Of a DNA stretch of 64,000 nucleotides, positions 1 through 64,000 are shown in pieces. The position numbers and the translations under genes are program-made. Where the stretch lies: the NCBI RefSeq assembly GCF_002257665.1, contig NZ_MQWB01000001.1, forward strand, positions 82,834 to 146,833. Reading direction: 5' to 3'. Source of the stretch: Rubricoccus marinus. GTDB lineage: Bacteria > Bacteroidota > Rhodothermia > Rhodothermales > Rubricoccaceae. Position 1 is the stretch's first letter. Every line of letters begins with the position of its first letter. A model generated the notes under the pieces. That model did not search any database. It saw nothing but the letters and a program-made list of their open reading frames with translations, and had not been told where the DNA came from.

Positions 1-175
1 GTAGGCGGAGCCAGCGGAGCGAAGAAATCGGGCGGGGCCGTACTCGATGCCACCAGATCGCCGCGCTTCGCTCGCGATGGCACCGGTTGCGCGATGACAC
101 CGGTTGGGTGGCGCCAGAGGCCTCTGGAGGGGCGCTCTTACGCATCACGCAGCACGCATTACGTAGTACGCATCA
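1..175. other. Gene-free end with dispersed repeats
   Basis: I see no convincing gene here. Bases 57-87 carry a copy of a dispersed repeat (core CGCCGCGCTTCGCTCGCGAT) that recurs at 21309-21338. Bases 112-127 carry two face-to-face copies of the CGCCAGAGG motif, and 141-175 is a heptamer array. A fixX-like ferredoxin gene, expected near fixC, is not visible before the window edge. Confidence 0.6.
141..175. repeat. Heptamer tandem array, CGCATCA family
   Basis: Five consecutive 7-base units follow CGCATCA with one or two changes each: CGCATCA, CGCAGCA, CGCATTA, CGTAGTA, CGCATCA. The array ends exactly next to the complement of the stop codon of the flavoprotein gene at 176. The same family recurs at 13888-13908. 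Confidence 0.8.
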
Positions 176-1501
176 CTACAGGTGTCGCCCGGCTTTGGCG
201 CCGAGCTTCATGAAGTCCATCAGCTTGATGTGCTTTTTGCGCACGTCGCGGAGGATGCGGGTGGCCTTGCGGGTGGGGCGGTTGTCGACGGTAAAGAACT
301 CCCGCCCGAAATCGCACGCCATTCGGGGCAGCGCGCCGGTCATGTGCGGCGAGTGGAGGAGGTGAACGGCGCCCTGGAAGGCCTTCATGTCCTGCATGAC
401 GTAGCTCTCGTCCAGCCTCTGGCGGTAGGGCGCGAGCGCGGCCTTGGAGGTGTCGCCAGAGGCGACGGCGCTGATCGCGGTCTCGGCGGCGAGGATGCCC
501 GTCCGCATGGCGTAGTCCATGCCCTGGATGGCGCGGCCCGCGTTGAGGACGAGGTGCGCGGCCTCGCCCGCGATCATGAGGCCGTCCATCGTGAGGTCGC
601 TCGGCACGCCGCGGATGTCGCCGGTGGAGACGACTTTTGCGCTGTACTCCACGACCTCGCCGCCGCGCACCATGTCGGCCACGGCGGGGTGCTCCTTGAA
701 CTCGTTGAGCAGGTCGTACGGCGTGCGGCCGGTCCCCCGCATCGCCTTCATGCCGATCACCAAGCCGACCGAGAGGCTCTCCAGGTTGGTGTAGAGGAAG
801 CCGCCGCCGTCGATGCCGTCGGTCGCGGCGCCGACGAACTCGTTGGTGAGGCCGCTGCGGCCCCGAAGCTGGAAGCGGTCCTCGACGGTCTCGCGCCCGA
901 GGCGGATCACTTCTTTGACGCCGACCGCGACGTGATCGGCGGGCACGTACTCCTTCTCCAGCCCCACCTGCCGCGCGAGAAGGTTGTTGACGCCCTCGGC
1001 CAGGATCACGCACTTGGCGCGAAAATCCTCGCCGCCCGCCCGGATGCCTCTGGCGACGCCGCCCTCGACGATCACGCTCTCGACCAGGATGTCGGTCGCG
1101 AGGAAGGACTCGTCCGGGTGGTCGCTCTCGCCGATGGCCTCTTCGACCTTGCCCGCGAGCCACGCGTCGAAGCGCGAGCGCAGGACCGTGACGCCGGTGT
1201 AGGGCGGCGTGTCGAAGTGGTCGCTCTTGAAGTCCAGCGAGAAGCTCGCGCCGGGGTCCATCAGCGAGAGTCGCCGGTGGTTGACGAACCGCTCCCAGCC
1301 CGCGTCCTCCTCTTCCCAGTAATTGGGCACGAGGCGGTTCAGGTCGGTCCCCCAGAGGACGCCGCCCGACACGTTCTTGGCGCCGCTCCACTCGCCCCGC
1401 TCCACGAGCAGGAACTTGGCGCCGCCTCTGGCGAGCGTCATGGCCGCCGACAGTCCGGCGATGCCGCCGCCGACGATGATGCAATCGAATTCCTCCTCCA
1501 T
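176..1501 (-). CDS. fixC: FixC-type FAD-dependent oxidoreductase
   Basis: This 441-residue flavoprotein matches the FixC/ETF-quinone oxidoreductase family, which passes electrons from electron-transfer flavoprotein toward quinone or ferredoxin. A Rossmann FAD-binding motif (VGGGIAG, about residues 10-16) opens the protein. The family signature GAKNVSGG follows near residue 42, and a second FAD-contact region near residue 330 includes GRAIQGMDYA. There is no C-terminal cysteine cluster, so the iron-sulfur part would be a separate FixX-like protein, as in FixC systems. The start MEEEFD is preferred over an upstream in-frame start because the extra residues are made by repeat-like sequence and the FAD motif should lie at the N-terminus. 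No partner fixA/B/X gene is visible. Family membership is firm; the exact electron partner is inference. Confidence 0.85.
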   Translation of the reverse strand: MEEEFDCIIVGGGIAGLSAAMTLARGGAKFLLVERGEWSGAKNVSGGVLWGTDLNRLVPNYWEEEDAGWERFVNHRRLSLMDPGASFSLDFKSDHFDTPPYTGVTVLRSRFDAWLAGKVEEAIGESDHPDESFLATDILVESVIVEGGVARGIRAGGEDFRAKCVILAEGVNNLLARQVGLEKEYVPADHVAVGVKEVIRLGRETVEDRFQLRGRSGLTNEFVGAATDGIDGGGFLYTNLESLSVGLVIGMKAMRGTGRTPYDLLNEFKEHPAVADMVRGGEVVEYSAKVVSTGDIRGVPSDLTMDGLMIAGEAAHLVLNAGRAIQGMDYAMRTGILAAETAISAVASGDTSKAALAPYRQRLDESYVMQDMKAFQGAVHLLHSPHMTGALPRMACDFGREFFTVDNRPTRKATRILRDVRKKHIKLMDFMKLGAKAGRHL

Positions 1502-1745
1502 GGGACGCCTCTGCAGAGGCCGGGTTGGTAGAACCGGGAGCGCTTCCATCGCGCTTTCAGTCTCGGGTGAAAGCTAGCGCCAGAGACCGGAGATTGCCGA
1601 GGAGATGCACGTTTTGGACCCGCGCCAGAGGCCTCCGCCCGAACACGTGCGCCTCTGGCGCGCGAGGCTGCCTCGTGAAGGGAGGCAACGGATGGCTCAG
1701 GCGCGCGCGGCGTGCCGTACGCTGTAGAACTCCACGCCACTCGCC

Positions 1746-2192
1746 ATGACTCGGCTCCTACCCCTCGCGCTTCTTTTCGGGCTCGCCGGTTGCGGCCTTT
1801 TCGACGCGTTCGACGCCGACCGCGGCAGCTTTTCCGCCACCGTCCGCGGCGATCAGAGGTTCGACTTGGACGGATCGGCGTACTACGTCCTTGTCCAAGA
1901 CGACCCGCTCACCACTGGCATCATCCTCACCGACACCGACCTGCCAACCATCGAGTTTCGGTTCGAGGGCGGCTCCGTTCGGGGCACGCTGTACCACATC
2001 CCGGCCGATGCGAGCGCCACGTTCGAGCTCGACCGCTACGACGGCGCCCCATATAGGGCCTCTGGCGGAACGGTCGAGATCCTGCGGGTGAGCGATACCG
2101 AAGCGGCCGGGGAGTTCTCCTTTACCGCGACGCGCGGCGCGGAGTCGATCACCGTCGAGGGCGAGTTCGTGGCCGAGCGCGAGGCGGAGTAA
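1746..2192 (+). CDS. Small predicted lipoprotein
   Basis: This 148-residue protein begins with a short lipoprotein signal, a hydrophobic stretch ending in LAGC with the lipid-modified cysteine at residue 16. The rest is rich in Thr, Asp and Gly and reads as alternating beta strands, with no cysteine pairs and no motif I recognise. The copy of the iterated motif near 2058 is read as ASG. It is transcribed toward the L,D-transpeptidase gene, with only about 38 bases between the two stops. Those bases hold two CGCCAGAGG copies in the same orientation. Function unknown. Confidence 0.75.
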   Translation: MTRLLPLALLFGLAGCGLFDAFDADRGSFSATVRGDQRFDLDGSAYYVLVQDDPLTTGIILTDTDLPTIEFRFEGGSVRGTLYHIPADASATFELDRYDGAPYRASGGTVEILRVSDTEAAGEFSFTATRGAESITVEGEFVAEREAE

Positions 2193-2230
2193 GGTTCTGG
2201 CGCCAGCGCCAGAGGGCGTTTCGCCAGAGG

Positions 2231-3205
2231 CTACGACGTGGCGGCGGCCTGCCGGCGCTTGCGGTCGAACGTGCGCTGCTGGTCCGTGCCGGGCGGCACC
2301 TCGTACGGGTGCGCGGGCAGGTCCACCACGCGGAGCGAAGGCTTGTCTCCGTTCCACTCGAAGCGGGCCGGCGGTCCGTCTACGGGCTCCTCCCCATCGC
2401 CGAGGACGAGAACCGTGGTGCCCTGCTCAAGGACGCGGCCGTTGGCACTCGCGAGGCCTCTGGCGCCGGTTCCGGCGGTGGTGCGCCACGGCTCCGCCCA
2501 GTCGTAGATCCACTTCGCGTCATCGGTGATCAGGCGCACACAGCCGTGGCTGGCGGGCTCGCCGATGGGCATCCGGTACTGGTGGACGTGGATGCCGCGC
2601 TCGTGGTAGAAGTTGAACACCCAGCGCATGCGCCAGCGCTCACCGGGAGGCGAGAGCGTGGAGATGCGGTCCAACTCTTTCCAGTTGAAATTGTAACGGC
2701 CCGCCGGCGTCTGGCTGTCGATGGCGCCCGTGTTGACGAGGCCCCAGCGCTCCAGGTCGCCGTTCTCGTACGCAGCCCACGCCTGCACGCCCTTGTCGAT
2801 GATGAACAGCTTGTCGAACTCGGCCGCGCCCTCGTAGCGGCGCGGAAACGGCGCGTAGGCGCGCGGGTCCAGCCCGAGATGCGTCGGGAGCACGAGCGTA
2901 TCGCCAATGCTGAGGTCGTTGAGGTAGATGCGGTTGAGGAACTGCACCATCGCGAGGCGCTCCTTGCCCAGGGACTGGTCGCCGTCGCCCGCGGCCCGGT
3001 AGAGGTCGGCACGCGCGAAAATGGAGTTGCCCGTCTCGTGGTCCAGCACGTAGGCGTTCCACCCCACCTCGGGGATCTCGGCGAGCTCCTGACGGACGCC
3101 GTAGAGCAGTTCACCGATCTCTTCCTGATCGTAGAGACGGCCGGGCGATTGGGCCACGGCGCCAGAGGCGAGGCAGAGGAGCAGAGCAGCGAACGCGGTG
3201 CGCAT
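2231..3205 (-). CDS. L,D-transpeptidase, YkuD family
   Basis: This is a secreted 324-residue L,D-transpeptidase. Such enzymes join meso-diaminopimelate side chains of peptidoglycan or attach proteins to it in the periplasm. Residues 1-19 form a signal peptide ending near AVAQS. The catalytic signature SHGCVRL is present with the nucleophilic cysteine at about residue 222, preceded by the family histidine in a HVHQYRMPIG segment. The chosen ATG at 3205 puts the signal peptide at the N-terminus; the upstream in-frame extension has no signal character. A LysM-like segment (GDTLVLPTHLG) lies before the catalytic domain. The exact substrate cannot be told from sequence. Confidence 0.88.
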   Translation of the reverse strand: MRTAFAALLLCLASGAVAQSPGRLYDQEEIGELLYGVRQELAEIPEVGWNAYVLDHETGNSIFARADLYRAAGDGDQSLGKERLAMVQFLNRIYLNDLSIGDTLVLPTHLGLDPRAYAPFPRRYEGAAEFDKLFIIDKGVQAWAAYENGDLERWGLVNTGAIDSQTPAGRYNFNWKELDRISTLSPPGERWRMRWVFNFYHERGIHVHQYRMPIGEPASHGCVRLITDDAKWIYDWAEPWRTTAGTGARGLASANGRVLEQGTTVLVLGDGEEPVDGPPARFEWNGDKPSLRVVDLPAHPYEVPPGTDQQRTFDRKRRQAAATS

Positions 3206-3409
3206 CACGAGGGGAAGGGGAGGTGGGAGCCGAAGAAACGCAGACCGCCCGCCGTTGGGTGCCAAGGCCGGCACTTCTTCACAGCCTGGCACCGAAAACC
3301 GGCCTCTGGCGTCCATAGGCGTCCCTGATGGTTTGGTGAGGGCGCGCCCTGGACTGCGCTCAAGGCGCGGGAATGCGTCTCTGGAGGCTCTCCATCCCCT
3401 CGCCAGAGG

Positions 3410-4381
3410 CTACACCGCCACGAGCCACCACAGGTACCCCGCGTACGCCGTAAGCAGCACGAAGCCTTCCCAACGGCGGGTCTTGCCGCCCGAGAAGAGG
3501 AAGAACGTCGTCAAAACGGCCATGCCCAGCATGACGGCCATCACGGGCCACCCGATGCCTTCGGAGTAGATCGGCGCGGCGATAGCAGCGGGGCCGATTA
3601 CGCCCAGGATGTTGAACACGTTCGAACCGATGGCCCCCCCAAGCGCGATCTCGCCATGGCCACGGGCCGCGGCCACGATTGTCGTCGCCAACTCCGGCAA
3701 GCTCGTGCCGATGGCGACAAGCGTGAGGCCGATAATGGCTTCGCTCACGCCCAGCGTTTGCGCGATCGACACCGCGCCGTCCACCAGGTATCCCGCGCCC
3801 AAGACGAGCATCGCGAGGCCTCCGAATACGAGGCCTACCTGAAGCGCCACCTTCCAAACCGGCGCTGCCATTGCGTCCTCGACCGCGATGGGGAGGTCCT
3901 CGGAGGCTTCGCGCGCCGCTTTGGTCTCGCGGCGCGAGCTCATCACGCCCCAGAACGTGTACAGCACGATGCCGCACGCCAGGATGCCCCCCTCGAAGCT
4001 GCTCAGCACGCCGTTGCCCAGAAACGCCCACAGCAGCAGCATTGAGCCGACCATGACCGGCACGTCGCGCGTGAGGAGTCGGCGGTCCACCGCCAGAGGC
4101 GACAGCGCGGCGCTCACCCCCACGATCAATCCCAGGTTGGCGATGTTCGAACCGATCACGTTGCCCAGCGCTACGGGCCCGTTGCCGCCGATCGCCGCCT
4201 TGACGCTCACCACCAGCTCCGGGCTCGACGTGCCAAAGGCTACAACCGTCAACCCGACAACAAGCGGCGTGATGCCAAACCTCAGCGCCAGCGCCGCCGC
4301 TCCTCGCACCAAGGCCTCTGCCCCCGCCACCAGCAGTACAACGCCACCGCCCATGTAGAGCAGGCTTTGAGTCAGGGTCAT
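3410..4381 (-). CDS. CaCA-family calcium/sodium antiporter, YrbG-like
   Basis: This 323-residue inner-membrane protein shows the two inverted alpha repeats of the calcium:cation antiporter superfamily: GTSSPEL at residues 50-56 and GTSLPEL near residue 200. Each sits in a five-helix half, with an acidic cytoplasmic loop between them near residues 140-150. The two GNVIGSN/GGAIGSN segments that form the ion site are also visible. By family knowledge it exports calcium or another divalent cation using sodium or protons. A TAGTTTCC promoter-like box lies at 4404-4411, about 23 bases before the start. It is adjacent to nhaA, another cation exchanger, and the two may share an ion-homeostasis role. 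Confidence 0.87.
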   Translation of the reverse strand: MTLTQSLLYMGGGVVLLVAGAEALVRGAAALALRFGITPLVVGLTVVAFGTSSPELVVSVKAAIGGNGPVALGNVIGSNIANLGLIVGVSAALSPLAVDRRLLTRDVPVMVGSMLLLWAFLGNGVLSSFEGGILACGIVLYTFWGVMSSRRETKAAREASEDLPIAVEDAMAAPVWKVALQVGLVFGGLAMLVLGAGYLVDGAVSIAQTLGVSEAIIGLTLVAIGTSLPELATTIVAAARGHGEIALGGAIGSNVFNILGVIGPAAIAAPIYSEGIGWPVMAVMLGMAVLTTFFLFSGGKTRRWEGFVLLTAYAGYLWWLVAV

Positions 4382-4548
4382 GGGGTGCGGTTCGGAAGGC
4401 GAGGGAAACTAGGCCTCTGGCGTGCGCGGCAGGGCGAACACTCCGCGCGCGGCGAGAGATCGGCCGGAGCCCCCTCACACACAAAGCCTCTGGCGTCAGA
4501 TCCCTACACCGGGATTGTCGCCAGAGGCTTCAAAAAACGCGGGCCGGC

Positions 4549-5868
4549 TCAGGCTTTTGAGACCGCGGCCGGTGAAGAGGTGCGGAGCAGCACATATCCC
4601 ACGACGCCCGAGACGAGCGACGCGACGAGGATGCCCAGCTTCGCGCTGTCCAGCAACGCGGGGTCCGTCGTAAACGCGAGGTTGGCGATAAAGATGGACA
4701 TCGTGAAGCCGATGCCGGTCAGAAACGCCACGCCGACCATCTGGCGCCACGAGACGCCCTCGGGGAGAGAAGCGAGGCCGGTGCGCACCGCGACCCACGC
4801 CAATGCCAGCACGCCCACAGGCTTGCCAACGATGAGGCCCGCCGCAATGCCGAGCGCGACGGCGTCGGTCAGCAGGGCGCCGGCGCCGGCGCCGAGCGCG
4901 ACGCCTGCGTTGGCTAGAGCAAAGACCGGCATCACGAAAAACGCCACGAAGCCATGAAGCCCGTGCTCCAGTCGCGCCAGAGGCGTTTCAACGGCTTCGA
5001 CGCTCTCCTCAAGCGCGTGCAGCGCGTACATCTGCTCGCCCGTCGGCTCAGCCTGGCCGGGCTTCATCTTGTCCGCGAACGTGGCGAGATAGCCCTGCGC
5101 GCGCTCCAGAAACGCCGGGGCGTCGATGATGCGCGAGGCGGGGATAGTCAGCGCCACGAGCACGCCCGCGACCGTCGCGTGGACGCCGCTCTTAAGGAAC
5201 GCGACCCAGATCACGAGACCGATCAACGCGTACGGCCACGTTTTGCGCACGCCCAGCTTGTTCAGGACGGCAAGCAGCGCAACCAGTCCAACGCCCAGCG
5301 CGAGCGCTCCCAGCTTCAACTCGGCCGTGTAGAAGAGGGCGATCACCATCACGGCCATGAGGTCATCCGCGATCGCGAGGGCGGTCAGGAAGATCTTCAG
5401 CGCCAGAGGCGCGCGCGTGCCCAGCAGCGCCAGCACGCCGAGCGCGAACGCGATGTCGGTCGCCATCGGCACGCCCCAGCCCGCGATGCGCTCCGGGCTT
5501 CCGATCCCGGCGTTGACGGCCACGTAGATAAGGGCCGGGATGGCCGCGCCACCGACGGCCGCGATCACGGAGAGCGCTGCCTTTTTCGGGTTGGACAGCT
5601 CGCCCACGAGCACCTCGCGCTTGATCTCCAGCCCGACCACAAAGAAGAAGAGCGCCATCAGGCCGTCGTTGACCCACAAGAGCAGCGGCTTCGAGATCTC
5701 GAACGAACCCGCGCCAACGGTGACGTACATGCCCCACAGATCCGCGTACGACGCCGCGAGCGGGCTGTTGGCCCACGCGAACGCGACCACGGCGCAGAAC
5801 AGGAGCAGGATGCCGCCAGCGGCTTCGGTGCGGAAGAAGTCCTGGAAGGACGAGACGAGGGTTCTCAT
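4549..5868 (-). CDS. nhaA: Na+/H+ antiporter NhaA
   Basis: This 439-residue membrane protein matches NhaA along its length, from the N-terminal FFRTEAAGGILLL segment through about twelve hydrophobic helices. The paired acidic residues of the ion site are visible in ALAIADDLMAV. NhaA exchanges two protons in for one sodium out and controls cytoplasmic pH and sodium load. As in many non-enteric NhaA proteins, an acidic loop near residues 245-290 is longer than in the E. coli protein. It runs in the same direction as the CaCA antiporter downstream, with a 167-base gap holding three copies of the iterated motif. The role in a saline habitat is inference. Confidence 0.93.
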   Translation of the reverse strand: MRTLVSSFQDFFRTEAAGGILLLFCAVVAFAWANSPLAASYADLWGMYVTVGAGSFEISKPLLLWVNDGLMALFFFVVGLEIKREVLVGELSNPKKAALSVIAAVGGAAIPALIYVAVNAGIGSPERIAGWGVPMATDIAFALGVLALLGTRAPLALKIFLTALAIADDLMAVMVIALFYTAELKLGALALGVGLVALLAVLNKLGVRKTWPYALIGLVIWVAFLKSGVHATVAGVLVALTIPASRIIDAPAFLERAQGYLATFADKMKPGQAEPTGEQMYALHALEESVEAVETPLARLEHGLHGFVAFFVMPVFALANAGVALGAGAGALLTDAVALGIAAGLIVGKPVGVLALAWVAVRTGLASLPEGVSWRQMVGVAFLTGIGFTMSIFIANLAFTTDPALLDSAKLGILVASLVSGVVGYVLLRTSSPAAVSKA

Positions 5869-6420
5869 AAGCTTGGGAGTGAGGGCGCCCCGCGTGTTAG
5901 GGGGCGCGCCTCTGGCGCGCGCGCCAGAGAAGGGGGGAAGCCTCAGGACATCCGAGGCGAAACCAAACGGCGGGAGCGTGTCCCGCCAGAAGCCTGCGCG
6001 AGGCGCTAGACCCGAGCCGTGCGTTCAAGGACCACGCAGCGCCCCAGCCAGTCCCGCTTCGGGCACGGCTTCGCTTTGGTGACGCAGAGGACGAGGGGGC
6101 GCATGGTGCCTCCCACGCCTAACCCGTTGTACGGATTCGTGAAAGCGGCTTCACACGTCCTCCGTGAAGGCGGTTTCATGGATCGCCTCTGGCGCTCCAC
6201 CTGCGTTGGCCGCGCCTTCAGATTTCTCAGCCACATGGCCGTTGAGCGCGGTCGCTAGAGTGTTCGTGTCGGCGTGGTGCTATTCGTGGCAGAGGGCTCG
6301 CCGTCCGTGACACCGCGCGCACCGCCACAGCCGCGGCGCCGTTGGCGGTGTGCTTCCCCGCGACCCGAGGCGCTGCATTTCTGCGGCGGCCTCTCGCTGA
6401 GATCCCCACCTGCTCGCTTT
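5869..6420. other. Gene-free spacer with paired palindromes
   Basis: The open frames here have no credible starts, domains or codon bias. The spacer holds several copies of the iterated motif (for example 5920 and 6184). It also holds two 14-base imperfect palindromes, TGAAAGCGGCTTCA and TGAAGGCGGTTTCA, whose starts are 25 bases apart at 6140 and 6165. These resemble the LacI-type operator at 22890 and may be a regulatory region for one of the divergent flanking genes. Confidence 0.5.
6140..6178. promoter_or_regulatory. Pair of LacI-operator-like palindromes
   Basis: Two 14-base sites, 6140-6153 and 6165-6178, keep the outer TGAA...TTCA arms of the perfect palindrome TGAAAGCGCTTTCA found upstream of the lacI-type gene. 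Spacing of 25 bases places them roughly on the same helical face. The regulator is unproven. Confidence 0.35.
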
Positions 6421-6627
6421 ATGACTCGCTTCGTCTTCGGCTCCAACCGGCTCCGCATGGGGCTGCTCCTCGTTCTCCTGTTCGCCGCCTCGTTGTTCGT
6501 GGCTCGCGCTGCCGTTGGCGTGATCGGCCGTGCGTTCGCGCCAGATCACCACCGCGGTTCTCATGCGCACGCGGCGCACACCTCCCACGGAGAGGGGCAT
6601 CATCATCGGCGTCACCACCGCCGATAG
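6421..6627 (+). CDS. Small membrane protein with His-rich tail
   Basis: This possible 68-residue protein has one hydrophobic segment (about residues 12-34) and a C-terminal tail in which 11 of the last 27 residues are histidine. Such a tail could bind metal ions, but no family is recognised. The ATG at 6421 is chosen because it places the hydrophobic segment near the N-terminus; a longer in-frame extension upstream is low-complexity. The stop is followed at once by a full palindrome of the iterated motif, as is common at gene ends in this window. Whether it is expressed is uncertain. Confidence 0.45.
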   Translation: MTRFVFGSNRLRMGLLLVLLFAASLFVARAAVGVIGRAFAPDHHRGSHAHAAHTSHGEGHHHRRHHRR

Positions 6628-6633
6628 CGATGG

Positions 6634-6651
6634 GCCTCTGGCGCCAGAGGC
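6634..6651. repeat. Iterated-motif palindrome between convergent genes
   Basis: An exact GCCTCTGGCGCCAGAGGC lies between two convergent stop codons. It could fold as a nine-pair hairpin in either transcript and may act as a bidirectional terminator, though no T-run follows. Confidence 0.7.
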
Positions 6652-6654
6652 GGC

Positions 6655-7152
6655 CTAGTACCCGCGCGATGCGCCGGTGCTGTCTCCTGGCGCGACGCGT
6701 CGCATGCGGGAAAACGGGTAGCCGCCACAGCCCGTGCGCGGGACGGAGGGATCCGCGTCGCCAGAGGCAGCAGCGGCTCCGGGTGTCGGTGCGTCGTAGA
6801 CGCTGAGGCAGAAGGCCCACTCGTACGGCGCCATGCCGGCGAGCGGGACCCAATCGATGCGCGTCCAGAGGCCGCCATCGGTTGGGTTGGCCGCGTCGTT
6901 CTGCGCGATGAGGTACCGGTCCTCTGGCGCCCACCGCACGATGCGGTAGTGGGCGTTCGGGCGCTGGACCCATTCTCGGTCCGTGATCTCGTACGCGATG
7001 CCGTAGTCGTCCACGAACGCGCCGAGAAGCGCCGCCGGAGCGCCAGAAGCCGTGCGTGGCGTCGCCTCTGGCGCCGACGCGCAGCCGGCGCAGAGCGCGG
7101 CGGCACACGCGAGGACGACCCCGCGCGCTAGGGCGCCAGAGGCGGCCGTCAC
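6655..7152 (-). CDS. Predicted lipoprotein coupled to rny
   Basis: This 165-residue protein has an N-terminal hydrophobic stretch ending in a lipobox (LCAGC, cysteine near residue 24). The GTG start at 7152 overlaps the TGA stop of the RNase Y gene, so translational coupling is likely. The mature part has Trp-rich strands (REWVQRP, RYRIVRWAPEDRY-type pattern) and no catalytic motif that I recognise. Copies of the iterated motif contribute ASG and APE segments in the low-complexity linker after the lipobox. Function unknown; the close link to rny may reflect only operon position. Confidence 0.7.
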   Translation of the reverse strand: MTAASGALARGVVLACAAALCAGCASAPEATPRTASGAPAALLGAFVDDYGIAYEITDREWVQRPNAHYRIVRWAPEDRYLIAQNDAANPTDGGLWTRIDWVPLAGMAPYEWAFCLSVYDAPTPGAAAASGDADPSVPRTGCGGYPFSRMRRVAPGDSTGASRGY

Positions 7153-8879
7153 TTGGCGACGGAGATGCTCCTCACTTCGCGGATCACTGTGACACGGATC
7201 TGGCCGGGGTACTCCATCTCGCGCTCGATGCGGTTCGAGATGTCGCGCGAGAGGCTTTCGGCGATGGCGTCCGAGATGGCCTCTGGCGAGACGATCACGC
7301 GGAGCTCGCGGCCGGCCTGAATGGCGTAGGCCTGCTGCACGCCTTCAAAGTCCGTCGCGATGGATTCCAGGTGCTGCAGGCGCTGCACGTAGCGCTCCAG
7401 CGCCTCGCGGCGGGCGCCGGGGCGGGCGCCAGAGGCGGCGTCGGCGGCCTGCACGAGCGGCGCGATCAGCGACGACATCGGCACCTCGTCGTGGTGCGCG
7501 CCGACGGCGTTGGACACGTCGGGGTGCTCCTTGTAGCGCATCGCGAGCTCCATACCTGCGATGGCGTGCGGCGATTCCAACGGCTCCTCGGTCACCTTGC
7601 CGATGTCGTGCAAGAGCCCGGCGCGGCGCGCTTTGCGGGCGTCCAGACCCAGTTCTGCGGCCATCACGCTGGCCAGCTTGGCCACCTCGATGGAGTGCGC
7701 GAGCAGGTTCTGGCCGTAGCTCGCGCGGTACCGCATCCGGCCCACCATGCGGATCAGTTCGGGGTGGAGGCCGTGGATCTCCAGGTCCAGCGCCGCCTGC
7801 TCGCCAGAGGCGATGATCTCCTCTTCGATCTCGGCGCGCGTCTTTTCGACGACCTCCTCAATCCGGGCCGGGTGGATCCGTCCGTCCGCCAGAAGCTTCT
7901 CCATCGAGAGCCTCGCGATCTCGCGCCGGACGGGCTCGAAGGCGCTCACGAGCACGGCGTCCGGCGTATCGTCCACGACGACCTCGACGCCCGTCGCGGC
8001 TTCGAACGCGCGGATGTTGCGGCCCTCGCGGCCGATCACGCGACCTTTCATGTCCTCACGCGGGAGCGCGATGGGAGAGACCGTGTGCTCGATCGTCGTC
8101 GGCGCGGCGAGGCGCTGGACGCTTTTGATGATGAGCTTTTTGGCCTCGCGGTCTGCCGTCAGACGGGCTTCATCGCGGGCGTCCTTGACGAGGCGCGCGG
8201 CTTCGAGCTTGGCGTCGCGCTCCATCTCGTCCATGAGCCTCTGGCGGGCCTGGTCTCGCGAGAGGTCCGCGACGGCTTCGAGCTTGTCGAGGTGCTGGCC
8301 GACAAGCGTTTCGAGGCGGAGTTCCTGCTGCGCGAGGGCCGCACTCCGCTCCTCTACGTCCTTCTCGCGCGTGGCGACTTCTTGCTGACGCCGGGCGACG
8401 CCGCTGGCGCGCGTCTTGACGGTTTCGGCGAGCGCGGCGGCGTCCTCCTGGCTTTTCGAGGCCTCGGCGGTGAGCGCCTCCAGCGCGGCGGACGCCTGGG
8501 CGAGCGCGGCCTCAGTCGCGGTGATGCGGTCACGGCGGGCGGCGAGCTTCTGGCGGGCCGATTCCAGCTTGGCCCGGATGGCGGCGTGCTTTTCCTTGGC
8601 CTCGGCGGTGCGCTGCTCAAAGCGCGCTTTCCGCTCGCGGTACGCCTCGCGGTCCTCCTTGAGCACGTCGCGCTGCGACTGCAGGTCGGCGCGTGCCTGG
8701 TTGAGCTCGGTTCGGGCCGCCTCGGCGTCGGCGCGGGCGCCAGAGGCCGTGGTTTCGGCGGCGCGGATGCGCTCGCCCATGCGCGCCTCGGCCACGCGGC
8801 CTCCCCACCACCGGCCAGCGACGATGCCGAGCACGAGGGCAAGCAGGGCAGCGGCGAGGACGGGCAGGAGGGGATCCAT
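7149..8879 (-). CDS. rny: Ribonuclease Y
   Basis: This 576-residue protein has the full RNase Y architecture. An N-terminal membrane anchor (residues 4-22) is followed by a long charged coiled coil to about residue 260. A KH RNA-binding domain carries GREGRNIRAFE. An HD-type metal-dependent phosphodiesterase domain follows, with HSIEVAK and LLHDIGK. RNase Y starts bulk mRNA decay by endonucleolytic cleavage at the inner membrane. The gene follows zapA and a candidate 6S RNA on the same strand, an order I associate with Bacteroidota-type genomes. The KH and HD cores carry few iterated motifs. Confidence 0.95.
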   Translation of the reverse strand: MDPLLPVLAAALLALVLGIVAGRWWGGRVAEARMGERIRAAETTASGARADAEAARTELNQARADLQSQRDVLKEDREAYRERKARFEQRTAEAKEKHAAIRAKLESARQKLAARRDRITATEAALAQASAALEALTAEASKSQEDAAALAETVKTRASGVARRQQEVATREKDVEERSAALAQQELRLETLVGQHLDKLEAVADLSRDQARQRLMDEMERDAKLEAARLVKDARDEARLTADREAKKLIIKSVQRLAAPTTIEHTVSPIALPREDMKGRVIGREGRNIRAFEAATGVEVVVDDTPDAVLVSAFEPVRREIARLSMEKLLADGRIHPARIEEVVEKTRAEIEEEIIASGEQAALDLEIHGLHPELIRMVGRMRYRASYGQNLLAHSIEVAKLASVMAAELGLDARKARRAGLLHDIGKVTEEPLESPHAIAGMELAMRYKEHPDVSNAVGAHHDEVPMSSLIAPLVQAADAASGARPGARREALERYVQRLQHLESIATDFEGVQQAYAIQAGRELRVIVSPEAISDAIAESLSRDISNRIEREMEYPGQIRVTVIREVRSISVAK

Positions 8880-8907
8880 GGGCGGGGGAAGGGGCCGCTA
8901 GCGCGAA

Positions 8908-8937
8908 CGCCCCGTCCAAGCCAAGGCTGACGGGGCG
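8908..8937 (-). terminator. GC-rich hairpin upstream of rny
   Basis: CGCCCCGTC at 8908-8916 pairs with GACGGGGCG at 8929-8937, a perfect nine-pair stem with a 12-base loop. No T-run follows, so it could equally be part of the rny 5' leader. Confidence 0.35.
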
Positions 8938-8956
8938 CTCGCGTGCGGCGTCGCGC

Positions 8957-9166
8957 AAAAAAAGAGGACCAGCCCGCAGCCGTGGACGAGAAACCTACTC
9001 GTCTAACACAGTGGGTGCCCGCCGAGCCCTCACGCCTTCCGCGGTCCCCACGCAAGCGTGGGGTGATCCCCGAGGGGAATGCGGCCTGGCAATCAGACCC
9101 TGGAGCGTGGCGCCCGCTTTATTTCTTGTTCAGGTTCCCATACGGTGGCCACGAGCCGGTCCATGG
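8957..9166 (-). ncRNA. ssrS: Candidate 6S RNA
   Basis: The 400-base gap between zapA and rny contains a strongly structured minus-strand segment of about 205-210 nt, the usual size of 6S RNA. The 5' end (complement of 9155-9162) can pair with GCTGGTCC close to the 3' end, giving a closing stem. Inside are a perfect hairpin at 9046-9063 (CCCCACGC/GCGTGGGG), a CCCC-GA-GGGG hairpin just after it and GACGAG/CTCGTC at 8985-9003. The transcript would end in seven U residues (8957-8963). By family knowledge 6S RNA mimics an open promoter and binds RNA polymerase holoenzyme. The zapA-6S-rny order and architecture support the call; a covariance-model search was not possible. Confidence 0.55.
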
Positions 9167-9261
9167 AATATCGCCTACGCCCGTGCGCTGTTCCGCGCCG
9201 CGGCGGCGAAATCCCCGTGCCCTCGCGCCGGGCGGTCGCCTCTGGCGCGCAGAAAAGGCAG

Positions 9262-9279
9262 GCCTCTGGCGCCAGAGGC
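9262..9279. repeat. Iterated-motif palindrome at zapA end
   Basis: An exact GCCTCTGGCGCCAGAGGC abuts the zapA stop codon (9280), in the position of a terminator or processing hairpin before the 6S candidate. Confidence 0.7.
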
Positions 9280-9657
9280 CTATTCGGGCGAGGGCGTGGT
9301 GGCGCCGTCGCCCGAGGTGGGGCGGCGCAGGGCCTCGTCCAGGCGCTTCGAGAGGTCTTTGGCCTCTACTTCCACGCGGGCCCGGAGCTGGTCGATCTCG
9401 GCGCGGGCGGCGAACAGCTCCTCGGCCATCTCCAGCGTGCCGATGATGGCATGCGTGAGGTCGGGCTGGTGCGGGATCCCGCTGCGGATCTGGCGCAAGC
9501 GTCCGTCGACGTACTTCGCGAGGTGCAGCGTGTACGCCTCGTCAGCGGGGGCGACGCGGAGCGGGTAGTCCCGGTCCAGGATGCGCACGCGGATCGAGCG
9601 CAGGGGCGCGTCGCCGTGCGGACTGGGGTTCAGCGAGCGGGGCGGGGTCTCACTCAT
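9280..9657 (-). CDS. zapA: Cell division protein ZapA
   Basis: This 125-residue protein matches ZapA: an N-terminal beta region (SIRVRILDRDYPLRV) followed by a long helix typical of ZapA dimers. ZapA cross-links FtsZ filaments at the division ring in the cytoplasm. The ATG at 9657 overlaps the stop of the upstream coiled-coil gene as ATGA, so the two are translationally coupled. The order after pheT and before rny supports the assignment. The first 18 residues and the last 12 are low-complexity and probably disordered. Confidence 0.88.
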   Translation of the reverse strand: MSETPPRSLNPSPHGDAPLRSIRVRILDRDYPLRVAPADEAYTLHLAKYVDGRLRQIRSGIPHQPDLTHAIIGTLEMAEELFAARAEIDQLRARVEVEAKDLSKRLDEALRRPTSGDGATTPSPE

Positions 9658-9947
9658 CGGCTCTTGTCCAGCTCGGCGGCGAGGGCCGCATCCACGGCGT
9701 CGATAAAGCCTTGGATGGACGCGCGCAGCTCGGCGGGGTCGCGGTCGCCGAGCTGCAGGCCGGGGCCGCTGGCGTCGCCGATCTCGGCCACGCGCTCGGC
9801 CAGCCGGGTGTTCTCCTGCCGCAGCCGGAGGATCTCCTGAACCGCCGCCTCCACGCGCTCGCGCAAGCGCGCGAGGGCGCCCCCGTCGCTCGGCGGCGCG
9901 GGATCTATCGGCGGGGAGGGGGGAGCGGCCTGGCGGTCGGGCTCCAT
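9654..9947 (-). CDS. Small coiled-coil protein, possible ZapB-like partner
   Basis: This 97-residue protein has a Pro-rich N-terminus and then a heptad-patterned helix (RLRERVEAAVQEILRLRQEN, about residues 27-46). It lies directly upstream of zapA with an ATGA overlap. Small coiled-coil proteins next to zapA often act in divisome assembly, so a ZapB-like role is plausible but not shown. The ATG at 9947 is preferred because a TATCTTGC promoter-like box at 9971-9978 lies just upstream of it and overlaps the longer in-frame start. Confidence 0.7.
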   Translation of the reverse strand: MEPDRQAAPPSPPIDPAPPSDGGALARLRERVEAAVQEILRLRQENTRLAERVAEIGDASGPGLQLGDRDPAELRASIQGFIDAVDAALAAELDKSR

Positions 9948-10025
9948 GAGGGGGAGAGCGGCGATCCGCAGCAAGATAGGGCGTGTGACCTCACGTGTTG
10001 CAAGAGGGCCTCTGGCACCAGAGGC

Positions 10026-12578
10026 CTACGCGCGCAGCGTCGCGCCGTGCTGGTGCTCCAGGGTGCGGACGATCTTCTTAACGCGGCCGTCCACCTCCTT
10101 GTCGCGGAGCGTGCGGTCGGCGCCGAAGACGAGCGTGAATGCCGCGCTCTTCTTGCCCGCCTCGATCCGGTCGCCGGTGTAGAGGTCGAACAGGCGCACG
10201 TCCTGAAGCAGCGGCCCGCCGGCGCGGCGGATCGTCTCCGCCAGAGGCCCGACAGGCTGCTCGGCGTCGAGCACGAGCGCGAGGTCGCGGTCGACGGTCG
10301 GGAAGCGCGAGATCGCTTCGTAGCGCGTGAGGCCTCTTGCGGCGACGCGGGCGACGGCGTCCCAGTCGAGTTCGGCGGCGAAGAGCGGCGCGGCGAGGTC
10401 GGCCGCCTCCGCCACCGCATCGCTCACGCGCGCGATCACACCGAGGCGCTGGCCTCTGGCGGAGAGCTCCAGCGCGTAGGCCGTCAGACCCGAGGGCTCG
10501 CGGCGCGGGGTCTCCTCGATGCCGGTCACGCCAGAGGCAGACAGGACGGCCATTACGACGCCCTTGAGGTCGTAGAAGTCGGACGCGCGGGTGGGCGCGT
10601 CCCAGCGCTGCTGCTGTGCGAGCCCCGAGATCGCGAAGGCGAGCGCGGTGTGCTCGGCAAAGCCCTCGACGGGCTGGCTGGCGTCCGTGCTGCGCGCGTA
10701 GACGTGCCCGCTCTCGAAGAGGCGGAGGTCGGACGCGCCGCGCTTCTGGTTGTAGGCCGCGGCGTTGACCAGGCCATGCAGCAGACTCGGGCGCATCGCC
10801 GCGATCTCCTGCGAGATCGGGTTGAGCGTCTCGACGGTCCGCGTTTCCTGCCCGGTCCAGTCGGCGCCCGCGTACCGCTCGGCGGTCTCGGACGGCACGA
10901 GGGAGTTGGTGAACAGCTCGCGGAAGCCCAGCGCGGCGAGTTGTGTTCGCGCAGCCGCGAGAAGCCGCTCGGCCGGGGCCTCTGGCGTGGGCACGAGCGC
11001 GACCGGCGCCGTCCGCGGCGTGGGCACGTTGTCGTAGCCCCAGAGCCGCGCGATCTCTTCGATCACGTCGACCTCGCGCTCCACGTCGGGGCGGAAGGGC
11101 GGGACGACCACGCGGAGCCCGGCGCCAGAGGCGTCCGACGCGGCCTCGGCGACGTGGCCGCTGGCGAAGGCGCCGTCGGCAAAGGCCTGCAACGTGTCCG
11201 CGCCCGATTCCGCCACCTCGAAGCCGATGGCCTGGAGCAGCGTGATCATCTCGTCGTCGGCGATCTCGGCGCCGATCAGCATCCGCGCGCGCTCAGGGCG
11301 CACGGTGACAACGGTCGGCTCGAACCGAACGGGGTTCTCGTCGATGGCGCCAGAGGCGACCGTTCCGCCGCCCACCTCGGCGATCAGCGCGGCGGCGCGA
11401 GAGGCCGCACGCACCTGAGCGGTTGGGTCCACGCCGCGCTCGAAGCGGTAGCTGGCGTCGGTCTGCATGCTCAGCGCCTTTGCCGCGCTGCGGATGCGCG
11501 CGGGGTCGAAGTACGCGCTCTCGATCAGCACGTCGGTTGTGCTATCAGAGACTTCGGAGTTGGCGGCGCCCATTACGCCGGCCACGGCCACAGGCCGCTC
11601 CTTGTCGCAGATGAGCAGCGTGCCCTCGGGGAGTTCGCGCTCCACGTCGTCCAGCGTGGTCACCTTCTCGCCGGCTCGACTCGCGCGGACCCGGATGGTA
11701 TCGCCCGCGATGTGCGCGAGGTCGAACGCGTGGAGCGGCTGGCCCATCTCGTGGAGCACGAAGTTGGTCACGTCCACCACGTTGTTGATCGGGCGCACGC
11801 CGATGGCCTCCAGCCGCTCGCGGAGCCAGTCCGGGCTGGGCGCGACGGTCACGCCCGTCACGAGCATCGCCGCGTAGCGGGCGCATCCGTCTGTGTCCTC
11901 GATCTCGACCGTGATGCGCTCATTGACCTCGCCAGAGGCCTCTGGCGTGTCGACTTGGGGAAGCGTCAGAACCGTGTCGGTCAGCGCCGCCACGTCGCGG
12001 GCGACGCCGATGTGGCTGGCCGCGTCGGGCCGGTTGGGCGTGAGCGCGATGTCGTAGACGATGTCGCCGGGGAGCGCGATGACCTCCGCCAGAGGCGTAC
12101 CGGGAGTGGCGTCGGTGTCAAGCACGAGGATGCCGTCGTGGTCGTCTCCGAGGCCGAGCTCGTCCTCGGCGCAGATCATCCCGAAGGATACCTCGCCGCG
12201 GATCTTGCCCTTTTTGATCGTCACCGGCGTCGGCTCTCCCGTCTCGCGGTCGGGCAGCATGAGCACAGTCCCGACGGTCGCGACCGGCACCATCTGGCCC
12301 GCGGCCACGTTTGGCGCGCCGCACACGATCTGGACGGGCTCGCTCTCGCCAGAGGCCTCTGGCGAGCCGCCGATGTCGACGGTGCAGACGCGCAGGCGGT
12401 CCGCGTTCGGGTGCTGCTCCGCCGTCAGCACGCGCCCGACGACGACGCCGTCCAACGAGGGGCCGGAGACCTCCATGCCGTCGACTTCGAGGCCCGCCAT
12501 CGTGAGCAGGTCCGAGAGCGCCTCTGGCGAGAGATCAGGCTGGACGTAGTCCTTGAGCCAGTTGAGAGATAGGTACAT
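10026..12578 (-). CDS. pheT: Phenylalanyl-tRNA synthetase beta subunit
   Basis: This 850-residue protein is the beta chain of the alpha2-beta2 synthetase that charges tRNA-Phe. It opens with MYLSLNWLKDYV and an EMAP-type tRNA-binding domain (about residues 40-150). B3/B4 editing, B5 and catalytic-like core domains follow. The C-terminal anticodon-binding FDX-ACB domain ends near ISRFPTVDRDLALVLDA and beyond. The gene carries about 12 exact copies of the iterated nonamer, including two in-frame CGCCAGAGGCCTCTGGCG palindromes (11930, 12347) that insert PEASG into surface linkers. It lies downstream of pheS, separated by a 67-base inverted heptamer array. Confidence 0.95.
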   Translation of the reverse strand: MYLSLNWLKDYVQPDLSPEALSDLLTMAGLEVDGMEVSGPSLDGVVVGRVLTAEQHPNADRLRVCTVDIGGSPEASGESEPVQIVCGAPNVAAGQMVPVATVGTVLMLPDRETGEPTPVTIKKGKIRGEVSFGMICAEDELGLGDDHDGILVLDTDATPGTPLAEVIALPGDIVYDIALTPNRPDAASHIGVARDVAALTDTVLTLPQVDTPEASGEVNERITVEIEDTDGCARYAAMLVTGVTVAPSPDWLRERLEAIGVRPINNVVDVTNFVLHEMGQPLHAFDLAHIAGDTIRVRASRAGEKVTTLDDVERELPEGTLLICDKERPVAVAGVMGAANSEVSDSTTDVLIESAYFDPARIRSAAKALSMQTDASYRFERGVDPTAQVRAASRAAALIAEVGGGTVASGAIDENPVRFEPTVVTVRPERARMLIGAEIADDEMITLLQAIGFEVAESGADTLQAFADGAFASGHVAEAASDASGAGLRVVVPPFRPDVEREVDVIEEIARLWGYDNVPTPRTAPVALVPTPEAPAERLLAAARTQLAALGFRELFTNSLVPSETAERYAGADWTGQETRTVETLNPISQEIAAMRPSLLHGLVNAAAYNQKRGASDLRLFESGHVYARSTDASQPVEGFAEHTALAFAISGLAQQQRWDAPTRASDFYDLKGVVMAVLSASGVTGIEETPRREPSGLTAYALELSARGQRLGVIARVSDAVAEAADLAAPLFAAELDWDAVARVAARGLTRYEAISRFPTVDRDLALVLDAEQPVGPLAETIRRAGGPLLQDVRLFDLYTGDRIEAGKKSAAFTLVFGADRTLRDKEVDGRVKKIVRTLEHQHGATLRA
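11930..11947. repeat. Inverse palindrome of iterated motif inside pheT
   Basis: An exact CGCCAGAGGCCTCTGGCG is read in frame as PEASG within pheT. A second copy lies at 12347-12364 in the same gene. Confidence 0.85.
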
Positions 12579-12579
12579 A

Positions 12580-12644
12580 GGTACGGGGTACTGGGTACGA
12601 GGTCAGAGTCGCAGCCGTACCGCGTACCCTGTACCTCGTACCAC
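12580..12644. repeat. Inverted heptamer arrays between pheS and pheT
   Basis: Units GGTACGG, GGTACTG, GGTACGA (12580-12600) are followed by GTAC-centred units at exactly 7-base spacing (GTAC at 12617, 12624, 12631 and 12638). The second arm is the reverse complement of the first in pattern, so a long hairpin can form in the pheS-pheT message. The array almost touches the pheS stop and the pheT start. Confidence 0.75.
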
Positions 12645-12645
12645 G

Positions 12646-13698
12646 TCAGAACTGACGGAGGAAGCGCTGGTCGTTCTCGTAGTAGAGCCGGATGTCGTCC
12701 ACGTCGTAGCGGATCTGCGCCATGCGCTCGACGCCCATGCCGAAGGCGTAGCCGGTGTACCGCTCGCTGTCGATGCCGACGGAGTCCAGCACGTTGGGGT
12801 CCACCATGCCGCAGCCGAGGATCTCGAGCCAGCGCCCGCCGCCGGGGAGAGACTCGTCCTCCCACCACACGTCGACCTCGGCCGAGGGCTCGGTGAAGGG
12901 GAAGAAGCTGGGGCGGAAGCGCATCTTCGGTTCGCCGCCGAAAAACGCCCGCGCGAAGGCGAAGATGACCGCCTTGAGGTCTGCGAAGCTCACGCCCTCA
13001 TCGATCACCAGGCCCTCCACCTGGTGGAACATGAAGTAGCTCTTGAAGCTCACCGCCTCGTTGCGGAACACGCGGCCGGGCGCGATCACGCGGATGGGCG
13101 GCCCACCGCCGGAGCGCACGGCCTCCTCCATCACGCGCACCTGGACCGGCGACGTGTGCGTGCGCAGCACGATGCCACGTCCCTCTGGCGCCGGCGGCTC
13201 CAGGAAGAACGTGTCCTGCATGTCGCGCGCCGGGTGGTTCGCCGGGAAGTTGAGCGCGCTGAAGTTGTGCCAGTCGTCCTCGATCTCGGGGCCTCTGGCG
13301 ACCGCGAAGCCGAACTGCGCGAAGATGTCCTGGATGGACTCCAGCGTCTGGGTCAGCGGGTGCAGCGAGCCCGGCGCCAGAGGCGCGGGGATGCGGCCGG
13401 GCAGCGTGAGGTCGAGGTCGGTCGCCTCGGCACTCGCGCCAGAGGCCGCGCTCTGCATCTCGTCCAGGCGCGCCTCGGCGCTCTGCCGCAGCGCGTTGAG
13501 CTTCTGGCCGACGGCACGGCGGGCCTCGGGCGGCACGCTGCCGATCTTGCCGAAGAGCGCCGTCACGGCGCCAGCTTTGCGCCCGAGAAAGCGGACGCGG
13601 AAGGCTTCGGCCTCGTCGCCAGAGGCGAGCGGCGCGGCGTCGATCTCAGCCTGGAGGGCGTCGATCTCGGCGTCGAGAGGGGTGGCGGTGTCGGACAT
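12646..13698 (-). CDS. pheS: Phenylalanyl-tRNA synthetase alpha subunit
   Basis: This 350-residue protein is the catalytic alpha chain of phenylalanyl-tRNA synthetase. An N-terminal coiled-coil arm (residues 1-100) precedes the class II core. Motif 2 is visible in [19 protein letters not shown] and motif 3 in [15 protein letters not shown]. The ATG at 13698 (MSDTATP) is preferred because the upstream in-frame extension is made of iterated motif and heptamer sequence. The gene precedes pheT and follows rplT, with its own terminator region before it. It is a conserved housekeeping block. Confidence 0.95.
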
Positions 13699-13736
13699 GA
13701 TGCGGGATCCGGAATGCGTGAGGGCAGCGGCGCCGA

Positions 13737-13754
13737 GCCTCTGGCGCCAGAGGC
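13737..13754. repeat. Iterated-motif palindrome upstream of pheS
   Basis: An exact GCCTCTGGCGCCAGAGGC lies in the 276-base spacer between rplT and pheS. The same spacer holds a degenerate CTCCGCCC...CGGGC repeat (13791-13823), with a similar copy at 13786-13825 versus 53619-53650, and the heptamers at 13888. Confidence 0.7.
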
Positions 13755-13887
13755 CTCCGACGGGCGGGGTCGCATCCTGAAACGCAACCCGCTCCGCCCG
13801 CTGGCGCGGGCGCCTCCGCAAGGGAAGGCATCGAGGCGTGGGGTCGAGTCTCGCTCTGCTACGCGTGCGGCGCCAGAGGCTCCCGTA

Positions 13888-13908
13888 CGCATCACGCATT
13901 ACGCATCT
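13888..13908. repeat. Heptamer array, CGCATCA family
   Basis: Three 7-base units, CGCATCA, CGCATTA and CGCATCT, repeat the family seen at 141-175, 13.7 kb away. They lie just downstream of the rplT terminator. Confidence 0.75.
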
Positions 13909-13914
13909 GACCCC

Positions 13915-13952
13915 GAAACAAAAACTCCCGCCAGACCGAGGTCGGGCGGGAG
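13915..13952 (-). terminator. Rho-independent terminator after rplT
   Basis: On the minus strand CTCCCGCC pairs with GGCGGGAG (13925-13952) and is followed by TTTTTGTTT (complement of 13915-13924). It sits 23 bases after the rplT stop and separates infC-rpmI-rplT from pheS-pheT. Confidence 0.88.
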
Positions 13953-13974
13953 CGGGCAGATCGAGACGGAGGCG

Positions 13975-14319
13975 CTAGGCCGCCATCTCGACCACAGCCT
14001 TAAAGGCTTCCTTGTCGCGGACCGCGAGGTCCGCGAGGACCTTCCGGTTGAGAGGGACGTCAGCCTTTTTGAGGCCGGCGATCAGACGCGAGTACGTCGT
14101 GCCGTGGACGCGGGCGCCAGCATTGATGCGGGCGATCCACAGGCGCCGGAACGTGCGCTTGCGGGCGCGACGGTCACGGTAGGCGTACTGCATCCCCTTC
14201 TCGACGGAGTGCTTGGCAACGGTGTAGACGTTGCTGCGGCGGCCCCAGTAGCCTTTCGCCTGCTTCAAGAGCTTGCGGCGACGGCGACGGGAAGCCACGA
14301 GATTTCGTGCGCGTGGCAT
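13975..14319 (-). CDS. rplT: 50S ribosomal protein L20
   Basis: This 114-residue basic protein is L20, which binds 23S rRNA early in 50S assembly. The N-terminal [20 protein letters not shown] extension and the [16 protein letters not shown] core are diagnostic. L20 is known in several bacteria to repress its own operon by binding the mRNA upstream of rpmI-rplT. The genes follow infC and rpmI in the canonical order, and a strong terminator lies just after the stop. Confidence 0.97.
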
Positions 14320-14414
14320 TTTGGTTCTCCTGGTTGGGGGTGGGATTCACGCCACGGACGGGTGTCCTGGCGCGAGGGGAAAAACGGGCGGAAGGCCCAG
14401 CCTCTGGCGTCCGC

Positions 14415-14609
14415 TTAGGACGCGAGGAGCCGCTCCATGCGCTTCTGATCGACCTTCGAGACGAGCGTGCTGTCGCGGAGGTCGCGCTTACGCTTGGGCG
14501 ACTTCTTGGTCAGAATGTGGCTGGTAAAGGCCTTCATCCGCTTGATGCGGCCCGTCCCGGTGCGCTTGAATCGCTTCTTGGCACCGCTGTTGGTCTTCAT
14601 CTTGGGCAT
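14415..14609 (-). CDS. rpmI: 50S ribosomal protein L35
   Basis: This 64-residue basic protein is L35, recognisable from [15 protein letters not shown] and the [12 protein letters not shown] region. The ATG at 14609 gives the family length of about 64-66 residues; the longer in-frame extension is non-homologous. It lies between infC and rplT as in most bacteria. A stem-loop in the infC-rpmI spacer may regulate it. Confidence 0.96.
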
Positions 14610-14653
14610 AATCGGGGTGCCCCGGGGGGCGCTTAAACGTGGGCCTTTCGGAC

Positions 14654-14686
14654 AAAACGGCCGCCCGAGCACGAGGCACGGGCGGC
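14654..14686 (-). promoter_or_regulatory. Hairpin attenuator in infC-rpmI spacer
   Basis: GCCGCCCG (14660-14667) pairs with CGGGCGGC (14679-14686), and the minus strand then reads CGTTTTG. The structure lies about 50 bases before rpmI. It resembles a leaky terminator or an L20 autoregulatory leader, so part of the infC transcripts may stop here. Confidence 0.5.
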
Positions 14687-14806
14687 ACAGATCGAGCGGC
14701 AAAACTAGAGGTGCGCGTCGCGCGAGAGGCGCAGGCGGCGCATCTTCACGCGCTATTGAGCCTCTGGCGAGAAACGAGAGCGCTTCTGGCGCCAGAGGCG
14801 GGCCTG

Positions 14807-15406
14807 CTAGTCCTCGTCGGAGGAGGGCGCGGGCTTGCTGCCTCCGGCTTTCTTCTTCTCCGGCGCGAGCATCATCGTCATGCGGCGGCCCTCCATCGTG
14901 GGGGCCTGGTCCATCTTCGAGATGTCCGCGAGGTCCTCGGTGAACCGCTCCAGGATGTCGAGGCCCTGGTCCTTGTAGATGATGTCACGTCCGCGGAACT
15001 GAACCCACGCCTTGACCTTGTGACCCTCTTCCAAGAACTCGCGCGCGTGCTTGGTCTTGAAATCGTAGTCGTGGTCGTCCGTACGGGGACGGAAGCGGAT
15101 TTCCTTCAGTTCGCCCTGCTTCGCCTGCTTTTTCCGCTGCTCCTTCAGCTTTTTCTGCTGCTCGTAGCGGTACTTCCCGAAGTCCATGATCTTGGCGACG
15201 GGCGGATCCGCGTTGGGCGAGATCTCGACGAGGTCCATGCCTCGGTTCTGGGCGATCTCGATGGCCTGCGCGAGCGGCAAGACACCGACCTGACCCTCTC
15301 CGTCGGCGATAACGCGCACGGTGTGGGCCTGGATCTGATCGTTGATGGGGGTCTGCGGCTCGCGGCGGCGGGGCTGCGGCTTGGAGCGTCTACGGCGGGC
15401 TATGAT
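14807..15406 (-). CDS. infC: Translation initiation factor IF-3
   Basis: IF-3 binds the 30S subunit and rejects non-AUG or wrong start complexes. The core matches the family: [44 protein letters not shown], then a linker helix rich in Lys and the C-terminal domain. The start is placed at an ATC codon (15406), immediately followed by ATA, because infC genes often use AUU/AUC/AUA for IF-3 autoregulation. A TATTTA box at 15458-15463 would put the transcript start downstream of the only conventional in-frame start, a GTG at 15472. The alternative GTG adds 22 residues that include the iterated motif. The C-terminal tail (KPAPSSDED) is acidic. Confidence 0.9.
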
Positions 15407-15646
15407 GCTGCGGGGTTGGTGAGAAAAGCTGGGCGCCAGAGGCGGCTGTGTCTCCTGTAAATAGGGCGCCACGCTTCAACCTACGCCCCTAGACCGAACA
15501 GGTGCCCGATCCAGACCAGTTCGGCTCGATTTCGTCCGGTCTGCGCCAGAGGCCGGGGCCGCGTGCCCGCGCGGAGGCCTCTGGCGAGGGAGCGCGGTGC
15601 GAGGAAAGAGCCCCGCGTGAGGTCGTGGAAACGGCCGTGCGGCGTG

Positions 15647-15654
15647 TAGCTTGG
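15647..15654 (+). promoter_or_regulatory. Promoter box abutting csaA-like start
   Basis: TAGCTTGG fits the Bacteroidota-type TAnnTTTG element with one change. Its first T is 11 bases before the ATG at 15658, implying a leaderless message. Confidence 0.5.
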
Positions 15655-15657
15655 CGC

Positions 15658-15948
15658 ATGGACTTTACCGCATTCCCCCTCCGCATCGGCACCGTCACCG
15701 AGGCCGTTGCCGCCGCCGACGCGCTCCGCCTGACCATCGATTTGGGCGGGGACACCCGCCACGCCATCGCGCGGATCACCGAGCGCTACGGCCCCGACGA
15801 TCTCATCGGCCGCCAGGTCGTCATCGTGCTAGACCCGCCCGGCGCGGCCTCTGGCGAGGTCATCGTCCTCGCGGCCGTGAGCGCGACCGAGGGCGCCGTG
15901 CTGCTCCGCCCCGACGCCCCCGTCCCCAACGGCACGGCCGTCGTGTGA
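15658..15948 (+). CDS. csaA: CsaA-like tRNA-binding domain protein
   Basis: This 96-residue protein is a stand-alone EMAP/Trbp111-type OB-fold, like CsaA and the C-terminus of methionyl-tRNA synthetase. The pattern FPLRIGTVTEA, LTIDLGG and ITERYGPDDLIGRQVV and the closing RPDAPVPNGT are typical of CsaA. It is expected to be a cytoplasmic homodimer that binds tRNA; a secretion-chaperone role was proposed for the Bacillus protein. It is slightly shorter than CsaA's usual 110. The upstream in-frame extension contains motif repeats and is rejected. Confidence 0.85.
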   Translation: MDFTAFPLRIGTVTEAVAAADALRLTIDLGGDTRHAIARITERYGPDDLIGRQVVIVLDPPGAASGEVIVLAAVSATEGAVLLRPDAPVPNGTAVV

Positions 15949-16024
15949 GGTGCGTGCGCCGCATAGGAGCATGACTCGGTGCGGCCGCGCTTCCTGTACT
16001 CCATGTCTCCCACCGCCTCTCTCC

Positions 16025-16714
16025 ATGCGACGCCTTCTCACTCTCGCCGTCCTTTTTGCCGCAGGTAGCGTCGCCTCTGGCGCCCACGCCCAGGTCGGCG
16101 TGGACTTCACGCTCGGTCCCGTGGTCTCGTGGCCGGGGGACGTGCAGGGCTTCACCTTCGACCCGGACGATCCCGAGATCGACCCGTCCCAGATGCAGAC
16201 GTACGAGTTCAAGCCAACGGTGGGCTTCGAAGCCGGCCTGGGCCTGATCGTCATGCCGAAAAATGTGGGAGTGCGGCTCGGCGTGCATTACCTCAACACG
16301 TCAGCCGTGTTCGACGAGCAAGGTGGCTCCTTCGAGCGCGACGCCTTCGAGGCCAACTTTGTAACGCTGCAAGCGGACCTCCGCGTCGGCAAGCGCGTTG
16401 GCCCGGCGACGCTGTACGCGTTTGGCGGCCCCGAACTCCGCTTTCTGGTAGACCTCTCCGATGAGGACGTGACGTTCGCGAGCGTCCGCGAGACCTCCGA
16501 ACTGCTCAGCACGGCCGCCAAGTTCGGCGCGGGCGTGACGCTCAACGTCTTCGGCACCAAGTTCGGTCCCAAGGTCAGCTACGCGCTCGGCCTCTCGGAC
16601 GTGGAAAGCGGTGACGTGATTGTGGACAACGGCACGGACGAGATCGCGCTCCGCCTCCCCGACGGCTACGGGCTGGACACGCTCCTCTTCGGCATCGTCA
16701 TCGGCGGCCGGTAG
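16025..16714 (+). CDS. Outer-membrane beta-barrel protein
   Basis: This 229-residue protein has a signal peptide (residues 1-23, ending AHAQ) followed by alternating amphipathic strands of an eight-to-ten-stranded barrel, of the porin-family/OmpX-like type. Gly/Tyr/Phe-rich strands such as TLYAFGGPELRF and the end GIVIGGR fit an outer-membrane barrel. The ATG at 16025 is chosen because it begins the signal peptide. The iterated motif contributes the VASGAHAQ part of the signal. Substrate unknown. Confidence 0.75.
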   Translation: MRRLLTLAVLFAAGSVASGAHAQVGVDFTLGPVVSWPGDVQGFTFDPDDPEIDPSQMQTYEFKPTVGFEAGLGLIVMPKNVGVRLGVHYLNTSAVFDEQGGSFERDAFEANFVTLQADLRVGKRVGPATLYAFGGPELRFLVDLSDEDVTFASVRETSELLSTAAKFGAGVTLNVFGTKFGPKVSYALGLSDVESGDVIVDNGTDEIALRLPDGYGLDTLLFGIVIGGR

Positions 16715-16791
16715 CCTCTGGCGGCGCGAGGGGCGCGGCGTAACGGCGCGAGGCGTCGGCCTACCTTGTGCGCCATCCTTCTGGCTTCGCC

Positions 16792-18213
16792 GTGATCCGT
16801 CTTCTCTTCGCGCTGCTCCTCGCCTCTGGCGCCAGAGGCGGGCTCGCGCAGCCGCTCCCCGACGCGTTCCCGGCGCTGCCCGGCTTTACGCAGCCCATCG
16901 ACATTGTCGCCGCGCCAGAGGCGGGACGGCTTTGGGTGGCCGAGCGCGACGGCGAGATCTGGGCGTTCGACGAAGACCCGGCGTCGGCGTCGCTCAGTAT
17001 GGTGGCCGATCTCCGCGGTCGGATCGGGCCTCTGGCGCAGGACGGCGGGCTGCAAAGCGTCGCGGTTCACCCCTCGGACGAGTGGCTGGCGGCCTACATG
17101 GTGCTCCGTTCGGGGGGCGCGTTCGAAAGCGCCGTGGTGCGGTACGCGATCCGCGCCGATGGGACGCTTGATCTAGCCTCGGAGCGCGAGATCCTGCGCG
17201 TGCCGCAGCCGACGGGGCTGCACAACGGTGGCAAGATCCTCTGGGGCCCTGACGGGATGCTCTACGTCCCGCTCGGCGACGGCGGGCTGGCCGAGGGACT
17301 GAGCGCGAACAGCCAGGACCGCACCACGCTTCTCGGCTCCGTTCTCCGCCTGGAGGTGCCTCTGGCGCCAGAGGCCGAGGGCTACACCGTTCCGGTCGAC
17401 AACCCGTTCGTGGGCAACGCCGAAGGGTGGCGCGAGGAGATCTGGGCGTGGGGCCTGCGAAACCCGTGGCGCTCCAGCTTCGACGCCAGCGGCCGGCTCT
17501 GGGTGGCGGACGTGGGGCAGAACACGTGGGAAGAGGTCAACACCGTGGAGCGCGGCCGCAACTACGGGTGGGACGCGATGGAAGGGCCGCTCTGCTTTGC
17601 GTCTTCGTGCGAGGCGTTCGACGCACCGGTCTTTTCCTACCCCCACAATTTCGAGACAGGCGGCGTCTCCATCACCGGCGGGCTCGTCTACCGCGGCACG
17701 CGCGCGCCGGGCCTGGTGGGCCGCTACGTCGCCGTGGACCTCATCACGCACCGTCTCTGGTCGCTGGACGCCGACAATCCTGCCGACGTAATCGACCACG
17801 GCGTCGTGGCGGATAACGCGTGGATCGTGGCGTTTGGCGAAGGCACCGAAGGCGAGCTGTACGCCGTCTCGTACTCCCAGGGCCGCGTGCTGGACATCGG
17901 TGCGTGGGCGGCGACCGACGTTGAGGCTCCGCCCACATCCGAGCCTCTGGCGCTGCGCGTGGCGCCCAACCCGGCCCGCACCGCGGCTACGGTGGTGTGG
18001 GGCGCCTCCGGCTCGCCGGTCTGGAACGGCTCCAGCCACTTCGCGCGCGTGGACGTGATCGACGCGCTCGGGCGGACGGTGCAGACCCACGCGCCTCTGG
18101 CGCAGGCCGGGCGGCAGCTTCTGGACCTCGCGCCGCTGCCGCCGGGCGCCTACGCCGTCCGCGTGGCGCTCCCAGAAGGCACAGCCGTGACGCGGATCAC
18201 CGTCGCGCGGTAG
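16792..18213 (+). CDS. Secreted PQQ-type sugar dehydrogenase with T9SS tail
   Basis: This 473-residue protein is a six-bladed soluble glucose/sorbosone dehydrogenase-type propeller (GSDH family), which oxidises aldoses using PQQ or acts as a binding protein. Signatures include TGLHNGGKILWGPDGMLYV with the catalytic histidine, GDGG, and a later GLRNPWR and DVGQNTWEEVN. The GTG at 16792 begins a signal peptide in which a full 18-base palindrome encodes ASGARG. The last about 80 residues (VAPNPARTAATV onward, ending RITVAR) form a T9SS type-A sorting domain, so export to the surface is expected. Whether PQQ is made by this organism cannot be seen here. Confidence 0.82.
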   Translation: MIRLLFALLLASGARGGLAQPLPDAFPALPGFTQPIDIVAAPEAGRLWVAERDGEIWAFDEDPASASLSMVADLRGRIGPLAQDGGLQSVAVHPSDEWLAAYMVLRSGGAFESAVVRYAIRADGTLDLASEREILRVPQPTGLHNGGKILWGPDGMLYVPLGDGGLAEGLSANSQDRTTLLGSVLRLEVPLAPEAEGYTVPVDNPFVGNAEGWREEIWAWGLRNPWRSSFDASGRLWVADVGQNTWEEVNTVERGRNYGWDAMEGPLCFASSCEAFDAPVFSYPHNFETGGVSITGGLVYRGTRAPGLVGRYVAVDLITHRLWSLDADNPADVIDHGVVADNAWIVAFGEGTEGELYAVSYSQGRVLDIGAWAATDVEAPPTSEPLALRVAPNPARTAATVVWGASGSPVWNGSSHFARVDVIDALGRTVQTHAPLAQAGRQLLDLAPLPPGAYAVRVALPEGTAVTRITVAR

Positions 18214-18235
18214 ACGCAGCGCCAGAGGCCCCGCC

Positions 18236-18243
18236 TATCTTTG
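18236..18243 (+). promoter_or_regulatory. TAnnTTTG promoter box for S9 peptidase
   Basis: TATCTTTG is a perfect match to TAnnTTTG and lies 29 bases before the GTG at 18265. Confidence 0.55.
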
Positions 18244-18264
18244 GCGCGGTCTCTCCCCGCTGCC

Positions 18265-20691
18265 GTGATTCGCCGCCTCCTCCTCGCCGCCGTTTTCCTC
18301 GTCTGCGCCTCTGGCGCGAGCGCCCAAGAGCGCCCTACGCTCACCATCGACCTCATCACGCAGGATCCCGCGACGTGGATCGGCGACTGGCCCGAGGCGC
18401 CCTACTGGACCGACCGCGGCGACCGCCTCTACTTCACGTGGAACCCGGCGGGCCGCTTTCCCGGCGACTCCCTCTTCTCCGCCGATCCCTCCGGCGGCGA
18501 CCCCGTGCTCGTGAGCGCGCCAGAGGCCCGCGAGCTTCCGCCGGCGTACGGCGGCCTCTGGCGCGACCGCCTCGCGTACTCGCCTTCGGCCACCGAGCGC
18601 GTGTTCGAGCGCGGCGGCGACCTCTGGCGCTACATCATCGAGACGGACGAGATGCAGCGGCTCACGCGCACGACGGCCCGCGAAAGCGGCGCGCGGTACT
18701 CGCCCGACGGGCGCTCTATCGTCTACCGCGAGGGCGACGCGCTCTACGCGATGGATCTCGACTCGGGCAGCGGCGCGTCCTCTGGCGTCGTGCGCCAGCT
18801 CACGGACCTCCGCCGTGGGAACGAGCCTAAGGACAAAGCGCCGAGCGATCAGGACGCCTATCTCCGCAGCCAGCAGACGCGCCTGCTCGACGTGATCCGG
18901 CGTGGTGTGGAGCAGGACTCGCTCCGCCAAGCCGCCCGCGAGCGCGAGGACCGCGCCAGAGGCCTCCCGCCCACGCACTACGTCGGCGACGGGCGCATCG
19001 GCGACCTTCGGATCGACCCGACGGAGCGCTACGTCACGTTCACGCTCTCGCCCAGCGGCTCCAACCCGACCACGCGCATGGTGGACTACGTCACCGCCAG
19101 CGGCTACGCCGAGGAGATCACCGCCCGCGCCAAGGTTGGCGCCGAGCGGACGGCGAGCACGCTCTGGGTTCAGGACGTGGAGCGCGACAGCGTCTATAAG
19201 GTGGACCTCAGCACGCTGCCCGGCGCGTTCGTGGCCGCGGACTTTTTCCGCGAGAAGGGCCAGGAGACCGACTCCAGCCGCGTCGCCTTCGCCATCGGGC
19301 CGGACTGGAGCCCGGACGGGCGCTACGCCGTCGTCGAGGTCCGCACCATCGACAACAAGGACCGCTGGATCGCGCGGCTGGACCCCGCCTCTGGCGCGCT
19401 CACGGTTCTGGACCACCAGCGTGACGAGGCATGGATCGCCGGACCCGGCATCTCGTGGTGGGGCGGTGGCAGCGAGGGCGGGTGGCTCCCCGACGGCCGC
19501 ACGTACTGGTACAAGAGCGAGGCGTCTGGTTGGAGCCACCTCCACACCGTGGACGTGGCCTCTGGCGAGACGCGGCAACTCACCTCTGGCGAGTGGGAAG
19601 TCGAGTCCGTGCAGCTCACCCGCGACGGCACGGCGTGGATCCTCCAGACCGGGGAGGCCTCCAATGCCGAGCGCCAGATCTACCGCATGCCTCTGGCGGG
19701 CGGCACGCGCCAGAGGATCACGCGCCAGCCCGGTCGCTACGACGCCGCGCTCTCGCCCGACGACCAGACCCTCGCGATGCTGTTCTCGACCGCGAACCAG
19801 CCGCCAGAGGTCATGGTCCGCTCGGCCTTCCCGGCTTCGCCAGAGGCCCGGACCGTCACCGACTCGCCGAGCAACGCGTGGCGTGCCTATCCATGGCGCG
19901 CGGCGGAGATCGTGGAGATCCCCGCGAGCGACGGCGCGGGCGTGCCGGCGCGGATCTACCGGCCGGAGAACCCCAACGGCGCGGCCGTCTTCTTTGTCCA
20001 CGGCGCGGGCTACCTCCAGAACGCGCACAACTGGTGGAGCGGCTACTACCGCGAGTACCAGTTCCACAACATGCTCGCAGACGAGGGCTACGTCGTCCTC
20101 GATCTGGACTACCGCGCGAGCGCGGGCTACGGTCGCGACTGGCGCACGGCTGTCTACCGCCACATGGGCGGGCGCGACCTGCAGGACTACGTGGACGCGA
20201 GCCGGTGGGTCGGAAGCGAGTTCGGCATCGAGCCTGAGCGCGTCGCCATCTACGGCGGCTCCTACGGCGGCTTCCTGACGCTTATGGCGCTCTTTACCGA
20301 GCCCGAGCACTTCGGCAGCGGTGCCGCCATGCGGAGCGTGACGGACTGGGCGCACTACAACGACACGTACACCCGCAACATCCTGAACTCGCCGCTGGAG
20401 GACCCCGAGGCGTACCTCCGCTCCTCGCCCATCGAGTTCGCGGACGGGTTGGAGGACCCGCTCCTGATGACGCACGGGCTCGTGGACGACAACGTGCAGC
20501 CGCAAGACATCTTCCGCCTCTCGCAGCGCCTCATCGAGCTCGGCAAGCGCGATTGGGAGCTCGCCATCGCGCCCGTAGAGCCGCACGGCTACCGCGAGGC
20601 GAGTTCGTGGGCGGACAAGCTCCACCGCATCCACGACCTCATCGAGATGACGGTCGGCCCAGACGCGCCAGAGGCGGACACGGAGGGCTGA
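18265..20691 (+). CDS. S9-family prolyl oligopeptidase/DPP-type peptidase
   Basis: This 808-residue secreted serine peptidase has a signal peptide (1-21). A beta-propeller region follows (DPP_IV_N-like/WD40-type repeats, about residues 25-560), then an alpha/beta-hydrolase domain. The nucleophile motif GGSYGGF places Ser at about 666; Asp about 741 is in HGLVDDN and His about 774 is in EPHGY. Such enzymes remove dipeptides or degrade proline-containing peptides in the periplasm or outside. The GTG start at 18265 is chosen for the signal peptide over an upstream TTG. About 14 iterated nonamers occur in 2.4 kb, read in nearly every frame (ASG, LWR, PLA, ARG, APE). Confidence 0.9.
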   Translation: MIRRLLLAAVFLVCASGASAQERPTLTIDLITQDPATWIGDWPEAPYWTDRGDRLYFTWNPAGRFPGDSLFSADPSGGDPVLVSAPEARELPPAYGGLWRDRLAYSPSATERVFERGGDLWRYIIETDEMQRLTRTTARESGARYSPDGRSIVYREGDALYAMDLDSGSGASSGVVRQLTDLRRGNEPKDKAPSDQDAYLRSQQTRLLDVIRRGVEQDSLRQAAREREDRARGLPPTHYVGDGRIGDLRIDPTERYVTFTLSPSGSNPTTRMVDYVTASGYAEEITARAKVGAERTASTLWVQDVERDSVYKVDLSTLPGAFVAADFFREKGQETDSSRVAFAIGPDWSPDGRYAVVEVRTIDNKDRWIARLDPASGALTVLDHQRDEAWIAGPGISWWGGGSEGGWLPDGRTYWYKSEASGWSHLHTVDVASGETRQLTSGEWEVESVQLTRDGTAWILQTGEASNAERQIYRMPLAGGTRQRITRQPGRYDAALSPDDQTLAMLFSTANQPPEVMVRSAFPASPEARTVTDSPSNAWRAYPWRAAEIVEIPASDGAGVPARIYRPENPNGAAVFFVHGAGYLQNAHNWWSGYYREYQFHNMLADEGYVVLDLDYRASAGYGRDWRTAVYRHMGGRDLQDYVDASRWVGSEFGIEPERVAIYGGSYGGFLTLMALFTEPEHFGSGAAMRSVTDWAHYNDTYTRNILNSPLEDPEAYLRSSPIEFADGLEDPLLMTHGLVDDNVQPQDIFRLSQRLIELGKRDWELAIAPVEPHGYREASSWADKLHRIHDLIEMTVGPDAPEADTEG

Positions 20692-20801
20692 GCCTCTGGC
20701 GCGAGTGGCCTGCGCGGCTCTGGCGCCAGAGGCACTTCGGAGGGGACCGCACACGCGGCGCCGGCCTCTGGCGTTGAGCGCATCCCTCTCCTTACTGTGC
20801 C

Positions 20802-21245
20802 GTGCTTTCCCGCCTCGCTCTTCTTCCGCTCGTCGCTCTTGCCGGTTGCGGCGTGCTCACCGACTCCAGCTCTGTCCAGCGCGTAAGCGCGGAGGGTGCG
20901 GAGCTACTCGCGGTGGGCATAGGAGAGCGGGGGCAACTCCGAGCGGCCTTCCGCTACACCGGGGTCGCGCCAGAAGCGGGTTGCTACGCGCTTTCTGGCT
21001 ACACGGTCAGCACTGGAACGCCTGGCAGCGCGGTGCGCAACGAGGCCCTCGTCAAAGACGTGCTCGTCCGTGGCTCCGATGACCCATGCCCGACGCGTTC
21101 GGCGCGTGTGATGATCGACTCCCTCGATGTTGCCCTCCCGTCCCCGCCTCCGGGGACCTACCGGTTTTTGTTCGAGCGCCGAGGCGAGGACCCGCTCTCC
21201 GTCACCGTCCGCGTCGCGGCCGATACCACCGTCGTCGGCACGTAG
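20802..21245 (+). CDS. Small predicted lipoprotein
   Basis: This 147-residue protein starts with GTG and has a lipobox (VALAGC, cysteine 16). The mature part has paired cysteines (CYALSGYTV and DDPCPTR) and a beta-rich pattern, with no domain I recognise. It lies downstream of the S9 peptidase in the same direction, with a 110-base gap holding iterated motifs. Function unknown. Confidence 0.72.
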   Translation: MLSRLALLPLVALAGCGVLTDSSSVQRVSAEGAELLAVGIGERGQLRAAFRYTGVAPEAGCYALSGYTVSTGTPGSAVRNEALVKDVLVRGSDDPCPTRSARVMIDSLDVALPSPPPGTYRFLFERRGEDPLSVTVRVAADTTVVGT

Positions 21246-21305
21246 ACCGCCTGAACCCAAGTGCCATCGGGACCAGCGTCGCGACTTCGTGACCTGCCTG
21301 ACGGC

Positions 21306-21341
21306 ACGAGGTCGCCGCGCTTCGCTCGCGATGACACCAGT
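21306..21341. repeat. Dispersed CGCCGCGCTTCGCTCGCGAT repeat
   Basis: The sequence around 21309-21338 repeats 57-87 of this window almost base for base. It contains a short CGCG/CGCG stem. On the other strand it reads as the CHRERSAAT-type peptide often seen in spurious proteins, which suggests a widespread intergenic repeat. Confidence 0.6.
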
Positions 21342-21412
21342 CTGAGGACCCCGCGTGGAGCACCCCTCTGGCGCCAGAGGCGAACTTCGGCGCCCAACCC
21401 GCCTCTGGCGCC

Positions 21413-22735
21413 ATGCCCGATCTCTACCCCCCCGCGCACACCTCCACGCTCGCGCACCCCGAGTGGACGCGCAGCGCGACGCTCTACCAGATCAACACGC
21501 GGCAGTTCACGCCAGAGGGCACGTTCCGAGCCGCGCAAGCGCACCTGCCCCGGTTGCAAACGCTCGGCGTGGACATCCTGTGGCTGATGCCCGTCCATCC
21601 CATCGGCGAGGCCGAGCGCAAGGGATCGCTCGGCAGCCCGTACGCCGTGCGTGACTACGAAGCCGTCAACCCGGAGTTCGGCACGCTGGAGGACCTGCGC
21701 GCGTTCGTAGACGAGGCGCACGCGCTCGGCATGCGCGTCATCCTGGACTGGGTGGCCAACCACACCGCCCCGGACCACCCATGGGTGCACGAGCACCCGG
21801 AGTGGTACGCCCGCGACGCCAGAGGCGCCCTCCGCCCGACGCCGTGGTGGGATTGGACCGACATCGTGGACCTCGACTACCGCCAGCCCGGCCTCTGGCG
21901 CGCCATGACCGACGCGATGGCGTTCTGGCTCCGCGAAGCCGACATCGACGGCTTCCGATGCGACGTGGCCGGCTTCGTGCCGACGCCGTTCTGGGAGCGG
22001 GCCCGCGCCGAACTGGACGCCATCAAACCCGTCTTCATGCTCGCCGAGTGGCAGGCCCGCGACCTCCACGCCCGCGCCTTTGACGCGACGTACGCGTGGG
22101 ACTGGTACGACGCCATGCACGCCGTCGCCTCTGGCGCCCAAGACGTGAGCGCTCTCTTCAAGGTCTACGCCGAGAACCAGGGCTCGTACCCGCCAGAGGC
22201 CCAGCGCATGACGTTCGTGAGCAACCACGACAAAAACGCCTGGGACGGGACCATGTGGGAGCAGTTTGGCGACGCGCTGAACGCGGCGATCGTGCTCTCC
22301 GTAGTAGGGGAGGGGATGCCACTGCTCTACAACGGGCAAGAGGCCGGCAACGACCGCCGGCTGGCCTTCTTCGACCGCGACCCGATCCTCTGGCGCGAGC
22401 ACCCCATCGACGACCTGTACCGGCGCCTTTTCGCGCTCAAGCACGACGCGCCGGCGCTCCACAACGCGCCGTGGGGCGGCCGGATGGTCCGCGTCCCCAA
22501 CAACGACGAGGCGCACGTGCTCAGCTTTGTCCGCGAGGCCGAGGGGAGCGTCGTCTTCGCGGCGTTCAACTTCTCGGCAGAGGCTCGCGCGGTCGCGTTC
22601 CGGGACGCGCTGCACCACGGGACGTACCGCGTGGCCCCGTTGGCGGCGGGCGAGCAACTCGGCGTGACGAAGACGTTCGGGGCCGAGACGCACCTCGAGA
22701 TGGCGCCGTGGAGCGCCCGCGTGTTCCTGCGGTAG
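21413..22735 (+). CDS. Cytoplasmic GH13 alpha-amylase/maltodextrin hydrolase
   Basis: This 440-residue glycoside hydrolase family 13 enzyme has no signal peptide, so it should act on imported maltodextrins. Conserved regions are visible: DWVANHT (region I), GFRCDVAG with the nucleophile Asp near 183, FMLAEW with the acid/base Glu near 213, and VSNHDKN with the third acid near 272. A short C-terminal beta domain follows. The ATG at 21413 fits the family start. It is the first gene of the starch locus, upstream of the lacI-type regulator. Exact product specificity (amylase, glucosidase or trehalose-related) cannot be told. Confidence 0.88.
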   Translation: MPDLYPPAHTSTLAHPEWTRSATLYQINTRQFTPEGTFRAAQAHLPRLQTLGVDILWLMPVHPIGEAERKGSLGSPYAVRDYEAVNPEFGTLEDLRAFVDEAHALGMRVILDWVANHTAPDHPWVHEHPEWYARDARGALRPTPWWDWTDIVDLDYRQPGLWRAMTDAMAFWLREADIDGFRCDVAGFVPTPFWERARAELDAIKPVFMLAEWQARDLHARAFDATYAWDWYDAMHAVASGAQDVSALFKVYAENQGSYPPEAQRMTFVSNHDKNAWDGTMWEQFGDALNAAIVLSVVGEGMPLLYNGQEAGNDRRLAFFDRDPILWREHPIDDLYRRLFALKHDAPALHNAPWGGRMVRVPNNDEAHVLSFVREAEGSVVFAAFNFSAEARAVAFRDALHHGTYRVAPLAAGEQLGVTKTFGAETHLEMAPWSARVFLR

Positions 22736-22850
22736 CCCTTGGCGGCGCGGTCCGCGACCGGGCCGGAGGGACCTCCGTACGCGCTGAGGCATGCGCGGCG
22801 GCATTCGGCATGCTTGGTCCGGATGCCGCGCTAAAGGCCCGTGAAGCACC

Positions 22851-22879
22851 TTGACGGGTGGGGGGTGTAACCCTATCAT
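22851..22879 (+). promoter_or_regulatory. Canonical sigma70 promoter of lacI-type gene
   Basis: TTGACG (22851-22856) and TATCAT (22874-22879) are separated by exactly 17 bases. The expected transcript start is near 22886, four bases before the operator. Confidence 0.72.
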
Positions 22880-22889
22880 GACCGAGCAC

Positions 22890-22903
22890 TGAAAGCGCTT
22901 TCA
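22890..22903. promoter_or_regulatory. LacI-family operator
   Basis: TGAAAGCGCTTTCA is a perfect 14-base palindrome with the central CG typical of LacI/CcpA-family operators. It overlaps the first transcribed bases of the regulator gene, fitting autorepression. Confidence 0.75.
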
Positions 22904-22933
22904 TTCCCGCTTTCACCGCGGCCCTACGGACCT

Positions 22934-23965
22934 TTGAGCGTCACCATCTACGACATCGCCGACCACGCGGACGTGTCCATCGCGACCGTCTCCCGCGTGT
23001 TCAACGACCACCCGCGCGTCTCGGACTCGACGCGTGAACGGGTGTTCGACGTCGCGACGCGGTTGGGGTACGAGCCGCACGCGAGCGCGCAGAGCCTCGC
23101 CCGGAAAAACACCCGGATCGTCTCGGCCGTCGTGCCGATGATGACCTCGTTTTTCTTCATGGAGGTGCTCCGCGGGCTCCAAGACCGCCTGGACGAAAGC
23201 GACTACGACCTGCTCGTCTACGCCGCCCGCACGCTGGGCCGCGTGGACGGCCAACTCGGCCGGGCGCTCCAGCGGGGCCGCTCGGACGGGATGATCCTCG
23301 TGTCCACGCCCGTCTCCGGAGACCGCGCGCGCCGCCTCGCCTCCAGCCGCAACCCCGTCGTCCTCGTGGACTCCTACCACGAAGACCTCGACTCCGTCTC
23401 CGTCGACAACGTCACCGGCGGCGCCGAAGCCGTCCGTCACCTCCTCGACCGCGGCCACGAGCGCATCGGCCTGATCCTGCCTCTGGCGGAGTCCGTGCCG
23501 GCGCAAGACCGCCGTGCGGGCGTGGAGCAGGAACTCGCCGCCAGAGGCCGCGCGCTCGACCCGCGCCACGTCGTCGTGGCGGAGTGGGACCACGAGCAGC
23601 ACGGCTACACCCGCTACGCGGGCTACCGCGGCATGCAGAAGCTCCTAGAGCTCCCGCCAGAGGCCCGCCCCACGGCCGTGTTCGCCGCCGCCGACGTCAT
23701 GGCCCTCGGCGCGCTCCGCGCCGCGCGAGAGGCCGGCCTCTCCGTCCCCGGCGATCTCGAGGTCGTTGGCTTCGACGACGTCGCCTCTAGCGCGTACGTC
23801 GGCCTGACCACGCTCCGCCAGCCCATGGTGGAGATGGGCACGCTCGCCACCGAACTGCTGCTGCGCCGCATGAGCGAGCCCGACACGCCTCCTTCCCACA
23901 CCGTCTTTGTGCCCCGCCTCGTCGTCCGTGAGACGACGGGAGGGCCCGTTTCTGAGACCGCCTGA
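22934..23965 (+). CDS. LacI-family transcriptional regulator of the starch locus
   Basis: This 343-residue repressor has an N-terminal LacI helix-turn-helix (VTIYDIADHADVSIATVSRVFN, residues 3-24). The hinge follows and then a periplasmic-binding-like effector domain (RIVSAVVPMMTSFFFME onward). LacI members in this setting usually respond to maltose or maltodextrins. The start is a TTG at 22934, since no ATG or GTG fits before the helix-turn-helix; the TTG lies within TTTG just downstream of the operator. The TonB receptor gene follows after 17 bases. Its target set probably includes the downstream operon, but only one perfect operator is visible. Confidence 0.9.
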   Translation: MSVTIYDIADHADVSIATVSRVFNDHPRVSDSTRERVFDVATRLGYEPHASAQSLARKNTRIVSAVVPMMTSFFFMEVLRGLQDRLDESDYDLLVYAARTLGRVDGQLGRALQRGRSDGMILVSTPVSGDRARRLASSRNPVVLVDSYHEDLDSVSVDNVTGGAEAVRHLLDRGHERIGLILPLAESVPAQDRRAGVEQELAARGRALDPRHVVVAEWDHEQHGYTRYAGYRGMQKLLELPPEARPTAVFAAADVMALGALRAAREAGLSVPGDLEVVGFDDVASSAYVGLTTLRQPMVEMGTLATELLLRRMSEPDTPPSHTVFVPRLVVRETTGGPVSETA

Positions 23966-23982
23966 CCCCGGGCTCCCCTAGG

Positions 23983-26814
23983 ATGTCGCTACCCCTCTCT
24001 CGTTTCCTCCTGCCTCTGGCGCTCGCCCTCGGGCTCAGCGCCGCGGCCAGCGCCCAGACCGGAAAGGTCGCCGGGCGCGTCACCGACGCGGCCACAGGCG
24101 AGACCATCCCTGGCGTCAACGTGCTCATTGAGGGCACGGGACAGGGCGCCGCGACGAACCTGGACGGCGAGTACGTCATCATCGGCGTCCGGCCGGACTC
24201 GTACACGATCTCGTTCTCGTTTATCGGCTACCAGACCACGCGCGTCGAGAACGCCCGCGTCCGGATCGACCTCACGACGGACATCGACGTGGAACTGCAG
24301 GAGGAGACCGCCGACCTGGGCGGCGAAGTCGTCGTCGAGGCCACGCGCGCGCTGTTCGAGCGCGACGTAACGGCGACGACCGCGTTCGTCTCCGGCGATG
24401 AGATCCGCGCGATCCCCGTCGAGAACTTCGCCGACGTGATCGAACTCCAGGCCGGTGTCGTGGAAGAAGGCGGCCAACTCCACTTCCGCGGCGGCCGCGG
24501 CGGCGAGGTCGGCTACTGGATCGACGGCGTGCCCGTGACCGACGTGTACGACGGCGGCCTCGCGCTGGAGATCGAGAACAACTCCGTCCAGGAGCTCCAG
24601 GTCGTGACCGGCGCCTTTAACGCGGAGTACGGGCAGGCCCTCTCCGGCATCGTCAACGTCGTCACGCGTGACGGCTCCGACGACTTCGAGGCCCAGATCT
24701 CCGGCTTCGCCGGGGACTACGCCGCAGGCTCCGGGGCCTCTGGCGTGAACTCGCTCAACGTCTTCCCCGGAACGGGCGTCAGCGACTTCGGGACCGGCAT
24801 CCGCAACCTCGAAGGCACGCTCTCCGGCCCCATCCTTCCGTCTAAGGTCTTCTTCTTCGCCAGCGGCCGCTACTTCGGCAACGATGGGTGGGTCAACGGC
24901 GAGGACCGGTACCGTTTCGAGGACATCGGATTCGCGCCCGGCGGCGCCATCGTCCTCCGCGATACGCTCGGGAGCGGCACGCGCGAGATGGTCTCGCTCA
25001 ACCCCTACGAGAAGGTGTCCGGACAGGTCAAGCTGACCGCCAACCTGTTCTCCGGCATCCGCCTTTCCGCCAACCTCCTCGCGTCGCAAGAGGACTTCCG
25101 CGACGGCAGCTTTTTCTACTACTACATGCCTGAGGGCCGCCGCAACAACGACCGGCGCGCCCGCACGGGCATCCTGAAGTGGACGCACCTGCTCTCGAAC
25201 ACGACGTTCTACGAGATCGGCCTGACGAACAACTACACCACATTCGATAGCTACCTCTTCGAGAACCCGCTGGACGAGCGCTACCGTGACAACGACTTCA
25301 TCGGCGTCGCGCCGAACAACATCACGTCCGGGTTCGCCGCTGGAGGGACCGACAACGGCCGCTTTTCGCGCTCCACGGACACGTGGCTCGCGAAGCTGGA
25401 CATCCAGAGCCAGGTCAGTAAGTCGCACCTCGTCAAGACTGGCATCGAGGCCCGCTTCCACCAACTGCGGGCGCAGGACGAGTTCACGCTTGTCGAGCAG
25501 ACGACGCAGCTGGGGGAAGAGGTGGTGTCGCGGCGTGACCTGCTGCTCAACAACCGCTATGACCGCCGCCCGACGGAGTTCGCGGCCTACATCCAGGACA
25601 AGATTGAGGTCGGTGGCCTCGTCGTGAACGCCGGTGTCCGGTTTGATTACTTCGACTCCAACGGCGTCCTCTTCGGCGATCCGCGCGATCCGGTCACGGT
25701 CTTCCCGAGCCTCCGCCAGTGCGCCGAGGTCATCGAGTTGCAGTGCACCACGGATGGCAACAACCAGCCCATCCTGCGCGGCGACGCGCCAGAGGAGCGG
25801 TTCATCCCAGAGGAGTACTTCGTCGACGCCGAGCCCACGTGGCAGTTCAGCCCCCGTCTGGGCGTCGCGTTCCCGATCTCGTCCACGGGCGTGTTCCACT
25901 TCTCGTACGGGCAGTTCTTCCAGATCCCGAACTTCGAGCTGCTCTACCAGAACCCGTTCTTCCAGCTCAGCTCAGAGGGCTCGGGCCTGATCGGACTGAT
26001 CGGCAACGCGAACCTCAAGCCCGAGCAGACCATCAACGGCGAGATCGGCCTCAAGCAGTCGCTCACCGCGTCGACAGCCGTCGAGCTGACGGCGTACTAC
26101 CGCGACATCCGCAACCTCGCGGGCTCTGCGACGGACCCGATCGTTATCCGCGGCTCCTCGGCCCGCTACGGCCAACTCGTCAACTCCGACTTCGGCCTCG
26201 TCCGCGGCGTCGTCTTCCGCTTCGATCAGCGCATCGGCCGCGATCTCTTCGCCGGGTTCGACTACACCTACCAGGTGGCCCGCGCCAACGCGAGCGACCC
26301 GAGCCAGGTGTACAACGCCGCAGCGGCGCAGGTCGGCCTAGAGCAGGTCATCGTGCCCACCAACTGGGATCAGCGCCACACCGTCAACGGCAGCCTCACC
26401 TACAGCAACAGCGCCTACAACGCGGGCTTCGGGCTTCTGGCGAGCTACGGCTCTGGCCTTCCGTACACGCCGACGATCAACACCGCCATCGGCGGTGGCT
26501 CCGAGGCGCCCACGACGATCCCGCTCAACAGCGAGCTCCGCCCGTCCACGCTCAACGTGAACCTGAGCGCCTACAAGGGCCTCAACCTCGGCGGCGCCAC
26601 CTTCCAGGTCTTTGGCAAGGTGGAAAACCTCTTCGACAACCGCGACGAGGTCAACGTCTTCTCCGACACGGGCCGCGCCACCTACTCCCTGGAGCAGGCC
26701 CGCGCACGGACGCAGTTCGCGGGTGACCCCCTGGTGCTAGAGCGCGCCTACACCCGCCCGGATTTCTTCAGCCAGCCCCGTCGGGTGACCCTCGGCCTCC
26801 GCCTGGGCATTTAG
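23983..26814 (+). CDS. TonB-dependent receptor for maltodextrins (predicted)
   Basis: This 943-residue outer-membrane receptor has a signal peptide (1-25). A carboxypeptidase-regulatory-like domain follows (GRVTDAATGETIPGVNV, residues 30-110). A plug (HFRGGRGGEVGYWIDGVPV, about residues 165-185) and a C-terminal 22-strand barrel ending LGLRLGI complete it. By family knowledge it imports a ligand too large for porins, driven by TonB/ExbBD. The neighbours point to starch-derived oligosaccharides. No SusD gene follows, so this is not a standard SusCD pair. The gene has only three iterated nonamers in 2.8 kb, far fewer than housekeeping genes nearby. Confidence 0.88.
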   Translation: MSLPLSRFLLPLALALGLSAAASAQTGKVAGRVTDAATGETIPGVNVLIEGTGQGAATNLDGEYVIIGVRPDSYTISFSFIGYQTTRVENARVRIDLTTDIDVELQEETADLGGEVVVEATRALFERDVTATTAFVSGDEIRAIPVENFADVIELQAGVVEEGGQLHFRGGRGGEVGYWIDGVPVTDVYDGGLALEIENNSVQELQVVTGAFNAEYGQALSGIVNVVTRDGSDDFEAQISGFAGDYAAGSGASGVNSLNVFPGTGVSDFGTGIRNLEGTLSGPILPSKVFFFASGRYFGNDGWVNGEDRYRFEDIGFAPGGAIVLRDTLGSGTREMVSLNPYEKVSGQVKLTANLFSGIRLSANLLASQEDFRDGSFFYYYMPEGRRNNDRRARTGILKWTHLLSNTTFYEIGLTNNYTTFDSYLFENPLDERYRDNDFIGVAPNNITSGFAAGGTDNGRFSRSTDTWLAKLDIQSQVSKSHLVKTGIEARFHQLRAQDEFTLVEQTTQLGEEVVSRRDLLLNNRYDRRPTEFAAYIQDKIEVGGLVVNAGVRFDYFDSNGVLFGDPRDPVTVFPSLRQCAEVIELQCTTDGNNQPILRGDAPEERFIPEEYFVDAEPTWQFSPRLGVAFPISSTGVFHFSYGQFFQIPNFELLYQNPFFQLSSEGSGLIGLIGNANLKPEQTINGEIGLKQSLTASTAVELTAYYRDIRNLAGSATDPIVIRGSSARYGQLVNSDFGLVRGVVFRFDQRIGRDLFAGFDYTYQVARANASDPSQVYNAAAAQVGLEQVIVPTNWDQRHTVNGSLTYSNSAYNAGFGLLASYGSGLPYTPTINTAIGGGSEAPTTIPLNSELRPSTLNVNLSAYKGLNLGGATFQVFGKVENLFDNRDEVNVFSDTGRATYSLEQARARTQFAGDPLVLERAYTRPDFFSQPRRVTLGLRLGI

Positions 26815-26895
26815 ACGACTATGCACAGAGGTGTGACCTATGTGTGGTCGCCTCTCTGCGGTACACTACCCGACTTCGCGGTTTCACCGTCTCCG

Positions 26896-29800
26896 ATGAT
26901 TCGAGCTCTCTCTTTCTCTCTCCTCGCCGCTCTCGCCGTGGTCGCGGGGCCTCTGGCGCCAGAGGCCTCGGCGCAGTCACGCGATGACCTCCCGGACTTC
27001 CTCTTCGACCCGGCGTACTACTCGTCGAAGGTGTACGAGAAGAAGGCGGACGTGGACGGCAACGAGGTCGTCATCACGGTCTTCAACTACGGCCTCCTTG
27101 GAGGCGTGGGCGAGGTCCGTGGAGAGTGGCCCAAGGGGTCGGACGACACGTACGTCGGCGACGTGCTGCCGATCATCGTCTCGGAGGTGCCCGTAGACAC
27201 CGACGGTGACGGCGTGGCGGACGACCTGGTGCGGCACGTGTCGACCACGCGTGGGCCTGGCAACCGTGGCATCCCGACCAACCCCGACAACCCCTCGGAC
27301 GCGTGGACGTTTGAGCCCAAGCCGGGCTTTGCGTCCAACCGCGTGCGCGAGGACACGAACGAGGAGAACGACCGCCTCGCGCTCTCCACCGACCCGCAGT
27401 CTTGGCCCAACTTCTGGCCGGACCAGCCAACGTGGATCGACCCCACGACGGGCCGCGCGCAGTGGAACGGCTTCTTCGGGCGCAACCAGTTCTCGGCCGA
27501 CCTGGAGAGCTACTTCTGGGCGGACGACACGAACGACCGGGAGATCCAGACCGAGTACCCGGGCTTCACTCCCGACCCCGCGCGGCCCAACCGCGGCGGC
27601 CTCGGTTTGGAGCTGAAAGTCCGGAGCCTGCAGTGGAGTCAGTTCCTTGCGCAGGACGCCATCTTCTGGCTCTACGAGGTGACGAACACCTCGCAGATCA
27701 CCTACCCCCGCGTCGCCGTAGGCCTCACCGTCGGCACGCTCGCCGGTGGCGACGGCGACTCGCAGGACGACCTCGCGTTCTTCGACCAGGCCAACCGCAT
27801 CGTTTACTCCTGGGACAACGACAACTCCGGCAACGAGAGCCAGCCGGTCGGGTACGTGGGCTACGGGTTCCTGGAGAGCCCGGGCAACTCCGAGAACGGC
27901 ATCGACGATGATGGCGACGGCGACCCCTCCACGCCTCAGGGCCGCGACGTGGACGGCAACCCCATCACCGACCTCACGCGCGTCGGCTCCGACAACACGT
28001 TCCAGCAGTCCGACTTCCAGCCCCGCACGCTGGCTTCTGGCGACCCGCTCGTGCTCATCGACGAGGCCACAGGCCGCCGCTCGATCCAGTACGTGCCCGC
28101 CAGCGGCTCCATCACAGTTGAAAGCCAGGGCCGGAGCTATACCGTGCGGGCCGGCGACGTGGTTCAGGAAGTGCAGACGCAGATCCAGGGCCAGAACCCG
28201 AGCATCCCGCCGGTAACGGTCACGGAGAAGAACCTGATCGACGACGACCTCGACGGCATCATCGACGAGGACGTGACGCTGCACTTCGAGCGCCGCGCGC
28301 AGGCGTTCGGTGGCGGCGTGGTGACGCTCCCGGCGCTGAAGTACAAGAACTACGTGGGCTTCGCCCGCGCCATTCAGGGCCGCGCGCCGACCGAGGCGGA
28401 CTCCACGACGTACGGCCTCCGCAACCTCCTCATTGACGAGTCTCGCGCTAACGGTGTGGACGAGGACGGCGACTGGAACCCCGCGACCGACGACGTCGGC
28501 GCGGACGGCCAGCCTGGGACCGGTGATCAGGGCGAGGGCAACGGCCGCGCGGATTCCGGCGAGCCCAACTTCGACGACCTCGACGTGACCGAGTCCGACC
28601 AGGTCGGCCTCTCGTCGTTCTTCTACTTCTTCCCCTCCAACGCCTTCCCGCTCACCGACGACGAGCGGGTCTGGGACGGCATGACGCCGGGCTTCTTCAC
28701 GACCAACGAAGAGCTCCAGCTCCAGCAGCAGACCGGTGGCGTGGACGGCGACTTCGTGTTCGGCAGCGGGTACTTCTCGCTGGAGCCCGGCGAGACGCTC
28801 CGCTTCTCGATGGCGCTCGTCTTCGGCGACGACCTGGAGGACATCACGACCAACACGCAGACGATCCAGGAGATCTACAACCGGAACTACCAGTTCGCGC
28901 GTCCGCCGGACCGCCCGACGCTCCGCGCCGTCGGCGGGGACGGGCAGGTCACCCTCTACTGGGACTCCATCGCGGAACAGAGCTTCGACCCCGCGCTGGG
29001 TGAGTTCGACTTCGAGGGCTACCGCCTGTACAAGTCCACGGACCCCAACTTCCAGGACGTGGAGTTCGTGACGGACGCCTTTGGCAACGCGGCCACCCGC
29101 GTCCCGTTCGTGCAGTTCGACCGCGCCGACGGCATCCGCGGCATCTACACCTCCAACGACCCCCGCACCCGCGGCGTGGGCTTCAACCTGGGGACGGACA
29201 CCGGCCTGCGGTACTCGTACGTGGACACGGACGTGAACAACGGGCAGACGTACTACTACGCCATCACGGCCTACGACCGTGGCAGCCCGGACTTCTTCCC
29301 GGCGGAGAACAACATCCTCTCCTCCCAGACCGCCGACGGCAAGGTGGTGACCGGTGACAACGTCGTGGAGGTGCGTCCCAACGCGCCTGTGGCCGGCTAC
29401 ACCGCCGGCCGCGTCGAGAACCTCGTGCGCGTGACGGGCACGACGACCGGCGAGGTGTTCACCGAGGTCCTCAACCCCCAGTTGATCCCCGACGGCGCCG
29501 AGTACGAGATCGTCTTCGACGACGACATCGCCGAGTCCCGCTCCTTCTCCATCCGCCGCAACGGCGAGACCGTCGTCACGACGCCTCTGGCGGAGGCCCC
29601 GTCGGCCGTCGTGGACGGCATCCGGTTCGTGTTCAACAACGACGTGGCGCGGATCGACCAGGACGCCTCAATGTTCCTGACTGAGCCGTCCTCCGCCGAC
29701 CAGTTCGCGGACGCGTTCACGACGGTCTTCCAGAACCCGACGTGGCAGCTCCAGGGCGCCGCCGTCCCGTACGACTACGAGATCCGGCTCACGGAGCAGG

Positions 29801-30546
29801 CCAACACGCCGTCACTCGGCGGGATCCGGCTGGGCTCCACCGGGCCCGTGGTGCAGTCCTTGCAGACGAACGTGACGGTGTACAACCGGACGCTGGACCG
29901 CGAGGCCGCCTTTGTGTTCATCCCCACCGACGGCGGAGACGGCACGTTCACGGCCAGCACAACGGCGACGCCTTCGCTGCCCGGCTCGGTCCGCAGCGAC
30001 GCGCTGCTCATCTACGACTGCGACAGCCCGACGCTGTGCGCGCCCAACGAGCTTTCCGTCTCGTACATCTTCCGCATCCGCGGCAACGCGCAGGGCCGCT
30101 TTACCGGCGAGATCCCCAACGCGGGCGACCGGTACCTCCTCGCCTCGCGGAAGCCGTTCTCCACGCGCGACGCCTTCGCGTTCTCCACCGTGGCCTCTGG
30201 CGTCGATGTGGACGCCGCGCAGGCGCAGCTCGACGCCATCCGCGTGGTGCCGAACCCGTACGTGGCATCGGCGAGCTGGGAGCGCCCGCCGCCGCGCAAC
30301 CTCTCCGGCCGCGGCGAGCGCCGGATCGACTTTATCCACCTGCCGCAGGGCTCCGTGGTCCGCATCTACGACGTGCGCGGCTCGCTCATCCGCGAGCTCG
30401 TCCACGACTCCGGCCTGGACGACGGGACGGTGAGCTGGGACCTCCGCACGCGCGAGAATCTGGAGACCGCCTACGGGATCTACTTCTACCACATCGACGC
30501 GCCCGGCGTCGGCGAGACCACCGGCAAGCTGGCCCTCATCAAGTGA
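26896..30546 (+). CDS. Large surface protein with FN3-like region and sorting tail
   Basis: This 1,216-residue secreted protein starts at ATG 26896 with a signal peptide into which a full palindrome writes PLAPEAS. Asp-rich calcium-binding-like stretches occur near residues 340 (DDDGDGDP) and 460 (IDDDLDGIIDED). A fibronectin type III-like domain begins near residue 673. The last about 100 residues start with VVPNPYVASASWE and resemble FlgD-like/T9SS C-terminal domains. It sits between the TonB receptor and a PorV-like barrel. It might be a surface glycan-binding partner that takes the place of SusD; that role is inference. It lacks a recognised enzyme motif. Confidence 0.78.
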   Translation: MIRALSFSLLAALAVVAGPLAPEASAQSRDDLPDFLFDPAYYSSKVYEKKADVDGNEVVITVFNYGLLGGVGEVRGEWPKGSDDTYVGDVLPIIVSEVPVDTDGDGVADDLVRHVSTTRGPGNRGIPTNPDNPSDAWTFEPKPGFASNRVREDTNEENDRLALSTDPQSWPNFWPDQPTWIDPTTGRAQWNGFFGRNQFSADLESYFWADDTNDREIQTEYPGFTPDPARPNRGGLGLELKVRSLQWSQFLAQDAIFWLYEVTNTSQITYPRVAVGLTVGTLAGGDGDSQDDLAFFDQANRIVYSWDNDNSGNESQPVGYVGYGFLESPGNSENGIDDDGDGDPSTPQGRDVDGNPITDLTRVGSDNTFQQSDFQPRTLASGDPLVLIDEATGRRSIQYVPASGSITVESQGRSYTVRAGDVVQEVQTQIQGQNPSIPPVTVTEKNLIDDDLDGIIDEDVTLHFERRAQAFGGGVVTLPALKYKNYVGFARAIQGRAPTEADSTTYGLRNLLIDESRANGVDEDGDWNPATDDVGADGQPGTGDQGEGNGRADSGEPNFDDLDVTESDQVGLSSFFYFFPSNAFPLTDDERVWDGMTPGFFTTNEELQLQQQTGGVDGDFVFGSGYFSLEPGETLRFSMALVFGDDLEDITTNTQTIQEIYNRNYQFARPPDRPTLRAVGGDGQVTLYWDSIAEQSFDPALGEFDFEGYRLYKSTDPNFQDVEFVTDAFGNAATRVPFVQFDRADGIRGIYTSNDPRTRGVGFNLGTDTGLRYSYVDTDVNNGQTYYYAITAYDRGSPDFFPAENNILSSQTADGKVVTGDNVVEVRPNAPVAGYTAGRVENLVRVTGTTTGEVFTEVLNPQLIPDGAEYEIVFDDDIAESRSFSIRRNGETVVTTPLAEAPSAVVDGIRFVFNNDVARIDQDASMFLTEPSSADQFADAFTTVFQNPTWQLQGAAVPYDYEIRLTEQANTPSLGGIRLGSTGPVVQSLQTNVTVYNRTLDREAAFVFIPTDGGDGTFTASTTATPSLPGSVRSDALLIYDCDSPTLCAPNELSVSYIFRIRGNAQGRFTGEIPNAGDRYLLASRKPFSTRDAFAFSTVASGVDVDAAQAQLDAIRVVPNPYVASASWERPPPRNLSGRGERRIDFIHLPQGSVVRIYDVRGSLIRELVHDSGLDDGTVSWDLRTRENLETAYGIYFYHIDAPGVGETTGKLALIK

Positions 30547-30548
30547 CC

Positions 30549-31589
30549 ATGACGATCAAGACCCTTACCGCCGGGCTGCTCGCCGCTCTCGCGCCTCTGG
30601 CGGTGGCGCCAGAGGCCTGTGCGCAGGACAAGCCGGGCACGACGGCCGCCTCGTTCCTCCTTATCGGCACCGACGCCAGAGGCGCCGCGATGGGCTCGGC
30701 GCAGACGGCCGTGGCTCAGAACGCCTCGGCGCTGCACTGGAACCCGGCGGGCATCGCCTCGGCCTCGGACCGGAGCGGCGGCAGCGCGCTGTTCTCCACC
30801 CAGGAGTGGTTCCTCCCCGAGACGCAGCACAGCTTCGCAGGCGTGACGCTCAACGTGGGTACGATGGGGACCGTCGGCGTGAGCGTGACGGCGCTCAACT
30901 ACGGTGAGGAGCGCGTGACCACCGTGGAGCAGCCCGAGGGGACCGGCGAGTTCTACGGCGCGAGCGACCTCGCGGTCGGCATCAGCTACGCGCGCCCGCT
31001 GACGGAGCAGTTCTCCATCGGCGCGACGGCCAAGCTCGTCCGCAACCAGATCTACAACGAGTCCGCCACGGGCGGCGCGGTGGACCTCGGCGTCCGTTAC
31101 GCGACGGGCTTCCGTGGCATCGTGCTCGGCGCCACGATGTCCAACTTCGGAAGCGACATGATGCTCTCCGGTCGTGACCTCCGCCGCCGCTTCGACAGCG
31201 ATCCGGACCGCGAAGGCGACAACGACGACCTGCCCGGCGCGCTCGAAGTCGGCGCGTGGTCCCTGCCTCTGGCGTTTCGCGTCGGCGTCAGCGCCACGCC
31301 CGTCCAGGCCGGCGACGTGTCGCTTACGGTCAGCGCCGAGGGGCAGGCGCCGAGCGACAACAGCCAGTCCGCCAACTTCGGCGGCGAGGCCTCCTGGCGC
31401 GACCTCCTCTTCGTACGCGGCGGCTACCGCCAGGCGTTCTCCAGCGTCGCCGACGACGGCGGCTGGTCCGTCGGCTTCGGCCTCGCCTACGAGCTCAACG
31501 CCGACCTCGGCCTCCGCTTCGACTACGTCTTCCAGGAGTACGAGCCCTTCGGCACGCCTCAGATGTTCTCTCTCGGCGTCACGTTCTAG
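30549..31589 (+). CDS. PorV/UPF0164-type outer-membrane barrel
   Basis: This 346-residue protein has a signal peptide and the PorV/UPF0164 pattern: GTDARGAAMGSAQTAVA, ASALHWNPAGIA, then FadL-like beta strands to the end MFSLGVTF. PorV proteins are outer-membrane shuttle or anchor components of type IX secretion. The ATG lies two bases after the stop of the large surface protein, so the two are surely co-transcribed. A dedicated copy in the operon suggests it handles that surface protein. No other T9SS core genes are in the window. Confidence 0.8.
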   Translation: MTIKTLTAGLLAALAPLAVAPEACAQDKPGTTAASFLLIGTDARGAAMGSAQTAVAQNASALHWNPAGIASASDRSGGSALFSTQEWFLPETQHSFAGVTLNVGTMGTVGVSVTALNYGEERVTTVEQPEGTGEFYGASDLAVGISYARPLTEQFSIGATAKLVRNQIYNESATGGAVDLGVRYATGFRGIVLGATMSNFGSDMMLSGRDLRRRFDSDPDREGDNDDLPGALEVGAWSLPLAFRVGVSATPVQAGDVSLTVSAEGQAPSDNSQSANFGGEASWRDLLFVRGGYRQAFSSVADDGGWSVGFGLAYELNADLGLRFDYVFQEYEPFGTPQMFSLGVTF

Positions 31590-31612
31590 CCTCTGGCGAC
31601 AGCGCCAGAGGC
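31589..31612 (+). terminator. Inverted iterated-motif hairpin after porV-like gene
   Basis: GCCTCTGGCG, a four-base ACAG loop and CGCCAGAGGC form a perfect ten-pair hairpin starting at the last base of the stop codon. It lacks a T-run, but position and symmetry suggest termination or mRNA 3'-end protection. Confidence 0.55.
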
Positions 31613-31688
31613 CGAGGCGCCTCCCAATCGCGCGCGGGTTCGCCCGCCGTTTTCCGGCCGCTCGCGGCCCCCTTTCTCCCTCACTACC

Positions 31689-33359
31689 ATGAGACTCGCT
31701 ACACGACTCGGCTTGGCCGCGCTCGCGTTCGTCCTCGCCGCCGGAGCGGCGCAGGCCCAGAACGTGACGTTCCAGGTCGACATGCAACGCTACATCGACT
31801 CCTGCCAGCACGACCCCGCCTCGGACGTGATGGAAATCCGCGGCAACGTGTTCGGCTGGGACGACTCCGCCCCGGACATGACGTACGACGGCGACGGCAC
31901 CTACTCCTACTCCGCGGACTTCACCGCTGAGGAGGCCATCTCCTACAAGTTCTTCTCCACCGGAGGCCTGGGCTACGAGGATCAGACGGGCGACCGTGCC
32001 TACACGGTGACCGCAGACGCCAACCAGACCGTTGCAGAGGTCACCTTTGCAGACGGAGACCCCGTCGACGCGTGCAACTCGACCGCGGTAGAGGAGGACT
32101 ACGAGGTCACCTTCGCGGTGGACATGTCCGTCCAGACCGCCCGTGGCGCGTTCGACCCCGCAACCCAGGTCCCCGGCGTCGCTGGCGCCCTCAACGGCGT
32201 AGACGATTGGGGCAGCGTGGCCGTCCCGATGCAGGAAGACGCCTTCCGGGACAACATCTACACCGTGCTCATCTCCGAGCAGCAGGACGCAGATGGCGGC
32301 CCCGTGTCGCTTCTCACCCCGGGTACGAGCCCGTACAAGTTCGTCATCCTCAACCGCTCCGATAACAGCATCGCGGCGTGGGAGAGCGGTCCGGACCGTC
32401 TGGTCACGACGACGGGCGAAGAGATGGATGTCGACAACGACAATCTCCAGGAACTCGCCGTCGCAGAGCGCTTCTTCAACGACGTGACCGCCAGCCAGGT
32501 GCTCCAGGACGCGAAGACGATCACGTTCCGCGTGGACATGCGCTCGGCAGCGTTCTACCTCGAGGACAACGCCTCCATCCCCGGCACGCCCAACGCGTCC
32601 ACGTCCATCGACGGCGTGTGGATCAACGGCCCCGCGATGTGGGAGTCCACCGAAGGTGGAGGCCCCGCTGGCGGCATCTCGGATTGGCTCGGTTGGGGCC
32701 CCACGGGCCTCGGCGCGAACGACAACTTCGCGTTCTCCGATGACGACAACGACAACATCTGGGAGCTGACGCTGAACTACCCCGCCGGTGCGCTCACCAC
32801 GCTCGTCGGTAAGCTCGGCCTCAACGCGAACGACAACGAGGGAGGCTTCGGCAACGACTCCTTCTACCCGATCGCGGAGAGCGACGGCACCATCAACCTC
32901 GTCTTCGGCGCCATGCTGAAGGCAGACGGCACCTACCGCGACGACTGCGGCCCGGACGCCGACGCCGACGGCACGTGTGACCCGATCTACGACCCGTACA
33001 TCCTCATCAACAACACGGCCACACCGCCCACGGTGATGGCAGTGGACGGGACGGGTGAGATCGACGTCGCCAACGAGCAGGGCCCCGGCCTCGCCGAGGG
33101 CGTCACGCTCAGCGCGCCGCGTCCCAACCCGGCCGTCGGCCGCGTCACCTTCGACCTCGGCCTCGACCGGGCGATGGAGGTGGACGTGCAGGTCGTCGAC
33201 CTCATGGGCCGCACGATCGTGACGCTCGCCAAGGGCGCCTTTGCCTCTGGCGAGACCGAGCTCTCGCTCAACGCGTCCTCGCTGGCCGCTGGCGTCTACG
33301 TCCTCCGCGTTCAGGCGGGTGGCGAGGTTGTCTCGCGCCGGATGACCGTCGTGCGCTAA
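31689..33359 (+). CDS. SusE/SusF-like secreted starch-binding protein
   Basis: This 556-residue exported protein has a signal peptide (to about residue 22, ending AQAQ). Two or three related beta-sandwich modules follow, each beginning with VTFQVDM, VTFAVDM or ITFRVDM. That opening is typical of carbohydrate-binding modules in SusE/F-like proteins. Asp/Asn-rich loops (DDDNDNIWEL) could bind calcium. The tail (SAPRPNPAVGRVTF to RRMTVVR) is a T9SS type-A sorting domain. A strong terminator follows at 33501. It probably holds starch chains near the TonB receptor. The gene has only one iterated nonamer, in the tail linker. Confidence 0.8.
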   Translation: MRLATRLGLAALAFVLAAGAAQAQNVTFQVDMQRYIDSCQHDPASDVMEIRGNVFGWDDSAPDMTYDGDGTYSYSADFTAEEAISYKFFSTGGLGYEDQTGDRAYTVTADANQTVAEVTFADGDPVDACNSTAVEEDYEVTFAVDMSVQTARGAFDPATQVPGVAGALNGVDDWGSVAVPMQEDAFRDNIYTVLISEQQDADGGPVSLLTPGTSPYKFVILNRSDNSIAAWESGPDRLVTTTGEEMDVDNDNLQELAVAERFFNDVTASQVLQDAKTITFRVDMRSAAFYLEDNASIPGTPNASTSIDGVWINGPAMWESTEGGGPAGGISDWLGWGPTGLGANDNFAFSDDDNDNIWELTLNYPAGALTTLVGKLGLNANDNEGGFGNDSFYPIAESDGTINLVFGAMLKADGTYRDDCGPDADADGTCDPIYDPYILINNTATPPTVMAVDGTGEIDVANEQGPGLAEGVTLSAPRPNPAVGRVTFDLGLDRAMEVDVQVVDLMGRTIVTLAKGAFASGETELSLNASSLAAGVYVLRVQAGGEVVSRRMTVVR

Positions 33360-33500
33360 GCACACCGGTCGCCAGAGGCCTCTGGGTGCACCGCTCCCGG
33401 GCCTCTGGCGGCCACGTTTGGGCGCGCAGCTTCGCCAGAGGCCGCGCGCACCGCTCCCGGAGGTGCAAGCCTCCAGCGAGCCCCCGCTCTTCGGAGCCTC

Positions 33501-33538
33501 GCGCCGACCGCCCGCACGGACGGTCGGCGCATTTTTTT
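33501..33538 (+). terminator. Strong rho-independent terminator
   Basis: GCGCCGACCG (33501-33510) pairs perfectly with CGGTCGGCGC (33521-33530) and is followed by ATTTTTTTG. It ends the receptor/surface-protein operon just before the exported amylase gene. Confidence 0.93.
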
Positions 33539-33560
33539 GACCCGCCCGCGTTCCCGGCAG

Positions 33561-36503
33561 ATGTCGACCCTTTTCCGCCTCGTACTCCTCCTCGCTCTGG
33601 CCTCCGGCGCCAGCGGCGCGCTCGCGCAAAGCGTGGACGTGACGTTCCGCTTTCTCCCGGACCTGACGGCGCCCGCGCTCTCGCCGGTGGTGCGGGCCTT
33701 CGTGCCGGGCACGATGCCGGAAGGGACCGTCAACGACTGGGGCCCCAACAATGGCGGCGTGATCGCCCCGACCGCGCCGTCGCTGATGACGTACGACGCG
33801 GCGCTGAACGAGTACCGCTACACGATCTCCCTCACGCCCGGCGACGGGCCTGTGGCCGGCGGCGGCCACGCGTACAAGATCCACTACCACCGGAACGCCA
33901 GCGGCACCGAGTACACCTGGATTACGGACCCGCTTGGCAGCGAGACGACCGGCGGCAACAACGACTCCGTGGTCCGGGTCTCGGACCCTATGGCCTTCCA
34001 ACTCGCGCGCGAGCAGGACGCCAGCGGCCAGATCGTCGCCGTCTCCGTCGGGCTGTTCGGGACCGAGGCGTTCCCCTCCATCTCGTTCACGGTGAACGAG
34101 ACGACGTACACGAGCGGCATTGAGGACACCGGCGACGGGATCTACCGATTGGAGCTTCCCACGCCCGTTCCGCCCGGCTCCTTTTTTCGCGTGGACGCGG
34201 CCGACGCCTCTGGCGACGCGGTAAGCGCCCAAGTCGGCACGCTTCCGCCCGACGTGGTGGACGCGCCCGTCCCCGCAGGCATCGAGGACGGCATCACGCA
34301 TTCCGACGCCGGTGACGGCACGACGTGGCTCGTCCTCCGTGCGCCGGCCAAGAGCTACGTCTACGCCCTCGGCGACTTCAACGACTGGACGGTGGGCGAC
34401 GACGCCCTCATGTTCCGCGACACGACCGACCCGCGCGGCACGCGCTGGTGGATCCGCCTCGACGGGCTCACGCTTGGCGAGGCCTACGACTTCCAGTACC
34501 TCGTCGACGGCACGATCCGCGTCGCCGATCCGTACTCGCCCATCGTGCTCTACCCCGGCGAGGCCGGCTACCCTAGCGGGCAGACCGACTTCGCCGTCGG
34601 CCGCTTTACCGCCGGCGGGAGCGCGTTCGCGTGGACCGACGACGACTTCGAGGCGCCCACGCAAGAGGACCTGGTGATCTACGAGCTCCTCGTCCGCGAC
34701 TTCCTCCGCGATCACTCGTTCGTCTCCCTCACCGACACGCTCGACTACCTCCAGCGCCTCGGCGTCAACGCCATCGAGCTCATGCCCGTCGCCGAGTTTG
34801 ACGGCGACGAATCGTGGGGCTACAACCCGGCCTTCCACCTCGCGCTGGACAAGTATTACGGCACGCCCGAGCAGTTCAAGACCTTTGTCAACGAGGCCCA
34901 CGCCAGAGGCATCGCGGTCTTTCTCGACGTGGTGTACAACCACGCGACGGGCCAAAGCCCGCTCATCCGGCTCTACAACTCCGGCGGCTTTTCCGGCCCG
35001 AGCGCCAGCAGCCCGTACGCCAACGTCACCGCCACGCACCCCTTCAACGTCTTCAACGACCTCAACCACGAGAGCGAGCTGACGCAGATCTGGCTGGACA
35101 AAGCCAACCGCTGGTGGGTGGAGGAATACCACGTGGACGGCTACCGCTTCGACCTCACGGCGGGGTTCATGCAGACGGGCGACTTCTACAACTACAACCC
35201 CGGCCGCATCGCGCTCCTCACGCGCATGATGGACGCGCTCTGGGACGAGCACCCGGAAACGACGGTGATCTTGGAGCACCTCATCAACAGCGCGCAGGAG
35301 TGGCGCGATCTCGCCCTGTTCCAGCAAGACGAGGGCCGCCCCGGCGCCATGCTGTGGCACAAGATGGACCGCGAGTACGCCCAGAGCGCGATGGGCTACC
35401 CCACCGCGACGGACTTCCCGAGCACGCTGGAAGAGACCTACCCGCCCCGCTGGGTGGGAGGCCAGGTGCCTCTGGCGAACGCCGTGACGTACATGGAGAG
35501 CCACGACGAGCAGTGGACCATGTGGCGCAACCGCAACTTTGGCAACGCCTCTGGCGCGTACAACATCCGCGACCTCCACACGGCGCTGGACCGCCAGAAG
35601 CTCGTCGGCGCGTTTTTCCTGACCGTGCCCGGTCCGCGGATGATCTGGCAGTTCGGTGAGCTGGGCTACGGCTACGGCCCCGGCGAGTGCCTGGTCAACG
35701 GGACCTACCCCGGCGAGTGCGCTCCGGGCACGCCGGACCGCGTCAACGACAAGCCGATCCGCTGGGACTACTGGGAAGAAGGTGTCTCACCCTTCGGCGG
35801 CAGCTTCCAGGGCGCGCTCACGCCCGCGACGGACCGCGAGCGTGAGCTTCGCCAGAAGCTGTACGGCACGTGGGCGGCGCTTCTCGGCCTCCGCGCCGAC
35901 TACGCCATCTTCAGCGACCCCGAGACGGAGTTCCGGGCCGAGCTGGGCCGCACGGCCTCGCGCTGGATCACGCTCTCGCTTCCGACCGCCCCCGAGGGCG
36001 AGCCGACGGAAGTCGTCATCGTCGGCAACTTCGGCGTCACCAACGCCTTCGTCGCGCCCGAGTGGCCCAGCACCGGCACCTGGTACGACTTCTTCGCCGA
36101 CACCGAGCAAGAGGTGGCCTTCCCGCAGTTCACGCAGGAGCTCCTCCCCGGCGAGTTCCGCGTCTACACAAACGTGGACGTGCCCTCGCCCGACCCTGGC
36201 CTCATCACGGTCGCGAACGAGGACACCGAGCCTCTGGCGCCAGAGGCCTTCGGCCTCCGCGCGTTCCCCAACCCCGCCTCTGGCGCACTGGGCGTGGACG
36301 TAATGGTGCAGGACGCCGGCGACCTCACGGTCGAGCTCTTCGACGTGCTCGGCCGCCGCGTCGCAACGCTCCACGAGGGCGCGGCCCCGGCCGGGCGCCA
36401 GAGGCTGGACGTGGACGTGAGCGGCGTGCCCGCGGGCGTCTACGTGGTGCGCGCGGCCTCTGGCGGGACGGCGGCGACGGCGCGGATCACGGTGGCGCGA
36501 TGA
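33561..36503 (+). CDS. Exported multidomain GH13 alpha-amylase with T9SS tail
   Basis: This 980-residue secreted enzyme starts at ATG 33561 with a signal peptide (1-23). A beta-sandwich starch-binding-like module (about 24-210) is followed by a CBM48-like module (YVYALGDFNDW, about residue 268) and a GH13 barrel. Conserved sites are DVVYNHATG, YRFDLTAGF with nucleophile Asp about 529, ILEHL with Glu about 571, and ESHDEQ about 647. The tail (AFPNPASGALGV to RITVAR) is a T9SS sorting domain. The order CBM48-GH13 recalls glycogen-branching and debranching enzymes, so pure amylase activity is not certain. The stop overlaps the next start as ATGA. A full palindrome at 36230 writes PLAPEA into the linker before the tail. 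Confidence 0.88.
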   Translation: MSTLFRLVLLLALASGASGALAQSVDVTFRFLPDLTAPALSPVVRAFVPGTMPEGTVNDWGPNNGGVIAPTAPSLMTYDAALNEYRYTISLTPGDGPVAGGGHAYKIHYHRNASGTEYTWITDPLGSETTGGNNDSVVRVSDPMAFQLAREQDASGQIVAVSVGLFGTEAFPSISFTVNETTYTSGIEDTGDGIYRLELPTPVPPGSFFRVDAADASGDAVSAQVGTLPPDVVDAPVPAGIEDGITHSDAGDGTTWLVLRAPAKSYVYALGDFNDWTVGDDALMFRDTTDPRGTRWWIRLDGLTLGEAYDFQYLVDGTIRVADPYSPIVLYPGEAGYPSGQTDFAVGRFTAGGSAFAWTDDDFEAPTQEDLVIYELLVRDFLRDHSFVSLTDTLDYLQRLGVNAIELMPVAEFDGDESWGYNPAFHLALDKYYGTPEQFKTFVNEAHARGIAVFLDVVYNHATGQSPLIRLYNSGGFSGPSASSPYANVTATHPFNVFNDLNHESELTQIWLDKANRWWVEEYHVDGYRFDLTAGFMQTGDFYNYNPGRIALLTRMMDALWDEHPETTVILEHLINSAQEWRDLALFQQDEGRPGAMLWHKMDREYAQSAMGYPTATDFPSTLEETYPPRWVGGQVPLANAVTYMESHDEQWTMWRNRNFGNASGAYNIRDLHTALDRQKLVGAFFLTVPGPRMIWQFGELGYGYGPGECLVNGTYPGECAPGTPDRVNDKPIRWDYWEEGVSPFGGSFQGALTPATDRERELRQKLYGTWAALLGLRADYAIFSDPETEFRAELGRTASRWITLSLPTAPEGEPTEVVIVGNFGVTNAFVAPEWPSTGTWYDFFADTEQEVAFPQFTQELLPGEFRVYTNVDVPSPDPGLITVANEDTEPLAPEAFGLRAFPNPASGALGVDVMVQDAGDLTVELFDVLGRRVATLHEGAAPAGRQRLDVDVSGVPAGVYVVRAASGGTAATARITVAR

Positions 36504-36958
36504 CGGGGGACGGGGCCAGTGGCGAGTGGCCAGTGGGGGCATCGGACGATGCGCCAGAGGTCGTGTATCCGCTTGGAGCGGAGCACGGCGTCGTGGCTGA
36601 AGGTCAGATCCGCAGCTACCGCGATCTGCGCGTGTGGCAGGAAGGGATGAACCTCGCGGAAGCGGTGTATGCCGCCACGCAGTCTTTCCCTCCAGACGAG
36701 CGGTTCGGCCTGACCTCGCAGTTGCGCCGCGCTTCCGTCTCCGTCCCGTCCAACATCGCCGAGGGGTGGGGGAGAGGCGCAACAGGCGAGTACAAGCAGT
36801 TCCTTCGCTACGCCCGCGCGTCGCTCCGCGAGATCGAGACGCAATGGCTTCTCGCGGGCCGCCTCGGCTTTCTCGCGCCAGAGGCCGTCGCGGACCTCGA
36901 ACAGCGCGCCGACCGCCTCGGCCGCCAACTCCTCTCGCTCATGCAGGCGCTCCGATGA
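36500..36958 (+). CDS. Four-helix-bundle (S23/IVP-type) protein
   Basis: This 152-residue protein belongs to the four-helix-bundle family first seen in 23S rRNA intervening sequences. Signs are IRSYRDLRVWQEGM, LTSQLRRASVSVPSNIAEGWGRG and FLRYARASLREIETQ. Its biochemical role is unknown; relatives are found with rRNA insertions and, as Avd, with diversity-generating retroelements. It overlaps both neighbours (ATGA at 36500 and at 36955) yet has nothing to do with starch. The first about 37 residues lack family similarity and include heptamer repeat sequence; a GTG at 36593 could be the ancestral start. Inverted heptamer arrays flank it. Confidence 0.85.
   Translation: MTGDGASGEWPVGASDDAPEVVYPLGAEHGVVAEGQIRSYRDLRVWQEGMNLAEAVYAATQSFPPDERFGLTSQLRRASVSVPSNIAEGWGRGATGEYKQFLRYARASLREIETQWLLAGRLGFLAPEAVADLEQRADRLGRQLLSLMQALR
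36516..36536 (+). repeat. Heptamer array CCAGTGG, left arm
   Basis: Three units, CCAGTGG, CGAGTGG and CCAGTGG, lie in the start region of the four-helix-bundle gene. The reverse-complement family lies at 36985-37012. Confidence 0.75.
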
Positions 36959-38817
36959 TTCGATCCCTCGGCCTCGCCCTTCTGCTACTGGCCACTGCCT
37001 ACTCCCCACTGGCCCAGCCCGTGCCCCCCGACTGGGCGCAGGGCGCCGTGTGGTACCAGATCTTCCCCGAGCGCTTCCGCAACGGCGACCCGAGCAACGA
37101 TCCGACCTGGGCCTCGCTGGACTTCAACGACCGCGCCGACAGCAGCCTCTGGCGCCCGAGCCCGTGGACCGGCGACTGGTACGCGCGCGACGCGTGGGAG
37201 GAGGACCTCGGCGACGACTTCTACGAGGACGGCGTCTTTTTCCGCCGCTACGGCGGCGACCTCCAGGGCGTGCTGGAGAAGGTGGACTACATCGCCGATC
37301 TCGGCGTCGACGTCGTCTACTTCAACCCCGTTTTCCACGCCGCGAGCCTCCACAAGTACGACCCGACAAGCTTCCATCACGTCGACCCCTACTTCGGGCC
37401 GGACCCCGACGGCGACATCGCGCTGGCCGCTGGCGAAGACCCCGGCGATCCGGCGACGTGGGTCTGGACGCGCGCCGACTCGCTCTTTCTCGACGTGGTC
37501 CGCGCCTTCCACGCCAGAGGCGTCCGCGTGGTCTTGGACGGCGTGTTCAACCACACCGGCACGCGCTTCTGGGCCTTCCAAGACGTGCGCGAGAACGGTC
37601 GCGCCAGCCGCTACGCCGACTGGTACAACGTGACGGCGTGGGACGACCCCGCCACGCCCCAGGACGAGTTCGACTGGGAAGGCTGGTGGGGCTTCAAGCC
37701 TCTGGCCGTCCTGGCAGACGAGCCCGATCTGCGACCCGGTGTGCGCGAGCACATCTTTGACATCACGCGCCGCTGGATGGACCCCGACGGCGACGGCGAC
37801 CCGAGCGACGGCATCGACGGGTGGCGGCTGGACGTGGCCGACGAAGTCCCCGCTGGCTTCTGGCGCGACTGGAACGCGCACGTCCGCAGTCTCAACCCCG
37901 AGGCCGTGACCGTCGGCGAGATCTGGAGCCCTGCGGCGCACTTCGCGAAAGAGACCGAGTTCACGACCGTGATGGGCTACAGCGCCTTCGCGATCCCCGT
38001 CGAGCAGTCCATCTTGGACGGCCGCGTGCCTCTGGCGACGTTCGCGGACACGCTCACCGCGCGCCAGCGCGCCTACCCCGAGGCCACGCGCCACGCGATC
38101 CTCACGCTCATGGGCTCGCACGACACCGAGCGTCTGGCGTCGATGATCGTCAACGCGCCGCTGGGTACGCACTTCGACCAGGGCTCCAACCCGCGTCAGG
38201 ACGAGCGCTACGCCGTTCGCGCGCCGAACGCCCGCGAGCGCGAGATCCAGCGCATGGTCGTCGCCCTCCAGATGACCGCCCGCGGCGCGCCGACGATCTA
38301 CTACGGCGACGAGGCCGGCATTTGGGGCGCCGACGACCCCGACGACCGGAAGCCGTTCCCCTGGCCTGACCTCGACATGGCGCCAGAGGCGACCGACCCG
38401 CTCGGCCGCGCCCGCACGCCCGATCCCGTCGCCTTCGACAGCAGCCTCTGGCGCTTCCACCGCGAGGCCATCGCGCTGCGCAACGAATGGGACGTGCTCC
38501 GCCGCGGCGACCAGCGCTTTCTCACGACCGACGACAGCACGGGCACGCTCGCCTTTGAGCGCACGCTGGGCACCCAGCGGCTCATCGTCGCGCTCAACCG
38601 CTCCGATGCGTCGCAGCTGATCGGGATTCCAGGGGAAACCGGCCCGCTCGTGCCGATCTTCGCCTCGCGCGGGGCCGTGCGGGACATCCCCGCGCTCGTG
38701 CAGGTGATCTACGAGGACGACCGCACCGAACTCGGCTACCGCGTGCCCGCCCGCTCGCTCGTCGTCTACCGCCCCGTTCGCGACGCCGACATCCGCCCGC
38801 GAGGGCTCGACGAATGA
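36955..38817 (+). CDS. Exported GH13 cyclomaltodextrinase/neopullulanase-like enzyme
   Basis: This 620-residue GH13 enzyme has a signal peptide (1-20) and lacks a T9SS tail, so a periplasmic site is likely. The N-terminal WYQIFPERFRNGDPSND and a YFNPVFHAASLHKYDP segment are typical of neopullulanase/cyclomaltodextrinase-type enzymes. Conserved sites are DGVFNHTG, GWRLDVADE with nucleophile Asp about 292, VGEIWS with Glu about 322 and GSHDTERL near 388. It would trim oligosaccharides before MalE binds them. The signal-peptide codons 11-20 are made of a heptamer array. The ATG overlaps the upstream stop, and its own stop overlaps the malE start, so translation is coupled. Confidence 0.88.
   Translation: MIRSLGLALLLLATAYSPLAQPVPPDWAQGAVWYQIFPERFRNGDPSNDPTWASLDFNDRADSSLWRPSPWTGDWYARDAWEEDLGDDFYEDGVFFRRYGGDLQGVLEKVDYIADLGVDVVYFNPVFHAASLHKYDPTSFHHVDPYFGPDPDGDIALAAGEDPGDPATWVWTRADSLFLDVVRAFHARGVRVVLDGVFNHTGTRFWAFQDVRENGRASRYADWYNVTAWDDPATPQDEFDWEGWWGFKPLAVLADEPDLRPGVREHIFDITRRWMDPDGDGDPSDGIDGWRLDVADEVPAGFWRDWNAHVRSLNPEAVTVGEIWSPAAHFAKETEFTTVMGYSAFAIPVEQSILDGRVPLATFADTLTARQRAYPEATRHAILTLMGSHDTERLASMIVNAPLGTHFDQGSNPRQDERYAVRAPNAREREIQRMVVALQMTARGAPTIYYGDEAGIWGADDPDDRKPFPWPDLDMAPEATDPLGRARTPDPVAFDSSLWRFHREAIALRNEWDVLRRGDQRFLTTDDSTGTLAFERTLGTQRLIVALNRSDASQLIGIPGETGPLVPIFASRGAVRDIPALVQVIYEDDRTELGYRVPARSLVVYRPVRDADIRPRGLDE
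36985..37012 (-). repeat. Heptamer array CCACTGG, right arm
   Basis: Four units, CTACTGG, CCACTGC, CTACTCC and CCACTGG, are the reverse complement of the array at 36516-36536. They encode part of the signal peptide of the GH13 enzyme. Confidence 0.75.
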
Positions 38818-40262
38818 TGCATCTCCTTTCACGCAAGAGGCCTCTGGCGTCCGCGATGCTCCCCGGACCGACACCCCGTTTCTCCACGCCGGGTCTGGGC
38901 GATGCACGCCCCGCCCCTGCAGAAACGGCCTCTGGCGCCAGAGGCCCCGGGCGCCTGCGTCCATCCCCTGCTCGTCCCCAGTCCCCGGCCTCCAGTCCCT
39001 TCCGTGGCCTCTGGCGTGCGGCCGCGCTCGTGGTCCTCGCGAGCGGCCTCGCGATGGGCTGCAGCGAGACGGCCGGCCCGCCGCCCGAAGGCGAGGCCGT
39101 CAAGGTCCGCATCTGGCACCAGAAGGACGCCGCCGAGCGCGCGTTCCTGGAAAACTGGGCCGAGGCTTACAACGCCCGTCAGGACTCGGTCGAGCTGGAG
39201 GTGCTGTACAAGGAGACCGAGGAGCTCCGCAACCACTTCCTCTTCGCCTCCATCGGTGGCAAGGGGCCGGACATGGTCTACGGCCCGGCGGACAACATCG
39301 GGATGCTCGCCATCACCGAGACCATCCGCCCGCTGGACAGCCTGCTCACGCCAGAGGCCAAGGCCGCCTTTATCGACGAGGGCCTCTTGCGCTACGAAGG
39401 ACGGCTCTACGGCGTGGCCGATCAGGTGGGCAACCACCTCACGCTAGTCTACAACAAGGACCTGGTGGACACGCCGCCCGAGACGTTCGAGGAGATGCTG
39501 GAGATCGCGAGGGCGAACACCTTGGACGAGGACGGCGACGGCTCCAAAGAGCGCTACGGGCTGGTGTGGAACTACACCGAGCCGTTCTTCTTCATCCCGT
39601 TCCTCACCGCCTACGATGGCTGGGTGATGAACGACGCCGAGGAGCCCACACTAGACAGCCCGGCCACGGTCGAGGCCATCGACTTCATCAAGCGCCTCCG
39701 CGACGTGGAAGGCGTGATCCCGCCGACGGTGGACTACAACACCGCCGAAACCCTCTTCAAAGAAGGCCGCGCCGCGATGATCATTAACGGCCCCTGGGCC
39801 TGGGCCGGCTACGGCGACTCCGGCATCGACTACGGACTCGCGCCGATCCCCTACAACGAAGCCTCTGGCGCGTGGGCACGCCCGATGGCCGCCGCGAAAG
39901 CGTACTCGCTCAACCCCGCCGTGCCGGACTGGAAGCTGCCCACCGTTCTCGGCGTGATGGCGCTCCTCACCGGTGACGAGGTCCAGGCCGACATGACGCG
40001 CGAACTCGCGACGATCCCCGTCCGAAAGGCCGTGCGGGCCTCTGGCGTGATGGAAGCCAACCCGATCCTCCAGCAAAGCCTCGCGCAGCTGGAGCACACG
40101 CGCCCCATGCCGACCTCGCCCACGCTCCGCCTGATCTGGGACGGCATGCGCGGGCCGTACCAACTCGTCATGAACGGCGAGGTCAGCGGTGAGGAGGGCG
40201 CTCGCCTCATGCAATCCGAAGTGGAGAAACGCCTCAACGACTTCGCTCTTCAAGACCGCTAG
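38814..40262 (+). CDS. malE: Maltodextrin-binding lipoprotein MalE
   Basis: This 482-residue solute-binding protein matches the MalE family: VKVRIWHQKDAAERAF, MVYGPADNIG, VYNKDLVDTPPETFEEM, AAMIINGPWAW. It would bind maltodextrins in the periplasm and deliver them to MalFG. A lipobox (ASGLAMGC) anchors it, but the cysteine is near residue 83 instead of near 20. The extra about 60 residues before the hydrophobic core come from two motif blocks, a full palindrome (38928) and a heptamer array (38974-39001). The start at 38814 overlaps the upstream stop, so the long n-region seems to be translated; an internal start close to the hydrophobic core cannot be excluded. Confidence 0.9.
   Translation: MMHLLSRKRPLASAMLPGPTPRFSTPGLGDARPAPAETASGARGPGRLRPSPARPQSPASSPFRGLWRAAALVVLASGLAMGCSETAGPPPEGEAVKVRIWHQKDAAERAFLENWAEAYNARQDSVELEVLYKETEELRNHFLFASIGGKGPDMVYGPADNIGMLAITETIRPLDSLLTPEAKAAFIDEGLLRYEGRLYGVADQVGNHLTLVYNKDLVDTPPETFEEMLEIARANTLDEDGDGSKERYGLVWNYTEPFFFIPFLTAYDGWVMNDAEEPTLDSPATVEAIDFIKRLRDVEGVIPPTVDYNTAETLFKEGRAAMIINGPWAWAGYGDSGIDYGLAPIPYNEASGAWARPMAAAKAYSLNPAVPDWKLPTVLGVMALLTGDEVQADMTRELATIPVRKAVRASGVMEANPILQQSLAQLEHTRPMPTSPTLRLIWDGMRGPYQLVMNGEVSGEEGARLMQSEVEKRLNDFALQDR
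38974..39001 (+). repeat. Heptamer array GTCCCCA inside malE 5' region
   Basis: Four units, GTCCCCA, GTCCCCG, GCCTCCA and GTCCCTT, lie in the codons just before the MalE lipoprotein signal. Confidence 0.7.
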
Positions 40263-40265
40263 ACC

Positions 40266-41240
40266 ATGCTCAGTGCACCCACCGACGCCGCGGGGATGGA
40301 AGCCGCCTCTGGCGCCAGAGGCCCCGCGCCGACTCCGCCCAAGCGGGGAATGAGCGAGGCCACGCGCCACAAGCTCTTCCTCGCCTTCCTGCTCGTGCCG
40401 ACGGCCGTGATCGTGCTCGCGGTCGTGGCGTTCCCGTTTCTGTACAACGTCGCGCTCTCGCTCTCGGACGCGAACATCTACACGCTGCGGGACTGGAAGA
40501 TCACCGGGTTCGGGCAGTACGCGAGCGTGATGGCGGAGCCCGCCTTCTGGGGCGTGTTCCTCAAGACGATCATCTGGACCGTCGTGAACGTGGCGTTCCA
40601 CGTCGGGCTGGGCGTGTTTCTGGCGGTCGTCTTGCACCAGAAGTTTATCAAGGGCAAGCCAGCGTGGCGGATCCTGCTCATCCTGCCGTGGGCCGTCCCG
40701 CAGTACATCACCGCGCTGACGTGGCGCGGGATGTTCAACTACGAGTACGGCGCGGTCAACCTGTTCATGAACCGGCTGTTCTCCGCCGATCCGGTCGCGT
40801 GGCTGACGGACCCCACGGGCGCGTTCATGGCCGCCATCATCACCAACATCTGGCTGGGCTTCCCGTTCATGATGGTGATCGCCCTCGGCGGCCTGCAGTC
40901 CATCCCTGGCGAGCTGTACGAGGCTGCCGACGTGGACGGCGCGAGCGCGTGGGTCAAGTTCCGCCGCATCACGGCGCCGCTGCTCCGGCCGGTTATGATC
41001 CCCGCGATCACGCTCGGCGCGGTCTGGACCTTTAACAACATCAACGTGATCTGGCTCGTCTCCAACGGCGGCGAGCCCAACGAGCAGACGCACATCCTCG
41101 TCAGCTACGTCTACGAGGCCGCCTTTGGCCTGTACCGCTTCGGCTGGGCGGCCGCCCTGAGCATGGTCATCTTCGCCGTCCTGTTCGTCTTTACGCAGGC
41201 CTTCCTGAACCGGACCAACGCGACCGAATCGATGTACTAG
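40266..41240 (+). CDS. malF: Maltodextrin ABC permease MalF
   Basis: This 324-residue inner-membrane permease has about six to seven helices and the ABC EAA loop (EAADVDGASAWVKFRRITAP, about residues 219-238) that contacts the ATPase. The family helix LPWAVPQYITALTWRGMF is visible. It lies four bases after malE. The cytoplasmic N-terminus (residues 11-30) is Pro/Gly-rich and encoded by a full palindrome, giving ASGARG. No ATPase gene follows, so a shared MalK/MsmK-type ATPase must be encoded elsewhere if the transporter works. Confidence 0.92.
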   Translation: MLSAPTDAAGMEAASGARGPAPTPPKRGMSEATRHKLFLAFLLVPTAVIVLAVVAFPFLYNVALSLSDANIYTLRDWKITGFGQYASVMAEPAFWGVFLKTIIWTVVNVAFHVGLGVFLAVVLHQKFIKGKPAWRILLILPWAVPQYITALTWRGMFNYEYGAVNLFMNRLFSADPVAWLTDPTGAFMAAIITNIWLGFPFMMVIALGGLQSIPGELYEAADVDGASAWVKFRRITAPLLRPVMIPAITLGAVWTFNNINVIWLVSNGGEPNEQTHILVSYVYEAAFGLYRFGWAAALSMVIFAVLFVFTQAFLNRTNATESMY

Positions 41241-41310
41241 CCTCTGGCGCTAGAGGCCCGCGCGTGGCCTCGGGCCGGGGCGTGCGTTTCGCGGCGTCAG
41301 GCGCTAGACT

Positions 41311-41328
41311 CGCCAGAGGCCTCTGGCG
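41311..41328. repeat. Inverse palindrome of iterated motif
   Basis: An exact CGCCAGAGGCCTCTGGCG lies in the spacer between malF and the debranching-type gene. Confidence 0.75.
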
Positions 41329-41375
41329 CGGAGACGGCCGCTCCGCAGGATGACACGACCGGGCCCCTCGCCCGC

Positions 41376-41383
41376 TGACTTTC
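41376..41383 (+). promoter_or_regulatory. Promoter-like box abutting lipoprotein start
   Basis: TGACTTTC resembles TAnnTTTG and its first T is 11 bases before the ATG at 41387, the same spacing as at 15647, 46661, 59054 and 62044. Confidence 0.4.
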
Positions 41384-41386
41384 TCA

Positions 41387-44300
41387 ATGCTCCATTCGCT
41401 CTCGCGTCCCCTCTTCCTCGTTCTCGCCGTCGCCCTCGCGCTCTCCGGGTGCGCCGGCGGCTGCAGCGACCCGACCGAGATCCTACTCGCGAACGAGGGG
41501 CCGGAGTCCCTCGCCGCGCTCGCCGTGGAGACCGGGCCAAGGCCGAAAAGCGACACGCTGAGCGAAGCCCGCGCGACCGTGCAGGCCTCTGGCGGCGGCG
41601 CGTATTACTACGACGCGCTCGCGTACGCGCAGGACGACCCCGCGATGGGCCTGACCGTCGGCGGTGAGCGTGTGCTGGACGGGTGGAGCTGGTGGCTGGA
41701 CGTGGACTCCCTCGTGCTCGGCGCGCCCGACCGCCACCGGGGCGTCGCGCGGCCGGACTTCGCGGTCCGCGCCTACATGGAGCGCGACTCATCGGACTTT
41801 ATCGCGAGCCTGCTGAACAAGGTCAAGGGCGACGACCGCGCCCGCTTCGTGGAGCGCATCACGCTTCTGGACTCGCGCGATTCCACCGCAGCGCTGCTCG
41901 TCGAGGCCGTGGACTCGCTCGGCGTCGTGGCGTACCGGCCGGCCATCGCCTCTGGCGCGAGCGCCGACTCGGCGCGCGTCGTGGGCGAGTCGCTCGTGTT
42001 CTTCGCCGGCGGCACGTGGAACGCCGTGCGCGCGACGGGCGGCACGCCGCGCCTCCGCGACATCGCCACCGCGCCAGAGGCCGGGCGCGACGCCGCCAAC
42101 GTGCCCGGCGAGGTCAGCTTCAGCACGCCCGGCAAGGTCGTCGTAGCGACGGGCTCGTCGCCGGCCGCGGCCGATTCCCTCGCGGGGCTCGCGCTCCAAA
42201 ACGCCGACGCGCAGCGCCAGAGGCGCGCCGAGCGTCTCGCAGGCGTCGTGGAACGCGTGCCTCTGGCGACCGAGGACATCGAGTTCGACCGCGCCTTCCG
42301 GTGGGCCGCCGTCACTCTGGACATGCTGGTGGCGGAGGACTCCACGCGGCTGACCCTCGCGACCGGCCTCCCCGGCGCGCCTCCCCAGCCGGGGCTCTCC
42401 ACGATCTCAGCCACGCAAGCGCTCCTGGACCTCGGGCGCTGGGAAGAGGCGCGAAAGCTGCTCACCACCTTTGGAGACGCCCAGCTTTTCGACCGCCGCG
42501 CCGACCTCCTCGGCCGCGCCCCCAACGTGGTCACGGCTTCTGGCGAGGCCGAGTTCACGACCGCCGACGCGACGCCGCTGTTCCTCGCCGCCTCTGGCGA
42601 CTACGTCCGCGCGACCGGCGACCGCAGCCTCGTCACGGGCGGCAGCAACTTCTGGTTCAAGTCGGTCTTCGCCATGCGCGGCCTTTACGAGGCCGACTCC
42701 CGCAACGGCAACGCGCTGGACGCCAGAGGCTTTCTGGTCTCGCGTGACGGTCGGACAGCGTGGATGGAGACCGACCCCGCCGGGGGCGGATTCCAGCGCC
42801 GCGGCCCCACCGCCGAAGCTCAGGGCGCGCTCTACCGCGCGCTCGGGACCGTCCGCGAGTACGCCGAGATCATGGGCGTCGCCGGCCGCTCCAACACGCA
42901 GTGGTACGCCGATACGGCGCAGGTCCTCCAGGGACAGTTCCGCCAACGCTTCCTCTCGGATTCCGGCATCGCCGACCGCCTAGACGCCAGCGGCCAGCCA
43001 GCGGGCGGCGTTCGCCCAACGGGGCTCCTGGCGCTCAGCGCCTTCGACCTCCCCGCCGCGGACAAGGCACGCCTCGCCAGAGGCCTGGCGGAGCAGTTGG
43101 CCTACCCGTATGGCGTCGGAACGCTGCCGCAGTCGGACAGCCTGTTCCACCCCTTCTTGCGCGAGCGCGAGTTCTACCCCGAGGGCGCCGCGCGCTACGG
43201 CGGCGTGGTCAGCACGTGGCTCGCCGGGCCTCTGGCGCGGCTGATGGCCGAGACCGGCGGCGCCGAGCCCGCGTGGGAGCTGACCCAAGCACAGGCGCAG
43301 CTCGTGACCGGCCGCGGCGTCGTCGGCGCGATCCCGGAGTTTTTGGACGCGCACCCGCGGCAGGCCGCCGGGCAGGTCGGCGTGGGCGGTGCGCCGGTCC
43401 AGCCGTGGAGCGTGATCGAACTGGTGCGGACCGCGATGGAGGGCTTCGTGGGTGCGAGCTGGCCGGACGCGAGCACGCTCCAGGTGCAGCCGCGCCTCCC
43501 CGAATCCTGGGGCGAAACCACGACGCGCCTCCGCCTCGGCGATGGCGCCGTGGACCTCACGCTGCGGCAGAGCGGCAGCGAGGTCACCGCGACCGTCGCG
43601 CCCGAAGGCCGCTTCGCCGAAGGCGCCGTTCTCCGCCTCGTCGGCCCGGGCGGCGCCGTCCGCGTGCCTCTGGCGATGGCGCAGGGCGATACGGCATTCG
43701 TCGCGCGCGAGCCCTTCGAGGTCGAGATCAACGGCGCGAGCGCGTCCATCGCGGGCGAAGCCGCTGAGGTCGAGCCCGTTGACGCCGCGCCAGAGGCCTG
43801 GGAGGGCTTCGCCTTTATGCAGCCGGACCTCCGCGACGAGTACCCGGTCATGCGCGCCGTCGAGAACAAGCGGGACCTCTCGGGCGACCAGATCCTGCAG
43901 ACCAACATGAGCGCCCGCGTGATCGCCACGCAGACCGACCCCGACGGGGACGACTGGGGCTCGACGAACACCTTCACCTACCCCGAGGACATCGCGCCCG
44001 GCGTGCTGGACGTGACCTACCTCGAAGTCACCGAGGACGACTCCACGACCTACGTCCGCATCGAGTTCGCCACGCTCGAAGCGCTCGCCTCTGGCGCCTC
44101 ACCGACCATCGTTTCGGTCGCGTTCGACACCGAGGAGGGCGGCGAGCAACGCGTGGGCCGCAACTCCCTTTTCGACTTCCCCAACGGCGAGGGCTACGAG
44201 TACGTCGTCCACATCGGCGACGGCATCTCGATCGAGAACGCCAGAGGTCAGGGCCTCGGCGCGCTCCCCGGCGGCGGCGCCAGCGGCTTCGACCCCGCCG

Positions 44301-44515
44301 CGGGCACGCTGGAGTTCTCCATTCCGCACTTCGTCATGCCCGCACTCGGGCGCGGCGCGAAGGTCGTCGTGCTCGTCGGCCCCCGCGCGTCGGGCTCCGG
44401 CCTCGGCGAGTTCCGCGACGTGCTCCGCGACGCCTCTGGCGACAGCGGCGGCGGCAAGGTGGACGACCGCGCCCCCAACGTCTACGACTTCATCGTCGGC
44501 CGCGTCACCCGATAA
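41387..44515 (+). CDS. Lipoprotein debranching-type glucosidase with glucodextranase C-module
   Basis: This 1,042-residue lipoprotein (lipobox ALSGC, Cys 22) has three parts. An N-terminal beta region (about 25-270) is followed by an alpha/alpha-barrel like glycogen-debranching amylo-1,6-glucosidases (about 270-720, with LGRWEEARKLLTTFG and GGSNFWFKSVFAMRG). The C-terminal module is like the glucodextranase/pullulanase surface-binding domain (DPDGDDWGSTNTFTYP onward, about 800-1042). It would remove alpha-1,6 branches at the membrane so that linear chains reach MalE. The gene sits between malF and malG, an unusual order. Exact catalytic acids could not be assigned with confidence, so the activity is inference from fold and context. 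Confidence 0.72.
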   Translation: MLHSLSRPLFLVLAVALALSGCAGGCSDPTEILLANEGPESLAALAVETGPRPKSDTLSEARATVQASGGGAYYYDALAYAQDDPAMGLTVGGERVLDGWSWWLDVDSLVLGAPDRHRGVARPDFAVRAYMERDSSDFIASLLNKVKGDDRARFVERITLLDSRDSTAALLVEAVDSLGVVAYRPAIASGASADSARVVGESLVFFAGGTWNAVRATGGTPRLRDIATAPEAGRDAANVPGEVSFSTPGKVVVATGSSPAAADSLAGLALQNADAQRQRRAERLAGVVERVPLATEDIEFDRAFRWAAVTLDMLVAEDSTRLTLATGLPGAPPQPGLSTISATQALLDLGRWEEARKLLTTFGDAQLFDRRADLLGRAPNVVTASGEAEFTTADATPLFLAASGDYVRATGDRSLVTGGSNFWFKSVFAMRGLYEADSRNGNALDARGFLVSRDGRTAWMETDPAGGGFQRRGPTAEAQGALYRALGTVREYAEIMGVAGRSNTQWYADTAQVLQGQFRQRFLSDSGIADRLDASGQPAGGVRPTGLLALSAFDLPAADKARLARGLAEQLAYPYGVGTLPQSDSLFHPFLREREFYPEGAARYGGVVSTWLAGPLARLMAETGGAEPAWELTQAQAQLVTGRGVVGAIPEFLDAHPRQAAGQVGVGGAPVQPWSVIELVRTAMEGFVGASWPDASTLQVQPRLPESWGETTTRLRLGDGAVDLTLRQSGSEVTATVAPEGRFAEGAVLRLVGPGGAVRVPLAMAQGDTAFVAREPFEVEINGASASIAGEAAEVEPVDAAPEAWEGFAFMQPDLRDEYPVMRAVENKRDLSGDQILQTNMSARVIATQTDPDGDDWGSTNTFTYPEDIAPGVLDVTYLEVTEDDSTTYVRIEFATLEALASGASPTIVSVAFDTEEGGEQRVGRNSLFDFPNGEGYEYVVHIGDGISIENARGQGLGALPGGGASGFDPAAGTLEFSIPHFVMPALGRGAKVVVLVGPRASGSGLGEFRDVLRDASGDSGGGKVDDRAPNVYDFIVGRVTR

Positions 44516-44522
44516 GCGCGCC

Positions 44523-44540
44523 GCCTCTGGCGCCAGAGGC
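44523..44540. repeat. Iterated-motif palindrome before malG
   Basis: An exact GCCTCTGGCGCCAGAGGC lies in the 37-base gap between the debranching-type gene and malG. Confidence 0.75.
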
Positions 44541-44552
44541 CCGCACCCGAAC

Positions 44553-45386
44553 ATGGACACCAAACGACTCCTCAGCCGCCTCTCGTCGTACGCCGTGCTG
44601 GCGCTGTTCGCCTTTATCGCGGTCTACCCCGTGACGCGCATCCTGACGATCTCGATGCGGCCGGGGGACCAGTTGCTCAGCAAGTCGCTCGCGCTCATCC
44701 CCGAGGGCGCCTCGCTTGAGAACTACCGCGTGCTGCTCACCGAGACGGACTTCCTCCGCTGGTTGGGCAACAGCCTGCTCGTCTCCATCGTGGTGACCAT
44801 CACGGGCGTCGCCCTCGCGAGCACGGCGGGTTACGCGCTTAGCCGCCACCGCTTCCGCGGCCGCAAGGCGGCGCTGAGCGGCATCCTGGTCACGCAGATG
44901 TTTCCGGCCACGATGCTGCTCCTGCCGCTCTACATCGTGCTGATCCAACTCGGGCTTATCAATTCGTACCTCGGCATCGTCGTCATCTACACCGCGACGG
45001 CGCTGCCGTTTTGCGTGTGGCAGATGAAGGGCTACTACGACACGATCCCCGCGAGCCTGGAGGAAGCCGCCCGCATCGACGGCGCGACGCCGTGGCAGGC
45101 GTTCTACAAAGTGATCCTGCCTCTGGCGGCGCCCGCGCTCGTCATCACGGCGCTGTTCTCGTTTATGAGCGCTTGGAACGAGTACGTCGTCGCGGCGGTG
45201 GTTTTGCAGGACACCGAGCTGTTCACGCTCCCCGTCGGCCTCAAGGGCTTTCAGGCATCCATGGCGACGCAGTGGGGGCTGTACGCGGCGGGCTCGCTGC
45301 TCGTCTCCATCCCGGTCGTGGTTCTGTTTCTGGTCCTGAGCCGCTACCTCATCTCCGGCCTCACGCTGGGCGCGGTGAAGGGGTAG
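44553..45386 (+). CDS. malG: Maltodextrin ABC permease MalG
   Basis: This 277-residue permease has six hydrophobic helices and the EAA loop (EEAARIDGATPWQAFYKVIL, about residues 170-189). Typical MalG landmarks are FPATMLLLPLYIV, and FMSAWNEYVVAAVVL near the C-terminus. It pairs with MalF to form the membrane channel. It is separated from malF by the 3.1-kb debranching-type gene. The end LISGLTLGAVKG is the usual MalG tail. The stop is followed by a GCCTCTGACGCCAGAGGT inverted repeat that also serves the convergent glycosyltransferase gene. Confidence 0.93.
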   Translation: MDTKRLLSRLSSYAVLALFAFIAVYPVTRILTISMRPGDQLLSKSLALIPEGASLENYRVLLTETDFLRWLGNSLLVSIVVTITGVALASTAGYALSRHRFRGRKAALSGILVTQMFPATMLLLPLYIVLIQLGLINSYLGIVVIYTATALPFCVWQMKGYYDTIPASLEEAARIDGATPWQAFYKVILPLAAPALVITALFSFMSAWNEYVVAAVVLQDTELFTLPVGLKGFQASMATQWGLYAAGSLLVSIPVVVLFLVLSRYLISGLTLGAVKG

Positions 45387-45408
45387 CCTCTGACGCCAGA
45401 GGTTGGCT

Positions 45409-46572
45409 CTACCACCGCTTCGGCGTAGGGAGCACTCCGAGAACGGCCGCGACGGCGTGGTAGCCCGCCAGCATCGCGTCGAGAACGGGATGCCAGAGGC
45501 GCACGTCGGCTTCTGCGCCGAGGAGGTCCCAAGCCGTGCTGAGCACGCCGCGCTGCAGCACCGTCCGCGCGGCCAACAGCCCCCAGCCCCACGGCACGCC
45601 GAACGCGACGTGCAAGAGCGGCGCCCCGATCCACAGGATCAACCCGGAGATCTGCATCGCACCCAGTGCCGCGAGCAGGCGCGATGGGTAGTGCGCTCCG
45701 GCCGCCGCGTGGCGCCGCCTCTGGCGCCAGAATCTCGGCCACGTAGCGGGCGCCGCGCTCGGCACGAAGGCCTCTGGCGCCGTCACGTAGCGGACCTCGG
45801 CGCCCGCGCGCGCGGCGTCCTGCACGAAGAGGTCGTCATCGCCGCCCAGAGAGAGCGCGTGGGGCGCGAAGCCTCCCAATTCCCGCCAGAGGCCGCGCGG
45901 GTAGGACAGGTTGCGCCCGACCGCGTGCCACGCCTTCCCGTGCCCGATGGCACCGATGCTCAGCGCGGCCGTCAGCGCCGTCTCATACCGCACAAACCGG
46001 CCCAGCCACCCCGAGCCCGCCAGAGGCCCGTAGCCGACGAGGACGGCCTCTGGCGCGGCCTCTGCAAAGCGCGCAAGCGCGGCGAGCCACCCCGGCGGCG
46101 GGCGGCAGTCGGCGTCGGTAAACGCGAGGCGGTCGTGTGAGGCGGCTTGGATGCCGCGGGTGAGCGCGTTCTTCTTCGGCGGCAGCGGAATCGCGGCCTC
46201 TGGCGCCAGGGGCTCGGGCAGGGCAGGCGCCGAGGTCGGCGCATCGCCAGAGGAGATATGGACGAGCCGCAGCGGGACGGGGAAGCCCGCCTGCCTCTGG
46301 CGCACGAGGTCGGCTGTCGCGTCGGTCGAGCGGTCGTCCACGAGGACGACCTCGAAGGGGCGGTGCGTCTGCGCTGCCAGAGCGTCCAGTAGCGCGCCGA
46401 TGTTCGCCGCCTCGTCGTGCGCCGCCACGACGACCGAGAGCGCCACGCCAGAAGCCTCTGGCGACGCTGGAGAGCCCAGGTCTCGCACGCGGTTCAGCCC
46501 CACGCTTACCCACGCCCAGCCGGCGGCCTGGACGACAAAGGCGAGCACGAGGGCGATGAGGAGCGCGGTCAC
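45409..46572 (-). CDS. Membrane glycosyltransferase family 2
   Basis: This 387-residue protein has an N-terminal membrane helix (1-20) and a GT-A domain: LSVVVAAHDEAANI, VVLVDDRSTDAT and the metal-binding-like DADCRPP. A GGDDDLFVQDAARAG motif follows, and C-terminal helices (about 290-340) anchor it. It probably transfers a sugar to a lipid or surface polymer from a nucleotide-sugar donor in the cytoplasm; acceptor unknown. The GTG at 46572 is preferred because the upstream extension is encoded by the iterated motif. It converges with malG and diverges from the phosphatidyltransferase gene. PEASG and PLAPEA insertions occur in linkers. Confidence 0.82.
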   Translation of the reverse strand: MTALLIALVLAFVVQAAGWAWVSVGLNRVRDLGSPASPEASGVALSVVVAAHDEAANIGALLDALAAQTHRPFEVVLVDDRSTDATADLVRQRQAGFPVPLRLVHISSGDAPTSAPALPEPLAPEAAIPLPPKKNALTRGIQAASHDRLAFTDADCRPPPGWLAALARFAEAAPEAVLVGYGPLAGSGWLGRFVRYETALTAALSIGAIGHGKAWHAVGRNLSYPRGLWRELGGFAPHALSLGGDDDLFVQDAARAGAEVRYVTAPEAFVPSAAPATWPRFWRQRRRHAAAGAHYPSRLLAALGAMQISGLILWIGAPLLHVAFGVPWGWGLLAARTVLQRGVLSTAWDLLGAEADVRLWHPVLDAMLAGYHAVAAVLGVLPTPKRW

Positions 46573-46660
46573 GGACCGATGGTACCGACGTGCGGGCGCC
46601 AGAGGCACGCCCTCACGGCATCTCCCGCTGGCGCCGGGGGCGAAACCCCGCGGTGCCGCC

Positions 46661-46668
46661 TACCTTCG
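46661..46668 (+). promoter_or_regulatory. Promoter box abutting phosphatidyltransferase start
   Basis: TACCTTCG, a TAnnTTTG-like element, has its first T 11 bases before the ATG at 46672, implying a leaderless message. Confidence 0.5.
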
Positions 46669-46671
46669 GCC

Positions 46672-47319
46672 ATGCCCACGCCCGTCCGCCCGTCCCAGGC
46701 GCCCGTCATCGGCTTCCCCGACATGGGGCAGTTCTGGACAGCCGCCAACCTGCTCAGCCTCTCGCGGGCGATCCTCGTGGTCCCCATCGCGTGGCTGGTC
46801 TACCGCGGCGGGCCGATCGGGCCCATGTTCGGCCTGATCGGCCTGGCCATCGCGACGGACTGGTTCGACGGCAAGGTGGCGCGCTGGCAGGGACAGGTCT
46901 CGGAATGGGGCAAGGTGCTGGACGCGACCGCCGATAAGCTGGCCGCGGCCGCGGTCACGCTCGCGCTCCTCACGCGACCCGAAACCGCCGGGCCGAACCT
47001 CCCGCTGTGGTTCGTGCTCCTCGCCATCACGCGCGACGCGCTCCTGGCGCTCGGAGGCCTAATCCAGACGCGCCGCCTGGGCCACTTCACGTCCAGCCTG
47101 TGGAGCGGAAAAATCGCCGTCACGGCGCTTGCGCTCACCGTTGTCGCCGCGCTTCTCGCCTCGCCAGAGGCCGTTCTGGAGGCGCTCATCTGGTTTACGG
47201 CGGCCGTGATGGTCTACTCCATCGTGGAGTACACAGTCCGTTTCCGCGCGATCCTGCGCTACGGGCCGGACGCGCTGGAGTCGGACGGGAACGCGCTGCG
47301 GCGCGAGGGCGAGCGGTAA
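46672..47319 (+). CDS. CDP-alcohol phosphatidyltransferase
   Basis: This 215-residue membrane enzyme has the family signature DGKVARWQGQVSEWGKVLD, followed by ATADK, within about residues 61-84. It moves a phosphatidyl group from CDP-diacylglycerol to an alcohol such as glycerol-3-phosphate or inositol phosphate. About five or six hydrophobic helices are visible. PgsA-like phosphatidylglycerophosphate synthase is the likeliest member, but the alcohol acceptor cannot be read with certainty. The N-terminal TAANLLSLSRAILVVPIAW segment is typical. Confidence 0.85.
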   Translation: MPTPVRPSQAPVIGFPDMGQFWTAANLLSLSRAILVVPIAWLVYRGGPIGPMFGLIGLAIATDWFDGKVARWQGQVSEWGKVLDATADKLAAAAVTLALLTRPETAGPNLPLWFVLLAITRDALLALGGLIQTRRLGHFTSSLWSGKIAVTALALTVVAALLASPEAVLEALIWFTAAVMVYSIVEYTVRFRAILRYGPDALESDGNALRREGER

Positions 47320-47391
47320 TGCGCCCCTGGCGCGGCGGCTCCCTCTGCGGGGACTTGGACTGCGGCGGGCATCGGTGGTAGATCCGGCCGG

Positions 47392-47409
47392 GCCTCTGGC
47401 GCCAGAGGC
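47392..47409. repeat. Iterated-motif palindrome
   Basis: An exact GCCTCTGGCGCCAGAGGC lies about 70 bases after the phosphatidyltransferase stop and may end its transcript. Confidence 0.7.
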
Positions 47410-47587
47410 CGGCTCTGGCGGTCGCGCCTGATGCTTGGGAGCGGCGCACACCCGCAAGAGGCGGAACCCCCACGCGACCGTCCGGCAGGCCATTTGCGAG
47501 AAGGGAGGGGGACCCCCGAGAGTGCCGCTCACGCGCGTGCGTGCGCGGTGCCCGTTCCCTTTTCGCGCTGCCCGGTTCCAATCCTCC

Positions 47588-50104
<2,517 letters not shown>

Positions 50105-50247
50105 CCCGTCTCGGAGCGATACGACGGCGTTTCACTTCGGGACGGTGTCGTATTTGCGTATACAAGGCCACGGCCAGAGCGCGTTTGGCGCCAGAGGCCG
50201 GGTGCTTGCCAAACTCCTGGCAGTTCCCGCCGATACACACTCTGGCT

Positions 50248-50517
50248 ATGCAGACCGCCCGCCGCTCCTCCATCGTCCGCCGCTCCGTCGTGACCGCTTC
50301 CAATCTCCAACTCCACCACCGAGGCTTCGCGCTGCGGCTGGAGCAGGCGCAGGACGGCTCGGACCGCTACTCGTTCTCCATCGAGAGCCGGGGGTACACG
50401 CTGCACACGTCGGCCTCTGACTTCCGCACGGCGCAGTCCGCCGAGCGCGCCGCCCGCGTCTTCGTCGATGACGCCCTCGGCGGCTACGAGCGCGCCACGC
50501 GCGCCCTGGACGCGTAA
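50248..50517 (+). CDS. Small hypothetical protein
   Basis: This 89-residue protein starts at ATG 50248. It has a basic N-terminus (RRSSIVRRSVV), two beta-rich stretches (FALRLEQAQ and YSFSIESRGYTLHTS) and a C-terminal helix. There is no signal peptide or known motif. Codon use and the absence of motif copies are compatible with a real gene. It follows the hybrid kinase but is separated by 143 bases. Function unknown. Confidence 0.55.
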   Translation: MQTARRSSIVRRSVVTASNLQLHHRGFALRLEQAQDGSDRYSFSIESRGYTLHTSASDFRTAQSAERAARVFVDDALGGYERATRALDA

Positions 50518-50623
50518 ACACCACTTCCCGGACGTCGCTGCTGACCCGCAGCCGGACCGTGGCGTGGTGGGGCGTGGGCTGAGCCCGCGTTCACGCTCGG
50601 CCTCTGGCTGCCCCTGGGATTCT

Positions 50624-50652
50624 GAGCCCTCGGCCTGTTTGGCCGGGGGCTC
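50624..50652 (+). terminator. Hairpin terminator candidate
   Basis: GAGCCCTCGGCC and GGCCGGGGGCTC flank a TGTTT loop, a 12-pair stem with one G-T pair. The T-run after it is weak (GTGCGTTTGCG). It lies between convergent small genes. Confidence 0.55.
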
Positions 50653-50698
50653 GGTGCGTTTGCGCCTCTGGCGAGAACGCCAGCGAAAAGGTGCCCCC

Positions 50699-50716
50699 GC
50701 CTCTGGCGCCAGAGGC
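50699..50716. repeat. Iterated-motif palindrome at DUF2795 gene end
   Basis: An exact GCCTCTGGCGCCAGAGGC touches the stop codon of the DUF2795 gene and may act as its terminator. Confidence 0.75.
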
Positions 50717-50937
50717 TACTCGTCGTCCTCGAAGTAGAAGTCCTCGTTCTGCGTCGGGTAGTCCGGCCAGACCTCCTCGATGTTCTCGTACGGCTCGCCG
50801 TCGTCCTCCATCTCCTCCAGGTTCTGGATGACCTCGTAAGGGGCGCCGGTACGGTCGGCGTAGTCGATCAGTTCGTCCTTGGTGGCAGGCCAGGGCGCGT
50901 CTTCGAGAGTCGCCGCGAATTCGAGCGTCCAGTACAT
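50716..50937 (-). CDS. DUF2795-type small acidic protein
   Basis: This 73-residue acidic protein matches DUF2795 proteins, which share the pattern WPATKDELIDYADRTGAPYEVIQNLEE. These are small cytoplasmic proteins of unknown role. The C-terminal half is very acidic (EEMEDDGEPYENIEE and the end EDDE). The ATG at 50937 is the only credible start. It stands alone between convergent and co-directional neighbours. Confidence 0.8.
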   Translation of the reverse strand: MYWTLEFAATLEDAPWPATKDELIDYADRTGAPYEVIQNLEEMEDDGEPYENIEEVWPDYPTQNEDFYFEDDE

Positions 50938-51112
50938 GTCAGGCGGGGAGAGAGGGGCCCGGAGCGGGCCGAGAGAGGTCGGAATCAGGGCCGCACGATA
51001 GGACGGCCCAGACCAAAAAGCAACGGGGGCGCGGATTTGCAGCGCACCTCACGAAAAACGGGCGGCCCCGCCGTGGAGACCGCCCGCCAGAGGCCGTGTG
51101 CGGGCCGCGAGC

Positions 51113-52093
51113 CTAGTCGAACGAGACGGTCTGCGTGCGCGCCGCTTCCAGGAGCTCCTGGTACTCGCGCGGGCTCACGCCGGGCACGAACGTCGTCACC
51201 GGGTTGATCGGCGTGCGCTCCTCGTTGAGCAGGCGCACCTCGTAGTGGAGGTGGGGCGCCGTGGAGAGGCCCGTGTTGCCGCTGTACGCCACCGTCTGAC
51301 CACGGCGGACGCTGGAGCCGACCTGGATGCCAGGGGCCACACGCGAGAGGTGGGCGTAGCGTGTGAGCTTGCCCGCGAGCGGGTGGTCGATCTCGATGAC
51401 GGTTCCGTAGCCGCCCTTCGCGCCGATAAAGCTCACGACGCCGTCGCCAGCGGCGTAGAGGTCCGTCCCGACAGGCGTCGGGAAGTCCACGCCGGCGTGC
51501 ATCCGCGTGGTGTGCAGGATGGGGTGGTAGCGCATGCCAAAGCCACTCGTAAGCCGCGCGTTCTTGAGCGGCAAGATGGCGGGCTGCTGGCGCAGAACGG
51601 CGTCGCGGGAGGTCGCGAGCTCCTTCAGCTCGTCGTAGGAGCGGTTCTGAAGCTCCATCTGGCGTTCCAGCCGTCCGATGGTCGCGCTCGTCGTCTTGAG
51701 GAGCTGCGCGGTGGGCGTGGAGTAGTGGACGAGGTCCTCGCGCTCCGAGCCGCCGACGCCCATCTTGAACTCGTCCTCGGAGATGGGCTCCGCGTTGAGG
51801 ACCGTGCGGTAGAGCTCGCGGTCGGTTTCGGAGAGCTCTTCGAGCTGGTCCGAGAAGGCGACGAGACGGGTGCTCGTCTCTTCCAACTCGCCCTGGAGCG
51901 CGCGGATCTCCTCGCGCTGCGCCACTTCAACGGGCGAGGTCACGAACTGGGCCATCACGCCGACACCGACGGCGGCCAGGACGAGCGCGAGCGACGCGAT
52001 GGCGCCGAGCTTCAGCCAGAGCCCCTTGCGGCTCGGCTCGACCTCCACAAAGGAGCAGGACTCGTGATCGTAGTAGTAGAAGCTGTTGGGCAT
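51113..52093 (-). CDS. Membrane-anchored M23 peptidoglycan peptidase
   Basis: This 326-residue protein has a short cytoplasmic N-terminus, one membrane helix (about 27-50) and a coiled coil (about 60-180). A LytM/M23 zinc-peptidase domain follows with HAGVDFPTP, a GYGTVIEIDH strand and HLHYEVR as metal ligands. M23 enzymes cut peptide cross-links, and similar proteins shape cells or support division. The N-terminus MPNSFYYYDHESCSF is shared by Bacteroidota-type M23 homologues. The gene has a strong promoter at 52296-52324 and a structured leader of about 195 bases. Zinc ligands appear intact, so it is likely an active enzyme. Confidence 0.9.
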   Translation of the reverse strand: MPNSFYYYDHESCSFVEVEPSRKGLWLKLGAIASLALVLAAVGVGVMAQFVTSPVEVAQREEIRALQGELEETSTRLVAFSDQLEELSETDRELYRTVLNAEPISEDEFKMGVGGSEREDLVHYSTPTAQLLKTTSATIGRLERQMELQNRSYDELKELATSRDAVLRQQPAILPLKNARLTSGFGMRYHPILHTTRMHAGVDFPTPVGTDLYAAGDGVVSFIGAKGGYGTVIEIDHPLAGKLTRYAHLSRVAPGIQVGSSVRRGQTVAYSGNTGLSTAPHLHYEVRLLNEERTPINPVTTFVPGVSPREYQELLEAARTQTVSFD

Positions 52094-52130
52094 AGGGCGG
52101 GGCTGGCGCTAGGAGGAAGCGAGGGCCACC

Positions 52131-52172
52131 GTCTTGAGGACCGGGCTGCGTACCCGGGCCGGTCCTGAAGAC
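52131..52172 (-). promoter_or_regulatory. Long hairpin in M23 gene leader
   Basis: GTCTT and AAGAC, then AGGACCGG and CCGGTCCT, can pair around a 13-base loop, with one bulged position. It lies about 40 bases before the start codon. I do not recognise a known riboswitch. Confidence 0.45.
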
Positions 52173-52295
52173 GAGGGCCGCCTGTTCACCCACCCGAACA
52201 AAGGCCGCGCCAGCGTGGGCTCGGCCGCGTCATGCTGCGCAGAGACGGCCCGGAGGCCTCGCTACGCGTGGTGGGAGCACATTCGCGGGGCCCCA

Positions 52296-52324
52296 AATGT
52301 ATCAGGGAGTCCCCTAGGTGTCAA
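52296..52324 (-). promoter_or_regulatory. Promoter of M23 gene
   Basis: On the minus strand TTGACA, 17 bases and TACATT are followed by TG, so the -10 also matches TAnnTTTG. The predicted leader is about 195 bases. Confidence 0.75.
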
Positions 52325-52420
52325 CGTCGCGCCATCCCTCCTCCGATTCCTCTCCTAACCATTTCATTTCGTAGCCAGTCGGAGCGGATCGAAACGCTCC
52401 CCGTGGACCACGTCTTCCGG

Positions 52421-52438
52421 CGCCAGAGGCCTCTGGCG
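52421..52438. repeat. Inverse palindrome after hprK
   Basis: An exact CGCCAGAGGCCTCTGGCG lies 13 bases after the hprK stop, in a terminator-like position. Confidence 0.75.
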
Positions 52439-52451
52439 GAGGGTGAGACCC

Positions 52452-53465
52452 TTACTCCGTGTCGTGCTCGAACCACTCGATCCCCCGGCGCGGGGCGCCG
52501 TCGCGCTTTCGCTGGATCTGATCGTGCAGGCGCTTTTTGAACACCTCGGCGGGGTCGTAGCCGTAGTGCCGGAGGAGGTAGTTCATCGCGATGACCTCGC
52601 AGATGACCGTCACGTTCTTGCCCGGCACGATGGGCAGCTTGACGACCGGGAGCTCCACCGAGAGGATCCGGTCGGTCTCGTCCACCATGTCGATTCGGGT
52701 GTACTCCTCGCTCTCGTCCCAGGGGTGGATCCGTACGATGACCTCGATGCGCTTCTGGTGCCGGATGGCGCGCACGCCGAACATCGCGCGGACGTCCACG
52801 ATGCCGAGCCCGCGGATCTCCATAAAGTGCTGGGCGAGGTCGGTGCCGGCGCCCATGAGCACGCCCTCGGTTTTCTTAGTGGCGATCACCACGTCGTCCG
52901 CCACGAGACGGTGGCCGCGCTCCACCAGGTCTAGTGCCACCTCGCTTTTGCCGATCCCCGCCGGGCCCGTGAGGAGCAGGCCGATGCCGTAGACGTCCAA
53001 GAGCGAGCCGTGGAGCGTGAGCTGCTCCGAGAACTGGTCCTCCAGGAAGTCCCGAAGGCGGCCCATAAATGGGACCGTGGCCTCTTGCGTGCGGAACAGC
53101 GGGACGCCCGCCCGGGTCGCGGCGTCGCGGAGCGAGTCCGGGATGGTGTTGCCGTCGGTGAGGACGATGCAGGGGAGGTCAAAGCCGAGCAGGCGCGAAA
53201 AGGCCTCCATGCGCGCGTCGTCGTCCAACCACGCGAGGTAGCGGCACTCGGTGTTGCCGAGCACCTGCACGCGGTGGTGCGTGAACAGCTCGGTGTAGCC
53301 CGCCAGTGCGAGTCCCGGCCGGTGGATGGAGGGCTCGGTTACGGTCCGCGCGCTCACGTCCACGCCGTTGACGGGCTCCATCTCGGCGCCCACGCGTTCG
53401 CGCATCCGCTCGGCGAGGTATTCGACGGTGATGGACTCTTTGCGGAAGGACTGCTGCGGGCGCAT
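52452..53465 (-). CDS. hprK: HPr kinase/phosphorylase
   Basis: This 337-residue protein matches HprK. An N-terminal regulatory domain (1-135) is followed by a kinase domain with P-loop GPAGIGKSE (about 161-169) and the family signature MEIRGLGIVDVRAMFG. The C-terminal helix contains NYLLRHYGYDPAEVF. HprK phosphorylates a serine in HPr in response to energy state. No HPr or PTS gene is seen here, and in PTS-poor bacteria the partner is often an NPr-like protein or unknown. The ATG at 53465 is preceded about 25 bases upstream by a GATCTTGC box. Confidence 0.93.
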   Translation of the reverse strand: MRPQQSFRKESITVEYLAERMRERVGAEMEPVNGVDVSARTVTEPSIHRPGLALAGYTELFTHHRVQVLGNTECRYLAWLDDDARMEAFSRLLGFDLPCIVLTDGNTIPDSLRDAATRAGVPLFRTQEATVPFMGRLRDFLEDQFSEQLTLHGSLLDVYGIGLLLTGPAGIGKSEVALDLVERGHRLVADDVVIATKKTEGVLMGAGTDLAQHFMEIRGLGIVDVRAMFGVRAIRHQKRIEVIVRIHPWDESEEYTRIDMVDETDRILSVELPVVKLPIVPGKNVTVICEVIAMNYLLRHYGYDPAEVFKKRLHDQIQRKRDGAPRRGIEWFEHDTE

Positions 53466-53682
53466 CGCGACGGGCGGGGGTGTGCGGCAAGATCGCGCGC
53501 GCCAGAGGCCCTGGGTAGCGGGTGCGGTGTTCGGGGCCTAGCTGCACGGTGGCCGGCCTCTGGCGAGGTTGCCTTGCCTCTGGCGGGCCGGACCTGGGGC
53601 ATTCTGAGACAGCACCCCCTCCGCCCTGCGGGCACCTCCCCGAGGGGAGGGATGGGACGCGCCTCTCGCCGAATATGGCGAG

Positions 53683-53700
53683 GCCTCTGGCGCCAGAGGC
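53683..53700. repeat. Iterated-motif palindrome
   Basis: An exact GCCTCTGGCGCCAGAGGC lies downstream of the moxR stop, before the heptamer array. Confidence 0.75.
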
Positions 53701-53720
53701 TCGGGCCGACTTGATTCCGA

Positions 53721-53762
53721 GATCCGAGATCCGAGATCCGAGATCCGAGATCCGAGATCCGA
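53721..53762. repeat. Perfect GATCCGA tandem array
   Basis: Six perfect copies of the heptamer GATCCGA run from 53721 to 53762, flanked by degenerate units (GATTCCGA before, GATCGGC after). The array ends seven bases from the moxR stop codon. Confidence 0.95.
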
Positions 53763-53768
53763 GATCGG

Positions 53769-54851
53769 CTACGGCACCTGCACGACTTCCATCACGCGCT
53801 GCACGATGGCGCCAGAGGCCACCTCCTCGGCTTCGGCCTCGTACGTCACGCCGATGCGGTGGCGCAGCACGTCGGGCGCGATCGTGCGCACGTCGTCGGG
53901 TGTGACGTAGGGGCGGCCGTCTAGAAAGGCCGTCGCGCGGGCGGCGAGCGCGAGCGCAATCGTCGCGCGGGGGCTGGCGCCGTGGGCGACGAGCCCGTCG
54001 AGATCCTTGGCGCCGTAGCGGGCGGGCTCGCGGGTGGCGAGGACCAGGTCCACGATGTACTCCTCTACGCTCGGGTCCACCCAGAGCGCGTCCACGATGG
54101 CGCGAGCGCTTACGATGGCCTCGGGCTGGACGATAGCGCGCGTTTCGTGCGCCTCGGCGGTACGGGCCATGCGGCGCAGGATGGTCAACTCGTCCTCTCG
54201 CGAGGGGTACCCCACGACCGTTTTGAGCATGAAACGGTCCACCTGCGCCTCGGGCAGCGGGTACGTGCCCTCCTGATCGATGGGGTTCTGCGTCGCGAGA
54301 ACCAAAAACGGCCGGGGCAGGGGGTAGGTGCTCTCGCCGATGGTGACCTGCCGCTCCTGCATCGCCTCTAGGAGCGCGCTCTGGACCTTTGCGGGCGCGC
54401 GGTTGATCTCGTCCGCGAGGACGAAGTTGGCGAAGACCGGGCCTTTCTTGACGCGGAAGGAGCCGTCACCCTGGTGGTACACCAGCGTGCCGACCAAGTC
54501 GGCCGGAAGCAGGTCCGGCGTGAACTGGATCCGCTGGAAGTCCGCGTGGACAGCCTTGGCGAGGGTGGAGACCGCCAGGGTTTTCGCGAGGCCCGGCACG
54601 CCTTCGAGGAGCACGTGCCCGCCCGTGAGCAGCCCGATCAGGAGCCGCTCGATCATCTCTCTCTGCCCTACGAGCACCTTGCCGACCTCATCCAAGAGAG
54701 GCTGCACCCACGCGCTTTCCTTCTGGACGCGCTCCTTAAGCGCCCGCAGGTCCGGTGGGCCGCTGGCGCGTGCCGGAGTGGCGCCAGAGGCCTCTGGCGT
54801 GGGGGACGTGTCCGGCAGAGGCTGGAAGTCGGGCGGGGTGGAGTCGGTCAT
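53769..54851 (-). CDS. MoxR-family AAA+ ATPase
   Basis: This 360-residue ATPase has a Walker A motif (EGVPGLAKT, about residue 90) and a Walker B region (LADEINRAPAKVQSALLEAM). The sensor segment (VLATQNPIDQEGTYPLPEAQ) and a C-terminal lid are typical of MoxR. MoxR proteins act as chaperones for VWA-domain partners, often next to DUF58 proteins. No such partner is present in this window on either side. The ATG at 54851 gives the family N-terminus after a motif-encoded Pro/Ala-rich region of about 30 residues (PTPEASGATP). A TATTTTCG box lies 12 bases before the start. Confidence 0.92.
   Translation of the reverse strand: MTDSTPPDFQPLPDTSPTPEASGATPARASGPPDLRALKERVQKESAWVQPLLDEVGKVLVGQREMIERLLIGLLTGGHVLLEGVPGLAKTLAVSTLAKAVHADFQRIQFTPDLLPADLVGTLVYHQGDGSFRVKKGPVFANFVLADEINRAPAKVQSALLEAMQERQVTIGESTYPLPRPFLVLATQNPIDQEGTYPLPEAQVDRFMLKTVVGYPSREDELTILRRMARTAEAHETRAIVQPEAIVSARAIVDALWVDPSVEEYIVDLVLATREPARYGAKDLDGLVAHGASPRATIALALAARATAFLDGRPYVTPDDVRTIAPDVLRHRIGVTYEAEAEEVASGAIVQRVMEVVQVP
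54782..54799. repeat. Inverse palindrome inside moxR
   Basis: An exact CGCCAGAGGCCTCTGGCG is read in frame as PEASG in the N-terminal tail of the MoxR protein. Confidence 0.85.
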
Positions 54852-54855
54852 GGGC

Positions 54856-54863
54856 CGAAAATA
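54856..54863 (-). promoter_or_regulatory. Promoter box abutting moxR start
   Basis: TATTTTCG, a TAnnTTTG-like element, has its first T 12 bases before the ATG at 54851. Confidence 0.45.
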
Positions 54864-54873
54864 GCGCGGCGGC

Positions 54874-55851
54874 TCAGGCCTCGGCGGCGCCGAAGCGCGC
54901 GCCTGGGGTGAGGTCGGCGCCGTTAAGGAAGTCGGCGGCGTCCATGCGGCGCTTGCCCTGGCGTTGTGCCTCCAGAACCTCCACGGCGCCTGTTTCGCAC
55001 GCGATGACAAGCGCGCCGCTGGCGTCTAGAACCTCGCCTGGTGCGCCGCTCGCCTCGGCGTCGCCAGAGGCCTCTGGCGACCAGACGCGAGTGCGGAGAA
55101 CTTTGAGCGTCTCGGATCCGGTGCCGGGGTCCCACGTGGTCCACGCGCCGGGGTAGGGCGAGAGCGCGCGGACGAAGTCGTGCACGCGGCCGGCCGGCCG
55201 GTTCCAGTCGATCTCGGCGTCCTCGCGGAAGATCTTAGGCGCGGGGCTCGCGAGCGCGTCGTCCTGTGGCTGGCCTTCGGCCTTGCCAGAGGCGATCCGG
55301 CGCACGGTTTCGACAACGGCCTCGGCGCCAATCTCCATCAGCCGGTCGTGTACGTCGCCCGCCGTCTCGTCGGGTCCGACGGGCGTGCGGCGCCAAAGGA
55401 TTACGTCGCCGGTGTCTACGCTCGGGCGGAGGAAGAACGTGGTCACGCCGGTCTCGGTCACGCCGTCCATGATCGCGCGGTTGATGGGCGCGGCGCCGCG
55501 GTAGGCCGGCAGGAGCGAGCCGTGGAGGTTGAACGCGCCCAGCTTGGCGGTCTCGTAGACCTCGCGCGGCAGGATGCGGAACGCGACAACGGCGTGGATA
55601 TCGGGCTCCAACTCGATCAGCCTCTGGCGGAACGCCTCGTCCTTTAGGCTCTGGGGTTGGAGAAGCGGGATGCCGTGGTGGTCGGCGGCTTCTCCGACGG
55701 CGCTTCTGCGCACCTTCCGGCCGCGGCCTGCCGGCTTGTCGGGAACGGTGACCACGGCGACGGGCGCGAGGCCAGCCTCTACGAGGGCGTCGAGGGAGGG
55801 CACGGCGAAATCGGGCGTGCCCATAAAAACGATGCGGGGGGCGTCGGTCAC
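54874..55851 (-). CDS. fmt: Methionyl-tRNA formyltransferase
   Basis: This 325-residue enzyme formylates initiator Met-tRNA using 10-formyl-tetrahydrofolate. It begins with RIVFMGTPDFAVPSL. The formyl-donor site (FNLHGSLLPAYRGAAPINRAI, about residues 106-126) contains the catalytic Asn and His, and a C-terminal OB-like domain follows. The start is a GTG at 55851; the upstream frame is motif sequence. An inverse palindrome (55062) writes PEASG near the C-domain linker. The gene lies just upstream of moxR with a 22-base gap. Confidence 0.95.
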   Translation of the reverse strand: MTDAPRIVFMGTPDFAVPSLDALVEAGLAPVAVVTVPDKPAGRGRKVRRSAVGEAADHHGIPLLQPQSLKDEAFRQRLIELEPDIHAVVAFRILPREVYETAKLGAFNLHGSLLPAYRGAAPINRAIMDGVTETGVTTFFLRPSVDTGDVILWRRTPVGPDETAGDVHDRLMEIGAEAVVETVRRIASGKAEGQPQDDALASPAPKIFREDAEIDWNRPAGRVHDFVRALSPYPGAWTTWDPGTGSETLKVLRTRVWSPEASGDAEASGAPGEVLDASGALVIACETGAVEVLEAQRQGKRRMDAADFLNGADLTPGARFGAAEA

Positions 55852-55920
55852 GGAGGCGGGGAGGGGCGGGCCGCAAGATCGCGCGCGCCAGAGGCCGGGG
55901 CGTGCCGGGCCTCTGGCGTG

Positions 55921-55956
55921 AACGCAAAACGCCCCGGCTCGCAATGAGCCGAGGCG
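55921..55956 (-). terminator. Rho-independent terminator of GWxTD gene
   Basis: On the minus strand CGCCTCGGCTC and GAGCCGGGGCG form an 11-pair stem with one mismatch and a five-base loop, followed by TTTTGCGTT. Confidence 0.82.
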
Positions 55957-55999
55957 CAAGAGGCGGGCGTGCTCTGGCGGTGCGCCAGAGGCTTAACGG

Positions 56000-57322
56000 T
56001 TACAGGCGCGTGCGCTCGTCCCAGATGGGCACGAGGAGCTGGTAGTCGCCTACGCCTTCGTCCACGAAGATGAACTGGCGGCCGTGGCGGAAGTAGGACC
56101 AGATCTGGTAGGGCTGCGTGCCGTAGTTGAACGGTTTGTCGTCCACGTGGTCGGGCTCACCAAAGCGGATGTACACCTCGCCGCGGTCGGTCGTCCAGCC
56201 AGAGTCCCGCATGCGGCCGTAGCGCTCGTTGGCGTAGGCCACGCGGTAGTAGTACTCCTCCATCTGCTCGTTGCGGGAGGTCGCCGGCGTAGGGTCGCGG
56301 CGGCTCCAGAACTCCTGGAAGAGTTTGACCTTCTCCTCGAACGTTGGCGCGTTGCGGAGGGCTCGGAGCTCGCGGTCCTTGGCCACGTAACGGAGCTGGG
56401 TGATGGCGTTGTCGAGGTCCGCGATCTGCGCGTCCAAGCCCATCCACCGGACCGAGAACTGGCGTTCGGCCTCCGCCACGAGGATGCCGAAGGAGTCCTC
56501 CAAGCGGATCGTCAGCGTGTAATCCCCGACCTTCAGGTTCTCCGTTTCGACGCGGAACGCTGCGGGCGTGCGGCCGGCCGGCGCGTCGAGAGGCTCGGAG
56601 ACGAGGACCGGGACGCCGACGTCTTCGCGCTGGCGCGGGGCCAAGCCGAGAAGGGCGACGAACGACGGGCGCTCTCTCTGGCGCGAGCGGTCCGTGACGG
56701 CGTAGGTCACCTGGAGCGCGCTAGGCTCCTTGGCGAACAGCTCGTAGTAGACTGTGAAGGCTTCCTGCTCGGTGGAGATGGAGCCCCCAAGGTTGGGCTC
56801 GAAGCGGCCGCTGGCGTCGTACGCGTCGAGAAGGACGGGGTCGCTCATCGCGATGGGGCCGCTCATCTCGCGGACAGCCGTGCCGATCTCCTGCGCAAAC
56901 ACGCGGCCGCTGGCGCCGTCCTCAAGCGTGAGCTCTACGACGTACTTACCGGGCTCCACGCCAACGCCCTGAACGGAGCGGTCCGAGCCTTCACCCAGGG
57001 TTTCGTCGTAGCTCGCGACGGTCACGTCGCGGGTCCACGTGCGCGAGGTGACGAGCCCGGCGAGGGTGCCGTCGTCCGAGAGGCGCTTGATCTCTGCTGT
57101 GACGACGTAGCTGGCCTCGAACCCGACCGACCGCGCGAGAAAGCGCAGGTTCTGGTAGGGGATGTCCGCGTATACGTCGAGCGTGGCCTTGCCGTCGTCG
57201 TCGCGCGTGACTACGACCTCGGCGTCGAAGGCGGGCTCGTAGGTGGCCTGGCTCCACGCCGGTGCCGCGAGGAGGCAGACGAGCATCGCCCCGAGGAGCG
57301 AGAGGGAGTAGCGAGCGCGCAT
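56000..57322 (-). CDS. GWxTD domain-containing exported protein
   Basis: This 440-residue protein has a signal peptide (1-25, ending AWSQ) and ends in a GWxTD domain, named for the motif seen here as GWTTDRGEVYIRFG (about residue 385). The central part is beta-rich with repeated strands. Family members occur in Bacteroidota, Acidobacteriota and allied phyla, with unknown function. The ATG at 57322 is preferred because it begins the signal peptide. Upstream lie a CATCTTTG promoter-like box (57385-57393, minus) and a GCGCTTTCGAGAGCGC inverted repeat. It stands alone with its own terminator. Confidence 0.88.
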   Translation of the reverse strand: MRARYSLSLLGAMLVCLLAAPAWSQATYEPAFDAEVVVTRDDDGKATLDVYADIPYQNLRFLARSVGFEASYVVTAEIKRLSDDGTLAGLVTSRTWTRDVTVASYDETLGEGSDRSVQGVGVEPGKYVVELTLEDGASGRVFAQEIGTAVREMSGPIAMSDPVLLDAYDASGRFEPNLGGSISTEQEAFTVYYELFAKEPSALQVTYAVTDRSRQRERPSFVALLGLAPRQREDVGVPVLVSEPLDAPAGRTPAAFRVETENLKVGDYTLTIRLEDSFGILVAEAERQFSVRWMGLDAQIADLDNAITQLRYVAKDRELRALRNAPTFEEKVKLFQEFWSRRDPTPATSRNEQMEEYYYRVAYANERYGRMRDSGWTTDRGEVYIRFGEPDHVDDKPFNYGTQPYQIWSYFRHGRQFIFVDEGVGDYQLLVPIWDERTRL

Positions 57323-57624
57323 AGGCTCTGTGAACACAGGGACGAGAGTATAGGGCACGGAAGGCCCCGCGCAGAACGGGACGAACAAAGATGGCGCTTT
57401 CGAGAGCGCTTCCGCCTCTCAGGGGCTCCGAACCGTCCGCGAACGGGAACGGACGGCCGCACAGAGGCCCGAACGGTGCGCCCCTGGCGCCAGAGGCGGC
57501 CTCTGGCGGGCCGTAGGAGCGGTGTGCCGCACCGCTGGCAGAGGCTCGGAAGGAACGGTGCGCCAGAGGCTTCGCGCGCCCAGGCCGAGGTGTTGAAACG
57601 GGTTAGCGGAATCCGCCTTTCCCG
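57323..57624. other. Spacer between ftsY and GWxTD gene
   Basis: No gene is visible. It holds a GCGCTTTCGAGAGCGC-type inverted repeat (57394-57409), an AGCGGTG/CACCGCT hairpin in a GTAGGAGCG repeat (about 57514-57540; related sequence at 58830) and several iterated-motif copies. Confidence 0.6.
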
Positions 57625-57626
57625 TT
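57597..57626 (-). terminator. Hairpin at ftsY end
   Basis: AACGGG and CCCGTT enclose a second pairing of AGCGGA with TCCGCC-like bases. The structure overlaps the ftsY stop. The T-run is weak. Confidence 0.4.
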
Positions 57627-58593
57627 ACGCCACCGCGCCGCCCTCGAAGAGCGCCTGCACGAACGCGGCGCGGTCGAAGACCTGGAGGTCCCGCATCCCC
57701 TCGCCGACGCCGATGTACTTGACCGGGATCTGGAACTCGTTCGAGATCCCGATCACGATGCCGCCCTTGGCGGTCCCGTCCAGCTTGGTGAGGACGAGGC
57801 CGGTCACGTCCACGGCCTGGGTGAACGCCTCGGCCTGGCGGATGGCGTTCTGACCGGTGCTGGCGTCCAGCACAAGCAGGACCTCGTGCGGCGCGCCGTC
57901 CACCTGCTTGTCCATGACGCGCTTGATCTTGGTGAGCTCGTTCATGAGCCCGATCTGATTGTGCAAGCGCCCGGCGGTGTCAATCAGGACCACATCGGCG
58001 CCAGAGGCCTTGGCGCGCGCGACGGTGTCGTACGCCACCGCGGCAGGGTCGGCGCCGTGGTATTGCTTGACGATGGGCACGTCGGCGCGCTCGCTCCAGA
58101 TCACCAACTGCTCCGTCGCCGCGGCGCGGAACGTGTCGGCGGCGCCGAGGAGCACGCTCTTGCCCGCCGCTTTGTAGCGGTGCGCGATCTTGCCGATGGA
58201 CGTCGTCTTGCCCACACCGTTGACGCCGACCACCATCACGACGTGCGGCGAGTTGGGCAGCGGCGCCTCGAAGCTGGCCGGACGCTCTGGCTTGCTCTCC
58301 AAGAGCAGGCTCGCGATCTCGTCGCGGATCAGGCCCTGGAGCTCTTTGGTCGTAACGTACTTGTCCTCGGCCACGCGCGCCTCGATGCGCCCGATGATGT
58401 CGACGGTGGTTTTGACGCCCACGTCGCTCGTCACCAGCGCTTCTTCGAGGTTGTCCAGCACCTCCTCGTCCACGGTGTCCTTCCCCGCGACGGCGCGGCT
58501 GAGCTTGCCGAAGAGGCCGCTGCGTGTCTTTTCGAGCCCGTCTTCGAGCTTGTCCTGGTCGTCCTTGTTGCGTCCGAAGCCGAAGAGCGCCAT
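57625..58593 (-). CDS. ftsY: Signal recognition particle receptor FtsY
   Basis: This 322-residue SRP GTPase receptor has an N-domain (about 20-110) and a G-domain. G1 is GVNGVGKTTSIGKIA, then DTAGRLHNQ, TKLDGTAKGG and the C-terminal GVGEGMRDLQVFD. FtsY docks ribosome-SRP complexes at the membrane for insertion of proteins. The acidic A-domain seen in some species is absent, giving a short NG-type form. The ATG at 58593 opens MALFGFG. One iterated nonamer occurs, near 57996. Confidence 0.96.
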   Translation of the reverse strand: MALFGFGRNKDDQDKLEDGLEKTRSGLFGKLSRAVAGKDTVDEEVLDNLEEALVTSDVGVKTTVDIIGRIEARVAEDKYVTTKELQGLIRDEIASLLLESKPERPASFEAPLPNSPHVVMVVGVNGVGKTTSIGKIAHRYKAAGKSVLLGAADTFRAAATEQLVIWSERADVPIVKQYHGADPAAVAYDTVARAKASGADVVLIDTAGRLHNQIGLMNELTKIKRVMDKQVDGAPHEVLLVLDASTGQNAIRQAEAFTQAVDVTGLVLTKLDGTAKGGIVIGISNEFQIPVKYIGVGEGMRDLQVFDRAAFVQALFEGGAVA

Positions 58594-58704
58594 CGTGGTC
58601 AGGTGTGAGTGAGGTGCGGGGAACGAGACCTGCGCGCGTGAGGATTCGCGCCAGAGGCGGAAGGTGCGGCCTCTGGCGTCAGCGGGCCGCGAAGAGCGCT
58701 CGGA

Positions 58705-58746
58705 ATTGAGGGATGAGGGATGAGGGATGAGGGATGAGGGATGAGG
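58705..58746. repeat. GATGAGG tandem array
   Basis: Five perfect GATGAGG heptamers (58712-58746) follow one degenerate unit (ATTGAGG). Confidence 0.95.
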
Positions 58747-58876
58747 GGGGCGCCGGTCGATTTGTTCCGCCAGAGGTCCCGTTCGCCATCCGCATCCCGC
58801 CCCGCCTCTGGCGCTGCGCCCGTCCTCCCGTAGGAGCGTGTCGCACATGTCCGGTTCTAAGGATTCTTCTGGGCCT

Positions 58877-58894
58877 CGCCAGAGGCCTCTGGCG
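58877..58894. repeat. Inverse palindrome of iterated motif
   Basis: An exact CGCCAGAGGCCTCTGGCG lies in the ftsY-rlmD spacer. Confidence 0.75.
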
Positions 58895-58966
58895 GTCGAA
58901 CCGGCCCTCACCCGAGGGGAGAGGGGACCTCGTCGGTGGGATCAAAGAGGCCTCTGGCGCCAAGAG

Positions 58967-58987
58967 CCAGCCCCCAGCCCCCAGCCT
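58967..58987. repeat. CCAGCCC tandem array
   Basis: Three heptamers, CCAGCCC, CCAGCCC and CCAGCCT, run into a copy of the iterated motif. Confidence 0.7.
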
Positions 58988-59053
58988 CTGGCGCCAGCGG
59001 CCCGCCCCTGCTCTTTCCGCCTCGTCTTCCCACCCGGCGCCAGAGGCCCGGCC

Positions 59054-59061
59054 TAGCTTTG
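59054..59061 (+). promoter_or_regulatory. TAnnTTTG promoter box abutting rlmD start
   Basis: TAGCTTTG is a perfect TAnnTTTG match. Its first T is 11 bases before the ATG at 59065, implying a leaderless transcript. Confidence 0.65.
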
Positions 59062-59064
59062 GGC

Positions 59065-60609
59065 ATGACCGAGACCGCACCGCTCGCCTCTGGCGAGGCC
59101 ACCGATCCCAACGCCGACCTCACCGCCTCCGCGCTCAAGCGCGGCCGCGAGGTCGAGATCACGCTCACCGACTTCGCCGACCGCGGCAAGAGCCTCGCCC
59201 GCGTGGGCGATGGTGACCGTGGCTACGTCGTCTTCGTGGCCGGCGCTGTGCCGGGCGACCGCGTCAAGGCGCGCGTGTTCAAGCGCAAGCGCTCGTTCGC
59301 CGAGGCGCGCATCTTGGACGTGCTCGAGCCCAGCCCGCTCCGCGTCCAGCCGCGTTGCGAGTACTTCGATTCGTGCGGCGGGTGCAAGTGGCAGCACGTC
59401 GGCTACGAGGCGCAGCTGGAGATGAAGCGCGACCACGTGGAGGGCGCGCTCCGCCACGAGGGCGGCATCGACCTGGATACGCATGGGGCCTCTGGCGCCG
59501 GCGTGCAGGTGCTCCCCACCATTGGTGCCGAGGGCGAGCCGTACTACTACCGCAACAAGATGGAATTCTCCTTCTCGGCGCAGCGCTGGCTGACCGACTG
59601 GGAGATCGCCTCTGGCGAGGCCATGGACAAGGACTTCGCGCTCGGCCTCCACGTGCCCGGCCGCTACGACAAGGTCTTGGACCTCAAGGTGTGCTACCTC
59701 CAGAGCGAGTGGAGCGCGCGGCTCGTCAACGGCGTCCGCGAGTTCGCCAAGCACCACGGGTGGCCCGCGTGGAACGTGCACGACCACAGCGGCTACCTCC
59801 GCCACCTCGTGATCCGCACGCCGGCGCACACGGACGAGAAGATGGTCAACCTCGTGACCAGCCACGAGAGCGCCGAGAAGATGGCGCTCTTCGCGGACTG
59901 GCTGCGGACCGAGTTCCCCAGCGTGACCACGCTCGTCAACACGGTCAATAGCGGGAAGGCGCAGACGGCCTACGGCGAGAAGGAGATCGTCGTCTTCGGC
60001 TCTGGCGTCGTCCACGACAAGATTGGCGAGCACACGTTCGAGATCGCGCCGAGCGCGTTTTTCCAGACCAACACGAAGGGCGCCGAAAAGCTGTACGCCA
60101 TCGCGAAGGAGATGGCGCACTTCCAGAAAGACGACCTGGTCTACGACCTCTACTGCGGCGCGGGCACGATCTCGATGTATGTCGCCGATCAGGTCGAGCG
60201 CGTCGTGGGCGTCGAACTCGTGGAAGCGGCGGTGGAGAACGCGCGCGTCAACACTGTGGAGAACGGTGTGGACAACTGCACGTTCGTCGCGGGCGACATG
60301 CTCAAGCTGTTCACGCCGGACTTCGTGAAGGAGCACGGCCAGCCCGATGTGGTCCTTGTGGACCCACCGCGCGCCGGGATGCACCCCAAGGTGACCGAGC
60401 AGATCGCCGCGCTCCGGCCCGAGCGCATCGTTTACGTCTCGTGCAACCCGCGCACCCAGGCGAAAGACCTGCAGCGCCTGCTCGCGACGACGAACAACGG
60501 CTACCGCATTGAGGCCATTCAGCCCGTTGACCTGTTCCCGCACACGGCGCACGTCGAGAACGTGATCGGCCTGCGCCGGATCGACGCGCCAGAGGCCTCT
60601 GGCGCCTAG
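59065..60609 (+). CDS. rlmD: RlmD/RumA-type 23S rRNA (uracil-5-)-methyltransferase
   Basis: This 514-residue enzyme methylates C5 of a uridine in 23S rRNA (or tRNA) with S-adenosylmethionine. It has a TRAM domain (ITLTDFADRGKSLARV, about 33-90) and a [4Fe-4S] cysteine set (CEYFDSCGGCKW). The SAM motif is YDLYCGAGTIS. The catalytic region has VDPPRAGMHP and YVSCNPRTQAKDL. The choice between RlmD and RlmC-type sites cannot be made from sequence. The C-terminus ends DAPEASGA, where an inverse palindrome (60587) supplies the last codons. Confidence 0.9.
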   Translation: MTETAPLASGEATDPNADLTASALKRGREVEITLTDFADRGKSLARVGDGDRGYVVFVAGAVPGDRVKARVFKRKRSFAEARILDVLEPSPLRVQPRCEYFDSCGGCKWQHVGYEAQLEMKRDHVEGALRHEGGIDLDTHGASGAGVQVLPTIGAEGEPYYYRNKMEFSFSAQRWLTDWEIASGEAMDKDFALGLHVPGRYDKVLDLKVCYLQSEWSARLVNGVREFAKHHGWPAWNVHDHSGYLRHLVIRTPAHTDEKMVNLVTSHESAEKMALFADWLRTEFPSVTTLVNTVNSGKAQTAYGEKEIVVFGSGVVHDKIGEHTFEIAPSAFFQTNTKGAEKLYAIAKEMAHFQKDDLVYDLYCGAGTISMYVADQVERVVGVELVEAAVENARVNTVENGVDNCTFVAGDMLKLFTPDFVKEHGQPDVVLVDPPRAGMHPKVTEQIAALRPERIVYVSCNPRTQAKDLQRLLATTNNGYRIEAIQPVDLFPHTAHVENVIGLRRIDAPEASGA

Positions 60610-60634
60610 CTTCTATCACGATGGCTAGAGAAGT

Positions 60635-61072
60635 ATGAAGCGGGATGCCTCTGGTGTAAATAGATCTGCCGTGTTCATGTTTTTGGTGTTCGTGACTGCG
60701 CTATTCTCGTGCAATACGACAAGTGGGAGCGAGTCTGAAAACGTATCGTGCTCGGCTGATAAGCTTGGTATCAGCATCCAGGTTCTGGAAAAAAGATTCG
60801 CAGGCGGGAAAGCAAGGTCTTATTCCGATAGAGCTTTCGCCGAACTGCGTGGGTGGGCGATTCGGTCCGATAGCTCTATCGTCTTGCCTGTGATTATTTA
60901 CACGGAGGGACGCTGGGCCTCTAGGTCGGATTTGGAAATCGAAGGAGTTCAGGTAGGCTCGATAGGGCGCAGCGTTACTACGGCTCGCGTGGAGATGGAA
61001 CACATCTACGATCTAACCTGCGTGGATTACATTCAGTCCATATCTCTCGCGCAAAAGGTTTATCCCACCTGA
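60635..61072 (+). CDS. Low-GC predicted lipoprotein
   Basis: This 145-residue protein has an N-terminal hydrophobic segment (about 12-25) ending in a lipobox-like ALFSC. Further cysteines are present (CSADKLG and TCVDY). Two 60-base lines inside it count 48-50% GC, against about 70% around it. It has no exact iterated-motif copy, although full copies lie just outside both ends; one degenerate copy (GCCTCTGGTG) is near the start. These features point to recent horizontal gain. No domain is recognised. Confidence 0.7.
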   Translation: MKRDASGVNRSAVFMFLVFVTALFSCNTTSGSESENVSCSADKLGISIQVLEKRFAGGKARSYSDRAFAELRGWAIRSDSSIVLPVIIYTEGRWASRSDLEIEGVQVGSIGRSVTTARVEMEHIYDLTCVDYIQSISLAQKVYPT

Positions 61073-61187
61073 TGCCTTTTGCGCCGCGTCGACACGCGGG
61101 AAGCCTCTGGCGAGAGCGCGGAGGCGGAAACAACGTCCGAGGCGTAGCGCGCGGCCTCTGGCGCCAGCGGCTCGCGGCGCCAGAGAG

Positions 61188-62033
61188 CTACAGCTTGATC
61201 CCCTCGCCCTCGCGCGCGAGGTCCGTGTCGGGGAACACCTCGCGGGCTTGCGCGAGGATGCGCTCCAGCGTGGCGTCGTCGTGCGTGGGGTCGTGGTGCG
61301 AGAGGAGCAACTGGCCCACGCCCGCTTCGGTGGCGATGCGCGCGGCGTGCTCCCACGTGGTGTGGCCCCATCCGTGGCGGAGCGCGTACTCGTCCGGGGT
61401 GTACTGCGCGTCGCTGTAGAGCACATCGGCGCCTCTGGCGGCCTCGATGAGCGTGGCCTCCGATTCGGCGTCGCCGTGCTCGTAGTCCGTCGCGTAGACG
61501 AACACGGCGCCAGAGGCCTCGAAGCGGTAGCCGCTGGAGCCCTGCGGGTGGTGCAACGCGAACGGCCGCACGGTCATCCCGCCGACATCGAACGACGTGC
61601 CGTTGGCCTGAGGCTCGAACACGACCGTGGAGCCGAGCTCTTCGAACGGGACGGGGAAGAACGGCTCGCTCATCTGCCCGCCCATCGCCGCCTCGATCTC
61701 AGCCGGCGTGGCGACGGCGTGCAACGTCAGCTTGTTGCCCGGTGCGTAGAGCGGCGCGAAGAACGGGAGGCCCTGGAGGTGGTCCCAGTGGAAGTGGGAA
61801 AACAGCAGGTGCACGTCCAGAGGCGCGCCGCCCGCCTCGGCCGTCAGAGCTACGCCCAGGTCCCGCACGCCCGTCCCGGCATCGAGGATCGCGATCTGGT
61901 TGTCCGGCCCCCGCACCTCCACGCATGTCGTGTTGCCGCCCACGCCGAGGTGGCTGGCGCGGGGCGTCGGGAGAGAGCCGCGGACGCCCCAGAAACGGAT
62001 CGTGAGGCGGTCGCGAGAGGCGTCTGAGGACAT
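61188..62033 (-). CDS. MBL-fold metal-dependent hydrolase
   Basis: This 281-residue protein has the metallo-beta-lactamase fold. SHFHWDH (about 80-86) is the metal site, FALHHPQGS and ATDYEH follow, and LLLSHHDP lies near the C-terminus. The N-terminal IRFWGVRGSLPTP is typical of phosphodiesterase-like or RNase Z-like MBL proteins of the PhnP/CpdP kind. The substrate may be a cyclic phosphodiester, but this is unproven. A TAGCTTCC box lies 11 bases before the ATG, suggesting a leaderless transcript. Confidence 0.85.
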   Translation of the reverse strand: MSSDASRDRLTIRFWGVRGSLPTPRASHLGVGGNTTCVEVRGPDNQIAILDAGTGVRDLGVALTAEAGGAPLDVHLLFSHFHWDHLQGLPFFAPLYAPGNKLTLHAVATPAEIEAAMGGQMSEPFFPVPFEELGSTVVFEPQANGTSFDVGGMTVRPFALHHPQGSSGYRFEASGAVFVYATDYEHGDAESEATLIEAARGADVLYSDAQYTPDEYALRHGWGHTTWEHAARIATEAGVGQLLLSHHDPTHDDATLERILAQAREVFPDTDLAREGEGIKL

Positions 62034-62036
62034 GGG

Positions 62037-62044
62037 GGAAGCTA
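62037..62044 (-). promoter_or_regulatory. Promoter box abutting MBL-fold gene start
   Basis: TAGCTTCC on the minus strand has its first T 11 bases before the ATG at 62033. Confidence 0.45.
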
Positions 62045-62139
62045 CGGGGCCTCTGGCGAATGGAGGGGAGGCGGGGGCGGAGATCGCCAGAGGCGGCGGG
62101 CTCCGGCGCGCGGAGGCCTCTGGCGAGGGCGTGGCCCCG

Positions 62140-63204
62140 TCAGAAATGGAAGCGGCGGAGGTTCACCACGGTCTCCACCAGGATGACCTTGACAACAGCC
62201 GCGATGGGGACCGCAAGCGTCATACCGAGCACGCCGCCCACCTGCCCCCCGAGAAGGATGGCGCCGAGCACGAGGGCCGGGTGGAGCGAGACGTTCTTGC
62301 CCGTGATCCACGGCTGCAGCACCGCGTTCTCGAACAGCTGAAGGATGCCGAACAGGACGATCACGCCTGTGGCCTGCCCGAACCCGTCGGAGGTGAGAAC
62401 GGAAACGGCGAGCGAGAGCGCGGCCGAGACCACGAAGCCCACGTAGGGGACGAAGTTGGCCAGTCCGGTGATGATGCCTAGCACGAGGTAGTACTCCACC
62501 CCCAGCACCCACAGGCCAAACGCCGTCCCCGCGCCCACAAAGACGGCCACGATGGCTTGCCCGCGGAGGTACCCGCCGAGGTGGTCGTCGATCTTGTACA
62601 CGACGCCCATGGCGAACTCGAACGCCCGGTTGGGGACCAGGCCGAGAAGCTTCTTGCGGAGGACGGGGCCGTCCTTCAGCAGCGCGAACAGCACGAACGG
62701 GATCAGCACGAAGTTGCCGATCATCTCCAGCGCGTCGGGCACGTACACCACGAGCGGCCGCATCTCGCTGGAGGCCGCGCCCTGGATGGATTCCACGAGC
62801 CCGAGCTCGCCGGGCTCGACCATCGGGAGACGGTTCGCGAGCTCGACTTCGGCGTTGGAGAGGAGGCGGGGGATCTCGCCAGAGGCCCACCGCTCTTGGA
62901 ACGCCTGCGCCTGCTCCAATAGCAACGGCGCGCCCAGGACCGCCGTGGCGGTCAGGATCAGCACGAGGCTCAGAAAGACGAGCCACGCCGAGGCGGTGCG
63001 GCTCACGCCCCGTCGCTCCAGCCGGTCCACGAGGGGCAGGAGCAGGTAGGCCAGGATGCCGGCCACAACGGTGAGCCCCGCAATGCCGGGCGCCACGAAG
63101 ATGATCGCGAGGATGCCGCCCAGCACGACGAGGGCGGCGAGGCCGCCCAGGCGTCCGGAGCGCTCCACCTGCCGGACGGGGGAGCTAGACGGAGCGGCTG
63201 CCAT
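62140..63204 (-). CDS. AI-2E/PerM-family transporter
   Basis: This 354-residue membrane protein has about eight helices and the AI-2E (PerM/TqsA) layout. A large soluble loop (about 90-160) sits between helices. The conserved LVPNRAFEF segment and a VPYVGFVVSAALS helix are followed by LQLFENAVLQPWI and the C-terminal GGVLGMTLAVPI. Members export autoinducer-2 or act as sodium/proton antiporters; the substrate is unknown here. The start overlaps the upstream cNMP-binding gene by 20 bases, so the two are coupled. Confidence 0.88.
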   Translation of the reverse strand: MAAAPSSSPVRQVERSGRLGGLAALVVLGGILAIIFVAPGIAGLTVVAGILAYLLLPLVDRLERRGVSRTASAWLVFLSLVLILTATAVLGAPLLLEQAQAFQERWASGEIPRLLSNAEVELANRLPMVEPGELGLVESIQGAASSEMRPLVVYVPDALEMIGNFVLIPFVLFALLKDGPVLRKKLLGLVPNRAFEFAMGVVYKIDDHLGGYLRGQAIVAVFVGAGTAFGLWVLGVEYYLVLGIITGLANFVPYVGFVVSAALSLAVSVLTSDGFGQATGVIVLFGILQLFENAVLQPWITGKNVSLHPALVLGAILLGGQVGGVLGMTLAVPIAAVVKVILVETVVNLRRFHF

Positions 63205-63757
63205 CGGCGTCTTCCGGGGCGGCGCTCAGGGCCTGGGTGTCCGCGACGTCGCCAGAGGCCGCGCGGAGCTTTTCGCACTCGCGCGTGAGTTCTTCCACCT
63301 CGTCGGAGACCTCCACGAGCCGGAGGCCGACAAGGCGCGCGAGCGCGAGGAGCACCTTCACGCCCAGCCGGGAGTTGCGGTCCAGCAGGCCGAGAAGGTC
63401 AGGCTGGAAGAGGCTGAGCAACGTGCAGTCCGTTTTCGCGCGCGCCGTGGCGGTGCGGATCACCTCGTTGAGCAGCGCGATCTCGCCGAAGAAGTCGCCG
63501 TCGGTGAGTTCGACGAGCTCGCGCCCGCTGGGCTCGCTCTGGATCGAGACGGCGCCGCGCTCAATGATGTACATCCCGAGCCCGGGCTCGCCCTGGACGA
63601 AGATGGACTCCCCGGCGACGTATTCGCGCCGGTGCAGCAGCCGCCGGATGGCGTCTAGCTCACGTGAGGAGAGCTCCTCGAAGAGGGGGATGTTCTGGAG
63701 CACGTCGGTCTCGGTCGTGTTGGGACCACCGAGGAGGCTCTTCCAGAGGCTCTGCAT
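63185..63757 (-). CDS. Cyclic-nucleotide-binding domain protein
   Basis: This 190-residue protein has a CRP-type cNMP-binding domain (IPLFEELSSRELDAI, about residues 23-37; GDFFGEIALLNEVIRTATARA as the phosphate cassette, about residues 86-106). A C-terminal helix of about 45 residues follows. It lacks a helix-turn-helix, so it is not a usual CRP regulator and may tune the membrane protein encoded next to it. A TACCTTGC box at 63779-63786 (minus) lies about 22 bases before the start. The ligand is not known. Confidence 0.85.
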   Translation of the reverse strand: MQSLWKSLLGGPNTTETDVLQNIPLFEELSSRELDAIRRLLHRREYVAGESIFVQGEPGLGMYIIERGAVSIQSEPSGRELVELTDGDFFGEIALLNEVIRTATARAKTDCTLLSLFQPDLLGLLDRNSRLGVKVLLALARLVGLRLVEVSDEVEELTRECEKLRAASGDVADTQALSAAPEDADGSRSV

Positions 63758-63901
63758 AGGGAGTGGGAGAGGGGCGGCGCAAGGTACGCGGCGCGGCCCA
63801 ACCAGATCCTCTGGCGCTGGAGGCGCCGCGGCAGAGGCCCTCGCGCGGCTCCGCGGAGGCCGCGTCGTGGCGTACTCTCTGGGAAACCATCGCTTTGCCC
63901 C

Positions 63902-64000
63902 ATGCGCCCTCGCTCCGCCGTTCTCCTCGCTGTCGCTCTCGGACTCTCTGCCGCGCTGGCCTCGTGCGACTCCGTTGTAGACGCGTTCGTGCCCGACACG
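63902..64000 (+). CDS. Partial lipoprotein gene, cut by window end
   Basis: An open frame from ATG 63902 runs to the window edge without a stop. The 33 codons visible encode a signal peptide and lipobox (ALASC, cysteine about 22). A TCGCTTTG promoter-like box begins 12 bases before the ATG. The rest of the protein is outside the window, so its role cannot be judged. Confidence 0.6.
   Translation, partial: MRPRSAVLLAVALGLSAALASCDSVVDAFVPDT

What the first reader, a model, noticed from the sequence alone, without database searches (positions are those of the whole stretch)
36500..37012. Four-helix-bundle gene as a cassette bounded by inverted heptamer arrays
CCAGTGG units at 36516-36536 and their reverse complement at 36985-37012 bracket a gene with no link to starch, inserted between two coupled amylase genes. 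Both start/stop junctions are ATGA, and the arrays replace the N-terminus of one protein and the signal-peptide codons of the next. This looks like a mobile cassette that preserves translation of the operon.
Basis: partly seen in the sequence, partly recalled or inferred. Interest (0 to 1): 0.75.

Follow-up and report, generated by a model that had tools for sequence, protein, structure and literature searches.

The report
Gene cassette with inverted heptamer ends
A small four-helix-bundle gene sits between two starch-enzyme genes inside a DNA cassette whose two ends are mirror-image runs of a 7-letter word, and cassettes of the same plan occur in many bacterial phyla and in one 23S ribosomal RNA gene, linking two old puzzles: intervening sequences and seven-base tandem repeats.

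Summary
Gene 36500-36958 is a PF05635/TIGR02436 four-helix-bundle (23S rRNA IVP, "S23p") gene between two GH13 amylase genes, with ATGA overlaps on both sides. It is bracketed by CCAGTGG-type heptamers (36516-36536) and their reverse complement (36985-37012). Relatives G005, G006 and G008 have the amylase pair without the gene. Sister genome G001 has gene and arms at the same site, with a different heptamer on both arms. Across 132-145 PF05635 loci from at least seven phyla, heptamer (sometimes octamer) arrays lie within 200 bp on either side and almost never further out; 122 of 145 have matching inverted arms, against 14 expected. The heptamer is locus-specific and changes on both arms together, even where gene trees show vertical inheritance. 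An Azospirillum 23S rRNA intervening sequence has the same anatomy. In four loci the cassette lies inside a host gene whose reading frame stays open through it. Genomes without PF05635 had no heptamer arrays in 858 kb. I conclude that this is an IVS-type element in mRNA, defined by paired heptamer arms. Movement, RNA processing and protein-arm binding are inferred. No paper in the open-access library makes this link.

The parts
33564..36503 (+). upstream host gene: GH13 alpha-amylase family protein with a C-terminal type IX secretion tail
   Evidence: Pfam PF00128 and PF18962; orthologue directly followed by amylase 2 in relatives without the cassette
36514..36536 (+). left arm: three CCAGTGG-type heptamers, inside the N-terminal codons of the four-helix gene
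36500..36958 (+). four-helix-bundle gene (23S rRNA IVP / S23p family), 152 aa; its start overlaps the stop of amylase 1 (ATGA)
   Evidence: PF05635 E=6e-35, TIGR02436, 2GSC homologue, AlphaFold four helices matching 2GSC, 2RLD and then DGR Avd
36985..37012 (+). right arm: four heptamers, reverse complement of the left arm, in the signal-peptide codons of amylase 2
36955..38817 (+). downstream host gene: GH13 alpha-amylase; its ATG overlaps the stop of the four-helix gene (ATGA)
   Evidence: PF00128 E=1e-46
12580..12646 (-). related gene-less element: inverted GGTACGG heptamer arms with a short loop in the pheS-pheT junction
   Evidence: RNA fold z=-4.1
53716..53766 (.). solo heptamer array (TCCGAGA x7), no inverted partner
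58707..58747 (.). solo heptamer array (TGAGGGA x6), no inverted partner
140..170 (.). solo heptamer array (ACGCATC type)
13887..13906 (.). solo heptamer array (ACGCATC type)

Best explanation
This is an intervening-sequence (IVS)-type element: a four-helix-bundle (S23p/IVP) gene flanked by inverted arrays of a locus-specific heptamer, here lodged in the junction of two amylase genes. SHOWN: its anatomy; its presence or absence at conserved gene pairs; the same anatomy at other operon junctions, inside open reading frames and in one 23S rRNA gene; purifying selection on the protein; and joint change of both arms while the gene is inherited. INFERRED: in the transcript the arms pair into a stem that holds the four-helix mRNA in its loop. 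The element survives because it is neutral to host expression: stop/start overlaps or a tight fit at operon junctions, an open host frame inside genes, and excision at the stem by RNase III in rRNA. The four-helix protein, whose fold resembles the RNA-associated Avd protein, binds the heptamer stem or repeats and helps the element or its arms persist and spread.
For: Period-7 arrays near PF05635: 49 (left) and 52 (right) of 132 loci within 200 bp, versus 1 and 0 at 200-400 bp; other periods about 0-4 except 8. Inverted left/right match in 122 of 145 loci, 14 expected from cross-paired flanks. At least seven phyla, plus cyanobacterial and other plasmids. Within-locus arm similarity 0.67; orthologous same-side arms 0.33; unrelated 0.19. 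The trpG-trpD, DUF711 and pheS-pheT sites carry different heptamers in different species with arms still matching, while the trpG-trpD four-helix proteins form one clade in Rubricoccaceae, support 99/87. Empty sites. Azospirillum 23S rRNA IVS with GACAGAG-type inverted arms, fold z -8.7. The Coxiella IVS has heptamers GACAGAT and is cut by RNase III (PMC4990558). Open host frames through the cassette in four loci, per-locus P 0.001-0.086. Purifying selection: median dN/dS 0.25, mostly 0.07-0.25 in close pairs. Avd-like fold.
Against: No insertion or excision event and no RNA cleavage was observed. Unit order is not colinear between arms in most loci (only 5 of 51 at p<=0.05), so exact pairing is not what is conserved. 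L004 in the same genome has the gene without arms. Gene-less and solo arrays outnumber cassettes. RNase III cleavage of an mRNA inside a host ORF would break the host protein, so processing cannot be universal. The target's protein is not placed as sister to that of G001, though this is not rejected (AU p = 0.24).
Confidence: 0.6

Rival explanations
1. DNA-level mobile element: the inverted heptamer arrays are transposon-like ends that form hairpins in single-stranded DNA, and the four-helix protein helps a host or foreign enzyme move both the full cassettes and the gene-less hairpins, like REPINs moved in trans by RAYT transposases.
For: Gene-less inverted pairs with 12-150 bp loops are dispersed in the genome, and every inverted pair with a 300-600 bp gap found there holds a four-helix gene. 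Dispersed arrays match the genome's own cassettes more than those of relatives (36% vs 16%, P=0.008). No arrays in 858 kb of 17 genomes without the gene. An independent insertion at the trpG-trpD site in another family (L098).
Against: No catalytic enzyme; the protein is a plain helical bundle. No fixed end sequence. Site groups are mostly monophyletic, so movement is rare. Different heptamers at the same pheS-pheT junction in nearly every species would need repeated precise insertions.
Confidence: 0.22
2. Autoregulated operon switch: the protein binds its own heptamer stem in the polycistronic mRNA and controls translation or stability of the host operon; the cassette is a domesticated regulator.
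For: 22 of 23 site groups have both neighbours on the same strand; vertical inheritance and purifying selection; tight spacing between stop, array and next start.
Against: Host functions are unrelated (sdhAB, trpGD, amylases, kinases, dnaE). Antisense placements occur in cyanobacteria. Gene-less hairpins exist.
Confidence: 0.12
3. Heptamer arrays are ordinary slippage repeats and the four-helix gene merely happens to lie between them.
For: Heptamer arrays also occur alone in the same genome.
Against: Enrichment within 200 bp of the gene and absence beyond it; inverted, locus-specific matching; units keep about five fixed positions and vary at the rest, unlike plain slippage copies.
Confidence: 0.03

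Closest known systems
23S rRNA intervening sequences (IVS) with S23p ORF (Leptospira, Coxiella, Brucella)
   Same: same protein family, terminal inverted repeats, heptamer repeats in the Coxiella and Azospirillum IVS, similar size
   Different: the target lies in a protein-coding operon, not in rRNA; no RNase III excision shown; the arm heptamer is locus-specific and changes between species
Heptanucleotide tandem repeats: cyanobacterial STRR, Xanthomonas GGGAATC, Beggiatoaceae TAACTGA
   Same: tandem heptamers in gene junctions, often in inverted pairs in Xanthomonas (PMC4692102; PMC4679880)
   Different: no mention of S23p, four-helix or the IVP gene was found in those papers; here arrays flank it in inverted orientation with a locus-specific unit
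REPIN/RAYT system
   Same: gene-less hairpins of inverted short repeats plus a gene copy flanked by such repeats; possible action in trans (PMC3116915)
   Different: no tyrosine transposase; the repeats are tandem heptamers of many sequences, not one palindrome family
Avd of diversity-generating retroelements
   Same: four-helix-bundle fold, TM-score by target length 0.80-0.85
   Different: the neighbours are amylases and no reverse transcriptase lies in the cassette; Foldseek E-values are weak (0.05 and above)

Membership tests
23S rRNA IVS element | ORF of the S23p/IVP family | tested here: met
   PF05635 E=6e-35, 2GSC homologue
23S rRNA IVS element | terminal inverted repeats that can form a stem | tested here: met
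   arms match inverted, fold z -5.0 when joined
23S rRNA IVS element | located inside a 23S rRNA gene | tested here: not met
   target lies between amylase genes and has no Rfam match; a family member with the same anatomy is in 23S rRNA (L341)
23S rRNA IVS element | excised from RNA by RNase III | not testable with these tools
   needs RNA experiments; shown for Coxiella in PMC4990558
REPIN/RAYT | RAYT transposase gene flanked by the repeats | tested here: not met
   the flanked gene is a four-helix bundle
Diversity-generating retroelement | reverse transcriptase next to the Avd-like gene | tested here: not met
   immediate neighbours are GH13 amylases
Heptanucleotide tandem repeat (STRR-like) | tandem array of a 7-bp unit | tested here: met
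   TRF period 7, 3.3 copies

The most novel reading that the evidence does not exclude
Bacterial heptamer repeats (cyanobacterial STRRs, Xanthomonas GGGAATC, Beggiatoaceae TAACTGA and others) and rRNA intervening sequences are one system. The four-helix protein recognises a motif with 7-nt period and, in cis and in trans, creates or rewrites inverted heptamer arms, giving a mobile element without a transposase whose ends change sequence yet keep matching each other.
Probability: 0.25. Interest if true: 0.95.

Novelty: new variant of a known kind. Interest (0 to 1): 0.8.

Why it matters
Heptamer repeats in cyanobacteria, Xanthomonas and Bacteroidota, and the origin of 23S rRNA intervening sequences, are both unexplained. 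The link made here gives both a common protein and a clear test: does the four-helix protein bind heptamer stems, and do arrays depend on it? It also explains why this family turns up inside unrelated operons (sdhAB, trpGD, cas operons) and may be mistaken for a functional partner of them. The in-frame cassettes inside dnaE-like and histidine kinase genes are a striking example of an insertion that keeps the host frame open.

Tried and rejected
(1) A fixed heptamer as the element's end: rejected, the unit differs by locus and species. (2) Exact palindrome copying between arms: unit order is not colinear in most loci. (3) An intrinsic depletion of stop codons in the +2 frame of the four-helix gene: seen (0.81 of expected), but neighbouring genes show nearly the same (0.87-0.88; in GC-rich genes 0.72 vs 0.69), so dropped. 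L012 and L029 also showed open frames, but in GC-rich frames without a recognisable host protein, so they were not counted. (4) A Calothrix two-plasmid pair as a recent jump: the shared stretch is a larger element with an integrase. (5) A phage origin: no phage match. (6) A known RNA family in the target region: none. (7) pheS-pheT hairpins as relics of lost cassettes: no relative has the gene there, undecided.

Full report
WHAT IS THERE. Gene 36500-36958 (+, 152 aa) lies between two GH13 amylase genes; its start overlaps the upstream stop and its stop overlaps the downstream start, both as ATGA. It belongs to PF05635/TIGR02436, the 23S rRNA intervening-sequence protein or four-helix bundle family. 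The only solved relative found by sequence is XCC0516, 2GSC. The predicted structure is a confident four-helix bundle that matches 2GSC, 2RLD and, more distantly, the Avd protein of diversity-generating retroelements. Three heptamers before the gene domain (36516-36536) and four reverse-complement heptamers after it (36985-37012) bracket it. The left array's inverted match downstream scores 17; the best in 2,940 random 600-bp stretches was 11. Joined, the arms fold at z = -5.0.

THE SITE IN RELATIVES. The window belongs to a 4.43 Mb genome that appears to be near Rubrivirga (a same-family genome's contig is so named). The two amylase genes are neighbours without the gene in G005, G006, G008 and G047. 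Sister genome G001 has the gene at the same place, with the same ATGA start context, but its arms are of AAGGAGG/AAAGAGG type instead of CCAGTGG, again inverted. The tree does not place these two proteins as sisters but does not reject it (AU p = 0.24), so whether the target pair is one insertion or two is open.

THE SAME ANATOMY ELSEWHERE. The genome has five PF05635 genes. Four have inverted heptamer arms, each with its own heptamer: the target, an ACT-DUF711 junction, trpG-trpD and a metal-transporter-like operon. I collected loci from 114 order-level genomes, a named multi-phylum scan and plasmids. In 132 loci with long flanks, period-7 arrays lie within 200 bp in 49 (left) and 52 (right), against 1 and 0 at 200-400 bp; period 8 is the only other period clearly enriched (14, a multiple of 7, aside), 17 and 16. 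In 145 loci, left and reverse-complemented right flanks match at score 16 or more in 122, with 14 expected from cross-pairing and 35 in direct orientation. The pattern holds in Bacteroidota, Planctomycetota, Chloroflexota, Kiritimatiellae/Lentisphaerae, Acidobacteriota, Saccharibacteria and Alphaproteobacteria, some with one to three loci only. In all twelve plasmid loci examined, most of them cyanobacterial, heptamer or octamer repeats flank the gene on at least one side.

WHERE IT SITS. 23 orthologous insertion sites were found; in 22 both neighbours run in the same direction as the gene. The largest, with 27 Bacteroidota loci, is sdhA-sdhB; others are trpG-trpD, gmk-nadD, fcl-gmd and efflux operons (named from the flanking protein sequences). 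On plasmids the gene lies in cas6-cas4, cas10-cmr3 and sufA-like/sufB junctions, and antisense in an nrdB-nrdA pair. The cassette fills the intercistronic gap: upstream stop to left array about 4 nt, gene stop to right array about 5 nt, right array to next start about 15 nt (medians). In Azospirillum lipoferum a family member with GACAGAG/GACGGAT inverted heptamers lies inside the 23S rRNA gene (fold z = -8.7). The Coxiella intervening sequence is reported to carry GACAGAT heptamers upstream of its S23p ORF and terminal inverted repeats, and to be cut by RNase III (PMC4990558). So rRNA intervening sequences and the operon cassettes look like one kind of element.

INSIDE GENES. In L145 and L150 (Planctomycetota) the cassette lies within a DnaE-type polymerase gene, and in L107 and L112 (Chloroflexi) within the HATPase domain of a histidine kinase. 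In all four the host frame, +2 relative to the four-helix gene, is open through arrays and gene, for 1,094-1,466 codons in total, while the +1 frame of the gene has 8-16 stops. Synonymous shuffles give probabilities of 0.039, 0.086, 0.001 and 0.009 for no stop; the members of each pair are homologous, so these are not fully independent. The open frame suggests translation straight through rather than splicing.

EVOLUTION OF THE ARMS. At orthologous sites the arms differ between species yet match within each locus: median similarity 0.67 within a locus, 0.33 for the same side between orthologues, 0.19 unrelated. Gene trees show most site groups as clades; trpG-trpD in Rubricoccaceae is 99/87, with L098 from another family an independent insertion. 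So arms change together under a resident gene. Units keep about five fixed positions and vary at the other two, and unit order is not generally shared between arms. The gene-less inverted hairpin at pheS-pheT behaves alike: most of nine Rubricoccaceae have it, each with its own heptamer; G005, with one weak PF05635 gene, lacks it. The protein is under purifying selection: dN/dS mostly 0.07-0.25 in close pairs, median 0.25.

DISPERSED ARRAYS. In 864 kb of this genome there are 26 strong period-7 arrays against 0-1 for other periods, about ten gene-less inverted pairs with short loops, and every inverted pair with a 300-600 bp gap holds a four-helix gene. Heptamer arrays were absent from 858 kb of 17 related genomes without PF05635 and present (62) in 1,448 kb of 26 with it. 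By genome, Fisher p = 0.0085, not corrected for phylogeny, and about half of the well-sampled gene-bearing genomes showed none in 40-56 kb. Dispersed arrays match the genome's own cassette heptamers more often than those of relatives, 36% against 16%, P = 0.008, but P = 0.06 at a looser threshold. This hints at action in trans.

MECHANISM. Shown: anatomy, distribution, presence/absence, joint arm change, open frames, selection on the protein. Inferred: pairing of arms in RNA, protein binding to the stem or repeats (from the Avd-like fold and the IVS precedent), and spread. DNA-level movement in the manner of REPINs (PMC3116915) is the main rival.

KNOWN OR NEW. IVS elements, S23p proteins and heptamer repeats are each known. 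Searches of the open-access library found no paper linking inverted heptamer arrays to this gene family outside the Coxiella rRNA note; most subscription papers were not searchable. The FLSHclust study lists 23S rRNA IVP among CRISPR-linked proteins (PMC10910872); the cas-operon placements here suggest insertion instead.

Noticed in passing
whole window: The 9-mer GCCAGAGGC occurs 222 times in 64 kb where 1.6 are expected, often as the pair GCCTCTGGCGCCAGAGGC, in coding and noncoding DNA; a HIP1-like hyper-abundant motif apparently unrelated to the heptamer arrays.
   Followed up: partly
window 12580-12646: Gene-less inverted heptamer hairpin between pheS and pheT, with a different heptamer in almost every related species.
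   Followed up: yes
L145, L150, L107, L112 (around 2960-3350): Four-helix cassettes inside dnaE-like and histidine kinase genes with the host frame open throughout: two overlapping reading frames kept open.
   Followed up: partly
L337, L338, L339: The same gene between cas6 and cas4 or cas10 and cmr3 on cyanobacterial plasmids; may explain its listing as CRISPR-associated.
   Followed up: no
L208, near its end (G000:C1:1478262-1478466): Gene-less inverted GGGGACT arrays with a loop of about 150 bp, apparently within or beside a gene for a GTPase-type protein.
   Followed up: no
L341 around 2000-2450: Azospirillum lipoferum 23S rRNA gene interrupted by a four-helix gene with heptamer arms.
   Followed up: yes
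L109, L115, L145, L150: In several Planctomycetota (and some others) the arms are octamer rather than heptamer arrays.
   Followed up: partly
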